From positions 1-46,275 of the forward strand of contig CAIOGM010000035.1 of NCBI GenBank assembly GCA_903857795.1: a stretch of DNA of 46,275 nt, in the 5' to 3' direction. Both the position numbers and the translations under genes were made by a program. Source of the DNA: an uncultured Geobacter sp. (GTDB taxonomy: Bacteria > Desulfobacterota > Desulfuromonadia > Geobacterales > CAIOGM01). The first letter of the stretch is position 1. Each line of letters starts with the position of its first letter. The notes beneath the pieces are model-generated. The model ran no database searches. It was not told where the DNA came from and saw only the letters and a program-made list of their open reading frames with translations. Positions 1-46,275 of the stretch are shown here, in pieces.

Positions 1-1198
1 CGACACACTGGACGAAGACCACCTGCTTCGGTTCCTTGCCGTCGGAGGGGCGGACGATCTTCCCTCCCGTGGGTCCGCTGGCCGAAGCGAGCCTCTCAAA
101 GGTGAGGCCGTCGATGACGTCGGGGATCTTGCCGTGACCGAATTCGCCATACCCCTTGATGGCCGACCCCTTGGGTTTTTCCCCAATGTCGTAGAGTTTG
201 AAGCCGGTTGCCACCACGATGGCCCCCACCTGCTCCACAACCAGCTGGTCCTGCTGTTCGTAATCCACCGCGCCGGGGCCGCAGACCTTCTGGCAGACCC
301 CGCACTTGCCGTTGATGAACTTGGTGCAGTGCTCCCGGTCGATGACCGGGGTGTTGGGGACCGCCTGGGGGAAGGGGACGTAGATGGCGGAACGGAACCC
401 CAGGTTCTTGTCGAATTCGTTGGGGATCTTCTTCTGGGGGCACTTCTCCATGCAGACCCCGCAGCCGGTACACTTGGCCATCTCCACCGAGCGGGCCCGC
501 TTCTTGATGGTAATGGTGAAGTTACCGATGAAGCCATCCACCGCCTCGATCTCCGAATAGGTGTGCAGGGTGATATTGGGGTGGTTGACCACATCCACCA
601 TCCGGGGGGTCATGATGCACTGGGAACAGTCCAGGGTGGGGAAGGTCTCCGAGAGCATGGCCATATGGCCGCCGATGGAAGGCTCCCGCTCCACCAGGAC
701 CACCCTGTGGCCGCAGTCGGCGATGTCCAGGGCGGCCTGAATCCCGGCGATGCCGCCGCCGATGACCAGGGCCCGCTTGGTGACCGGCACGGTGATGGGG
801 ATGAGCTTCTTGTTCTTCCTGACCCGCTCCACCAGCATCCGGACGATGTCGGTGGCCTTTGCTGTCGCCTCCTCCCGGTTGTCATGGACCCAGGAACAGT
901 GTTCCCGAATGTTGGCCATCTCGCAGAGAAACGGGTTCAGCCCCGCTGCCTGGGCCGCATTGCGGAAGGTCTTCTCGTGCATCCGGGGGGAGCAGGCCGC
1001 CACCACGATCCCCTCCAGCCGCTGCTCCGCAACCGCCTTCTTGAGGAGGGTCTGGCCGGGGTCGGAACACATATATTTGTAATCGCAGGCATAGGCCACG
1101 CCGACCATCCGCCGGGCGGCTTCAGCCACCTGCTCCACATCCACCGTCCGGGAGATGTTCTCCCCGCAGTGACAGATAAAGACACCTATTCGGGACAT
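1..1198 (-). CDS. hdrA: Heterodisulfide reductase subunit A-like protein (HdrA), 3' end outside window
   Basis: Flavin and iron-sulfur protein of the HdrA family, which in HdrABC complexes takes part in flavin-based electron transfer or bifurcation between ferredoxin or NADH and thiol/disulfide or quinone-linked partners in the cytoplasm. About 399 residues are in the window. The start at 1198 gives MSRIGVFICHCG, with the Cys pair typical of the HdrA N-terminal domain. A GGGIAG dinucleotide-binding loop lies near residue 147, followed by the LDCSQC motif near 188. Four-cysteine 4Fe-4S motifs lie near residues 241-252 (CTGCGVCMEKC) and 290-306. The reading frame is still open at base 1. It is the third gene of an hdrC-hdrB-hdrA set, separated from hdrB by an inverted repeat. 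The physiological partner is probably encoded beyond the window. Confidence 0.9.
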   Translation of the reverse strand, partial: MSRIGVFICHCGENISRTVDVEQVAEAARRMVGVAYACDYKYMCSDPGQTLLKKAVAEQRLEGIVVAACSPRMHEKTFRNAAQAAGLNPFLCEMANIREHCSWVHDNREEATAKATDIVRMLVERVRKNKKLIPITVPVTKRALVIGGGIAGIQAALDIADCGHRVVLVEREPSIGGHMAMLSETFPTLDCSQCIMTPRMVDVVNHPNITLHTYSEIEAVDGFIGNFTITIKKRARSVEMAKCTGCGVCMEKCPQKKIPNEFDKNLGFRSAIYVPFPQAVPNTPVIDREHCTKFINGKCGVCQKVCGPGAVDYEQQDQLVVEQVGAIVVATGFKLYDIGEKPKGSAIKGYGEFGHGKIPDVIDGLTFERLASASGPTGGKIVRPSDGKEPKQVVFVQCV

Positions 1199-1220
1199 TT
1201 ACAACCTCGTAAAACCGTTC

Positions 1221-1381
1221 ACCACAGAGACACGGAGACACGGAGAAAAGCAGAAGAAAACGGTTGGTTCTCTTCAAGCATGGTACTTACCTTGACCGAT
1301 TGGTGGTAACTGCAGCGGGCTGGTTCTATTGTTCCTCTCAGTCAGCGTTTGCCGTTCTCCGTGCCTCAGTGTCTTCGTGGT
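1221..1381. repeat. Inverted-repeat element between hdrB and hdrA
   Basis: The 25-base arms at 1221-1245 (begins ACCACAGAGACACGGAG) and 1357-1381 (reverse complement begins ACCACGAAGACACTGAGG) match at 21 of 25 positions in inverted orientation. They enclose about 110 bases with no gene. Sequences of the form ACCACAGAGACACGGAG are, from memory, a common dispersed repeat in several bacterial groups. The whole unit could fold into a long hairpin in the hdrCBA transcript and might uncouple hdrA expression from hdrCB. Confidence 0.6.
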
Positions 1382-1384
1382 TGA

Positions 1385-2275
1385 TTATAAAAGATTCTTT
1401 TCCTTCAGCAGCGGCACCGGGTTGACGATCATGCTGCCGAAGCCGAGCTTGCCCGGACTGACGCCGCAGGCCAGGGCCAGGAGCTGGGTGATGTAGAAGA
1501 CCGGCATACGGTACTCCTCGCCGGTTACCTCTTCTATCTCTTTCTGGCGAATATCCAGATTCCCGTGACACAAGGGGCAGGCCACCACAAGGCAGTCGGC
1601 GCCGGCCCGCTTGGCAGAGGCGAGGATGTCGCCGGTGAGCTTTAAGACCACGCCGGGGCGCGACAGGGTGAAGTTGGCGCCGCAGCACTCCATCCGGTGG
1701 CTCCAGGGGACGGACTCGGCCCCGGTGGTTTCCACTACCCGCTCCATGATGGTGGGGGCCTCCACGCAGTCCAGTTGCGGCACCTCGGGGGGGCGGGTCA
1801 GGAGACAGCCGTAGTAGGTGGCGATCTTCAGCCCGGTGAGCGGTTTTTTTACCGTGCCGCGCAGGTTCTCCAGGCCGAAGTCACGGGCAAGGATCTCCAG
1901 AAGGTGCTTAACCGGCTTCTCCAGAATCACTTTGCCGTCGATGGCCTGTTCCACCTGCCTCCGCTTGACTTCATTCTCTCCGAGCTTGTGTTGGGTGGTC
2001 TTGAGTCGCGAAAAACAGGCGGCGCAGGCCACCGCCAGATCCCCTTCCACGGCGTTGGCCAACTCCAGGTTTTTGGCGCAGAGCGCCAGAGAGAGGAGTT
2101 CGTCCACGTTGTGGGCGGGGGTGGCGCCGCAGCAGAACCAGTCAGGGACTTCCTGAAGCCCGATTTTCAGCATCTTGAAGAGCGCGCGGGCGGATTCATC
2201 GTACTCCTTCCCCGAGGCATGGAGGGAACAACCAGGATAATAGGAGTAGTTAAGTACGTTCTTAGTCGGGCTCAC
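1385..2275 (-). CDS. hdrB: Heterodisulfide reductase subunit B-like protein (HdrB)
   Basis: 296-residue HdrB-type catalytic subunit. Two cysteine-rich CCG domains are visible: the first has YYPGCS near the N-terminus, then WFCCGATPAH and CAACF; the second has YYGCL, MECCGANFTLS and CPLCHGNLD. In the family these cysteines bind the noncubane 4Fe-4S clusters at which a disulfide or similar substrate is reduced. The ATG at 2275 overlaps the hdrC stop codon in an ATGA arrangement, so the two genes are translationally coupled. The native substrate is unknown: this group does not make methane, so CoM-S-S-CoB is unlikely and a role in anaerobic electron transfer is inferred. Confidence 0.9.
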   Translation of the reverse strand: MSPTKNVLNYSYYPGCSLHASGKEYDESARALFKMLKIGLQEVPDWFCCGATPAHNVDELLSLALCAKNLELANAVEGDLAVACAACFSRLKTTQHKLGENEVKRRQVEQAIDGKVILEKPVKHLLEILARDFGLENLRGTVKKPLTGLKIATYYGCLLTRPPEVPQLDCVEAPTIMERVVETTGAESVPWSHRMECCGANFTLSRPGVVLKLTGDILASAKRAGADCLVVACPLCHGNLDIRQKEIEEVTGEEYRMPVFYITQLLALACGVSPGKLGFGSMIVNPVPLLKEKNLL

Positions 2276-2865
2276 GGCGCATCACCATTCTTTCGCATCT
2301 CTTCGATCCGGCTGAAGATTTTTTCGATCTCCGCCAGGTTCTTGTTTTTCGAGTGGAACATCTTCAGCTTCCCTTTGGAGATCAGTTTCGGCCCCAGCAT
2401 CAGGTCCTTGAGGAACTGACCGCTCTTCACGTTGAACACTGCGGCCAGCCGCATCTCGTACTGGCGACCGTACTGTTTGATGTTATTGATGAAGAGCTTG
2501 TTGGCCAGCTGCACATAACTCTCCTTGGAGGGGCCGTCCGCGTCCCAGGAAAGTTTTCGGAGGGCGTCCATGATGGCGGCCAAGTCCACCTTGTTGGGGC
2601 AGCGGGTGGAGCAGGTCTCGCAGGAGGCGCAGTACCAGATGCTCCGCCCCGCCAGCACCCTCTCCCACTGCCCCAGCTGAATGAGCCGGACGATCCGGTT
2701 GGGGGGATGATCCATGAACGAGCGCATGGGACAACCGGCCGAACACTTGCCGCACTGGAAACAGCGCCGGACAGAACTCCCGGAGAGCGCCTCAACCTTC
2801 TTGATGAACCCCACGTTCATCGTCTCCTGGGACAGCTCCATCTTGGTGTTCTTGATGTTTTTCAT
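2272..2865 (-). CDS. hdrC: Heterodisulfide reductase subunit C-like ferredoxin (HdrC)
   Basis: 197-residue iron-sulfur subunit that relays electrons between HdrA and HdrB. Two 4Fe-4S motifs are clear: CFQCGKCSAGCP and CASCETCSTRCP. I chose the ATG at 2865 (MKNIKNTKMELSQ): it is preceded by GAGAGAG a few bases upstream, and the upstream extension to 2994 is Cys/Gly/Pro-rich and does not resemble HdrC. It is the first gene of the hdrCBA operon, and its stop codon overlaps the hdrB start. The only space for the operon promoter is the 353-bp divergent region shared with rlmKL. Confidence 0.88.
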   Translation of the reverse strand: MKNIKNTKMELSQETMNVGFIKKVEALSGSSVRRCFQCGKCSAGCPMRSFMDHPPNRIVRLIQLGQWERVLAGRSIWYCASCETCSTRCPNKVDLAAIMDALRKLSWDADGPSKESYVQLANKLFINNIKQYGRQYEMRLAAVFNVKSGQFLKDLMLGPKLISKGKLKMFHSKNKNLAEIEKIFSRIEEMRKNGDAP

Positions 2866-3218
2866 GGGGGCTCTCTCAGTGATTGTTCCGCCGTTTCCGG
2901 CATGACTCGAAGGGAGGGCGCGCTTGCCGGGCAATCCGCAACAACCCGCACAGATCTGATACTGAGGAGGGAGGCGCCATGATAATCCCGACACCTCTCT
3001 TCTTTTTTAGCGGTACTGAAATTGAATAAGAAAAGGATGGAATTGCAGTGGAATGGAAATAATTGACTGGTTCACTACTGCTTAAATCCACTATCATACC
3101 TCCAATGAAGCTGTCAATCAGAATCACCCCCCCGGAAATTCTCCCCATCAATTCTCCCCCGTTCCCGGGGAAATCGTGATAGAGTACGGCATCCCCCGGC
3201 GGAGCACCATAAAAAACC
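2866..3218. promoter_or_regulatory. Divergent intergenic region between hdrC and rlmKL
   Basis: 353 bp without a gene that must hold promoters for both directions. On the minus strand TTGACA (3112-3117) is followed after 16 bases by GATAGT (3090-3095), a candidate hdrC promoter of modest quality. On the plus strand I see no convincing -35/-10 pair. A GGAG at about 3199 lies far (16 bases) from the rlmKL ATG, so its ribosome binding site is weak. No riboswitch-like structure was recognised. Confidence 0.35.
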
Positions 3219-5417
3219 ATGACTGATTTCTTCTCCTATTTTGTCACCGCCCCCCGAGGCGTCGAACAGCTCCTTGCCGCAGAACTCCGCTCCCTGGGAG
3301 CGGACGCCGTCAGGGAAGGGCACGCCGGCGTCCACTGCTCCGGATCACGGGAGTTGGGGTACCGGATCTGTCTCTGGTCCAGGATCGCCGGCCGGCTCCT
3401 GCTGCCGCTGACCGCCTTTCCCGTAGAAACTCCCGACGAACTCTACCACGGAATCCTGACGGTCCCGTGGGATGAGCAGATCCTTCCGGAAGGGACCCTC
3501 GCCGTGGATTTTGCCGGCAGCTCCCCCTTCATCACCGACAGCCGGTTCGGCGCACTCCGGGTAAAGGACGCCATCGTGGACCAGTTCCGGGACCGGTATG
3601 GGGTCCGGCCGTCGGTGGCGAGGGAGCGGCCGGAGCTCCGGGTGGCCGTCCGGCTCCATAAAGGGGTGGCGACGGTGAGTATCGACCTCTCCGGGGAGAG
3701 CCTTCACCGCCGGGGGTACCGTCAGGAGCAGGGGGAGGCTCCGCTCAAAGAGAACCTGGCGGCAGCCATCCTCCATCGCGCCGGATGGCCAGAGCTGGCC
3801 CGAACCGGCGCCCCGCTCCTGGACCCCATGTGCGGCTCCGGCACCTTCCCCATCGAGGCAGCCCTCATTGCCATGGAGTGCGCACCGGGACTCTTCCGGG
3901 ATTATTTCGGTTTTCTCGGCCTGCGGCATCTGGACACCCCCCTCTGGGAACGGCTCTGGGAAGAGGCGCAACAGAAACGGGAAGCGGGGCTGAACCGGGG
4001 AGTCGTCATCGCCGGATACGACCGTGACGAAACGGCGCTGAAGATCGCCCGGGCCAATGCGGAACGGGCCGGCCTGGCCGGGATCATCCGGTTCCAGCGG
4101 CGGGAGATCGGCGAGGCCCGGCCTCCCGTGGATGATTCTCCTCCCGGACTGGTGGTGGTCAACCCCCCCTACGGCGAACGGCTGGGGCGGGGGGAGGAGC
4201 TGGTGACCCTCTACGCCCGACTGGGAACTCAGCTCAAGCAGGAGTTTCGCGGCTGGAGCGCCGCGCTCCTCACCGGCGGCGACGAGCGGCGCCCCATCGG
4301 ACTCAAACCGCGCAAGGTGACCCATCTCTTCAACGGCGCCCTTCCCTGTACCCTCTCCCTCTTCGACATCGGGGCAGTCGACACCTCCCGCACGCGCCCC
4401 GACGTGGCGCCGGAGAGTGAGGAGCGTCAGGAGGAGAATGTTCCGTCAACACTCCTGAGCCCCGGCGCCCAGTCGTTCGCCAACCGGCTCCGGAAGAACC
4501 TCCGGAACCTGGAACCGTGGACCAGGCGGGAGCAGGTGAGCTGCTACCGGCTCTACGACGCCGACCTCCCAGAGTACAACGTGGCGGTGGACCTCTACGC
4601 CGGGGAGCGACTCTTCGTCAATCTCCAGGAGTACGAGGCGCCCAAGAACGTCGATTCCGACTCCGCGGACCGCCGCTTCCGGGAGGTCGTGGCCGCGATC
4701 CCCGAGATACTGGGGATTCCCCAGGAGCAGCTCTTCTCCAAGGTCCGCAAGCGACAGAGAGGGACGGACCAGTACAACCGGCTGGCGGTTGCCGGCCAAT
4801 TCTATGAGGTCAAAGAGGGGCCCTGCCGGTTTCTGGCCAACTTCACCGACCATCTCGATACCGGCCTCTTCCTGGACCACCGGCCGATCCGGGAGCTTAT
4901 CCGGACTCTTGCAGCGGGGAAAACGTTTCTTAATCTCTTCGGCTATACCGGGACGGCCACGGTCCATGCCGCAGCAGGGGGAGCTGTCGCCACCACCACG
5001 GTGGATCTCTCCTCGACCTATCTCGACTGGGCCCGCCGTAACCTGGAGCTTAACGGCTTCACCGCCCCATGCCATGAACTGCTCCGCGCCGACTGCCGGG
5101 AGTGGCTGGAGAGGACGGCAGCAGAGGGGAACCGGCGCTGGGGGGTCATCTTCCTGGATCCCCCCTCGTTTTCCAACTCCAAGCGGATGGCCGGTACCCT
5201 GGACGTCCAGCGGGACCATGTAATGCTCATCACCCAGGCGGTCAAGCTGCTGGAACCGGACGGCGTTCTGCTCTTCTCCACGAACCTTCAGAGCTTTACC
5301 CTGGATACCCTCGCCCTTGCCGGAGTGCGGATTCAGGAGATCACCCGGAGCACCATCCCCCCCGACTACCGGCGCAATCCGCGGATCCACTCCTGCTGGC
5401 GGATTACTCCTCCGTAA
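3219..5417 (+). CDS. rlmL: Fused 23S rRNA methyltransferase RlmKL (m2G2445 / m7G2069)
   Basis: 732-residue bifunctional enzyme of the RlmL/RlmK fusion type that methylates two guanines of domain V of 23S rRNA during 50S assembly, using SAM. A THUMP RNA-binding region occupies roughly residues 45-155. The first Rossmann methyltransferase has motif I DPMCGSGTF near 202 and the N2-guanine catalytic motif NPPYGER near 315. The second methyltransferase (RlmK part) has the GYTGTAT loop near 575 and LDPPSFSNS near 646. The length agrees with the about 700 residues of the E. coli fusion. It is followed after 14 bases by the sensor kinase, so the two may share a transcript. Confidence 0.93.
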   Translation: MTDFFSYFVTAPRGVEQLLAAELRSLGADAVREGHAGVHCSGSRELGYRICLWSRIAGRLLLPLTAFPVETPDELYHGILTVPWDEQILPEGTLAVDFAGSSPFITDSRFGALRVKDAIVDQFRDRYGVRPSVARERPELRVAVRLHKGVATVSIDLSGESLHRRGYRQEQGEAPLKENLAAAILHRAGWPELARTGAPLLDPMCGSGTFPIEAALIAMECAPGLFRDYFGFLGLRHLDTPLWERLWEEAQQKREAGLNRGVVIAGYDRDETALKIARANAERAGLAGIIRFQRREIGEARPPVDDSPPGLVVVNPPYGERLGRGEELVTLYARLGTQLKQEFRGWSAALLTGGDERRPIGLKPRKVTHLFNGALPCTLSLFDIGAVDTSRTRPDVAPESEERQEENVPSTLLSPGAQSFANRLRKNLRNLEPWTRREQVSCYRLYDADLPEYNVAVDLYAGERLFVNLQEYEAPKNVDSDSADRRFREVVAAIPEILGIPQEQLFSKVRKRQRGTDQYNRLAVAGQFYEVKEGPCRFLANFTDHLDTGLFLDHRPIRELIRTLAAGKTFLNLFGYTGTATVHAAAGGAVATTTVDLSSTYLDWARRNLELNGFTAPCHELLRADCREWLERTAAEGNRRWGVIFLDPPSFSNSKRMAGTLDVQRDHVMLITQAVKLLEPDGVLLFSTNLQSFTLDTLALAGVRIQEITRSTIPPDYRRNPRIHSCWRITPP

Positions 5418-5431
5418 AGGATCCACTCCCC

Positions 5432-7033
5432 ATGGTTCATGATCAGGGTACGACCGATCAGGGCTCTCCCCTCTCCCCGGCCTCCACGGAGCTGGAGTTG
5501 CTGCTCCACGACCTGCAGCGCCGGAACCGCCTCCTGGAACGGCAAAACAGTGAGCTTCTTGCCGCCCTGGAGAGCGACCTCACCGAGCGAAAACTGGCCG
5601 AGGAGAAACTCCGCGCCAGCGAGGCCCACCTCAATGAAGCCCAGCGGCTCACGAAACTCGGCTCCTGGGAGCGAGATTACAGCAGGGAGACGCTCTACTG
5701 GTCCGACGAGATGTTCCGGATCACCCAGCTGACGCCGGCGGAGTTCGGTAATGACTTCGAGAACTACCTCGCCATCATCCACCCCGGCGACCGGGAGCGG
5801 TTCCTCCTGGCGGCCCGGAACGCCCACCGCGATCAGGCCCCCTATGAACTCGAATACCGGCTGACCATGCCCGACGGCGGCGTCAAATGGGTTCACTCCC
5901 GCGCCACCGCCAGCTATGACCGGAACGGGGCGCCGCTCATCATGACCGGCTCCATCCAGGACATCACCGAACGGAAGCTGGCCGACGAGGCGCTCCTGCG
6001 CAGCCGGGAACTCCTCAACCTCATCATCGATGCCGTGCCGGCGCTCATGGCCTATGTGGATCGGGAATACCGCTACAGTCTGGTCAACCAGAGCTATGAG
6101 GAGCAGTTTGGCCTGAGCGTCGAAGCCATCCGCGGCCGTCATGTCCGGGAACTCCTCGGCGAGAGCTGCTGGGAGGTGGTCCGCCCCTTCGCCGAACGGG
6201 CGCTGGCCGGCGAACAGACCTCCCACGAGGTCACGGTGCCGGATCCCGCAGGAGCGGTGAAATCGCTCCTGACGGTCTGCACCCCGGATCGTGACCCCCA
6301 GGGGGTGGTTCGAGGGTATGTGGCCCTGACTCGCGACATCACCGCCCAGAAGGAGACGGAAGAAGCTCTGCGCGGCTATGGCCGACGGCTCATAGATCTG
6401 GAAGAAGAAGTCAGGAGAAAGCTCGCTTCCGAACTCCATGACGAGATGGGGCCGGAGCTGACGGCGCTGAATTTCGACCTATCTCTCATGAGTGGAATCG
6501 CCGACGAGGCGCCGGGACGGCGCCTACCAGAACTGGTGGCGGACGCGGGGCAGTTGGTGAACGGCCTGAGCAGCAAGGTCAGAAACATCATCGCCCGCTT
6601 GCAACCGCCGGTACTCTTCGACTACGGTCTGGAAGCGGCGCTTCGCTGGTACGCCGGCCTGATGGCGAAACGGACCGGAATCAAGCTCTCCGTCATCACC
6701 GACGGGATCGTACCGCGGTTGCCAAAGGAGCACGAGCTGGCCCTGTTCCGCATCGCCAAGGAGGCGCTCACCAACGCGGTCAAGTATTCCGGAACAAAGC
6801 GCATAACGATCAGAGTCGGCTGCAACGGAACCGAGGTCCGGCTTTCAATACGCGACAAGGGTAAAGGATTCGATCCGGCGGCAACCTCCCCCTCGGACGC
6901 CGGCGGCTGGGGGGTGACGATCATGCGAGAACGGACGATCATGCTGGGCGGCACCTTCCGCCTGGAAACGGCGCCCGGTAAAGGCACCACCATCCATCTG
7001 GAAATTCCCAAGGAGGAGCCCCATGCCGATTAA
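5432..7033 (+). CDS. PAS-domain sensor histidine kinase (NarX/HisKA_3 type)
   Basis: 533-residue cytoplasmic sensor kinase. An N-terminal coiled segment is followed by two PAS domains (about 60-190 and 190-310), each ending in the typical D-I-T-E/A linker, which suggests PAC motifs. The HisKA_3 dimerisation domain has the phospho-acceptor in SELHDEMGPELT (His about 336). The ATPase domain has the N box EALTNAVKYS (Asn about 447) and the G box DKGKGFDP. No transmembrane segment is seen, so the signal is probably cytoplasmic or redox-related. I chose the ATG at 5432 because AAAGGA precedes it by 10 bases and the frame upstream overlaps rlmKL. It overlaps the response-regulator gene by 11 bases and they surely form a pair. 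Confidence 0.9.
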   Translation: MVHDQGTTDQGSPLSPASTELELLLHDLQRRNRLLERQNSELLAALESDLTERKLAEEKLRASEAHLNEAQRLTKLGSWERDYSRETLYWSDEMFRITQLTPAEFGNDFENYLAIIHPGDRERFLLAARNAHRDQAPYELEYRLTMPDGGVKWVHSRATASYDRNGAPLIMTGSIQDITERKLADEALLRSRELLNLIIDAVPALMAYVDREYRYSLVNQSYEEQFGLSVEAIRGRHVRELLGESCWEVVRPFAERALAGEQTSHEVTVPDPAGAVKSLLTVCTPDRDPQGVVRGYVALTRDITAQKETEEALRGYGRRLIDLEEEVRRKLASELHDEMGPELTALNFDLSLMSGIADEAPGRRLPELVADAGQLVNGLSSKVRNIIARLQPPVLFDYGLEAALRWYAGLMAKRTGIKLSVITDGIVPRLPKEHELALFRIAKEALTNAVKYSGTKRITIRVGCNGTEVRLSIRDKGKGFDPAATSPSDAGGWGVTIMRERTIMLGGTFRLETAPGKGTTIHLEIPKEEPHAD

Positions 7034-7658
7034 CATTCTCATCGCCGATGATCACGCCATCGTGAGAATCGGACTGCGGAAGATTCTCGAAGCACAGCAG
7101 GAGATCATCGTGGCGGGAGAGGCGGCGGACGGCCGTGAGGCGATCGCCCTGAGCTTAAAGTGTCCCTGCGACGTTATGATCATGGACATCGCCATGCCCG
7201 GCATCAATGGGATAGATGCGACCAGGAGCATCTGTGAAGGGAGGCCGGAGATCAGGATCATTATTCACTCCATGTACGATACCTGCGAACATATCTACCG
7301 GGCGTTTCAGGCGGGGGCGCGGGGCTATCTTCTCAAGGGGGTTGCTGGAGACGAGATCGTCCCCGCTATCCGGGCGGTGATGCGTGGAGAGCTCTACTAC
7401 GGCAAGGGGGTCGCCCCCCCGGCGCCATCGGATCACTCCCACGCAAAGAGCCCTATTGACCGACTCACCCATCGTGAACGGGAGGTGCTGCAGCTTGTTG
7501 TTGAAGGGAGATCCAGCGCCGAGATCGCGACGATCCTCTCCCTTGCCGAGAAGACTCCGGAGGTGTACCGGTGCAGGATCATGAAAAAACTCGGCATAAG
7601 GAACACCCCCGCGCTGGTAAAGTTCGCCATCTGCCACGGCGTCACCTCCCTGGAATGA
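7023..7658 (+). CDS. NarL/FixJ-family response regulator
   Basis: 211-residue two-component regulator. The receiver domain (1-120) has the acidic pair D9-D10, phospho-acceptor D55 in MIMDIAMPG, and the conserved Lys in RGYLLKG near 105. The C-terminal LuxR-type helix-turn-helix runs from LTHREREVLQLV to about residue 205 with the recognition helix region EKTPEVYRCRIMKKLGI. The gene overlaps the upstream kinase by 11 bases, the usual sign of a cognate pair. Target genes are unknown; the nearest downstream gene (7815) has its own sigma-70-type promoter. Confidence 0.92.
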   Translation: MPINILIADDHAIVRIGLRKILEAQQEIIVAGEAADGREAIALSLKCPCDVMIMDIAMPGINGIDATRSICEGRPEIRIIIHSMYDTCEHIYRAFQAGARGYLLKGVAGDEIVPAIRAVMRGELYYGKGVAPPAPSDHSHAKSPIDRLTHREREVLQLVVEGRSSAEIATILSLAEKTPEVYRCRIMKKLGIRNTPALVKFAICHGVTSLE

Positions 7659-7704
7659 CCTCCATTGAGCTGCGACGGAGCGGGATTCCCCTCAAAACTT
7701 GGTA

Positions 7705-7733
7705 TTGAACGATTGCCGGAGATAACCTATAAT
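7705..7733 (+). promoter_or_regulatory. Sigma-70-type promoter for the midA-like gene
   Basis: TTGAAC at 7705-7710 and a perfect TATAAT at 7728-7733 are separated by 17 bases, the optimal spacing. The promoter lies in the 156-bp gap between the response regulator and the methyltransferase at 7815. The expected transcript start is near 7740, leaving a leader of about 75 bases. Confidence 0.7.
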
Positions 7734-7814
7734 GGCCGTTTATTTTAGTGGGATCTCTTACTGCTCCACCGAATCCCCATCCCCGGCTGTTACATGCATT
7801 TGACAGGAGAAACC

Positions 7815-8984
7815 GTGCAGGACGCGACCTCACCACTTCAGGTCATTCTCGTCGATCGTATCAGGGCGCACGGACGCATCACCTTTGCCGCGTATATGGC
7901 CGCGTGCCTCTATGAGCCGGGGCTCGGCTACTATACCTCCCCCGGCCAAAAGGTGGGTGCCGAGGGGGACTTCTATACCAGCAGCAACGTCTCCGCCCAC
8001 TTCGGTCGGATAGTCGCCCGGGAGATCGTCAAGATGGACGAGTTGCTCGGCTCTCCCGACCCCTTCGATCTGGTGGAGGTCGGCGCGGGAAACGGCCGAC
8101 TGGCCTGTGATCTCCTCGATTACCTGCTAGCCGAGGCACCGGGGCTCTACAAACGGCTTGTCTGCCGGCTCATCGAGGCGGAACCGACACTGAAGCTTGT
8201 CCAGGAAGAGCTTCTCGGTCCCCATGGTGCCAAGGTCGTGTGGCACTCCGCGGCAGAGCTGGCAGCCGGCGCGCTGCGACTCACCGGCTGTCTCTACTCT
8301 AACGAACTGATCGATTCGTTCCCGGTGCATCTGGTGGAGATGACCCCCGACGGCCTGGCCGAGCTCTACGTGACACTCACGGGGGAGGAGCTGGCCGAGG
8401 AGATCGGCCCCCCCTCAACGCCTGAGCTGGCGGCGTATCTGGAGCGGCTCGGCATCACCCTGATGGAGGGGAAACGGGCCGAGATCAACCTGGCCGCCCC
8501 CAAATGGCTCGCCTCGGTGGCCCGGTCACTCAATCGCGGCTTCGTGCTGACCATCGATTACGGCTATCCCTGCAGCGACCTCTTCTCCGCGGCCCGGCTG
8601 GGCGGCACCCTCCTCTGCTACTACCGGCACCAGGTCGAGGAGAACCCGTACCTGCGCCCCGGCGAACAAGACATCACCTCCCATGTGGACTTCACCACCC
8701 TCATGAAGGTCGGCGAGGACGAGGGGCTGACCACCGCCTGGTTCGGAGAGCAGTACCGCTTTCTCATGGGGGTCGGCTTCATGGAGGAGATGGTTCTTCT
8801 GGAGGAGTCTGAGAGACCGCCGGAAGAGAAGCTGAAGGTCCGGCTCCTGATGAAGAAACTGATCCTCCCCGAGGGGGGGATGGGTGACACCTTCAGGGTC
8901 CTCGTCCAGGCCAAAGGGGTGGAGAACCCCCGGCTCCTCTGCATGAATGACTGGGCGGGGCTGAGAGGCAAGAGTGAGGGGTGA
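7815..8984 (+). CDS. SAM-dependent methyltransferase, MidA/NDUFAF7 family (DUF185)
   Basis: 389-residue class I methyltransferase of the MidA/NDUFAF7 family; the mitochondrial member methylates an arginine of a complex I subunit during assembly. Recognisable parts are LYEPGLGYYTSP near the N-terminus, the SAM-binding VEVGAGNGRLA loop, YSNELIDSFPVHLV and the TIDYGYP motif. I chose the GTG at 7815 because AGGAG sits five bases upstream; an in-frame ATG at 7794 lies before this site and lacks a ribosome binding site. It starts a run of genes (HAD phosphatase, rubrerythrin-like, aspA) with short spacings. The substrate in bacteria is not certain. Confidence 0.85.
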   Translation: MQDATSPLQVILVDRIRAHGRITFAAYMAACLYEPGLGYYTSPGQKVGAEGDFYTSSNVSAHFGRIVAREIVKMDELLGSPDPFDLVEVGAGNGRLACDLLDYLLAEAPGLYKRLVCRLIEAEPTLKLVQEELLGPHGAKVVWHSAAELAAGALRLTGCLYSNELIDSFPVHLVEMTPDGLAELYVTLTGEELAEEIGPPSTPELAAYLERLGITLMEGKRAEINLAAPKWLASVARSLNRGFVLTIDYGYPCSDLFSAARLGGTLLCYYRHQVEENPYLRPGEQDITSHVDFTTLMKVGEDEGLTTAWFGEQYRFLMGVGFMEEMVLLEESERPPEEKLKVRLLMKKLILPEGGMGDTFRVLVQAKGVENPRLLCMNDWAGLRGKSEG

Positions 8985-8993
8985 AGTGACGAT

Positions 8994-9632
8994 ATGAGTG
9001 AGCCGCTCCGCGCCCTGCTCTTCGACCTGGACGGCACCCTCTATGTGAACCGGGAGTTGGGGCGGGAGATTCATCTCTCTGCCTGCCGCACCATCGGTGC
9101 ACTGAAGGGGGTCACGCTTTCCCGGGCGGAGCTCCTGGTTAAGGAAACCAAGGAACGTCTTACCACGGAGCTGGGATACCGGGTCTCCCTGACCCGGACC
9201 TGCACGGAGTTGGGAGCAGATATCCGGGAACTGCACCGCCGCTTCTGCCAGGAGATCACCCCGGAAGAGTTTCTCCGGCAGGATCCGAGGGTGGTGGAGC
9301 TGCTCCGTCGGCTGGGGCGACGCTTCGAACTCTACCTTTACACCAACAACAACCGCTGCCTCACGGAACGGATTCTGGGGCTCCTCGGTCTGGACGGGCT
9401 GTTCCGGAGGGTGTACAGCATCGAGGACTCCTGGCGCCCCAAGCCGGACCGGGAGGTGCTGGAAGAGATGCTGCGGGAGATCGATTGCCCGGCAGCCGCC
9501 TGCCTCTTCGTGGGCGACCGGTACGATGTGGACCTGCTGCTCCCCCGGACAGTGGGAGCTCGGGTATTTCTCTCCACTACGGTGGAGGAGCTGCTGACAG
9601 TTGAAACCATCACCGGGAGATACGATGAGTGA
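8994..9632 (+). CDS. HAD-superfamily hydrolase (pyrimidine-nucleotidase-like subfamily)
   Basis: 212-residue phosphatase of the haloacid dehalogenase superfamily. Motif I is FDLDGTLY (nucleophile D11, acid D13); motif II is the Thr of LYTNNN near residue 116; motif III is the Lys of WRPKPD near 150; motif IV is GDRYDVD near 172. The DxDGTLY form and helical cap between motifs I and II fit the HAD-IA group that includes pyrimidine 5'-nucleotidases. The natural substrate cannot be told from sequence. The last 8 bases overlap the start of the next gene. Confidence 0.85.
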   Translation: MSEPLRALLFDLDGTLYVNRELGREIHLSACRTIGALKGVTLSRAELLVKETKERLTTELGYRVSLTRTCTELGADIRELHRRFCQEITPEEFLRQDPRVVELLRRLGRRFELYLYTNNNRCLTERILGLLGLDGLFRRVYSIEDSWRPKPDREVLEEMLREIDCPAAACLFVGDRYDVDLLLPRTVGARVFLSTTVEELLTVETITGRYDE

Positions 9633-10086
9633 ACAGCATAAGGAGACCGTGGACGCCGTCAGGAGGGCCATGGAGATCGAAAAAGAGACCTTCGATTTCT
9701 ACACCGTCGCCGGACAGAAGACCTCCAATCCTGCGGGGAAGCGGATCTTTCGCTGGCTGGCCAAGAGCGAGGAGATCCACTACCTCAAGATGACGGAGCT
9801 CTACAACTCCCTGCAAGGGGGGGGGCACTGGGTCTTCTACGATGGCGTCACCATCGACCTCGAACCCGCAGAGGCTGATGAGCCGACGGTGAAGTTCGAC
9901 ACCGACGACGGGAAGGCGCTGGAGATCGCGTTAGAGATCGAAAAGAAGGCACTCTCCCTCTTCGAAGAGCTGGAGCAGAGGAGTACCGACCCTGAGGGGA
10001 AGGCGATGTTTCGGACTCTCATCCAGGAAGAGAAAGAGCACAGCCGGGTCATCTCCATGAAGTACGAAATCCTCTTCAGCCAATAG
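9625..10086 (+). CDS. Ferritin-like / rubrerythrin-type di-iron protein
   Basis: 153-residue ferritin-like protein. Two helical pairs carry di-iron ligand motifs: E-x6-Y-type residues in AMEIEKETFDFY and the EEIHYLKM segment, and in the second half EIALEIEKKALSLFEEL and QEEKEHSRVI. There is no C-terminal rubredoxin domain (no CxxC pair), so it is an erythrin-type protein, possibly a peroxide or oxygen stress protein in an anaerobe. The start at ATG 9625 has GGGAGA immediately upstream and overlaps the HAD gene. A TTG at 9601 is an unlikely alternative. Confidence 0.82.
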   Translation: MSEQHKETVDAVRRAMEIEKETFDFYTVAGQKTSNPAGKRIFRWLAKSEEIHYLKMTELYNSLQGGGHWVFYDGVTIDLEPAEADEPTVKFDTDDGKALEIALEIEKKALSLFEELEQRSTDPEGKAMFRTLIQEEKEHSRVISMKYEILFSQ

Positions 10087-10099
10087 CAAGGAGCTCTTT

Positions 10100-11500
10100 A
10101 TGGCTGTTCGGATGGAACACGACACCCTGGGGAGCATGGAACTCCCCGCCGATGTCCTCTACGGCGCCCAGACCGCCCGGGCCGTGGTCAACTTCCCCAT
10201 CTCGGGGCTCAAACCCTCCGCCCCCTTTGTCCGGGCGACGCTCCTCATCAAGAAGTGCGCGGCCCGGGCCAACATGGCCACCGGCCGCCTGGATCCGGTC
10301 ATCGGCAACGCCATCGTGGCCGCCGCCGACGAGGCGCTGAGCGGAAGACATGACAACCAGTTCGTGGTCGATCCATTCCAGGCGGGGGCCGGCACCTCCC
10401 ATAACATGAATGTCAACGAGGTGCTGGCCAACCGGGCCTCAGAACTTCTCGGAGCGGAGCGGGGGAGCGGCCGGGTCAACGCCAACGACCAGGTCAACAT
10501 GGCCCAGTCCACCAACGACGTGATCCCCACCGCCATCCGGCTCGCCTCACTGGAGCTGCTGGACCGGCTCGTGCCGGAGCTGGTGAAGCTTAAGGACGCC
10601 CTGGCCCGCAAGGGGGTGGAGTTCGACCCTATCCTCAAGTCGGGACGGACTCACCTCCAGGATGCGGTCCCCATCCGGCTCGGCCAGGAGTTTGCGGCCC
10701 ACGCCGCTGCCCTGGGCAGGGGCATCCGGGGGGTCGACATCTGCCGGGACGACCTCTCTGAGCTGGGGCTCGGCGGCACCGCCGTGGGGACAGGTCTCAA
10801 TGCCGAGGAGCGTTACATCGGGCTGGTGATAGCAGAACTGGCCCGGGAGACGGGGCGCCCCCTGATCCGGAGCAGGGATCTGGTGGAGAGCACCTTCAAC
10901 ATGGACCCCTTCGTCGCCCTCTCCGGGGCGCTCCGGCGGGTGGCGGTGCTGCTGGTTAAGCTCTCCGGCGACCTGCGGCTCCTGGCCTCGGGCCCACGAA
11001 CCGGCTTCGACGAGATCGCCCTCCCCGCGGTGCAACCCGGCTCCTCAATCATGCCAGGGAAGGTGAACCCGGTGATGGCGGAGATGATCAGCATGGTCGG
11101 CTTTCAGGTGATGGGATGCGATACTACCGTGATGCTGGCGGCCCAGGCCGGGCAACTTGAGCTGAACGTGATGATGCCGGTCATCGCCTTCAACCTGCTC
11201 TTCGCCCTGGAGATCCTGACCAACGGGGTGGAGCGACTGACCACCCTCTCCATCGATGGGATCACCGCCAACGAGCTCCGCTGCCGGCGGTACCTGGATG
11301 ACTCCCTGGGGCTGGTGACGGTCTTTGCCCCGTACATCGGCTACGCTGCGGCAGCCGGGGTGGCCAAGGAGTCGGCAGCCACCGGGCAGAGCATCAGGGA
11401 GATCGTCCTCCGACAGGGGCATCTCACGGCGGAGGAGATCGAGGCGATTCTCGATCCTTTCCCCCTCACCTCACCCGGGGTGCCGGGGTGCAAACGGTAG
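10100..11500 (+). CDS. aspA: Aspartate ammonia-lyase (aspartase)
   Basis: 466-residue lyase of the fumarase/aspartase superfamily; it converts L-aspartate to fumarate and ammonia. The superfamily signature [11 protein letters not shown] lies near residues 314-323, the [16 protein letters not shown] and STNDVIPT regions carry active-site residues, and [11 protein letters not shown] is present. I prefer aspartase over class II fumarase because the segment after the signature reads [14 protein letters not shown], which resembles AspA (AEAGQLQLNVMEP) rather than FumC (SQGNFELNV). The TAG stop codon is formed by the first bases of a 28-bp palindromic repeat. RBS AAGGAG lies just upstream of the ATG. 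Confidence 0.85.
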
Positions 11501-11524
11501 GGGCGACGCATGCGTCGCCCCTAC
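11497..11524. repeat. 28-bp perfect palindrome of the GTAGGGGCG family
   Basis: The 14-base arm GTAGGGGCGACGCA is followed directly by its exact reverse complement. The aspA stop codon (11498-11500) lies inside it. The same GTAGGGGCG...CGCCCCTAC ends recur at 18508-18577 inside the restriction gene, so this is a dispersed repeat. It may act as a transcript-end stabiliser or a weak terminator. Confidence 0.8.
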
Positions 11525-11530
11525 AAAACC

Positions 11531-11551
11531 GGGCGAGGTTGCGCCTCGCCC
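11531..11551. repeat. Short inverted repeat GGGCGAGG / CCTCGCCC
   Basis: Eight-base perfect arms with a 5-base loop (TTGCG), six bases after the 28-bp palindrome. Together the two form a compound repeat between aspA and nfuA. Confidence 0.65.
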
Positions 11552-11580
11552 ACACACGCAGGACAACAAAGGAGACGTCA

Positions 11581-11802
11581 ATGATTGAAGAAGTTCAGAA
11601 GGCCCTTGAATTTATCCGTCCCGCCCTTCAGGCGGACGGCGGCGATGTGCAGCTGGTCGGTGTGACCGAGGAGGGGGTTGTCCAGGTGAAGCTTACCGGC
11701 GCCTGTGGCCACTGCCCCATGTCCACCATGACCCTGAAGATGGGGATCGAGCGGACTCTCAAGGAGAAGGTGCCGGGAGTCAAGGAAGTCGTGCAGGTCT
11801 AA
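11581..11802 (+). CDS. NifU C-terminal-domain protein (Nfu-type Fe-S scaffold)
   Basis: 73-residue single-domain protein of the NifU-C/Nfu family, which carries and delivers 4Fe-4S clusters. The CxxC motif (C42-G-H-C45, followed by [12 protein letters not shown]) binds the cluster between two monomers. The start [10 protein letters not shown] is preceded by AAAGGAG with good spacing. The length is typical of stand-alone Nfu domains. In an organism rich in Fe-S enzymes such as HdrABC this is a housekeeping role. It is followed by a block of GGTTCAAGG-type repeats. Confidence 0.88.
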
Positions 11803-11805
11803 AAA

Positions 11806-11918
11806 CAAGGTTCAAGGTTCAGGGTTCAAGGTTCTAGGTTTAAACCCTGAACCATAACAACAGGTTCAGGGTTCGAGGTTCGAGGTTTAAACCCTGAACC
11901 TCGAACCTTGAACCCTAG
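11806..11918. repeat. GGTTCAAGGTTC repeat block with inverted copies
   Basis: About 113 bases built from the heptamer-like units GGTTCAA / GGTTCAG / GGTTCGA in direct and inverted orientation. GGTTTAAACCCTGAACC appears twice (near 11837 and 11884), and the block could fold into long hairpins. It fills the nfuA-hflX gap and reaches to within about 20 bases of the hflX start. The in-frame TTG at 11908 lies inside this repeat. Confidence 0.75.
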
Positions 11919-11937
11919 CTTTTCTAGGAGATTCTTT

Positions 11938-13644
11938 ATTCAACAGCTCCATGGTAATCTGACCGGACTCAAGAAGAGCCAGCTCAACGGGCTGGAACGA
12001 CTCTACCGCCGCCGCGTCCCGGTGGAAGAGGTGGTCAGCGATGAGCTGGCCTGGCGGATGGCGGAGCTCTCCCAGGAGACCGGCCGTCAGATAGGACTCC
12101 TCATCGGCCGCTCCGGCGCCGTGGAGTACGTCATCATCGGCGACGAGCGGAGCCTCCTTATCCCGGAGCTCTCCGACTTCCCCCTGGGGCGCAAGCTCCT
12201 CCGGGGGCTGCGGCTGGTTCACACCCACCTGCGGGGAGAGCCGCTCACCAGCGATGACCTGACCGACCTGTCGCTGCTCCGCTTTGACCTCATCGCCGCC
12301 CTCCTCCCCTCGCTCCACGGGCAGCGGCTGGACATCCAGATAGCCCACCTGGTCCCCCCGTCACCCCGTTCCACTCAGCCGTATCTCATGGAACGGCCCC
12401 AGTCGCTCAGCGCCTTCACCCTGGAATTCAGCAGCTTCATCTCCACTTTGGAGGCGGCCCTCAAGGAGTTCCGCCAGGAGTCCCGGGAGGTGACAAGCGC
12501 CACGGAGCAGGGAATTCTGATCTCGGTGACTACCAGCTCCCTGGAAGAGGCCGGGGACTCCCTGGACGAACTGCAGGAGCTGGCCCGGACCGCCGGAGTC
12601 GCTGTCCTGGACCGGGTGATCCAGCGGCAGAAGACGGTAAACCCCCGCTATCTCCTGGGGGAAGGGAAGCTGCAGGAGGTGATCATCCGGGCGCTCCAGC
12701 TGGGGGCGACCCTCCTCGTGTTCGATCAGGAGCTCTCACCGGCCCAGGTCCGTTCCATCTCCCAGATGACCGAGCTGAAGGTCCTGGACCGGAGCCAGCT
12801 GATTCTCGACATCTTCGCCCGCCGGGCCAAGAGCCTGGACGGCAAGGTGCAGGTTGAGCTGGCCCAGCTCAAGTACCTCCTCCCCCGCCTCACGGGAAGA
12901 GGGGTGCAGATGTCCAGGCTCATGGGGGGGATCGGCGGCCGCGGCCCCGGCGAGACCAAGCTGGAGATCGACCGGCGGCGAATCCGCGACCGGATCGCCC
13001 GGCTGGAGCGGGAGCTGGAAGAGCTCTCCAAGGGGCGGCGGGAGCGGCGGAGGCGGCGGGTGGAGGCCGGCATCCCCATCGTTTCCATCGTCGGCTACAC
13101 CAACGCCGGGAAATCCACCCTCCTGAACGCCCTGACCAAGAGTGATCTCTTCACCGAGAACCTCCTCTTTGCCACCCTGGATACCGCCACCCGCCGTCTC
13201 CGCTTCCCCCGGGAGCGGGAGGTTATCATCACCGACACCGTCGGCTTCATCCGTTCCCTCCCCAAGTCTCTCATGGGGGCGTTCAAGGCGACCCTGGAGG
13301 AGTTGCAGGACTCGGATCTGCTGATCCATGTGGTGGATGCCGCCAACCCCCGGTTCGAGGAGCAGATCGTCCAGGTGGATACCATCCTGGAGGAGCTGGG
13401 GCTGGGCGACACGCCGCGTCTCCTCGTCTACAACAAGAGCGATCTGGTCTCCGCGCTGCGCAAGAGAGACCCGGTCTCGTTCATCCGGATCCGCCACTCG
13501 GGGCGGCGCTACCGGGCCATCACGGTCTCCGCGGTGGATCGGACGACCCTGGAGCCGCTCTTGGCCGAGCTGGAAAAGCTCTTCTGGGCCGGTGAACAGG
13601 ACCCGTGGCTGGTCACCCAGGAAGAGCTTCCCGACGAAGAGTAA
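11938..13644 (+). CDS. hflX: Ribosome-associated GTPase HflX (probable ATT start)
   Basis: 568-residue HflX with an N-terminal extension as in Geobacter-type proteins; it binds and splits or rescues 50S ribosomes under stress and hydrolyses GTP. After the N-terminal HflX domain comes the [14 protein letters not shown] glycine-rich segment near 332. The G domain has G1 GYTNAGKST near 386, G3 DTVGF and G4 NKSD. The start is unusual: no ATG, GTG or TTG lies downstream of the AGGAG at 11926-11930. An ATT sits exactly 7 bases after it (11938) and gives [12 protein letters not shown], where family members usually begin MxxxHGN. The only common start upstream is a TTG at 11908 inside repeat DNA without an SD. 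Confidence 0.88.
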
Positions 13645-13663
13645 AAAATCCAAGGAGAGCATT

Positions 13664-14707
13664 ATGTCCTTCCGCACCATCCAGTGGCATGACGGCAAAG
13701 TCGTCATGATCGATCAGACCCGGCTTCCAGCCGAAGAAGTCTACAACGAATACAGTGATTACCAGGGGGTCGCCCAGGCGATTCGCGGGATGATCATCCG
13801 CGGCGCTCCCGCCATCGGCGTGGCCGCCGCTATGGGGGTGGCGCTGGGGGCGCGGGATATTATTGCAACTGATCACGACGGCTTCTTCCGGGATTTCGAG
13901 ATCATCTGCAACGTCATGGCCGGAACCCGCCCCACGGCGGTAAATCTCTTCTGGGCCATCGACCGGATGAAGCGGATGGCAGAGCTCCACAAGACTCTCC
14001 CTCTCTCCGCACTCCGCAAGATTCTCATCGACGAGGCGATCCGGGTGGAAGAGGAGGACCTGGCAATCTGCAAGGCCATCGGCAGTCACGGAGCAGCGCT
14101 GATCCCCCATGGCGCCACGGTGCTGACCCACTGCAACGCCGGAGGACTGGCCACCGCCGGTTACGGCACGGCCCTGGGGGTCATCCGGGCGGCCCATGAG
14201 GCGGGAAAAGGGATCAAGGTCTTTGCCGACGAGACCCGCCCTTGGCTCCAGGGAGCGCGGCTCACCGCCTGGGAGTTGATGAAGGACAACATCCCGGTGA
14301 CCCTCATCTCCGACAACATGGCCGGCTACTTCATGAAAAAAGGAGAGATCACCTGCTGCGTGGTGGGGGCCGACCGGATCGCCGCCAACGGTGACACCGC
14401 CAACAAGATCGGCACCTACTCCGTGGCGGTGCTGGCCAAGGAGAACGGCATCCCCTTCTACGTGGCGGCCCCGGTCTCCACCCTGGACCTGACCCTTTCC
14501 CATGGGGATCAGATCCCCATCGAGGAGCGGACCTCCCTGGAGGTGACCCATATCAAGGGGATCGCCATTGCGCCGGAAGGGGTTGCAGTAAAAAACCCAG
14601 CCTTCGACGTCACCCCGGCCCGCTACATCACCGGCATCATCACCGAGCACGGGGTGGCACAAGGGGATTATCTGAAGGAGCTGAAGGCGCTGGCGGAGAA
14701 GGGATGA
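13664..14707 (+). CDS. mtnA: S-methyl-5-thioribose-1-phosphate isomerase
   Basis: 347-residue isomerase of the methionine salvage pathway; it converts methylthioribose-1-phosphate to methylthioribulose-1-phosphate. It belongs to the eIF2B-like fold. The family active-site residues are visible: Cys157 in [12 protein letters not shown] and Asp237 in [12 protein letters not shown]; the substrate-binding [11 protein letters not shown] motif lies near the N-terminus. The start at ATG 13664 has AAGGAGA upstream. The stop codon overlaps the ATG of the type IIG restriction gene (ATGA), an odd partner for a metabolic gene. No other mtn gene is in the window. Confidence 0.93.
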
Positions 14708-17700
14708 AACTGACGATTCTCTCCCCGGCAAAAGCCCTCTCCAAGGCGTACCTGAAACAGAGCCTGAAACGGGAGCAGATTGACCTTTTCAAGAGTTCCC
14801 TGGCGCGTCTGTTCCAGCGAATCAAGGAAGGTGAATCCGAGGAGCATCTGAAAAACATCGTCGCGGATTTCCTCAAGGATGCCTGGTACAAACCCGCCCA
14901 TGAGATCAACACCAGCGGCAGAGCCGATCTGGTTATTCATAACGGCAGATCATCTTCCGATTCCGTCGGTATCATCATAGAGGTCAAACGCCCCTCCAAC
15001 ACCACCGAGATGATTTCGTCTGAGCGTCCCAACGTCAAGGCTCTCCACGAACTGCTCCATTACTACCTGCAAGAGCGCTACCTGCGGGACAACAAGGAGC
15101 TCAAACAGCTCATCATCTGCAATATTTACGAGTGGTACATCTTTGATGCCGCCGACTTCGAGCGGCTCTTTTTCGGTAACCCGAAGTTTGTCAAAAGCTA
15201 TCGCGATTGGACGGAGGGAACCCTCCCCGGCACCGGGACCGACTGGTTCTATCAGGAGCTAGCCAAGCCGTTCATCCGGGAAAAAATCGACGAGCTTACC
15301 TGCACCTGTTTCAACCTCAAGGAATACGAACCCCTTGTCCGCGCCACCGTCTCCTCCCCTCAATCAGGGAGTGACGACAGAAAACTCATAAACCTCTATA
15401 AACTCCTCTCTCCACCTCACCTTCTCAAACTCCCCTTTGCCAACGACAGTAACTCCCTCAATCGGGAGTTTTATTCGGAGCTACTGCATATCATCGGCCT
15501 GGAAGAGGTGAAGGATAAGGGAAAGAAGCTGATCCGGCGCAAGGCAATCGAGAGACGCAACGACGGATCTTTACTGGAGAACACCATCTCCGTCCTGGTC
15601 AGCCAGCGGGTACTGGAAAATCCGGAACATCTCGACCGGTTCGGCGCCGACGATGAAGAACGGCTCTTCAGCATCGGCCTGGAGCTCTGTATTACCTGGC
15701 TGGACCGGATCCTTTTTCTCAAACTCCTGGAAGGGCAGCTCATCGCCCATCATCGGGGGGACCGGAGCCGAGCATTTCTTAACAACCGGATGATCGAAGG
15801 TTTTGACGGATTGCAGGAACTGTTCTTCGAGGTTCTGGCCGTCCGTCCGGACCGGCGAAGCGCCCAGGTCAACGCACGCTACGGCGCCATTCCCTATCTT
15901 AACAGCTCTCTTTTTGAGCCCGGCGACCTGGAGCGGAAAACCGTTCATATCTCCAGCCTCAAGGAACGGAAGGAGCTGCCTCTCCATGGCGCCACGGTCC
16001 TGAAGGGGAGCAACGGCAAACGTCTCACCGGCACCAGGGGAGTTCTCCCCTATCTGTTCGAGTTTCTCGACGCCTACGATTTTGCCACCGAAGGGAATGC
16101 CGAGATCCAGGAAGAGAACAAGAGCATCATCAACGCCGCCGTGCTGGGGCTGATCTTCGAGAAGATCAACGGCTACAAGGACGGTTCCTTCTTCACCCCC
16201 GGCTTCATCACCATGTATATCTGTCGCGAGACCATTCGGCGGGGGGTGGTGGCGAAATTTCGCGGATCAGATATCCCCGATCTGGCCAAGGTGACGGATT
16301 TTGCCGACCTCAAGGACCGTCTGGATCGGACCGACCGGGATCTCCGGAAAAAGAGCAACGACATCATCAACTCCCTCCGGCTCTGCGACCCCGCCGTGGG
16401 CTCCGGTCACTTCCTGGTCTCGGCTCTCAACGAAATCATCGCCATCAAGAGCGAACTGGGGGTCCTCTGTTACCGGGACAACGGCGACCGGGTCAAGGAG
16501 TACCGGGTAACCGTTGATCAGGACGAGCTCATCGTCATCGACAAGGATGATGACAAACTGTTCGAGTACGTCCTGAACCGAAACGGACGCCCCGACGAAG
16601 AGCAGCAGCGGCTTCAAGAAACCCTTTTCCACGAAAAGCAGACCATCATCGAGCAGTGCCTCTTCGGTGTGGACATTAATCCCAAGTCCGTCTCCATCTG
16701 TCGTCTTCGGCTCTGGATTGAGCTGCTGAAAAGCGCCTACTACCGCCCCCCTCCCCAGCCCTCCCCCACTGGGTGGGAATTGGAAACCCTCCCCAATATC
16801 GACATCAACATCAAGTGCGGCAACTCACTGGTCAACCGGTTTTCTCTTCGCGACGACAAGGAGACCCTGGAGCGGTACGCACCCGCGGAACGCCAGAAGC
16901 TCAGGAATCTGACCACCCGCTACCGGGAAAAAGTCTGGGCCTACAAACTGGGGAGCGATGGTCCCAGCAACAAGGCGGTTCTCCGTCGGGAAATCCAACG
17001 GCTGAAGGAGCAATGGAGCAGCTTCTCCGATCCGGCCGACGGGTACATGCGGGAGCTGCGCCGAATTAATAATGAGCTCGCCCAGGAGATCTTCGTCTTC
17101 GACAATACCGGACTGACCCGACGTCAGGAGTTGCACCAAAAGGCCGAAGAGCTGGAACAAAAGATCGAAGAGCGGCAACGGACGGTTTACGCCAACGCCT
17201 TTGAGTGGCGCTTCGAGTTCCCCGAAGTTCTTGACGATGACGGACGATTTGTCGGTTTCGACATGGTCATCGGCAATCCCCCCTATATCCGGCATGAAGC
17301 CATCAAGGCGCAAAAAGAGATTTATGCCGAGCGGTTCGGTGACTTTTTCTGCGGCACGGCGGATCTGTACACCTATTTCTACAAGACCGGCCTGGAGATT
17401 CTGAAGCCGAAGGGCTCCCTCTGCTACATCGCCCCCAACAAATTCATGCGAACCGGTTACGGCAGGAAAACCCGCGAGCTCCTCACCACCCGTGCGACCC
17501 CGCTCCTGATTCTCGATTTCGGAGATCTTTCCATCTTCGACGAGGCAACCACCTACCCGTCCATCGTTCTGGTGGAGAACGCACCTCCCCAAACCTTCCC
17601 GACAAAAGGACGCAAAATAACCTCCTCACCCCAGCGGGAGGAGGTTGGGAGGGAAAAGATCCTCGTCGCCACCTTCACCGATCCGGAACAACTCAAGAAT

Positions 17701-18738
17701 CTGGCCGACACCGTCGCCACCGTCGGCTTCACCATGCCGGTTGCATCTCTGTCCCCCGCTGGCTGGGCTCTGGAACGGCCGGACGTGCTGGAGCTCATGG
17801 CTAAACTACGCAAGGTCGGAAAACCACTGGGAGAGTATGTTGATGGGAAATTTTACCGTGGTGTGTTGACCGGACTGAACGAGGCGTTCGTCATCAACGA
17901 GGCCACCCGGCAGCGACTCATTGTCGAAGATCCGAAATGCGCAGAGATCATCAAGCCATGGCTTCGGGGGCGGGATATTCATAAATGGAAAACGAAATGG
18001 GCGGGGCTGCACCTGATAACCATCCCCAGTAGTGGTAACCACGGCTGGCCTTGGTCGAATGCTGCACATGAGGATGCTCAGGTTCTTTTTGCTCGTACCT
18101 ACCCTTCAGTCCACCAATACTTTCTCCCTTTTGTGGAGCAAATGAAAAAGCGGGACGATAAGGGACGATTCTGGTGGGAACTACGTGCATGTTCCTACTA
18201 TGACGACTTTGAATGTGAAAAAATATCTTATCCTCATTTCTCGACGGTCCCTGTTTTTGCGCTGGACGAAGATCATCGACTCAGTAATGATAAGTCCTAT
18301 ATCATTCCAACCAGTAGCCGCTTTCTCCTCGGATTCTTAAACAGCAAAGTTACGCAATTTTTCCTTACCCAACTGAGTCCACCCGTAAGGGGTGGATTTC
18401 TTGAACTCCGGAAAATTTTTCTGGAACAGCTCCCCGTCCCACCCGCCACCGACGAACAGAAAGCAACCATCGAAAAGCTGGTTCAGAAAATCCTAGAGAC
18501 AAAAACCGTAGGGGCGAACGGCGTTCGCCCTGATTCCGGAGCAATGTCAACGGCGGGCGTATGCCATACGCCCCTACAGGAAACCGTCCGTCCCCTGAGC
18601 GAAGTCGAAGGTCGTACCCTGAGCGAAGTCGAAGGGGACATCCCCGCTCTCGAAGCCGAAATAGACCGACTTGTCTACGCCCTGTACGGCCTGACGGATG
18701 ATGAGATTGCCGTGGTGGAGGGGAAGAAATTACCTTGA
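14704..18738 (+). CDS. Type IIG restriction enzyme / adenine DNA methyltransferase (Eco57I-like)
   Basis: 1344-residue single-chain restriction-modification protein. An N-terminal PD-(D/E)xK nuclease region is suggested by D75 (GRADLVI) and E93-V-K95 (IIIEVKRP). The gamma-class adenine methyltransferase has motif [11 protein letters not shown] near 562 and motif [10 protein letters not shown] near 858. The rest (to about 1270) is probably the target-recognition domain, with [23 protein letters not shown] typical of this family. One chain would cut and methylate a specific site. The frame is interrupted by four in-frame insertions of dispersed repeats at 16746-16782, 17619-17653, 18508-18577 and 18593-18634. 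The ATG overlaps the mtnA stop. The frame is intact, so the gene may be functional. Confidence 0.88.
16746..16782 (+). repeat. In-frame repeat insertion 1 in the type IIG gene
   Basis: A CCCCCTCCCCAGCCCTCCCC-type segment, followed by a GGGTGGG complement, encodes Pro-rich residues about 682-694 (PPPQPSPTG). It resembles the dispersed C-rich/G-rich palindromic repeats that also supply 17619-17653, and it breaks the sequence style of the enzyme between the methyltransferase motifs. Confidence 0.5.
17619..17653 (+). repeat. In-frame repeat insertion 2 in the type IIG gene
   Basis: Nine-base arms AACCTCCTC (17619-17627) and GAGGAGGTT (17638-17646) form a perfect inverted repeat with a 10-base loop, followed by GGGAGGG. 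It is translated as [11 protein letters not shown] near residues 973-983, between the NPPY motif and the presumed target-recognition region. Confidence 0.6.
18508..18577 (+). repeat. In-frame repeat insertion 3: compound GTAGGGGCG palindrome
   Basis: The outer arms GTAGGGGCG (18508-18516) and CGCCCCTAC (18569-18577) are inverted. Inside are two smaller perfect palindromes, GGGCGAAC-GGC-GTTCGCCC (18512-18530) and GGGCGTAT-GCC-ATACGCCC (18555-18573). The family is the same as the palindrome at 11497-11524. The 70 bases are read through in frame as part of the C-terminal tail of the restriction enzyme. Confidence 0.75.
18593..18634 (+). repeat. In-frame repeat insertion 4: tandem CCCTGAGCGAAGTCGAAG
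   Basis: The 18-mer CCCTGAGCGAAGTCGAAG occurs at 18593-18610 and again at 18617-18634. The period is 24 bases, so the protein gains the 8-residue repeats R-P-L-S-E-V-E-G and R-T-L-S-E-V-E-G. From memory this CTGAGCGAAGTCGAAG motif is a widespread intergenic repeat in bacteria. Confidence 0.75.
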
Positions 18739-18806
18739 CCAAGAATAGCCGATCAGCGATTTCGGCCTTGATAACGTGATCCCGCTATTTTTCGGCAATC
18801 CCTTTC

Positions 18807-18883
18807 TTGCTTAACCGGGAAACGGAAAAAAACGATAAGCATATGATATGTGTCGGTATTCTTGCTTAACTGGGAAACGGAAA
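18807..18883 (+). repeat. Left R-spacer-R module (two 22-bp repeats, 33-bp spacer)
   Basis: The 22-bp repeat TTGCTTAACTGGGAAACGG plus AAA occurs at 18807-18828 (one T to C change) and 18862-18883, a 55-bp period with a 33-base spacer. The last A of the second copy is the A of the ATG of the AlbA_2 gene. The identical arrangement, 55-bp period included, lies on the other side of that gene. See the findings. Confidence 0.9.
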
Positions 18884-20346
18884 TGATCAAGAACTGGATA
18901 CGGAAAGCTCTCGATTTTCTTGACCACAGCCTCAATCCTGTTCCCCAGGAACTGAATGAACTGGATTGGAAGGAAGACCTTTCGCCGGATAACGGCAAGC
19001 TCTGCCGACATCTCTCCGCGTTTGCCAATCAGCCGGGTGGCGGCTTCATGGTCTTCGGCATCGAAGATAAGTCAACCCGCTTTGTCGGCGTAACGCGGCA
19101 GTCGGCTGAAACCATTGTGCAGCGATTGGGCAGTCTCTGCCGGGATGCCTTGAATCCGGTGGTCACCATCGATCATGCCATTGAAGAGTATCAGGGCACC
19201 CCTTTGTTGTTTGTTCATGTCCGGGAGAGCGCGGTAAAGCCAGTCCATCTTGCCTCCGGAACCATGGAAGACGCCTACATCCGCAGCGGTGGAACCACCA
19301 GGAAAGCGTCACGACAGGAGATCGGTGGGTTGATGCTGAACAGTAAGACCCCACAATTTGAAGAGTTGCATGCCTCCACACTCAAATCGGCGCCGGATAT
19401 CGTGGATATTCTCGATTTTCGAAGTATCTACAAGTTGTTGGGAAAACCGGTGCCGCAATCTACAGATGAAGTGCTGCAGTGGATGAAAGACGAGAAGATG
19501 ATTGAGGAGGTTGATGGGGCAGGTTACTACATCACCAACTTCGGCGCCCTGGCGGCGGCGCAGAATTTAAAGGATTTCGACGGACTGGCGCGCAAGAGCA
19601 TCAGGCTCATCAAGTACAAAGGTGTCAACAAGCTGGAAGCTGAAAAGGAGTTTCCCGGCTCAAAGGGGTATGCCATCGGTTTTGAGGGTCTTATTGCGTT
19701 CATCACGGCTATGTTGCCGAGCAGCGAGATCATAAAGAACGCCTTGCGGACTGAAACCTCGGTCTATCCGGAGATCGCCATCAGAGAGCTGGTGGCTAAC
19801 GCGCTAATTCATCAGGATTTCAGTATTCGTGGCTCCGGCCCGATGATTGAAATATTTACCGACCGGATTGAAATCTCGAACCCCGGCAAACTGCTTCCTT
19901 CCAAGAAAATTGACCGTTTGATCCGGACTACTCCCGAATCGAGGAACGAGATACTGGCTGCCGCATTCCGCCGCTACAATATTTGCGAGGAACGTGGTTC
20001 AGGGTTTGAAAAAGCCGTCGCAGCCATAGAATTTTTTGGTTTGCCCCCCTTGAAATTCGAGGAGTTGGAAAACTCCTTCCGGGTGACGATGTACAGTCCA
20101 AAGTCCTTTGCGGATCTGACACCGATGGAGCGTGTTGAAGCGTGTTACCAGCACAGCATCATTAAATATTACTCCAGCGACGGCATGACCAATACCAGTC
20201 TCAGGGAGCGTTTCAAAATGCATGAGAAGCAGCGTCCACAGGTCTCCCTGGTCATCAAGGAAGCGTTGGCGCAGGGAAAGGTAAAACCAAAAGACCCGAA
20301 TAATGTATCGACGAAATATGTTGTATACATACCGGCTTGGGGGTAG
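18883..20346 (+). CDS. AlbA_2/Schlafen-type ATP-binding protein (RecG-like C-terminal ATPase fold)
   Basis: 487-residue protein with an N-terminal AlbA_2 (Schlafen-like) domain: ELNELDWKEDLSPDNGKLCRHLSAFANQPGGGFMVFGIED and the DAYIRSGGTTRKASRQEI segment are typical. A C-terminal HATPase_c_4-like region follows, with YPEIAIRELVANALIHQDFS, IEIFTDRIEISNPGKL and NEILAAAFRR...CEERGSGFEKA. Such proteins occur as regulators or as parts of defence islands; no biochemical role can be fixed. The ATG at 18883 is fused to a 22-bp repeat; a GTG at 18850 in the same frame would read through the repeat. It sits between a restriction enzyme gene and a nuclease remnant, which favours a defence or mobile role. 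Base composition is lower in GC than its neighbours. Confidence 0.8.
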   Translation: MIKNWIRKALDFLDHSLNPVPQELNELDWKEDLSPDNGKLCRHLSAFANQPGGGFMVFGIEDKSTRFVGVTRQSAETIVQRLGSLCRDALNPVVTIDHAIEEYQGTPLLFVHVRESAVKPVHLASGTMEDAYIRSGGTTRKASRQEIGGLMLNSKTPQFEELHASTLKSAPDIVDILDFRSIYKLLGKPVPQSTDEVLQWMKDEKMIEEVDGAGYYITNFGALAAAQNLKDFDGLARKSIRLIKYKGVNKLEAEKEFPGSKGYAIGFEGLIAFITAMLPSSEIIKNALRTETSVYPEIAIRELVANALIHQDFSIRGSGPMIEIFTDRIEISNPGKLLPSKKIDRLIRTTPESRNEILAAAFRRYNICEERGSGFEKAVAAIEFFGLPPLKFEELENSFRVTMYSPKSFADLTPMERVEACYQHSIIKYYSSDGMTNTSLRERFKMHEKQRPQVSLVIKEALAQGKVKPKDPNNVSTKYVVYIPAWG

Positions 20347-20350
20347 GTTT

Positions 20351-20427
20351 TTGCTTAACTGGGAAACGGAAAAAAATGGTAACATACTGAAATGAAGTGG
20401 CATGTTTGCTTAACTGGGAAACGGAAA
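20351..20427 (+). repeat. Right R-spacer-R module (two 22-bp repeats, 33-bp spacer)
   Basis: Identical 22-bp repeats at 20351-20372 and 20406-20427, again 55 bp apart with a 33-base spacer. Its spacer matches that of the left module at 18 of 33 positions, so the modules look related as wholes rather than carrying unrelated spacers. It begins five bases after the AlbA_2 stop codon. Confidence 0.9.
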
Positions 20428-20467
20428 ACCATTGATGTAATGCGGAATAGTTGTTCAGGATGAAAGC

Positions 20468-20659
20468 GTGAAGAAAAAAGCCGACCACGGAAGTCAGAAA
20501 GAGCTTTTTCGCCCGAAAGAGGATAATGGGCTTGCGCCACTGGTGACCGAGCTTCGCGGACTCATCCACTCCGCTCGCCACGCCGTTGCCACCAAGGTCA
20601 ATACCCTGCAAGTGTTGACTAGCAGGCCAGCGCCATACATTCAACATAAGAATACATGA
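20468..20659 (+). pseudogene. 5' remnant of a YhcG/DUF1016 PDDEXK nuclease gene
   Basis: 63-residue frame from a GTG at 20468 with AGGA upstream. The segment LVTELRGLIHSARHAVATKVNTLQVLT matches the start of the DUF1016 N-terminal domain, where an intact protein continues with W-x-I-G-R. Here the homology stops at residue about 50 and is followed by an unrelated SRPAPYIQHKNT and a stop. The C-terminal nuclease domain is absent. It lies right after the second repeat module and before glnE, so the deletion joined it to the housekeeping region. Confidence 0.7.
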
Positions 20660-20683
20660 AGATTTCACCCCAGAGAGAACATC

Positions 20684-23600
20684 ATGATCCGTAACGAATT
20701 TATGGCAGGATTCCATACGGCCTTCGCCGACCCCTTCCCCGGAGGTGACCTGAAACTGGTGGAGTTCCTGGCTCGCAGCGGGTATCTCTTCCCCGCCCGA
20801 TCCGCCACCAACCTCCGACTCCTCGCCTCCATCCTCCCCGGTGAGAGTCTGGCCGGAGCGGCCTATGCGGCGCTCTTCACCCCCATCCCCGATATGGCCC
20901 TCAACGGCCTGGAGCGGATCAGCGAGGTGGCGCAGCGGGAGGAGTTTCTCACCGTCTGCGGACGCAAACAGCAGCTGGTTCAACTCCTCGCCATCTGCGG
21001 TTCCTCGCCCTTTCTCACCAACATCATCTGTCGCGAAGCCGGTTACTTCAGGGAACTCTTCACACACCGCACCATTGAGAGCCGGAGGAGCGAGGCCGAG
21101 AGCCTTGCCGCGTTGCGACTGTTCATCGGCGCTGAGAGCGGCTACCAGGAGCTATTCCCCCTGCTGCGGCGATTCAAGTGCCACGAAATCCTCCGGATCG
21201 CCGCCCGCGATCTGAACAATATGGCCCCCCTGGAGGAGGTTACCGCCGAACTCTCCTCCCTGGCCGCGGCCACTCTCCAGATCGCCTACGAGGCGGCCCG
21301 CCGCAAGCTGGTGGCGGAGCACGGTCGGCCGGTGGCGGTCACGACCCACGGCGAGCGGGAGGCGGACCTGACCATCCTCGGCATGGGGAAATTCGGGGGG
21401 AGGGAGCTGAACTTCTCTTCAGACATCGACCTGATCTTCTTCTACACCGCCGATGAAGGGGGAACCACCGGTGTAGCCGACGGACAGGGGGGGCTCAAGG
21501 GGAAAATCACCCTCCACTCCTTCTTTGTCAAACTCGGGGAGATGATCTCCCGGGCCATCTCCCAGGTGACCGCCGACGGCTTTGTCTTCCGGGTGGACAT
21601 GGGACTGCGCCCCGAGGGGAAGAGCGGCGATATGGCCATCTCCCAACGTTCGGCGGAGATTTACTACGAATCATGGGGCCAGTCGTGGGAACGGACCGCC
21701 ATGCTCAAGGCCCGTCCGGTTGCCGGAGATATCGCGCTGGGAGAGGCGATCCTCCGCCTTCTGGAGCCGTTCATCTATCGGAAGTACCATGATTTCAACA
21801 TGATAGAAGACATGAAACTGATGAAGCAGAAGATCAACGCCTCACTGGCTCGGGAGCGCGAAGGAGATCTGAACATCAAGCTTGGCCACGGCGGCATCAG
21901 GGAGATCGAATTCTTTATCCAGTCCCTCCAGCTGGTTTACGCGGGAAGAAACCCGGCGGTCAGGGAGCGGACCACCATGACGGCCCTGGAGAAACTGCAT
22001 GAGGTCAGGCTCATCTCCGAAGAGGAGTGTGACCTCCTCAGGGACGCCTACCGCTTTCTGAGGACCGTGGAGCACCGGATCCAGGTGGTGCAGGAGCGCC
22101 AGACCCATAACCTCCCCACCAAGGAGGACGAGTTCCGGGCGCTGGCCCGCCGCTGCGGTTTTCTCCGGGAGAACGGAGTGGAGCGGTTCAGAGAGACCCT
22201 CTCGGCTCACCGCAGCGGAGTCTCCAGGATGTACGGCAAACTCTTTCACACCGGCGGGCAGGAGGTACCGGACGAGGTTCCTCCCGAAATCAAGCGGTTT
22301 CTGGATCATGGGGCCGATCCGGATCTGGTCAAGGATCTGCTGGCCGAGCAAGGCTTCTCCGATGTGGACCGGGCCTACGAGAGCCTCGTGGTGCTGCGGG
22401 ACGGCCCCCCCCGGGCCCGCCTCACCGAGCGGGCCCGACGGACCCTCGAACGGATAGCGCCGCTTTTGCTCCAGTATCTGTTCGATTCCTCCGACCGGGA
22501 GATGGCCATGGCCAATCTGGAGCGGTTCCTCGTGGCGGTGGGGTCACGCTCCAGCCTCTATGCACTCCTGGGGGAAAAGCAGGAGATGCTCACTCTCCTG
22601 ATTTCTCTTTTCGGCATGTCCGAATTCCTCTCCAAGATCCTGATAGGCAATCCGGCGCTCCTGGACGGCATGGTCACCAGCTCCTCCGCAGGGTTCAGCA
22701 AGAGTCGCAGCGAGATGGGGACCGAACTGGCCCTGCTGCTGGATCAGTCCGAAGATTTCGAGGAGCGGCTCGATACACTCCGGCGCTACCGGCACGAGGA
22801 GTTCCTCCGGATGGGACTCAGCGACATCCACGGTAAGTTGGGACAGTCGGAGATCACCCGTCAGCTCACCACCCTGGCCGATGTCCTCCTCTTTGCCGCC
22901 TTCAGCATGGCGAGGAAGGAGCTGACCCGCCACGGGCGGCCAACCTACAGCGATAACGGTCTGGTTCGTGAGGCCGGGCTCGCCATCATCGCCCTGGGGA
23001 AGATGGGGGGATTCGAGCTGAACTACCACTCGGACCTGGACATCATCTACATCTACGACCAGCAGGGGATGACCAACGGAGAGAAACCGATCACCAACCA
23101 CGAGTATTTCGCCAAGCTGGGACAGAAGATCATCTCCATCCTCTCCACCCAGACCCGGGAAGGGTACGTCTACAAGATCGACACCCGGCTGCGCCCTTCG
23201 GGCAACGCCGGCCCGCTGGTGACCTCCTTAGAGTCATTTCGGAGCTACCACGCCGACGAGGCCCAGGTCTGGGAACGGCAGGCCCTCACCAAGGCCCGGG
23301 TGGTCATCGGCCGGCCGGATCTCCGGCGAGAGCTGGAGGGGATCTTCGTCGCCACCGTCTACGGCGCCACCGCAGGTGATGTGGAGCGGCGGGAGATTCG
23401 ACGCCTACGGATGCGGATGGAGCACGAACTGGCAAAGGAGAGCAAGGGGAGCTACAACATCAAGACCGGACGGGGAGGGATCGTCGACGTGGAGTTCGTG
23501 GTTCAGTATCTTCAGTTGAAATACGGCCGCGACTACCCGAGCATCCGCTCCAGCTCCACCGTGGCGGCGCTGAAGGCGATCCGGCAGGAGCGGCTCCTGG

Positions 23601-23848
23601 TCGCCACCGACGCCGATACGCTCCTGGTCGGGTACAAGTTCCTCCGCCGCCTGGAGAACCGGCTCCGGATCATCCACGACTACTCCATGAACGACCTGGG
23701 AGGGAGCCGCGACTATCTGGACAAGCTGGCCCGGCGGTTCGGCTATGACCCGAAGCTGCGCCATCCCGGCGATGAGTTCATGGCCGATTACGAACGGACC
23801 ACCACCTCCATCCGCCGCTGCTTCGACCGGGTCTTCGGGGAGGGGTGA
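20684..23848 (+). CDS. glnE: Glutamine synthetase adenylyltransferase / adenylyl-removing enzyme
   Basis: 1054-residue bifunctional enzyme that adds AMP to or removes it from glutamine synthetase in response to PII proteins. It has the family's duplicated nucleotidyltransferase domain: GMGKFGGRELNFSSDIDLIFFY near 233 (adenylyl-removing half) and ALGKMGGFELNYHSDLDIIYIY near 770 (adenylyl transferase half), each followed by its GlnD-like regulatory helices. The length is slightly above E. coli (946). Start ATG 20684 (MIRNEF); MAGFHT seven codons downstream is possible. It starts an apparently ordinary block of core genes after the defence block. Confidence 0.94.
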   Translation: MIRNEFMAGFHTAFADPFPGGDLKLVEFLARSGYLFPARSATNLRLLASILPGESLAGAAYAALFTPIPDMALNGLERISEVAQREEFLTVCGRKQQLVQLLAICGSSPFLTNIICREAGYFRELFTHRTIESRRSEAESLAALRLFIGAESGYQELFPLLRRFKCHEILRIAARDLNNMAPLEEVTAELSSLAAATLQIAYEAARRKLVAEHGRPVAVTTHGEREADLTILGMGKFGGRELNFSSDIDLIFFYTADEGGTTGVADGQGGLKGKITLHSFFVKLGEMISRAISQVTADGFVFRVDMGLRPEGKSGDMAISQRSAEIYYESWGQSWERTAMLKARPVAGDIALGEAILRLLEPFIYRKYHDFNMIEDMKLMKQKINASLAREREGDLNIKLGHGGIREIEFFIQSLQLVYAGRNPAVRERTTMTALEKLHEVRLISEEECDLLRDAYRFLRTVEHRIQVVQERQTHNLPTKEDEFRALARRCGFLRENGVERFRETLSAHRSGVSRMYGKLFHTGGQEVPDEVPPEIKRFLDHGADPDLVKDLLAEQGFSDVDRAYESLVVLRDGPPRARLTERARRTLERIAPLLLQYLFDSSDREMAMANLERFLVAVGSRSSLYALLGEKQEMLTLLISLFGMSEFLSKILIGNPALLDGMVTSSSAGFSKSRSEMGTELALLLDQSEDFEERLDTLRRYRHEEFLRMGLSDIHGKLGQSEITRQLTTLADVLLFAAFSMARKELTRHGRPTYSDNGLVREAGLAIIALGKMGGFELNYHSDLDIIYIYDQQGMTNGEKPITNHEYFAKLGQKIISILSTQTREGYVYKIDTRLRPSGNAGPLVTSLESFRSYHADEAQVWERQALTKARVVIGRPDLRRELEGIFVATVYGATAGDVERREIRRLRMRMEHELAKESKGSYNIKTGRGGIVDVEFVVQYLQLKYGRDYPSIRSSSTVAALKAIRQERLLVATDADTLLVGYKFLRRLENRLRIIHDYSMNDLGGSRDYLDKLARRFGYDPKLRHPGDEFMADYERTTTSIRRCFDRVFGEG

Positions 23849-23890
23849 CCATTGGAGCAGTTTGTTCCACGGAATAAAAGGAGCGCAGTC

Positions 23891-24433
23891 ATGTCATTCA
23901 ATCATTTCGACGACCAGGGGGAGGCGGTTATGGTGGATATCAGCGCCAAGCTCCCGACCATGCGGACGGCGGTGGCCGAGGCGGTGATCACCATGAAGCC
24001 GGAGACTCTGGCGGTCATTCTGGAGGGAGGGATCGCCAAGGGAGATGTCCTCGGTGTGGCGCGGTTGGCCGGCATCGCCGCCGCCAAGAAGACCCCGGAG
24101 CTGATCCCCCTCTCCCACCCTCTGACCATCCACCACGCCGCCGTCACCTTCCAGACGGACCCTGACTCCGGAACCATCCGGGTCAAGAGTACGGTCCGCG
24201 CCCTGGAGCGGAGCGGCATGGAGATGGAGGCGATGGTCTCGGCCTCTGTGGCGGCTCTGACCATCTATGATATGTGCAAGGGGACGGAAAAAGGGATCAC
24301 CATCGGCCCGGTCAGGCTCCTCTTCAAGGAGGGGGGGAAGAGCGGCAGCTACCGGGCAGATGGGGTAACCGGAGAGGATATTACGTCTCCTGGCCTTGGG
24401 CGACCTCCTGGAGATACGCGATCAGGAGCCTGA
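23891..24433 (+). CDS. moaC: Cyclic pyranopterin monophosphate synthase MoaC
   Basis: 180-residue MoaC, which with MoaA makes cPMP in molybdenum cofactor synthesis. Conserved elements are FNHFDDQGEAVMVDIS, GDVLGVARLAGIAAAKKTPELIPLSHPL and AMVSASVAALTIYDMCKG. The ATG at 23891 has AAAGGAG upstream. The usual end of the family (GGKSGxY) is reached near residue 157; about 20 more residues are read on, overlapping the 3' end of the convergent pepA by 53 bases. The tail is probably not functional. Confidence 0.93.
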   Translation: MSFNHFDDQGEAVMVDISAKLPTMRTAVAEAVITMKPETLAVILEGGIAKGDVLGVARLAGIAAAKKTPELIPLSHPLTIHHAAVTFQTDPDSGTIRVKSTVRALERSGMEMEAMVSASVAALTIYDMCKGTEKGITIGPVRLLFKEGGKSGSYRADGVTGEDITSPGLGRPPGDTRSGA

Positions 24434-25877
24434 CCCCGACCCCGGTGGCCCCCTTGGGGAGATAGTGGCGCCCTTTATCCTCCCAGGCGGTGCCGGCGAT
24501 ATCCAGGTGGGCCCACGGACAACTCCCCACGAACTGCTTGAGGAACCAGCCGGCGGAAATGGTCCCGGCGGAGGGGCCGCCGGCATTCTTCAGGTCGGCG
24601 ATATCGCTCTTCATCAGCTCTCCGTACTCGTCCCAGAGCGGCAACTCCCAGAGCCGTTCTCCGGTAACCTCCCCCGCCCGGACAAGGGCGGCAACCAGCT
24701 GCGAGTCGCTCCCCATGATCCCGGTGGCGTTATGCCCCAGGGCCACCACGCAGGCGCCGGTGAGGGTCGCCAGGTCGATGATGGCCACCGGATCGAAACG
24801 CTGGACATAGGTGAGGGCGTCGCAGAGGATGAGCCGCCCCTCGGCATCGGTGTTGTTGATCTCCACGGTCTGTCCCGACAGGGTGGTAATCAGGTCCCCC
24901 GGCTTGTAGGCCTTGCCGTCGGGCATGTTCTCCGCCAGAGGGACGATCCCCACCAGATTCATCGGAAGTTTCAGGCTCGCCGCCGCCTGCAGGGCGCCCA
25001 GCACCGCGGCGGCGCCGGCCATGTCGTGCTTCATCAGCTCCATGTTGGCACCCGGCTTGAGGGAGATGCCGCCGGTATCGAAGGTGATCCCCTTCCCCAC
25101 CAGCGCCACGGGACGGGAGCTTTCGCCTGCTCCCCGGTACTCCATCACCACCATGCAGGGGGGATTATGGGACCCCTGGCCCACGGCCAGGAGCGCCCCC
25201 ATCCCCAGGTGCGCCAGCTCTTCCTGCCGGAGGACGCTGCAGGAGATGCCGTATGCGCCGCCGATCTCCAGCGCCTTGTCGGCGAGGAAAGAGGGGGTCG
25301 CCACGTTGCCGGGGGCCGTGACCAGATCGCGGGCCATCCGGACCGCGTCGCAGCGGCTCTTCACGGCAGCTGCCACCGGAGAAAAGAGGGTGACCTCGTC
25401 CGGTTCGGCAAAGAGCGCCGTCACCTCCTCCACCCTGCTCTCTTCCCGCTCCTTGCTCTTGTAGCGGTCGTAGCGGTAGGCTCCCAGGTAAAACCCCTCC
25501 AGTGATGCCTCCAGGAGTCCAGCCACCGGGGCCGCCCGATGAAGGAGCGACACGGCACTGGTAACCTTTGCGCCGGAAAGCGACTTGACCGCGAGAGCCG
25601 CAGCCTGGCGCACCCGCTCCGGTGTGACCTCTCCCCGCGCTCCGAGCCCGACCAGGAGCAACCGCCGGGCCGGGAGCCTCCCCAGCGTATGGATCACCGT
25701 CATGCTCCCGACCTTGCCGAAGAACTCCTTGGACGCGTACATGGCGGCCGGCACTCCGTCAAGAGCCCCATTGAGGGAGTCCAGCAGCAGCTCCCCCTCC
25801 GGCTCCGTACAGCAGCCGACAACCAGCGCCTGTGTGACCATTTCCAGCGGATTTCCCGCCGTGACCAAAAAATTCAT
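24381..25877 (-). CDS. pepA: Leucyl aminopeptidase (M17 family)
   Basis: 498-residue manganese/zinc aminopeptidase of the M17 family. The signature NTDAEGRL lies near residue 340; the metal-binding Lys/Asp segment GKGITFDTGGISLKP lies near 259, and MKHDMAGAAAV follows. The cytoplasmic hexamer trims N-terminal residues from peptides and may also act as a DNA-binding factor in recombination of some plasmids. The ATG at 25877 is preceded by GAGGAGGAG; the frame extends upstream to 25922 but without a ribosome binding site. Its end overlaps the moaC end (convergent). Confidence 0.94.
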   Translation of the reverse strand: MNFLVTAGNPLEMVTQALVVGCCTEPEGELLLDSLNGALDGVPAAMYASKEFFGKVGSMTVIHTLGRLPARRLLLVGLGARGEVTPERVRQAAALAVKSLSGAKVTSAVSLLHRAAPVAGLLEASLEGFYLGAYRYDRYKSKEREESRVEEVTALFAEPDEVTLFSPVAAAVKSRCDAVRMARDLVTAPGNVATPSFLADKALEIGGAYGISCSVLRQEELAHLGMGALLAVGQGSHNPPCMVVMEYRGAGESSRPVALVGKGITFDTGGISLKPGANMELMKHDMAGAAAVLGALQAAASLKLPMNLVGIVPLAENMPDGKAYKPGDLITTLSGQTVEINNTDAEGRLILCDALTYVQRFDPVAIIDLATLTGACVVALGHNATGIMGSDSQLVAALVRAGEVTGERLWELPLWDEYGELMKSDIADLKNAGGPSAGTISAGWFLKQFVGSCPWAHLDIAGTAWEDKGRHYLPKGATGVGVRLLIAYLQEVAQGQET

Positions 25878-26004
25878 CCCACTCCTCCTCTTCCCTCTTA
25901 GTGTAAGAATCTGCAGCGGCACGATACCCGAACGCCGGTATCTCCGTAAAGAAGAAAGCGAGCTTCAGGCTTGGGAGAAGTCAGCATGCCCCTGAAAACG
26001 CTGA

Positions 26005-26034
26005 TTGGTAAACCGGCCGACAGTGTGCTATAAA
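26005..26034 (+). promoter_or_regulatory. Sigma-70-type extended -10 promoter
   Basis: TTGGTA (26005-26010), an 18-base spacer and TATAAA (26029-26034), with TG at 26026-26027 forming an extended -10. It stands in the 200-bp gap after the divergent pepA and drives the gene at 26078. Confidence 0.6.
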
Positions 26035-26077
26035 CAGACGCGATCAACTGAAATCAGGATCCAAACAAGAGGCGACA

Positions 26078-27352
26078 ATGACGAAACAGGCCGGACACCA
26101 GGGCAATCTGACTCTGTTGCAGGGAGGATACCGGGGAAAAGGGGTGCCGGAGCAGACGCTTCGCGGCAGGGTGGGGCTCCTCTGTGACCTTCCTCCACAG
26201 AAGCGGTTGTCAATGATCCTGGAGGATGAGGATCCCGCCGGCCTGGTGGCCGAACTGGAGCCCCAGGAGTATCACCTGCTCCTCAACGAGATCGGGCTGG
26301 ATGATTCATACGCGCTGCTCCCCCTGGCCACTCCGGAACAGCTCACCTTCTGCCTGGATCGTGAACTCTGGCGGCACGACGACTACCGCCCCGAAAAGGG
26401 TATTCAGTGGCTCGAACTGCTGATGGCGGCGGAGGATGAGGAGCAGCTGGTCGACCTCCTCCCTCACCTGGAGTTCGGCGTCATGCTCCTGATCCTCATG
26501 CATGAGATCACCGTGGGAGGGGGGATCGGCGACCTCACCACCGACGACGAGCGGCAGACCGAGTGGGACCACTCCTTCGACAACATTTTCATGATCACCT
26601 TCAGGAATGACAGGAACAGCGAATTGATCGGCCGGTTCCTGGACCTGCTCTTCCGCAGCGACAAGGATCTCTACCTGGGGCTGATGCAAGGGGTGAAAAA
26701 CGAGGTGACGCCGGAGGTGGAGGAGCACTGCCGCCGGTACCGCTCGGGAAGACTGGCCGACATGGGATTCCCGGAACGTCTTGATGCCCTCACCATCTAT
26801 ACAGTGGTTGACCCGGTGTCATTCCGGCTGGAAGGGGCGAAGAAAGCCCTCTCCGCCGAGCGGGAACCGGTTCTCCCTACCTTCTTCCGGCACGACGACT
26901 CCCTGCTGGGGCGGACCCTGCGTCAAGCGGATTCGGCCGATCTGCTCCGGGAGCTCCAGTACCTCATCACCTGCGCCCTGGTGGTGGAGGATCCGGAGAG
27001 CGACGATGATGAACGGGCCGAGGCGATGCTGCTGCGGGTCCATGGCTACCTGACCATCGCCCTGGAGTATCTGGTGGGGGACGACGAGAGCCGTGCGGTG
27101 GAGACCGTGGCCAACGATTATCTGAAACACCTCTTCCAGCTCGGCTACAGCCTGGTGCGGCAGCTCCGGCGGCAGGCGGCCCGGTTCACCTCCGACGATC
27201 ATGCCACCGGCTCGCTGCTGGCGGGGTTGAAGGCAGACTTCCCCCGTTTCTATCGGGGACTGGACAGCGTAGGGATCGACGGATACCGGGAGTTCTCTGA
27301 CCTGGAAGATGTCAGGAAAGTAGAGCAGTTTCTGAGGATGCTGCAAGGATAA
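26078..27352 (+). CDS. Conserved hypothetical protein, DUF6178-like
   Basis: 424-residue soluble acidic protein, alpha-helical in appearance, rich in Asp/Glu/Leu. I recall proteins of this type in Geobacter relatives as DUF6178, but this is from memory. The first 100 residues (LPPQKRLSMILEDEDPAGLVAELEP, ELEPQEYHLLLNEIGLDD) look like repeated helix pairs, and a second block contains DYRPEKGIQWLELLMAAEDEEQLVDLLPHLE. No catalytic motif, signal peptide or membrane segment. It has its own promoter; the HNH gene follows 21 bases downstream. Function unknown. Confidence 0.75.
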   Translation: MTKQAGHQGNLTLLQGGYRGKGVPEQTLRGRVGLLCDLPPQKRLSMILEDEDPAGLVAELEPQEYHLLLNEIGLDDSYALLPLATPEQLTFCLDRELWRHDDYRPEKGIQWLELLMAAEDEEQLVDLLPHLEFGVMLLILMHEITVGGGIGDLTTDDERQTEWDHSFDNIFMITFRNDRNSELIGRFLDLLFRSDKDLYLGLMQGVKNEVTPEVEEHCRRYRSGRLADMGFPERLDALTIYTVVDPVSFRLEGAKKALSAEREPVLPTFFRHDDSLLGRTLRQADSADLLRELQYLITCALVVEDPESDDDERAEAMLLRVHGYLTIALEYLVGDDESRAVETVANDYLKHLFQLGYSLVRQLRRQAARFTSDDHATGSLLAGLKADFPRFYRGLDSVGIDGYREFSDLEDVRKVEQFLRMLQG

Positions 27353-27373
27353 GACCAATTCGGGAGGCGTTTC

Positions 27374-27709
27374 ATGGGAGCAGGTTTTAGATCACGACGG
27401 CCATCACCCCCCACAAAAACCGCGGCAGAGGTCGATGAACTGATCCGCCGGATGCGGGGGGAGCAGGACAAGGGGGTAAACTACCGGGAGCGCTCCCTGA
27501 AGCTCAACGGCTGGATCTGCGCCCACTGCGCCCGGGAGTTCGAACTTCCGACGCTCCACCTGCTGACGGTCCATCATAAGGACGGCAATCACAACAACAA
27601 CCCGGCGGACGGGAGCAACTGGGAAAACCTCTGTTCCTACTGCCACGACGACGAGCACGGCCGGGGTCTCCTCGGCGACTACCTGAGCGACCGGAAACCA
27701 CGGGGATAA
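27374..27709 (+). CDS. HNH endonuclease, YajD-like
   Basis: 111-residue HNH nuclease. Zinc-binding pairs CAHC and CSYC flank the HNH core: LLTVHHKDGNHNNNPADGSNWENLCSYCHDDEH, with the catalytic His in VHHKDG, the Asn in NNNPADG/NW and His/Glu in CHDDEH. It matches the stand-alone YajD-type family, which is present in many proteobacteria and whose biological role is not settled. The ATG at 27374 follows GGGAGG with suitable spacing, and it may share a transcript with the upstream gene. Confidence 0.85.
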   Translation: MGAGFRSRRPSPPTKTAAEVDELIRRMRGEQDKGVNYRERSLKLNGWICAHCAREFELPTLHLLTVHHKDGNHNNNPADGSNWENLCSYCHDDEHGRGLLGDYLSDRKPRG

Positions 27710-27736
27710 CTCCCCGTACCACGAAAAGGAGCAGAT

Positions 27737-28111
27737 ATGTCACTGAAAAAACCCGAGATCCGTTTCACCTACGAGTATCAGGAGGGGTATGTCCCCCTCT
27801 ACATCAACGGCGCCCTGGGCGGGGTTTCCCCCAGGGGGGAGATCATCGCCAACTTCTTCTTTGAGAAGCCGCTCCTGCCGACCATGGTGGCCAACGAGAT
27901 CACCCCCGCCGGGACCATCGGCGGCGAGATCGCCGAAGAGCCCTCCGACATGCGGAGCAGCTTCGTCCGCTCCGTCACCAGCGGGGTCATCCTCAACTAC
28001 GACAACGCCCGCAACCTCCACGCCTGGCTCGGCGAAAAAATCAAGGAGCTGGAATTTCTCCAGCAGGGGAAGGGTCTGGTAAAGCCTGGCCCCAAGGAGT
28101 TCGGTCACTGA
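27737..28111 (+). CDS. Conserved hypothetical protein, possibly DUF3467-like
   Basis: 124-residue soluble protein. The pattern YVPLYINGALGGVSPRGEIIANFFFE, then SSFVRSVTSGVILNYDNARNLHAWLGEKIKELE, resembles the beta-strand layout of DUF3467 proteins, where a strand of the form V-x-x-S/P-x-G-E-x-x-x-x-F is followed by a helix ending KKLE. I am not certain of the family. AAAGGAG lies upstream of the ATG. It is followed by a hairpin that may end the transcript. Confidence 0.7.
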   Translation: MSLKKPEIRFTYEYQEGYVPLYINGALGGVSPRGEIIANFFFEKPLLPTMVANEITPAGTIGGEIAEEPSDMRSSFVRSVTSGVILNYDNARNLHAWLGEKIKELEFLQQGKGLVKPGPKEFGH

Positions 28112-28125
28112 CTCCCGGCTGACGC

Positions 28126-28163
28126 CACGGTGACACAGGGAAGCCACTTCCCGTGTCACCGTG
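28126..28163 (+). terminator. Hairpin after the 27737 gene (possible terminator or operator)
   Basis: CACGGTGACAC-A-GGGAAG and CTTCCCGTGTCACCGTG form a stem of 17 pairs with one bulged A around a loop of about 3 bases. There is no T-run directly after it, so a factor-independent terminator is not proven; an operator upstream of the next gene is possible. Confidence 0.45.
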
Positions 28164-28210
28164 AATGTGGGAGAAATCGCGGTTCGGCAGGGTCGCCGAG
28201 AGGGTACCCT

Positions 28211-28792
28211 ATGCTGAAGATGAGACGGATCATCGGAGAATGCTGCCTGCTCCTGCTGCTCGGCTCACACCGGCCGGCGCACGGAGATGACGCGGCCAGG
28301 CCGACGCTCCTGGAAAAGCCGACGGCGGAGACGATACTGAATCGCCAGCAGTTCCTCTCCAGCGGGGGGATCTCGTTTCATGCCGCTGATGAGGTCGCCA
28401 TCGAACCGCTCTTGGGTGTCAGCCATGAGGTGCAGCAGCGGGAGCTCAGCCTCCTGAAGGAGGGTTCAACCCACAGCGTTACGGCCCAGGCAGGGGGGAA
28501 GATCAGTATCCTTGAAGGGATCTATCTCTCCGCGGCGCTCAAATACCCACTCTACTCCTACCAGAGCTTCAACAGCGGGCCGGCGGCGACCTCATCCACA
28601 GGGCGCAGCGCCCTGGATATCCTCAATCCCACCAGCGGCAACCTGACCTGGACCGGGGAGGTCGGGACGACTCTCGGGCGGGGATTCAGCTCATTTCTCT
28701 ACTACGACAAGGTTACGACCCCCTTCATGGGGGGAACGCCAGGGCAGGCCGAGGACCGGATAGGGGTCCGGTTCCAGTTTAACTTCAAATGA
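28211..28792 (+). CDS. Predicted outer-membrane beta-barrel protein, unknown function
   Basis: 193 residues with an apparent signal peptide (MLKMRRIIGECCLLLLLGSHRPAHG, cleavage near residue 25). The rest alternates polar and aromatic residues and ends in VRFQFNFK; an outer-membrane barrel would normally end with an aromatic residue, and here the penultimate Phe is followed by Lys. The region LSVTAQAGGKISILEGIYLSAALKYPLYSYQS looks like barrel strands. I chose the ATG at 28211 because upstream residues include a long Arg/Cys stretch before any signal peptide. Function unknown; no neighbour relation is evident. Confidence 0.55.
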   Translation: MLKMRRIIGECCLLLLLGSHRPAHGDDAARPTLLEKPTAETILNRQQFLSSGGISFHAADEVAIEPLLGVSHEVQQRELSLLKEGSTHSVTAQAGGKISILEGIYLSAALKYPLYSYQSFNSGPAATSSTGRSALDILNPTSGNLTWTGEVGTTLGRGFSSFLYYDKVTTPFMGGTPGQAEDRIGVRFQFNFK

Positions 28793-28815
28793 CCACACCA
28801 GGAGGAGCAGCTTTT

Positions 28816-29682
28816 ATGTCGACTGTTTTCATTGTGGGGTGCGGCGATATCGGCACACGGGTGGCGCGACGCTACAGGGAGAGAGGAGAAGCGGTAACGG
28901 CGCTGGTCCGCTCCCCGGAAAAAGCGCCCCCCCTGGAACAGCTCGGCATAACGACGGTGATTGCCGACCTGGATGACCCGGCGACCCTCACCGGAGTTCC
29001 CTTCGCCGGAACGACCCTCTTCTACTTCGCCCCACCGCCGGGTGGGGGACATACCGACCCCCGGGTCAGAAACTTCTGCGCCTCCCTCCCTCCCGACGCC
29101 CAGCCATCGAAGATCATCTACATGAGCACCAGCGGCGTCTACGGCGACTGCGGCGACGAGGTGGTCACCGAAGAGAGTCCGGCTCTCCCCCGGACGGCGC
29201 GGGGAAAGCGGCGCCTGGACGCGGAGCTGCAGCTTCTGGAGTGGGGAGTTGAACGGGGGGTGCCGGTGATCGTGCTCCGGGTCACCGGGATCTACGGCCC
29301 CGGCCGGCTCCCGGTGAGTCAACTCACCGGCGGGCAGCCGGTGCTGGACGCGGGGATCGCCAACCTTACCAACCGGATTCACTCGGAAGATCTGGCCACA
29401 GTCTGTCTCGCCGCGGCTGAGCGGGGGGAAGCGGGTGAACTATTTAACGTCAGCGACGGCCACCCTGGCACTATGACCGACTACTTCAACGGAGTGGCCG
29501 ACCTCCTCGGCCTGCCGCGCCCCCGCCAGCTCTCCTGGGAAGAGGCCCGGCAGGAGATGTCCCCCCTCATGCTCTCCTATGTCTCCGAATCGCGGAGGAT
29601 GGAGAACCGGAAGATGCTGGAAAAACTCGGGGTCACCCTCCGTTACCCGACCCTGGCGGAGGGACTGACGGCCTGCAAGTGA
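28816..29682 (+). CDS. NAD-dependent epimerase/dehydratase-like protein (extended SDR)
   Basis: 288-residue Rossmann-fold protein. The N-terminus has VFIVGCGDIGTRVARRY (GxGxxG cofactor loop); a catalytic-type Tyr may be in MSTSGVYGDCGDE, with K in TARGKRRLDAE. Extended SDR features include RVTGIYGPGRLPVS and FNVSDGHPGT. It is the YeeZ-type group of atypical SDRs rather than a sugar epimerase, and the substrate is unknown. The ATG at 28816 has AGGAGGAG with correct spacing; an ATG at 28789 overlaps the previous gene and lacks an SD. Followed 13 bases later by sppA. Confidence 0.8.
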   Translation: MSTVFIVGCGDIGTRVARRYRERGEAVTALVRSPEKAPPLEQLGITTVIADLDDPATLTGVPFAGTTLFYFAPPPGGGHTDPRVRNFCASLPPDAQPSKIIYMSTSGVYGDCGDEVVTEESPALPRTARGKRRLDAELQLLEWGVERGVPVIVLRVTGIYGPGRLPVSQLTGGQPVLDAGIANLTNRIHSEDLATVCLAAAERGEAGELFNVSDGHPGTMTDYFNGVADLLGLPRPRQLSWEEARQEMSPLMLSYVSESRRMENRKMLEKLGVTLRYPTLAEGLTACK

Positions 29683-29695
29683 AAGGAGGTTTTCT

Positions 29696-30664
29696 GTGAA
29701 TCGCTTGTTTTCCCTGCCGGTTCTTTGCCTGATCGCCCTGCTGCTCAACGGCTGCGCCTTTGTGAACGTCAGCCTCCTCTCATCCCCAGGACCGCTCCAG
29801 GAACAGGTGGTGGAAGGGGACGGACCGAAGAAGATCCTGATCATCGATATTGAAGGGTTCATCTCCGAAAAAAGAGGGGGCGGCCCCCTGCAGGAGAGCC
29901 CCTCCACCGTGGTCCTGGTGAAGGAGGCGCTCCAGAAAGGGGCCGAGGAGCGGGATCTTGCCGGGGTCATCCTCCGGATCAACTCGCCCGGCGGGACCGT
30001 GACCGCCAGCGACATCGTCTATCATGAAGTGGCAAACTTCCGGAAGAAGACAAAGGTTCCGCTCTACGCCGTCATCACCGGCATCGGCGCCTCGGGAGGG
30101 TACTACGTGGCGACTGCCGCCGACGAGATCAGCGCCCACCCCACCGCCGTCACCGGAAGCATCGGTGTTCTCCTCATGAAATTCCAGGTAACCGGGCTCT
30201 TGGAGAAGATCGGCATCAGCGAGCAGACCGTCAAGTCCGGCGCCATGAAGGATCTCATGTCCCCCTTTCGTCCCGGAACTCCCGAAGAGGAGAAGGTCGT
30301 CCAGGGGATCATCGACGGGATGTACCGCCGCTTCATGGATGTGGCCCTGGCCCGCCCCGGCAACCGGCTCGACCGGGTGACGCTGGAAAAGCTGGCGGAT
30401 GGCCGGATCTACACGGCGGATCAGGCGTTGCAGGCCGGACTCATCGACCGGGTCGCCTACCTGGACGAGACCATTAGCCTCATGAAGCAGCGTCAGGGGC
30501 TGGAGCAGGCCACCATCGTCAGCTACTACCGCCCCGGCGGCTACAGGGGAACCATCTATTCCGGGCTCCCTCAGGGGGCGCCGGCGGTCATCAATCTCCT
30601 GAACATCGACGCCGGCAACCTGGAGTTCCTGACCTCGTCCCGGTTCCTCTACCTCTGGCAGTAG
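29696..30664 (+). CDS. sppA: Signal peptide peptidase SppA (short, 36K type), lipoprotein
   Basis: 322-residue membrane-associated serine protease that degrades cleaved signal peptides. The N-terminus is a lipoprotein signal ending in the lipobox LLNGC. The Ser/Lys dyad is visible: Ser133 in GIGASGGYY and Lys185 in GAMKDLMSPFRP, with a separation of 52 residues as in B. subtilis SppA. SPGGTVTASDIVYHEV is conserved. The GTG start has AAAGGAGG at the proper distance. A lipobox on SppA is less common than a plain transmembrane anchor. Confidence 0.92.
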   Translation: MNRLFSLPVLCLIALLLNGCAFVNVSLLSSPGPLQEQVVEGDGPKKILIIDIEGFISEKRGGGPLQESPSTVVLVKEALQKGAEERDLAGVILRINSPGGTVTASDIVYHEVANFRKKTKVPLYAVITGIGASGGYYVATAADEISAHPTAVTGSIGVLLMKFQVTGLLEKIGISEQTVKSGAMKDLMSPFRPGTPEEEKVVQGIIDGMYRRFMDVALARPGNRLDRVTLEKLADGRIYTADQALQAGLIDRVAYLDETISLMKQRQGLEQATIVSYYRPGGYRGTIYSGLPQGAPAVINLLNIDAGNLEFLTSSRFLYLWQ

Positions 30665-30711
30665 CAAAAACCCTGAATACGGAAGCTTCCTCACCCCTCA
30701 CCCCTCACGGA

Positions 30712-32148
30712 ATGTCCATGAAGCTTAACGCCAAACTGGTCATGATGATGCTGTCGCTCCTGGTGATCGCCATCATGGTCCTCTTCATCCTGAACCAGTT
30801 CAGTCAGAACGACCTGGTCCGCGAGATCCAGGAAAGCTCCAATGAGGTCTCCAAGGCGATCCAGCTCAGCGTGGAAGACCTCACCTCCGAATCCGACACG
30901 GAGAGCTCCCGACTCAAGGAGTATCTCCAGCAGGCGAAAAAGAAGGGGATAAACGAGATCAACATCATCGACAACGACGGGGAGATCATCAACTCATCGG
31001 ACCCGGAGCTGGTCGGCAAGAAGCGGGACCTCAAGAAGATGGGAACCGGCCTCAAGGCGGTGCGAGGTGGTCGCCCCTCCGGAGTCAGCTCCCTGAAGCC
31101 CTATGAGCTGGTGGTGCCGGTCATCGTCGGCGACGAGCAGCTGGGGTATGTCCAGGTCAATCTGCTCCTGGACAACATCCGGGAGATCCAGCGGGACAAC
31201 TTCGTTCGGCGGCTGATCGCTACCTCCCTCCTCTTCATGTTCGGTATTGTCTCCACTTTCTTCCTGGCCAAGCGGTATACCCAGCCGATCCACCGGCTGG
31301 TGGAAGGGGTCAAGCGGGTCACCGGAGGCGATCTGGCGGTCACCATGCCGGTGGAGAGCCGTGACGAAATAGGGGAACTGGCCGAGAGCTTCAATGAGAT
31401 GGTGGCGCAGCTCAGGGAACGGGAGCACCTGGAGAAGCGGCTCTACGAGGCGGAACATCTCTCCAAGGTGGGACAGCTTGCCTCGGGAATCGCCCACGAG
31501 ATCAGGAACCCGCTCAACTACATCAGCCTGGCGGTTGACCATCTCCGGAATGAGCTGCTCCCGGTCTGCGGGGAGCGGACGGAAGAGTTTATGGAGCTGA
31601 CCGGCAAGATCAAGGAAGAGGTCAGGCGGGCCAACTACATGGTGCTCAATTTCATGAACTATGGGCGGCCGCTGAAGCTGAGGCCCTCCAAGGTGGAGTA
31701 CCGGGAGTTCATCACCCGGCTCCTGCCGCTGGTGCAGGAGAAGCTGACCGAGCAGCACGTGACAATCGTCATGGCCATCCCCGATGACCTTCCTCCTCTG
31801 GAGATCGACCGGGAGCTGATGCGTAACTGCCTGGTCAACTTTATCACCAACGCGGCCCAGGCCATGTCCGAGGGGGGGACGGTGACCCTGGGCGCAACCT
31901 ATGATCAGGGAACGGAGCGGTTCCGGCTGACCATTGCCGACCAGGGGATCGGGATCGCTCCTGACGAGCTGGAGAAGATCTTTCAGCCCTACTTTACCAC
32001 CAAGGAGGCGGGGATCGGCCTGGGGCTGGCCATCACCGAGCGGATAGTGAAAGAACACCGGGGAACCATCGAGGTTGCCAGTGAGCCGGGCAGGGGGACG
32101 CTCTTCACGGTCGTTCTCCCCCGTAACCTGCGGAGAGATGATGCATGA
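30712..32148 (+). CDS. Membrane-bound sensor histidine kinase (NtrB-like)
   Basis: 478-residue kinase with two transmembrane helices (about 8-27 and 166-186) around a periplasmic sensor of about 135 residues, then a HAMP domain (about 190-240), the HisKA His262 in GIAHEIRNPLNY, and an ATPase domain with NFITNAAQAM and DQGIGIAPDELEKIFQPYFTTK. It overlaps the response-regulator gene by 4 bases, which makes the pairing certain. The periplasmic domain has a single-Cache-like appearance, so the signal is a small extracellular ligand or envelope stress. ATG 30712 or 30718 are equally possible starts. Confidence 0.9.
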   Translation: MSMKLNAKLVMMMLSLLVIAIMVLFILNQFSQNDLVREIQESSNEVSKAIQLSVEDLTSESDTESSRLKEYLQQAKKKGINEINIIDNDGEIINSSDPELVGKKRDLKKMGTGLKAVRGGRPSGVSSLKPYELVVPVIVGDEQLGYVQVNLLLDNIREIQRDNFVRRLIATSLLFMFGIVSTFFLAKRYTQPIHRLVEGVKRVTGGDLAVTMPVESRDEIGELAESFNEMVAQLREREHLEKRLYEAEHLSKVGQLASGIAHEIRNPLNYISLAVDHLRNELLPVCGERTEEFMELTGKIKEEVRRANYMVLNFMNYGRPLKLRPSKVEYREFITRLLPLVQEKLTEQHVTIVMAIPDDLPPLEIDRELMRNCLVNFITNAAQAMSEGGTVTLGATYDQGTERFRLTIADQGIGIAPDELEKIFQPYFTTKEAGIGLGLAITERIVKEHRGTIEVASEPGRGTLFTVVLPRNLRRDDA

Positions 32149-33527
32149 GCGGTTCGATTCTGATCGTTGACGATGAACGGGGGCAGCGGGATATCCTCAC
32201 CGCCATCCTCAAGGGGGCGGGGTACCAACCGGTGGCCGTACCGGGGGGACGTGAGGCGCTGACGGCGCTGGAGGGGACACTCTTTGATGTCATCCTCACC
32301 GACCTGAAGATGCAGGGGATGTCGGGGATGGAGCTGCTGGAGCAGGTGGTCGACGCCAACCCCCGCCAGTGCGTGGTGATGATGACCGCCCACGGCACCA
32401 TAGACTCGGCCGTGGAGGCGATGAAGAAGGGAGCCTTCGACTATTTGGAAAAGCCGCTGGAGCGGCAGGATCTCTTGCTCACCCTCCAGCGGGCCTTCGA
32501 GCATCTGAAGCTCCTTCGGGAGAACGAGGCGCTCAACCGGAAGCTGGCGGAAAACCGGCTCATTCCCAACATCATCGGCGACCATCCTTCCATGCGGGAG
32601 GTCTTTCGGATCATCGGAAAGATCGCCCCCTCCCCCTCCACGGCTCTCATCTACGGGGAGTCCGGGACCGGCAAGGAGCTGGTGGCCCGGGCCATCCATG
32701 ACCACAGCCCGCGCCACAACAAGCTCTTCTTCGCCATAAATTGCGCTGCAATTCCCGAGACCCTCATCGAAAGCGAGCTCTTCGGCCACGAGAAGGGGGC
32801 CTTCACCGGCGCCAGCAGCCGGGAGATCGGCATCTTCGAGGCCGCCGCCGGCGGCACGGTTTTTCTCGACGAGATCGGCGAGATCAGCATGACCATGCAG
32901 GTCAAGCTCCTGCGGGCCATCCAGGAGAAGGAGATCCGCCGGGTAGGGGGGAAGGTCAATCTTCCCATCGACGTCCGGATCATCTCGGCGACGAACAAGG
33001 GGTTGGAGCAGGAGATAAAGAAGGGGAATTTCCGGGAGGATCTCTTCTACCGGCTCAACGTCATCCGGATCACCCTCCCCCCCTTGCGTGACCGGGGCAA
33101 CGACATCGTGACCCTGGCGGATTTCTTCGTGAACAAGTTCAACAAGAGCGCCGTCGTCCCGCTGAAAGGGATCTCCAAACCGGCCCTCAAGCTGATCATG
33201 AACTACCCCTGGCCCGGCAACGTCCGGGAGCTGGAGTCGGTCATCGAGCGGGGGGTGCTCATGGCCGAGAGTGACTTCATCCTGCCGGAGGATCTCCCCC
33301 TGGAGCTGCGGGAAGGGCCGGGCGGGGGGGGGACGCTCCCCTTTGATCTGCCGCCGGAAGGGATCATGTTCGAAGAGCTGGAGCGGGAGTTGATCTCCAA
33401 GGCCATGGAGCGGGCCAACGGCGTCATCGGCCGGGCAGCCCAACTCCTGGGGATGTCCTACAAGACCCTCCAGTACCGACTGGAGAAATTCGGCATCGAC
33501 AAGCCGGGGAAACGGCGGGAGGATTAG
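32145..33527 (+). CDS. Sigma-54-dependent response regulator (NtrC family)
   Basis: 460-residue enhancer-binding regulator. The receiver domain (1-120) has phospho-acceptor D53 (LTDLKMQG) and the conserved Lys in YLEKP. The AAA+ domain has Walker A GESGTGKE near 171, the sigma-54 loop GAFTGA (residues 218-223) and FLDEIGEI. The C-terminal Fis-type helix-turn-helix is near 425-450 (RAAQLLGMSYKTLQYRLEKFGI). It is co-transcribed with its kinase and drives sigma-54 promoters not recognised in this window. Confidence 0.95.
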   Translation: MSGSILIVDDERGQRDILTAILKGAGYQPVAVPGGREALTALEGTLFDVILTDLKMQGMSGMELLEQVVDANPRQCVVMMTAHGTIDSAVEAMKKGAFDYLEKPLERQDLLLTLQRAFEHLKLLRENEALNRKLAENRLIPNIIGDHPSMREVFRIIGKIAPSPSTALIYGESGTGKELVARAIHDHSPRHNKLFFAINCAAIPETLIESELFGHEKGAFTGASSREIGIFEAAAGGTVFLDEIGEISMTMQVKLLRAIQEKEIRRVGGKVNLPIDVRIISATNKGLEQEIKKGNFREDLFYRLNVIRITLPPLRDRGNDIVTLADFFVNKFNKSAVVPLKGISKPALKLIMNYPWPGNVRELESVIERGVLMAESDFILPEDLPLELREGPGGGGTLPFDLPPEGIMFEELERELISKAMERANGVIGRAAQLLGMSYKTLQYRLEKFGIDKPGKRRED

Positions 33528-33731
33528 ATGGATCAACGGGTTATGAATCTGGAGATTCGCTTCATGCATCAGGAGCGGACCATCCAGGAGCTGAACGACA
33601 TCGTCTGCCGGCAGGAGCTGGCCATCGAGCGGCTGCTTCGGGAGATGGGGCAGCTTCAGGAGCAGCTGAAGCAGATCATCCCCTCCATGAACCGGACGGA
33701 GGAAGAGGAAGAGCCCCCGCCACATTACTGA
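33528..33731 (+). CDS. slyX: SlyX family protein
   Basis: 67-residue coiled-coil protein that begins one base after the regulator's stop codon. LEIRFMHQERTIQELNDIVCRQELAIERLLREMGQLQEQLKQI is the typical SlyX heptad pattern, followed by an acidic/Pro tail. The cellular role of SlyX is not known. Same transcript as the two-component pair. Confidence 0.8.
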   Translation: MDQRVMNLEIRFMHQERTIQELNDIVCRQELAIERLLREMGQLQEQLKQIIPSMNRTEEEEEPPPHY

Positions 33732-33810
33732 ATAAACGAGTCTTATACGACAAAACCAGGGAAAGGTTGAAAGCTTAGCTGACGGCGGCATTGGGAAGGG
33801 AGAACTGACC

Positions 33811-34789
33811 ATGAGCGATGTAGCCATCTATCAAACAGCCGATGGTGCAACCAGTCTGCAGGTGCAGCTCAATCAGGAAACGGTTTGGTTGACACAGGCA
33901 CAACTAGCTAAATTGTTTGAGGTTAAAATTCCGGCAGTTAATAAGCATCTGAAAAATATCATTACCAGCGGGGAGCTCACAGAAGATGCAGTTATTTCCA
34001 TTTTGGAAACAACTGCCGCCGACGGCAAAGAATATAAGACCAGACATTATAGTCTTGATGCAATTATCGCAGTCGGATATCGGGTTAACAGCATTCAGGC
34101 AACCCGCTTCCGCCAGTGGGCAACTCGGATTCTGCGCTCTCACATCGTCAACGGCTACACGGTCAACGAACAGCGACTGCGCGAGGAGAGTGCCAAACTA
34201 CGGGAAATGCTGCAAACCATGGAACTGCTGGCCCGCACCCTGACCAGTCATGAACTGGTTACGGCTACCGGTAAGGATGTCCTCGCGGTCATCACCGACT
34301 ACGCCTATGCCCTGACGCTGCTTGACCGGTACGATCACGGTACTCTGACCATCGAAGGACTCTCCGGAGAGTTGCACTATGCCATAGACTACGATGAGGG
34401 GATTGCCATCGTCGCCGGCATGAAGGGTAAATTTGATGGACTCTTCGGCTTCGAAAAGGACCAGGGATTCAAGAGCGCCCTCAGCACTATCTACCAGACC
34501 TTTGACGGCAAGGAGCTTTACCCCAGTGTTGAGGAGAAAGCCGCTAACCTTCTTTACTTCATCGTCAAAAACCACGCCTTCAGCGACGGAAACAAACGGA
34601 TTGCTGCCGCCCTATTCATCTGCTTCCTCGCCCGCAACAATATCCTCTACCGCCCCGACGGTGGCAAGCGGTTTGGCCAACAACGCCCTAGTGGCGCTCA
34701 CCTTACTGATTGCGGAAAGCCGACCCGATGAAAAGGAAACCATAGCCAAGGTCATCGTCAACCTCATCAACCGGAGTAATGATCGATGA
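33811..34789 (+). pseudogene. RhuM-type / Doc-Fic fusion gene with a one-base frameshift near the 3' end
   Basis: The N-terminal half (about residues 1-150) is RhuM-like: MSDVAIYQTADGATSLQVQLNQETVWLTQAQLAKLF and KTRHYSLDAIIAVGYRVNS are family hallmarks. The C-terminal half is a Doc/Fic domain with the motif HAFSDGNKR (His255), as in Doc, which phosphorylates EF-Tu. In the first frame the protein ends at 34731 with an unrelated tail. The family's expected ending (LANNALVALTLLIAES...VIVNLINR) is in the +1 frame up to 34789. A single extra T in TTT at 34672-34674 explains it. The Fic motif lies before the shift. Lower GC and isolated position suggest acquisition. It could still make an active, truncated protein. 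Confidence 0.8.
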
Positions 34790-34829
34790 CCAAAGAGCGA
34801 GAACCTTTTTAGCAACCTTCCCAACAGCG

Positions 34830-35525
34830 TCACTCCCCCCCCAGCCGCTTGATGGAGAGGACGGTGATGCCGTCCAGCCGGGGCAGCAAGGCGCTCTCCG
34901 CCACCGGCTTGTTGAGCTCCGGCTCATCAAACCCGATCTTCAGGCTGCTCCCCCGTTTATCCTGATATTCGATGGCCCATGGGAACGGCACCCCGTCGCT
35001 GCTCCGGTAGTCACGGTAGATCGCCTCTTCCCCGTCTTCGGTCAGCTTGCGGGCCACCATCCCGTCGGCGTTGTACCAGACCGTTTCCCGTCTCCCCTCC
35101 CGGTTCACCCGGATTACCTCGCCATTCGGTTCGCCGCTCCCCGCCGGCTCCCCCTCCACGATCCAGCGCATCGCCTTCCACCCCTGGAGCCCCGCCTTGG
35201 CCGGAATCTCGTCGAAGCTGCCGGAGTAAGCGATCTCCTTGGACGGGATCACGATGGTCAGGCGGTCGCCACTGCTGAACGCCTCCATGGCGGTGGTGCC
35301 GAAGGGGGTGAGGACGACCAGGTGCGACCGGTCCGGTTTTTTGAAGATCAGATAACCGTGTCCGCCGCCGCTCCCCAAGGGAGAGGTGAAGGAGAGCGAA
35401 ACCTCCGACTGAACGCTCTCCACCACGGCGCCGGAGGTAAAGAGGAGCGGAGAAAGCGGCTTGGTGGCGCAGCCGGAGATGAGCGCCAGCGCGACGAGCG
35501 GCAGGGAGAGGGTAGATCGTTTCAT
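34830..35525 (-). CDS. LolB-like outer-membrane lipoprotein
   Basis: 231 residues with a clear lipoprotein signal: MKRSTLSLPLVALALISGC, lipobox cysteine C19. The start at 35525 has AGGAGA upstream; the frame extends further to 35660 without a signal sequence. The mature part (SEVSLSFTSPLGSGGGHGYLIFKKPDRSHLVVLTPFGTTAMEA) resembles the eleven-strand LolB/LolA barrel, which accepts lipoproteins at the outer membrane. Identification as LolB itself is not secure. It is a single gene between convergent and divergent neighbours. Confidence 0.6.
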   Translation of the reverse strand: MKRSTLSLPLVALALISGCATKPLSPLLFTSGAVVESVQSEVSLSFTSPLGSGGGHGYLIFKKPDRSHLVVLTPFGTTAMEAFSSGDRLTIVIPSKEIAYSGSFDEIPAKAGLQGWKAMRWIVEGEPAGSGEPNGEVIRVNREGRRETVWYNADGMVARKLTEDGEEAIYRDYRSSDGVPFPWAIEYQDKRGSSLKIGFDEPELNKPVAESALLPRLDGITVLSIKRLGGE

Positions 35526-35677
35526 GTTCAAGAATCTCCTAAAGGGAAGCGATCTCCTGACACTGTGGTCGGGAATTCTCTCCTGTTCATCAGACGCGGT
35601 TACCGGTATAGTACCGGCTCCGAACGTCGCCCAGGGGTCGATCGGCAACATCACTATCAACCAACAAGGAGATCAGG

Positions 35678-36685
35678 ATGGAACAGCGCAGAGTCGGGAG
35701 TCAGGGGCTCGTGGTATCGGCCCAGGGGTTGGGGTGCATGGGGATGTCGGACTTCTACGGGCAACGGAACGAGCAGGAGTCCGTGGCGACCATCCATCGG
35801 GCCCTGGAGTTGGGGATCAATTTTCTGGATACGTCGGATATGTATGGTCCCTTCACCAATGAAGAGCTCATCGGCAGGGCCCTCCGCGGCAGGAGGGAGG
35901 GGGTGATCATCGCCACCAAGTTCGGCATCGTCAGGAGCAACAACCCGGCGCCCAACGGCGGTTGGGCCCCCATCACCGGGATCAGCGGGCGGCCCCAGTA
36001 CGTCCGGTCCGCCTGTGAGGCCTCCCTGAAGCGGCTAGGAACCGACCATATCGATCTCTACTATCAGCACCGCGTGGACGCGGAGGTGCCCATCGAGGAG
36101 ACCGTGGGGGCCATGGCGGAACTGGTCACAGAGGGGAAGGTCCGTTTCCTGGGGCTCTCCGAGGCCGCACCGGAGACCATCCGCCGCGCCCATGCCGTCC
36201 ACCCCATCAGCGCCCTGCAGTCGGAGTACTCCCTCTGGAGCCGGGAGCCGGAGGAGTTCATCCTGCCGACCCTGAGAGAGCTGGGAATCGGTTTCGTCCC
36301 CTACAGCCCGTTGGGTCGCGGCTTTCTCACCGGAGAGCTCAAGAGCTTCGAGGATTTCGCCGCCGACGACTACCGGCGGCAGTCACCGCGCTTCCAGGGG
36401 GATAATTTTATTAGCAATCTCAAACTGGTGGAGAAGATCGCGACAGTAGCGACCCACAAAGGGGTCACCCCCGGACAGCTGGCTCTGGCCTGGGTCCTGG
36501 CCCAAGGGGACGACATCGTCCCCATCCCCGGCACCAAGCGGGTGAAATACCTCGAAGAGAACTTCCGGGCAGGTGAAATCAGTCTCTCTCCGGAGGAACG
36601 CGCCGACCTGGAACGGATCATTCCCAGGGGGGCAGTTTCCGGGGAGAGGTATCCGAAACAGCTGATGGGGCTGGTCAATCGCTGA
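35678..36685 (+). CDS. Aldo/keto reductase
   Basis: 335-residue NADPH-dependent oxidoreductase of the aldo/keto reductase superfamily, close to the AKR13 (YakC-like) group. The catalytic tetrad is visible: Asp in [10 protein letters not shown], Tyr in [10 protein letters not shown], Lys in VIIATKFG and His in LYYQHRVD. The C-terminal cofactor region has [14 protein letters not shown]. The ATG at 35678 is preceded by AAGGAGA. Substrate not predictable; often reduces small aldehydes. Confidence 0.92.
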
Positions 36686-36725
36686 TGGCCCGTTGACTAC
36701 AGAGTCGGCACGAAGTTGGCGCGCC

Positions 36726-37229
36726 TCAGTGGAGTCCGGTCCCCGGCTCCCGGTTCTGGGCGGTCCTCACCTGCCCGGAGGGTTCCCGGGTCAGGGTGTA
36801 GGAGCGGCCAATGAGGGAAAACCCGATGAAACCCCGCAGTTTCAGCTCGGCAGGCGATTCCAGGCGCATCTTGCACTGGTAGTTCCTGCCGCTCTGCGGA
36901 TCGTAGCAGGAGCCCCCGTTCCACCATCCTTCTTCCCGGGTAAATCCCTCCATCACCTGAAGTCCCAGGATGGAGCGGCTCCGTAGGGCCGGGTCAGGGT
37001 TTCGTCGGTCAACCTTTTCCGTCCCTACCGGGCCATCTCTTCCGTTGAGATAGATGGGGGAACTCATCCAGATGACCTTGGCGCAGGCCTTAGCTCCACA
37101 GGGAAAGATCTCCAGCCTGGAGTTCCCCTCCTCTGTGAGCCAGACACCGAAGACACTCCCCTGGTCGACAGCGCCAAAGAGCGGTGTAGCCAGGAGTAGC
37201 ACCGTCACTGCGATCAGCAAAGTTCTCAT
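36726..37229 (-). CDS. DUF2147 domain secreted protein
   Basis: 167-residue protein with an N-terminal signal peptide (MRTLLIAVTVLLLATPLFG). The mature part matches DUF2147: FGVWLTEEGNSRLEIFPCGAKACAKVIW, GLQVMEGFTREEGWWNGGSCYDPQSGRNYQCKMRL and LKLRGFIGFSLIGRSYTLTR. The fold is an eight-strand lipocalin-like barrel; the function is unknown. The ATG has GGGAGAGG just upstream. It follows rpe after 37 bases on the same strand. Confidence 0.8.
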   Translation of the reverse strand: MRTLLIAVTVLLLATPLFGAVDQGSVFGVWLTEEGNSRLEIFPCGAKACAKVIWMSSPIYLNGRDGPVGTEKVDRRNPDPALRSRSILGLQVMEGFTREEGWWNGGSCYDPQSGRNYQCKMRLESPAELKLRGFIGFSLIGRSYTLTREPSGQVRTAQNREPGTGLH

Positions 37230-37266
37230 TCCCTCTCCCTCCGCGCCAAAAATTCCGACACCACTG

Positions 37267-37932
37267 TCAGAGCTGCGGCTCACGAAGGCGCCGGCGCATC
37301 TCTCCCAGCGTGGCGCCGTAGTCGCCACTTTTGAAGACGGCGTTCCCCGCAACGAAGACATCGGCCCCGGCGTGGGAGATCCGGGCGATGTTCTCCACCG
37401 TGACCCCGCCGTCCACCTCAAGTTCCGCCTCCAGGCCGCGCCGGTCCAGCAGGGCGCGGAGGGACTGGATCTTGGGAATGCACGCCTCAATAAACGCCTG
37501 CCCCCCGAAACCGGGGTTAACAGTCATGAGGAGAACCAGGTCAAGCTCTTCAAGGATGTGATCAAGGCAGTGCAGTGAGGTAGCAGGATTCAGCGAGACC
37601 CCGGCCTTCTTCCCCAGAGACTTGATGAGCTGCACGGTCCGATGGAGGTGAACACTGGCCTCGGCATGGACCACGATGAGGTCGGCGCCGGCCGCGGCAA
37701 AGCCGGCAATGTAGCGGTCGGCATTCTCGATCATCAGGTGAACGTCAAAGGGGAGCGCAGTCACCTTCCGGAGAGAGGCCAGCACCGGTGGGCCGATGGT
37801 GATATTCGGGACGAAGTGGCCGTCCATGACGTCCAGATGAATATAATCGGCCCCTGCCGCCTCAATGGCCCGGATCTCCTCGCCGAGTCGGGCAAAGTCG
37901 GCGGAAAGAATTGATGGTGCGATCTTTTTCAT
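37267..37932 (-). CDS. rpe: Ribulose-phosphate 3-epimerase
   Basis: 221-residue TIM-barrel enzyme of the pentose phosphate pathway, interconverting ribulose-5-phosphate and xylulose-5-phosphate. Metal-binding and acid/base residues are seen in IAPSILSADFARL, HLDVMDGHFVPN, HLMIENADRY and ELEVDGGV; phosphate binding in MTVNPGFGGQAF and AGNAVFKSGDY. The start at 37932 follows a GGAGA. It is the last chromosomal gene before the left end of the integrative element, about 140 bases away. Confidence 0.94.
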   Translation of the reverse strand: MKKIAPSILSADFARLGEEIRAIEAAGADYIHLDVMDGHFVPNITIGPPVLASLRKVTALPFDVHLMIENADRYIAGFAAAGADLIVVHAEASVHLHRTVQLIKSLGKKAGVSLNPATSLHCLDHILEELDLVLLMTVNPGFGGQAFIEACIPKIQSLRALLDRRGLEAELEVDGGVTVENIARISHAGADVFVAGNAVFKSGDYGATLGEMRRRLREPQL

Positions 37933-38075
37933 GGGTCTCCTCGGGAGCAATCCGGTGGACTGCCGGGGTATTCCTGCCTACGCCCAACGGTCGCTTTTCC
38001 TCTTGACTGCTGAGAGGAAACTGAGGACAGTCGGGCCGGTGATACCTGCCGGTAGTGGAACTGCAGTGTAGCGAT

Positions 38076-38100
38076 AAACCGCGGCGGTTTATTGCAGTTC
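38076..38100. other. Left end/attachment site of the integrative element (attL)
   Basis: AAACCGC (38076-38082), six bases GGCGGT (38083-38088), then TTATTGCAGTTC (38089-38100) reading into the element. The reverse complement reads GAACTGCAATAA-N6-GCGGTTT and matches the right end 43829-43853 exactly in the outer 12 and 7 bases; only the six middle bases differ. The site is also embedded in a near-perfect palindrome at 38074-38092. Confidence 0.7.
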
Positions 38101-38452
38101 TTTACAATCCTATAACTAGCAGAAATAGCGCCTATTTTCTCCGCCGTGTTTTTGAACAATTGAGAGGAACTGTATCAAAAAACGTAGCAAGCCACAAGTC
38201 CCTTCTATACCCAACCTTCTCCCACTCACTTCAATTACATACTAAAACGATGGACAATACAGTAATGATGGGTGACTATTCTTTACTATTTTAGTTGGCT
38301 ATTTTCTGTTACTGCGTTACGGTCGGTAGCGGGAATTCCCGCTTATACCTCGCCTATCCTATCCCCAAGTTTAGACACCTCTACTATAAAGGCCGTACAT
38401 AAATATCCCGTACCAGCAACAGCAAACTTTTCAATCTTCATTAAAATAATAG
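38101..38452. other. AT-rich left flank of the element, no gene
   Basis: 352 bp with no supported reading frame. It holds a GAACTGTA motif (38167-38174), a perfect 16-bp palindrome AGCGGGAATTCCCGCT at 38328-38343, and runs of A/T. These may be integrase arm sites, an operator, or origin-type DNA. I see nothing else. Confidence 0.4.
38328..38343. promoter_or_regulatory. 16-bp perfect palindrome AGCGGGAATTCCCGCT
   Basis: Perfect dyad symmetry in the AT-rich leader of the element, about 110 bases upstream of the -35 box of the strong promoter. Candidate operator for an element-encoded regulator; no regulator was recognised. Confidence 0.4.
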
Positions 38453-38481
38453 TTGACATGCAGGATTATGTATGTTATAAC
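38453..38481 (+). promoter_or_regulatory. Strong sigma-70 promoter of the element
   Basis: Perfect TTGACA (38453-38458), a 17-base spacer, TATAAC (38476-38481), and a TG one base before the -10 (extended -10). It is the best promoter in the window. The transcript would start near 38488, about 225 bases before the initiator gene, and includes two hairpins. Confidence 0.7.
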
Positions 38482-38528
38482 GTGCCCGTTAAATGAGAGG
38501 TACCCCGTAGCCACCTCCCGCCGTCTTT

Positions 38529-38549
38529 GGTCGCGTTTCAAACGCGGCC
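38529..38549 (+). other. Hairpin in the initiator leader
   Basis: GGTCGCGTTT and AAACGCGGCC form a ten-pair stem (one G-U) around a single base, so the real loop would be four to five bases. It sits 50 bases after the promoter, within the untranslated leader, and could be an attenuation or copy-number control structure. A five-codon frame (38493-38510) lies before it. Confidence 0.4.
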
Positions 38550-38603
38550 ATTCCCGCTAACCGTCCCGACTCGCAGCAGTGCTACAGCCAATTGAATAAA
38601 AAT

Positions 38604-38646
38604 GAGGTGCAAGTAGCTGGGGACGTTCCCCAGCTACTTGCACCTC
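38604..38646. repeat. 43-bp perfect hairpin, candidate replication (dso) or nick site
   Basis: Two 20-base perfect arms (GAGGTGCAAGTAGCTGGGGA and its complement) with a 3-base loop CGT, placed 67 bases upstream of the Rep_trans initiator gene. Rolling-circle origins of this initiator class lie near the rep gene and contain a stem-loop with the nick site in or beside the loop. It could instead be a terminator, but no T-run follows. Confidence 0.55.
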
Positions 38647-38712
38647 TATCTCTATTGCTGAATGCCGCTGGATAGGAATTACCATCAACCTCAACAGCAA
38701 AGGAGCCTCAAC

Positions 38713-39777
38713 ATGGAAGAAGCAACAATACCTACAACTGGACTGCATGGCGCAGACCTAACATTCAAGGGGAAGTTTGCCGGATACCGAGGAGGGGAAG
38801 AACTTAACCTTATCCTACTCGCCATCTTCGGTCTTTCCGTAGCAGACCTTGTGCCGGGAATTCTGGAGCATGCAAAGTATAGGCGCTATGAGGAATGCTA
38901 CACGTACAGGAATTTGATAGAGGTCTACCTGAAAGGGTTCACTGCTAACAACAGAGAGTCTGTACACATTAGCATCAAAGGTTCTGCTTTCGATAGCCGC
39001 CTTGTGAATGAGGCGGAATTGAAGCGTTTGTTTACACAAGGTAGATTTACGGTATCGAGACTTGACCTTTACTCGGATGATGATGGTAAGATACTGGACT
39101 TCCAAAGTCTTCTAGATTCGGTAAGTATGTTTCATTTCGTATCACGAGTAAAGCCTATTATTTATCAAGGTAACTGTATTTCTGAGCCTAGAAGTATTGT
39201 ATTCGGCAAAGGTGACAGCCTCATTATATATGAACGAGGTAAGTATCATCCAGAGACTCACGTTAGCCTTAGCTATATTCGAGTTGAACGGAAACTATCA
39301 GGGAAGTACGCTAACGCCGTATACACTTTGATTTGCAAGGGGGATTTGTCATTAGGCGAGGTTACGTCAAGCCTCATACTCTCTACTGTCGAATTCAAAA
39401 ATTCAAACGGAAAGAACAAAATCATGGCAAGGAGAAAGACAGACCCCGCATGGAAGAGCTTTCTTGCTGGCGCAGAAAAGATTAGACTTCAGGTGACACC
39501 ACCTACCCCTAATATTGCCTTGCAACTGGCAGGCATCGACCGTGCCAATCGGAATAATTTCATAACTCACGGTATACCGGTTATGGTTGCTACTTTCATC
39601 AAAAGTCTTGAAGAAAATCAGGAAATAGGGATAGACGAAGACACTACATGGGCGATGAAGACGCTTAACAACTATATAGCAAATCACTTTCAATATGGGA
39701 TAGATGAGCAGCTAATTTGGTATCATGATACGTTGGGACCATATGGCAATTTCGAAGAAGAAAGCCTATTGTACTAA
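38713..39777 (+). CDS. Rep_trans-family replication initiator or MobT-type relaxase
   Basis: 354-residue protein. The order SRLDLYSDDDGK (near 115), GKGDSLIIYERGK (near 165) and SYIRVERKLSGKYAN (near 188) is the pattern of the Rep_trans family (Pfam PF02486), which includes pT181-type rolling-circle initiators, filamentous-phage RstA-like proteins and the Tn916 Orf20/MobT relaxase. Such proteins nick DNA at a hairpin and stay bound through a tyrosine; which Tyr is catalytic I cannot say. The ATG at 38713 has AGGAG seven bases upstream; a longer frame from 38662 exists without an SD. GC content is low. It could serve replication of the excised circle or conjugal mobilisation. Confidence 0.75.
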   Translation: MEEATIPTTGLHGADLTFKGKFAGYRGGEELNLILLAIFGLSVADLVPGILEHAKYRRYEECYTYRNLIEVYLKGFTANNRESVHISIKGSAFDSRLVNEAELKRLFTQGRFTVSRLDLYSDDDGKILDFQSLLDSVSMFHFVSRVKPIIYQGNCISEPRSIVFGKGDSLIIYERGKYHPETHVSLSYIRVERKLSGKYANAVYTLICKGDLSLGEVTSSLILSTVEFKNSNGKNKIMARRKTDPAWKSFLAGAEKIRLQVTPPTPNIALQLAGIDRANRNNFITHGIPVMVATFIKSLEENQEIGIDEDTTWAMKTLNNYIANHFQYGIDEQLIWYHDTLGPYGNFEEESLLY

Positions 39778-40085
39778 CCTCCCTCTTACAGGCCCCCTGT
39801 CGAGCACTATAGGGGGTCTGGCATCATCCATTGAGCGAAACTTTTGGAGACTTATCTCAGCCCGTAACTTATGTACGACCGCACTTAGCCTCTTTGGCAT
39901 TACTGTAGCTAACTGAGCTATCAGTATACAGACTGCCAGTTTTAGCATCACAGTATCTACTTCCATATTTGCCCTGAGAGCCATTTGTTTCACCGTACCC
40001 ATACTAACCCGTCACTTAATATCGACTAACCGCCTGAGAGGCTTATTTCACTTATGAAGTAAGCCTTTCTATTTTGGAGTTTACT
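39778..40085. other. Region between initiator and zinc-ribbon genes
   Basis: 308 bases with two hairpins: 39789-39820 (ten-pair stem with a GGCCCCCT arm, 12-base loop, no T-run) and 40039-40066, which is followed by a T-rich stretch. Small frames on both strands here have no ribosome binding site and I do not support them as genes. Confidence 0.4.
40039..40066 (+). terminator. Probable factor-independent terminator
   Basis: AGGCTTATTTCA and TGAAGTAAGCCT form a twelve-pair stem with one mismatch around CTTA, followed by TTCTATTTT. It would end transcripts of the initiator gene before the zinc-ribbon gene. Confidence 0.65.
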
Positions 40086-40352
40086 ATGTATTGCCCTTTT
40101 TGTAATTGTGATTTAAGCCCACTTGATAATGTCAATCCATGTGCCAGATGTTTAACATGGCGTCCCGTAGTTCCTGTAACAAAAGAGTGGCGCGGCTTCG
40201 AGAAGAAGCAAGCTACAACCAAACCCAAAAAGTCAAAGAGAATCCCCACTCTATATCAAGCGGATGATATAGAGAACGAACTACCAGACATTCACGACTC
40301 GGAAGGATATAGTATCTCTTCCCCAGACAGAAGCGACTTCTGGCAAGACTGA
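40086..40352 (+). CDS. Small zinc-ribbon protein
   Basis: 88-residue protein. Two CxxC pairs, CPFC at residues 3-6 and CARC about 15 residues later (the second in NPCARCLTW), would bind one zinc. The rest is charged and Lys-rich (KKQATTKPKKSKR), then an acidic tail. GGAG six bases upstream supports the ATG at 40086. Function is unknown; in a small element it could regulate the initiator or act as a DNA-binding accessory. No recognised homologue. Confidence 0.55.
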   Translation: MYCPFCNCDLSPLDNVNPCARCLTWRPVVPVTKEWRGFEKKQATTKPKKSKRIPTLYQADDIENELPDIHDSEGYSISSPDRSDFWQD

Positions 40353-40470
40353 ATTTTTATTAACATGTGCATACTTGGACCTACTTAATTTAATAAAACT
40401 TGGTAACTGTCGGTGGGTTGTGGTACTCCTCTTCCCATGCAGCAACCAACTAGACAAAAGGAGAAACAAC

Positions 40471-40632
40471 ATGGTAGACGAAGAAGCAGTTGATGCGATT
40501 TACGAAGCTTTGGTAGAAGGTGACTGGCTCCCCCGTGATCTCCGTACGTGTAGCCCCGGTGAGTTCAGCTTGAGGATTCAGAACCTCATCGAAGCCGGTG
40601 CCCTCACAGTTCCCGCGCCATTCTCGGAGTAA
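40471..40632 (+). CDS. Small acidic hypothetical protein
   Basis: 53-residue protein (MVDEEAVDAIYEALVEGDWLPRDLRTCSPGEFSLRIQNLIEAGALTVPAPFSE). AAAGGAGA precedes the ATG at proper distance, which is the main support. No domain recognised; helical and acidic. A perfect terminator follows 54 bases later. Possibly an antirepressor-like or accessory protein, but that is a guess. Confidence 0.5.
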   Translation: MVDEEAVDAIYEALVEGDWLPRDLRTCSPGEFSLRIQNLIEAGALTVPAPFSE

Positions 40633-40685
40633 GTCGAAATTAATTCGACATTGCAGAACCCTTTCAGATTTAAAATCCAGAACGG

Positions 40686-40720
40686 AGAAGAGCCTACGGA
40701 ATAATACCGTAGGCTCTTCT
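40686..40720. terminator. Bidirectional terminator
   Basis: Perfect 14-base arms AGAAGAGCCTACGG and CCGTAGGCTCTTCT with a seven-base loop. CTTTC follows on the plus strand; on the minus strand the end of the lipoprotein gene is 34 bases away, so it would serve convergent transcripts from both sides. Confidence 0.75.
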
Positions 40721-40753
40721 CTTTCGGTGCGTGCGTATTCAGGATTAGATATC

Positions 40754-41293
40754 TTACAATATTTTCTTCGACCTAGCTTCTAACAGGAAGTCGTCAAAAC
40801 TTTTAGATATAGCAGCTCTGATAGCTTCTGGGTTTTGACTCACAGTTTTAGGTGCTTTTTGGTGGGACGATGCATCATACTTCAGCAGTAGTTCTTTTTC
40901 TCGATAAATTCGAAAAGTGGTATCTAGATAAAAGTCTACCTCGACAAAGCCAATCCAATCATAGAGGAACCGTGTTACATCTGCCTCAATTGTAAGGTTT
41001 GCCCCGGGCTCAACAGTGAAACCAGACATAACAAGTTCTTTCCGTAGAGCATTCCGTATAACGTCACAAACCGGTTCTGACAGATAAATATAACCTAGTG
41101 CTGCAGGGGCTTTTTGAAATTCATTTTGTTCTACGATACCTTGCTCGGCAGGAATGTACTTGAATGTAGTCAATGATACTGTTCCACTCCCCCGGATTGA
41201 GGAGGATGGAATATAGTTTAGTGGTACTGTAGTGCTGCACCCCGCGCAAATTAGACATACATAAGCTAAGGCAGTTACGGTGAAACGATGCAT
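40754..41293 (-). CDS. Element-borne lipoprotein (YajG-like)
   Basis: 179 residues with a lipoprotein signal MHRFTVTALAYVCLICAGC (lipobox LICAGC, C19). The mature part (GTVSLTTFKYIPAEQ, YLSEPVCDVIRNALRKELVMSGFTVEPGANLTIEADVTRFL) resembles small outer-membrane lipoproteins of the YajG or LPP20-like kind: a beta strand, a helix with the V-x-x-x-x-x-x-L-K-x-E-L motif, then strands. GAGGAGA lies upstream of the ATG. It is transcribed opposite to the other element genes, and is the only clear cargo gene. Role unknown; surface exclusion is only a guess. Confidence 0.65.
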   Translation of the reverse strand: MHRFTVTALAYVCLICAGCSTTVPLNYIPSSSIRGSGTVSLTTFKYIPAEQGIVEQNEFQKAPAALGYIYLSEPVCDVIRNALRKELVMSGFTVEPGANLTIEADVTRFLYDWIGFVEVDFYLDTTFRIYREKELLLKYDASSHQKAPKTVSQNPEAIRAAISKSFDDFLLEARSKKIL

Positions 41294-41409
41294 AAAATTT
41301 CTCCTCTTTGAATTTTATTATGATTTTGATCTTGATAATTAATACTCGAATTCGATGAGCTGGTAAAGCTTTTTATCTATCCCGGGAATATCAATAGACC
41401 ATGCCGTAT

Positions 41410-41580
41410 TGATAGGTAAAACCGTGATAGGGTCCCCCTTGAAATCATTACGTTTTTTCCTCTCAAAATCGGCAAAATCGCAGAAAAAGCTAGGGTCCTT
41501 AATCCTATTGATAGTTTCCGCTTGACTTCTGATAGGGTCCCCGGCTATTATCAAATCATTCTTGAATCACTGATAGGGGA
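41410..41580. promoter_or_regulatory. TGATAGG repeats upstream of the serine recombinase
   Basis: TGATAGG begins at 41410, 41425, 41530 and 41571, and TGATAGT at 41509. Two copies extend to the 13-mer TGATAGGGTCCCC (41425-41437 and 41530-41542), 105 bases apart. The 171-bp stretch upstream of the recombinase start is where a res site would lie. The last copy runs into the recombinase SD. Sites for the recombinase itself or an autoregulator. Confidence 0.5.
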
Positions 41581-41590
41581 GGGTTTCAAC

Positions 41591-42157
41591 ATGGCAATCT
41601 TTGGATACGCACGAGTGAGCACTACGGACCAGGATCTAACAGCACAACTGGCACAACTGCAATCAGCCGGAGTAGACCGGATCTTTCAGGAGAAGGTTAG
41701 CGGGGTGAAGCGGGACCGTCCCGAACTGGCACGTATGATGGAACAAGTCCGTACAGGTGACACCGTAGTGTGCTGCAAGATAGACCGCATTGCACGCAGC
41801 ACCCGACACCTGCTTGAGATCGTCGATACCCTTACGGCCAATGGGGTGACGTTCAAAGCACTCAACATCGACCTCAATACATCGACACCTACCGGTAAGG
41901 TGATGCTGACCATGTTAGCCGCTATCGGAGAGTTTGAGCGCGGGATGATGCTAGAGCGACAGGCAGAAGGGATTGCTATTGCCAAGGAAGAAGGGCGCTA
42001 CACGGGACGAAAACCAACTGCTAGAGCCAAGGCTCAACAGGTACATGAACTGTTAGCTGCAGGTCAGACTCGTGAGCAGGTAGCACGAGAACTAGGAATA
42101 GGAATAGCGTCTATCTATAGGATCATAGCCGCAGAGAAGAAGTCCACCAGTCTGTAG
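41591..42157 (+). CDS. Serine recombinase (resolvase/invertase)
   Basis: 188-residue site-specific recombinase of the Tn3 resolvase / DNA invertase group. Catalytic Ser10 lies in FGYARVSTTDQ; the conserved DRIARST and LGIGIASIYRII (C-terminal HTH) are present, as are MLTMLAAIGEFERGMMLERQ. The length is typical. The ATG at 41591 follows GGGGAGGG; an upstream frame to 41522 covers the TGATAGG repeats and is unlikely. It could resolve dimers of the replicating circle or invert a segment. It sits within the element and points at the tyrosine recombinase gene. Confidence 0.92.
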   Translation: MAIFGYARVSTTDQDLTAQLAQLQSAGVDRIFQEKVSGVKRDRPELARMMEQVRTGDTVVCCKIDRIARSTRHLLEIVDTLTANGVTFKALNIDLNTSTPTGKVMLTMLAAIGEFERGMMLERQAEGIAIAKEEGRYTGRKPTARAKAQQVHELLAAGQTREQVARELGIGIASIYRIIAAEKKSTSL

Positions 42158-42172
42158 CTACCAAACAAGAAG

Positions 42173-42199
42173 GGCCGGTACCCTCACTGGATACCGGCC
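42173..42199 (+). terminator. Terminator after the serine recombinase
   Basis: GGCCGGTA and TACCGGCC arms (eight pairs) with an 11-base loop, followed by TTGCTTC. It stands 16 bases after the recombinase stop codon, between convergent genes. Confidence 0.6.
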
Positions 42200-42286
42200 T
42201 TGCTTCATGTTAGGTTCTTCTATCGGTGGCGGCGGGATGCAGGTATTTTCATGTGCTGCCTCGCGCTTACCATTCCCCAGACCTCT

Positions 42287-43744
42287 CTAAGGTAGTTTCA
42301 GGAAACTATGTATTAGCTCAAAGTTGCACTGCCATTGGTATTCATTTATTGCCTTTAGTTTCAATGGTAGATTGAATGTAGCTGCGTACGTCTCCTGTTC
42401 ACTCTTGCGTTTATCTGTGTTTTCATGACCGTGTATCTCTTCTCTCACCTGTTCATTTACCATAGATTGCTTACCGGTATCTATACAATAACGCCTAAAA
42501 CTATGAAAGTCTAATGCCTTCATGTTCTCTTCAGGTACGAATTTATGCTTAAACCTATTAAACCACTGACTAATCTTACTGGCGCTCAACTTATCCATTA
42601 TACGCTGTTCTTTATCTCGATACCCTTCTAAAACATACTCAGATTTATGTTGACTTCTATGTGCTACTAGCTTCATAAACCCAATCTCAACCAGCTTATC
42701 ACTTACCGGCATCTTCCTTATACCATTTTCACTCTTTGCTTCCCAGATATCTATATACTTAACTCCATCCTCTTCTTTAATATCTTCAGGTCTAATCCTA
42801 GATATCTCACCCTCCCGCATACCAGTTAGTATCGCAATTACACATACCCAAGGTTGCCACCAATCACTTCGTGTGTTAGGCGCGGCCAGAACCTCGAATA
42901 GTCCATCAATCTCTGTGTGGGTGTATTCGCGCTTAGGGCTCTTATGTGCCTTGTAACGGTTACTAACCTCTTTGTGCTCTATCCCGTGATTCATCCGTGC
43001 GTGCGTAAGCAGAGACTTTATTAGTGTAACTTTCTTTTTGATGGTACTGGGAAGTATGCCTTCTGACTTCTGCTTTTCAAAGAAGTTCTCTACAGATTTA
43101 TTATCTATTTTTTTAACTGGAAAGTCAGCTCCATAGTGGGATATGATTACATTGAAAGAGCTTCTAGTTACCCTTATACTGCTATCCCTTGCACCATTCA
43201 ATTTCTGTGTAACCATGTACTCTTCTACACATTGGCTAAGAGTAACAGGTGTCGATTCCTCTAATACCCTATCGACATCTGCTAAGTAATCATGACCGAA
43301 TCGTCCATTTCTCCTTCTAGACAATTCATCTAATGCAATGCTATGCACTTTAGTTACGTCGTCCTCTATCTTAGTTCGTTCCGATCCTGACTGTATTTCT
43401 ATGTTGTTATCATCAAGCAAAACAGTAGTCAAAATTTTAATTATACGTTTATTCTTTTCACCATACATCCTATGTGTAAACTTACTATCTCCCAAAACTT
43501 GACTTTCAACGTACTGATGTAATATAGAATTTATCTGCCCTCGATCAATCATACCATTCCTAATCATAAAGTAGAGGCGCTCTACTCCAGCCTGCATACC
43601 TCGCAAGTAAACAAGCGCCTGTTTTCTATCTGTGGTGCGAGTCGATTTCACAATCTCCACTGGAGAATCAGGTATCCGTAAATCTTTAGGTATGCCTAAT
43701 CTGATATGATACGTAGAACCCCGCAAAACTAACCCGCTGACCAT
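42287..43744 (-). CDS. Tyrosine recombinase / site-specific integrase of the element
   Basis: 485-residue integrase. The catalytic residues are Arg310 (ILTGMREGEISRI), His414 and Arg417 (DFHSFRRYC), His438 (EEIHGHE) and Tyr453 (ETYAATFNL), with normal spacing. The N-terminal half carries a SAM-like core-binding domain (VTLSQCVEEYMVTQK..., with a helix-rich IKSLLTHARMNHG). I chose ATG 43744 because GCGAGG lies just upstream (a longer frame from 43786 has no SD). It is the nearest gene to the right att site (84 bases), the usual place for an integrase. It has strong AT bias unlike flanking genes. Confidence 0.9.
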   Translation of the reverse strand: MVSGLVLRGSTYHIRLGIPKDLRIPDSPVEIVKSTRTTDRKQALVYLRGMQAGVERLYFMIRNGMIDRGQINSILHQYVESQVLGDSKFTHRMYGEKNKRIIKILTTVLLDDNNIEIQSGSERTKIEDDVTKVHSIALDELSRRRNGRFGHDYLADVDRVLEESTPVTLSQCVEEYMVTQKLNGARDSSIRVTRSSFNVIISHYGADFPVKKIDNKSVENFFEKQKSEGILPSTIKKKVTLIKSLLTHARMNHGIEHKEVSNRYKAHKSPKREYTHTEIDGLFEVLAAPNTRSDWWQPWVCVIAILTGMREGEISRIRPEDIKEEDGVKYIDIWEAKSENGIRKMPVSDKLVEIGFMKLVAHRSQHKSEYVLEGYRDKEQRIMDKLSASKISQWFNRFKHKFVPEENMKALDFHSFRRYCIDTGKQSMVNEQVREEIHGHENTDKRKSEQETYAATFNLPLKLKAINEYQWQCNFELIHSFLKLP

Positions 43745-43828
43745 AGTTTCCTCGCAAAACTGTAGCAAAAATCCGTACAGTTCCAATTATGGCGAGGAAA
43801 ACAATAACTAGATTAGCAAGTTATAGAT

Positions 43829-43853
43829 GAACTGCAATAATGCGCGGCGGTTT
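43829..43853. other. Right end/attachment site of the integrative element (attR)
   Basis: GAACTGCAATAA (43829-43840), six bases TGCGCG (43841-43846), then GCGGTTT (43847-43853). It is the inverted counterpart of the left site. Just inside the element lies TACAGTTCC (43776-43784), the inverse of GGAACTGTA at 38166-38174. Confidence 0.7.
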
Positions 43854-43936
43854 CAAGCTGAAGATTTACTTGAAAAAAGCACTCGACTGCTTCGTTGCTC
43901 CGTTGCTCCGTGTTATTCGAACCGCCGTTTTCAGGT

Positions 43937-44857
43937 TTAACTCTCCGCAATCTCTTCAAGAAACCGCTGAATGCTCTTCCAGGTCGCCTCCGGCTGCTCC
44001 TCATGGGGGTTGTGTCCGCAGCGCGCCATGATCTCAAGCCGCGATCCGGGGACGGTATCCCGGAGTCGCTCCCCCTGCCAGAGCTTCACGACCCGGTCGT
44101 GCTCCCCCCAGATCAGAAGCAGCGGCTTCTCCAGCCGGGGATATTCTGCGCAGTACTCATTCCACTGATCCGGGATGAGGTTTCTGACGGTCAGGATCAG
44201 GGCCTTGACGGTCCCTCTGCCACGGAAACAGTCTGCATAGCGCAGGATATGGCGCTCATCAACCAGAGTCCGATCATGGTAGACCGATTCCAGCGCCCGG
44301 GTAACCACGATGCGGGTGGGAATTAGGGTCAGGATGATGGTTCCCAGGAGGGGCGACCTGAGATACCGAAGAAATCGGGGGAGAGGTTGAGGCCAGGCCG
44401 GAGCACCGATGAGGACGATCCCCCGGATGAGCCGTCGCCACGCCGACCGCTGGGCAGAGAGGGTGGCGAGAAGGGCAACGGTCCCGCCGAATGAGTGCCC
44501 GATCAGTACGACTCCGGATAACCGCAGCTCCACCAGTAGGGCCAGAATCGCGGCAGCCTGCCCCAGAGGACCGAACTCCCCGGCGGCCGGCTTGGATGAG
44601 CGGCCGAACCCCACCAGGTCAATGAGGTAGAGGGTGTACAGCTCCTCCGGGAAGCGGCTCCGGAGGTCGTCCCAGGTACCACGGGAGGCGGCCAGCCCGT
44701 GGAGCAGGATGAGAGGGAGAGGACCGCTCCCGACCCGCTCGTACCTGATACAGACCCCGGGACCATAGCCGAAACAGCACCAGACCGGATCACTCTCAAG
44801 ACTCTCCCGGTTCTCATGGGGCAACTCTCGAAAGCAGACGTCCGGCGGAGCGGTCAC
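43937..44857 (-). CDS. Alpha/beta-fold hydrolase
   Basis: 306-residue hydrolase. The nucleophile elbow GHSFGG gives the Ser, GEHDRVV the Asp and ARCGHNPHEEQP the His; HGLAASRGTWDD forms the oxyanion region. The Ser-hydrolase superfamily is broad and the substrate cannot be predicted; long insertion (RFLRYLRSPLLGTIILTLIPTR) may be a lid. The start is GTG at 44857, overlapping the stop of the Smr gene (GTGA). Confidence 0.88.
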   Translation of the reverse strand: MTAPPDVCFRELPHENRESLESDPVWCCFGYGPGVCIRYERVGSGPLPLILLHGLAASRGTWDDLRSRFPEELYTLYLIDLVGFGRSSKPAAGEFGPLGQAAAILALLVELRLSGVVLIGHSFGGTVALLATLSAQRSAWRRLIRGIVLIGAPAWPQPLPRFLRYLRSPLLGTIILTLIPTRIVVTRALESVYHDRTLVDERHILRYADCFRGRGTVKALILTVRNLIPDQWNEYCAEYPRLEKPLLLIWGEHDRVVKLWQGERLRDTVPGSRLEIMARCGHNPHEEQPEATWKSIQRFLEEIAES

Positions 44858-45576
44858 GCCTCTCCCCCTGACGTCTCCTTCTCACGTGACCTGAGGAATA
44901 CGACAAAGGCGCCGCTCCCCCCCATCTGACGGGGGGCCGGGGCAAACTCCGCGATCATCTTCTTCCCGCTATTCTGCAACCATCCGGCAACCACTCCCTG
45001 GAGGATCGGTTCACCCGGTGAGTTGTTTCCCTTGCCGGTGATAACCAGCACCGCTTTCATCTCCCGTTGCCACGCGCCATCGATGAAGCGGGCAAGACTT
45101 TCCACCGCCTGCTCCCGGCCCAATCCGTGCAGGTCCAGCTCCATCCTGATCCTGATGGTTCCCTGCTTGAGCTGCTTCAGCCTGCCGGCAGAGATGGGTC
45201 GGAGCGCCTCCTCCCCGTCGGGGATCTCGTCCTGAAACCGGACCGTCATCCCTTCCAGCGACTTGAGGAACAGTTTCCGGTCTTCTTCCTCGAACGTTCT
45301 GGCCCGAAGCGCAAGGGGAGTCCCCACAGCGGAAACCTCTTGCGGAGGGTCGCCCGGATCGGCGGCAGCCAAGGGGCGAACGTCGGTGACCGCCCGAAAA
45401 AAAAGGGTTAAATCGTCGTCAGACTCTTCCTCCAGGGGAGGAAGAAGAGCTTTGGGAGGTGGCTTAAGCGCCGGAGGGGGGACGTTTCTCGGCGGCGCCA
45501 CGGCAATTCCTTTCAGCGCCCTAAAGGGGTCCGCGCCGAACTCCTGCAGTTTTTGTGGAGTCTGTTTACTCTTCAT
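44854..45576 (-). CDS. Smr-domain protein
   Basis: 240 residues (from the ATG at 45576; a GTG at 45585 adds three). Residues 1-140 are low-complexity and Pro/Asp-rich. The C-terminal Smr domain has RMELDLHGLGREQAVESLARFIDG (LDLHG signature), VLVITGKGNNSPGEPIL (TGxG signature), and ends FVVFLR. Smr domains nick or bind DNA and RNA in mismatch-repair relatives and in ribosome rescue (MutS2, SmrB). The GTG at 45585 overlaps the upstream gene's TGA. The role here is unknown. Confidence 0.8.
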   Translation of the reverse strand: MKSKQTPQKLQEFGADPFRALKGIAVAPPRNVPPPALKPPPKALLPPLEEESDDDLTLFFRAVTDVRPLAAADPGDPPQEVSAVGTPLALRARTFEEEDRKLFLKSLEGMTVRFQDEIPDGEEALRPISAGRLKQLKQGTIRIRMELDLHGLGREQAVESLARFIDGAWQREMKAVLVITGKGNNSPGEPILQGVVAGWLQNSGKKMIAEFAPAPRQMGGSGAFVVFLRSREKETSGGEA

Positions 45577-45581
45577 TGATT

Positions 45582-46275
45582 TCACTCTTTCTGGCTGACC
45601 ACGATCTGGATTCGCCGGTTTCGGGTCCGGCCCAGCTCGGAGATGTTGTCCGACAGCGGCCGATACTCACCATGGGAAACTGCCGAGAGGAGCAGCGGGC
45701 TGACCCCACCGTTCTGAAGAAAGCGGGTGACTGTTGTGGCCCGGACCGCCGCCAGCTCCCACCCTGTGGGGTACTTCACCAGTGACCAGGAGGCGCTCAG
45801 CACTGTTTCGGTCTCCCCTTCAACCCGGATCTCCTTCACCTTCACCCCCTTCAGGTAGTCAGCCAGCTTCAGGAGCGTCGGCCCGGCGCTCTGTTTCAAC
45901 GCAATTGAGCCGGGTTCAAAGAGGAGCGGTTCGAACAGGGTGACCGTCAGGGTCCCCTTCAACTCGGAGACGGTGGCCTCACCCCGGGCAATCTCATCTT
46001 TCATGAGCCCCAGCAGCTCCTCGTAGACGGAACTCGTCTTCCGGACCCCATCTGACCGGTTTTTCAGGATAGAATCGATCTCATGTGACAGAGAGAGGTT
46101 GGTCCCGGTGAGCTCGGTGAGCTGCCGACGAAGAGTATCGATGGATGAAGAGAGGTCACCCTCCTTGGCCGCCAGCAGCAGTTCGACACTCTTCAGGTCG
46201 GCAGCGCATTTTTTCCCCTGCTCGGTGAGCAGCAGCAGTTGAGCGGCAAGCATCTCCTGCCTCAGTTCAAGTGCG
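45582..46275 (-). CDS. OmpA/MotB C-terminal-domain protein with coiled coil, 5' end outside window
   Basis: About 231 residues visible. The N-terminal part (ELRQEMLAAQLLLLTEQGKKCAADLKSVELLLAAKEGDLSSSIDTLRRQ) is a coiled coil. The C-terminal part (VTLFEPLLFEPGSIALKQSAGPTLLKLADYLKG..., then RNRRIQIVV) is an OmpA-C-like peptidoglycan-binding fold, with the R-x-x-R-R-I ending of the family. The frame stays open to base 46275. An internal ATG at 46253 is directly preceded by GGCAGGAG, but the spacing is too short, so the start most likely lies beyond the window. First gene of the smr-hydrolase operon. Confidence 0.75.
   Translation of the reverse strand, partial: ALELRQEMLAAQLLLLTEQGKKCAADLKSVELLLAAKEGDLSSSIDTLRRQLTELTGTNLSLSHEIDSILKNRSDGVRKTSSVYEELLGLMKDEIARGEATVSELKGTLTVTLFEPLLFEPGSIALKQSAGPTLLKLADYLKGVKVKEIRVEGETETVLSASWSLVKYPTGWELAAVRATTVTRFLQNGGVSPLLLSAVSHGEYRPLSDNISELGRTRNRRIQIVVSQKE

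Follow-up and report, generated by a model that had tools for sequence, protein, structure and literature searches.

Paired direct-repeat modules beside Schlafen-type genes: a probable control site travelling with its gene

In the window, i.e. the whole stretch of 46,275 nucleotides from an uncultured Geobacter sp. analyzed here, an AlbA_2/Schlafen-type gene (P0001) is bracketed by two modules, each composed of two direct copies of a 22-bp repeat R (R1 and R2) around a 33-bp spacer. As clade-specific versions of this module lie beside most relatives of the gene, in bacteria as well as in phages, the module is probably a matched control site that travels together with a Schlafen-like phage-defence gene. 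The features of the window are as follows (coordinates, strand, description).

14704..18738, +, type IIG restriction-modification (RM) gene (context)
18807..18828, +, R1 of the 5' module, TTGCTTAACCGGGAAACGGAAA, differing from the other copies at one position
18829..18861, +, spacer of the 5' module, 33 bp, 18 of 33 positions identical to the 3' spacer
18836..18848, -, IHF-consensus-like site TATCATATGCTTA in the 5' spacer, one mismatch to WATCAANNNNTTR
18862..18883, +, R2 of the 5' module, overlapping the probable ribosome-binding region and the first base of the ATG
18883..20346, +, P0001, 487 aa, predicted AlbA_2 (Schlafen), HATPase_c_4 (GHKL) and C-terminal winged helix (Pfam, AlphaFold2, PDB fold matches)
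20113..20343, +, predicted C-terminal winged-helix domain, residues 411-487, proposed binder of R (AlphaFold2 and PDB fold match)
20351..20372, +, R1 of the 3' module, 4 nt past the stop codon
20373..20405, +, spacer of the 3' module, 33 bp
20380-20392, -, weak IHF-like site in the 3' spacer, two mismatches
20406..20427, +, R2 of the 3' module
20468..20659, +, truncated DUF1016/YhcG nuclease remnant (context)

The duplicated module and its gene

The initial annotation had described the 22-mer as occurring exactly four times. Four copies are indeed found at 18807, 18862, 20351 and 20406, but only three are exact, as the copy at 18807 carries a C in place of a T. Recomputation gave the same values for the 55-bp period, the 33-bp spacers, the common orientation on the + strand and the 18 of 33 matching spacer positions, and the ATG of the gene does overlap the last repeat base at position 18883. 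The supposed duplication of the whole 77-bp module is borne out by an identity of 79% over 80 nt between both modules, and the gene fills the space between them, starting at the last base of R2 and ending 4 nt before the next R1. While R is identical at 43 of 44 positions between the two modules, the spacers agree at only 18 of 33, which identifies R as the conserved part. The 22-mer did not occur in dinucleotide shuffles of the window, and no further copy was found in the whole 4.05-Mb genome with up to three mismatches allowed; it is confined to one locus and hence no common dispersed repeat. Searches revealed no inverted repeat within the module or within R, no fold signal of the module on either strand (z -0.60 to 0.33), no Rfam match in the module region, no sigma-70 promoter match in the module/gene region and no terminator between module and gene. 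With the window modules as DNA queries, plasmids gave no match and phages a single one that was short and weak.

The assignment of the gene as AlbA_2/Schlafen-type was confirmed by Pfam, with 61.5 bits for SLFN_AlbA_2 (PF04326) against a gathering cut-off of 25.3, and HATPase_c_4 scored 89.7 bits. An AlphaFold model based on three sequences only was unusable (pLDDT 32), whereas an alignment of 22 sequences yielded an AlphaFold2 model with a mean pLDDT of 87 and about 80-95 in the winged helix. This model matches the folds of SLFN11/13/14, of the SAMD9 tRNase domain and of the structural-genomics protein 3lmm, while residues 235-407 match histidine-kinase catalytic domains and the winged helix (residues 411-487) superimposes on 3cuq_B (Z 9.0, rmsd 2.4, 66 residues). 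The profile of the latter domain also gave a weak match to the repressor AdcR (E 0.034). Among homologues, E23 (98%) and K30 (100%) are conserved, position 28 is E or D in most sequences, and E302 and N306 of the GHKL N-box are invariant. On the basis of sequence and model, P0001 is thus predicted to be a COG2865-type protein combining AlbA_2, GHKL and winged-helix-turn-helix domains, and it would presumably act as an RNase. The RM-linked ORFs called mloB/rlo, a name also seen in one plasmid annotation, are presumably the same kind of protein as COG2865. The AlbA_2-GHKL region additionally shows a weak match to PADLOC prokaryotic Argonaute models, probably due to fusion proteins included in those models.

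The gene had been placed between a restriction gene and a nuclease remnant. These are the type IIG RM gene on the left and, on the right, the N-terminus of a DUF1016/YhcG PD-(D/E)XK nuclease that is intact in genome G003; beyond this remnant, glnE follows. In G003 and a second genome of the same genus, G001, the RM gene, the DUF1016 gene or its remnant and glnE are syntenic with the window, and a single module without any Schlafen-type gene lies between RM and DUF1016. This lone module resembles the 3' module of the window, and the alignment of the flanks extends to its edges. Either loss of the gene by recombination between two modules or insertion of the gene at a pre-existing module would yield such a locus.

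The paired pattern was also sought in 84,980 species genomes, its core motifs being permitted a distance of 40-52 nt. It was found at seven places, every one of them at a period of 55 bp, and was without match in viral contigs. In G056, L043 and L045, the 5' arrangement of the gene is exactly that of the window, its ATG being overlapped by R2, and a decaying R1 is found 3' of the stop at the position occupied in the window. A Bacteroidia genome (L044) retains the module with about 27 codons of a truncated gene start, and lone modules are present in G001, G003 and G096; L090 and L154 were found through a protein search. The gene-plus-module unit hence occurs in several contexts: beside the type IIG RM gene (window), within a truncated mod gene (G056), beside a truncated mod (L045), downstream of a sterol desaturase gene (L043, L154, L090) and, for the L044 relic, downstream of hsdS/DUF262-type genes, the L044 neighbours having been called by eye. 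A 59%-identical homologue within a type I RM operon (L155) carries a 3' module only, with a period of 54 and located before hsdR, and the 5' module of the window's clade may therefore be an addition. Two further observations concern individual loci. In L043 (1-560 and about 2250-2900), the 5' part of the sterol-desaturase-like gene and its upstream region are apparently duplicated, flanking the Schlafen cassette. In L038 (G096:C60, 2523-9240), a class A module standing alone is flanked on one side by the 3' end of a convergent rlmN and on the other by a defence-like cluster, which encodes a 1435-aa protein that matches nothing in Pfam, a distant AlbA_2/HATPase protein and a weakly DprA-like protein.

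The module across the protein family

Homologues at 31-71% identity carry the same kind of pair with another repeat sequence, such as TTTARACGCAAA, TTGCTTGAYNGTTGYTTGAY, TTGATYNGGTTTTGAT, TTGATGGGTAATTGAT, TTATTTGAYGGTTATTTGAY, ATGTGACYGG and others, and R is frequently itself a tandem of two 11-bp units. In 40 of 57 homologues compared to 1 of 125 control genes, the stop codon is followed at 0-19 nt by the start of a direct-repeat pair, counts which are not independent and are inflated by kinship among the homologues. The homologues considered had at least 31% identity and an aligned C-terminus, R1 was required within the first 40 nt after the stop with p<=0.01 against shuffles, and the controls were ends of generic other long ORFs. 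Eight distant or truncated homologues have no such pair after the stop. An absence of the module around homologues, which the initial annotation had named as an argument against itself, was therefore not what was found.

The start-to-start periods cluster at 54-55, 65-67, 77-78, 87-90, 97-100 and 107-111, i.e. near the multiples of 11 bp (55, 66, 77, 88, 99, 110). The best-fitting period is 11.0 bp (periodicity R=0.816, phase 0.07, n=40), and the 11-bp periodicity on 37 distinct class/period combinations reaches R=0.83 against a null maximum of 0.56. As periods jump by about 11 within a single repeat class, the grid is not merely inherited. Repeat polarity matches that of the gene by 94:2. R1 follows the stop codon at a distance of 0-19 nt (median 4), while the next gene can be 96-931 bp away or convergent, which assigns the module to the Schlafen-type gene. 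Over all 3' modules, these distances tend to be 0-5 or 10-15 nt, which would suit a stop codon that is itself placed near the 11-bp grid.

Repeat class follows protein clade with a nearest-neighbour agreement of 0.81-0.84 versus 0.10, in a survey in which classes were assigned by hand, start codons were taken from the alignment and many genomes are metagenome assemblies. All protein domains predict the repeat class equally, so that the winged helix is not singled out as binder. A degenerate class C/E pair pattern gave three matches in 141 genomes, two of them exactly at the stop codon of a homologue; a scan with the class B pattern, which was too strict, gave none.

In viral contigs, P0001 alone as query retrieved no locus and a diverse alignment 23 loci. 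Among 21 distinct homologues from these contigs, eight pass the strict 3' test with periods of 67, 76, 87, 98, 99, 108, 109 and 109, including one weak match (L151) that may be due to chance, and several of the non-passing ones carry a 5' or half-decayed module instead. A 5' module with a period of 54-55 is found in viral contigs L141 and L150 as well as, counted by eye, in the streptococcal satellite phage Javan328. In the 5' modules of the window clade and of Firmicutes/satellite contigs, which have a period of 54-55, R2 abuts the start codon. The module is likewise retained by stand-alone copies, whether on plasmids, in phages or in a P4-like satellite of E. coli. Only 4 of 5,426 E. coli genomes gave a match, a number insufficient for comparing alleles; in these four chromosomes (L118/L119), homologue and module reside in the P4-like satellite at selC next to a retron St85-type system, with about 930 bp 3' of the gene being unannotated.

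The spacers share a further element. The IHF consensus WATCAANNNNTTR was found within one mismatch in 25 of 48 spacers compared to 5.4±2.0 in dinucleotide shuffles, and in a wider set, 29 of 61 spacers contain an IHF-like site versus at most 18 for 400 column-permuted consensi; in control windows after other ORFs, the count was 12 of 191. These sites occur in either orientation, which fits a bend in DNA and not an RNA motif. Judged by sequence, paired repeats with an IHF consensus between them have the layout of an IHF-bent operator or attachment site. Several genes of the HU/IHF family are encoded in the host genome.

Tandem arrangements of modules also exist. In L054 (G133:C21), a class D module at stop+4..102 precedes a second module, complete, lone and of class B, at stop+183..250 just before hsdR, as if a gene-plus-module had replaced another one whose site stayed behind; tandem modules were also seen in L051, L105, L106 and L100. 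At about position 1500 of the reversed locus L128 (G057:C23), a class C module stands alone, without Schlafen-type gene; it contains an IHF-like core and is flanked, as named by eye, by an AAA-ATPase/PIN-like putative defence pair and a cobalamin-biosynthesis-like gene.

A looped control site and its alternatives

The reading that we prefer, at a probability of roughly 0.5, is that the module is a nucleoprotein site bound by the winged helix of its own Schlafen-type protein, that the resulting loop silences the gene, and that the whole unit moves together. Paired sites, a bend, fixed spacing and an adjacent winged-helix protein suggest such a nucleoprotein loop. R1 and R2 would be two binding sites, each two 11-bp units long, held a whole number of such units apart by a stretch containing an IHF/HU-type bend. 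The C-terminal winged helix of the adjacent Schlafen-type protein would recognize the module, a step to which co-travel and clade-matched repeats lend support; the bend would bring R1 and R2 together, and protein on both would close a loop that silences the gene of a potentially suicidal RNase. In the window's clade, silencing would act directly at the gene start with R2 over the ribosome-binding region and the ATG, so that the 5' modules are most naturally read as repressing the gene that they precede. In most relatives, the loop would form at the 3' end, which in RM operons means between the gene and the next restriction gene (hsdR/hsdS). Gene and site would move as one unit, and loss of the gene would leave a lone module. 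We infer all of these activities, i.e. binding by a P0001-type protein, IHF binding, loop formation, repression and RNase action.

The initial annotation had offered three possible meanings. Operators at both gene ends fit best in view of the clade-tracking repeats, the 11-bp grid and the IHF-like sites between them, although a simple operator for the next gene as the only role can be discarded, as the distance is fixed to the stop codon instead; in several homologues, such as E. coli L118 and phage Musica (L112), no obvious gene to be controlled lies 3' of the module, and a simple operator is not evident there. The gene cassette is partially supported by the several unrelated contexts of the unit and by the one-module, gene-less locus in two relatives. 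The guide-like RNA, in contrast, finds no backing, given the lack of a fold signal and of an Rfam match and the relatedness of the spacers to each other.

The cassette idea can be extended to an attachment-like recombination site, with module and gene forming a mobile cassette inserted at, or excised between, direct modules so that a lone one stays behind. We consider this unlikely, even if it is in line with the syntenic one-module loci of G001 and G003, the spread of the window's clade over several contexts including the Bacteroidia relic L044, the tandem heterologous modules (L054; L051, L105, L106, L100) and an R-bend-R layout resembling recombinase sites. However, the unit is not accompanied by any recombinase or transposase, in most homologues only one side of the gene carries a module, and neither inverted repeats nor a palindromic fold are present. 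Moreover, the 18/33 agreement of 5' and 3' spacers is unlike what would be expected right after transposition, and ordinary homologous recombination between two modules equally explains the empty site.

It is rather improbable that the modules control neighbouring restriction genes via another, unlinked regulator with the Schlafen gene as a passenger. Such a role would account for modules filling the gap to hsdR or hsdS in type I RM operons (L115, L122, L125, L155) and for lone modules beside defence genes (G001, G003, G096, L128), yet the conserved distance is that to the Schlafen stop codon and not to the next gene, and repeat class follows protein clade. Both the distance kept to the stop and the stand-alone plasmid, phage and satellite copies that keep their module argue that the site serves the Schlafen-type gene first.

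Slightly lower still we rate an RNA element acting on a toxic RNase, be it a structured or protein-bound UTR, a type III-like RNA antitoxin or a guide. The polarity fixed with the gene, R2 over the start codon in 5' modules, the RNA-handling nature of AlbA_2 domains and the fact that 11 is also the pitch of A-form RNA would suit it, but the module gave neither a fold signal on either strand nor an Rfam match, and its IHF-like DNA sites occur in either orientation. Just as doubtful is a reading in which the module is an off-switch of the protein itself as well as of its gene: the Schlafen RNase would be inactive while winged helices bridge R1-IHF-R2, a private DNA 'antitoxin' for each clade, and infection would release it through DNA breakdown, loss of IHF/HU or competing phage DNA. 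Chance or generic repeats are extremely improbable despite the frequency of short two-copy repeats in DNA, with none expected in shuffles, the 40/57 versus 1/125 contrast and two of the three class C/E matches in 141 genomes falling exactly at a homologue stop.

Several known element types were considered for the module and rejected. Scanning next to the modules showed RM, Schlafen-type, DUF1016 and glnE genes, and the relatedness of the two spacers (18/33) with their conserved IHF-like core speaks against a CRISPR array. An integron cassette with attC does not apply, as the module has no inverted repeat and a fold z near 0. Ends of a transposon/IS or MITE are inconsistent with direct repeats only, a single genomic locus and P0001 as the sole gene between the modules. 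A type III toxin-antitoxin system (ToxIN-like) was dismissed because the repeats are 3' in most homologues, no terminator lies between module and gene and Rfam gave no match, and RptR/C-protein operators because R contains no inverted repeat and the protein has 487 aa.

Related systems and meaning

Loop-forming sites with a bend protein between them are known from the gal repressor with HU and from the phage Mu operator with IHF. The proposed arrangement is alike in that two operators around an IHF/HU bend would be bridged by bound protein, but the proteins differ, and the sites described here lie at gene ends and co-travel with a nuclease gene. An integron gene cassette consists of a gene plus attC after its stop codon. 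As in this cassette, a single gene is followed by a cis site right after the stop, and lone as well as tandem sites exist; in contrast, there are direct repeats only, without an inverted-repeat attC structure and without integrase.

The Schlafen-type protein family itself is already known in defence loci. Schlafen RNases with a minimal histidine kinase and wHTH have been surveyed in BREX and related loci of at least 1,017 taxa (2026 survey, PMC12839542), and the survey refers to a preprint of 2025 in which bacterial Schlafens are treated as proteins against phages. P0001 shares with these proteins the domain order (AlbA_2, GHKL, C-terminal winged helix) and the defence-locus context; a text search of PMC12839542 found no report of a flanking repeat module, operator, 11-bp grid or IHF-like site. 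Direct repeats are also used by RptR (PMC12255303), a repressor whose TAGCTA repeats lie in the promoter of a type I RM system and likewise serve as operators controlling a defence island that contains this system. RptR is, however, a 9-kDa protein whose site is a 6-bp palindrome within 9-bp repeats at one promoter, whereas the modules described here are non-palindromic 22-mers in pairs 54-111 bp apart and frequently located 3' of the gene. The open-access literature searched contained no description of such a cis-module.

Schlafen-type RNases occur widely in defence loci of bacteria. A matched, clade-specific DNA site beside the gene offers a direct handle on how the host escapes harm from them, since binding partner, site and architecture, with two sites and a bend on an 11-bp grid, can be predicted from it. 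The module further provides a sequence signature for finding and classifying Schlafen-type genes, including relics that stay behind after gene loss.
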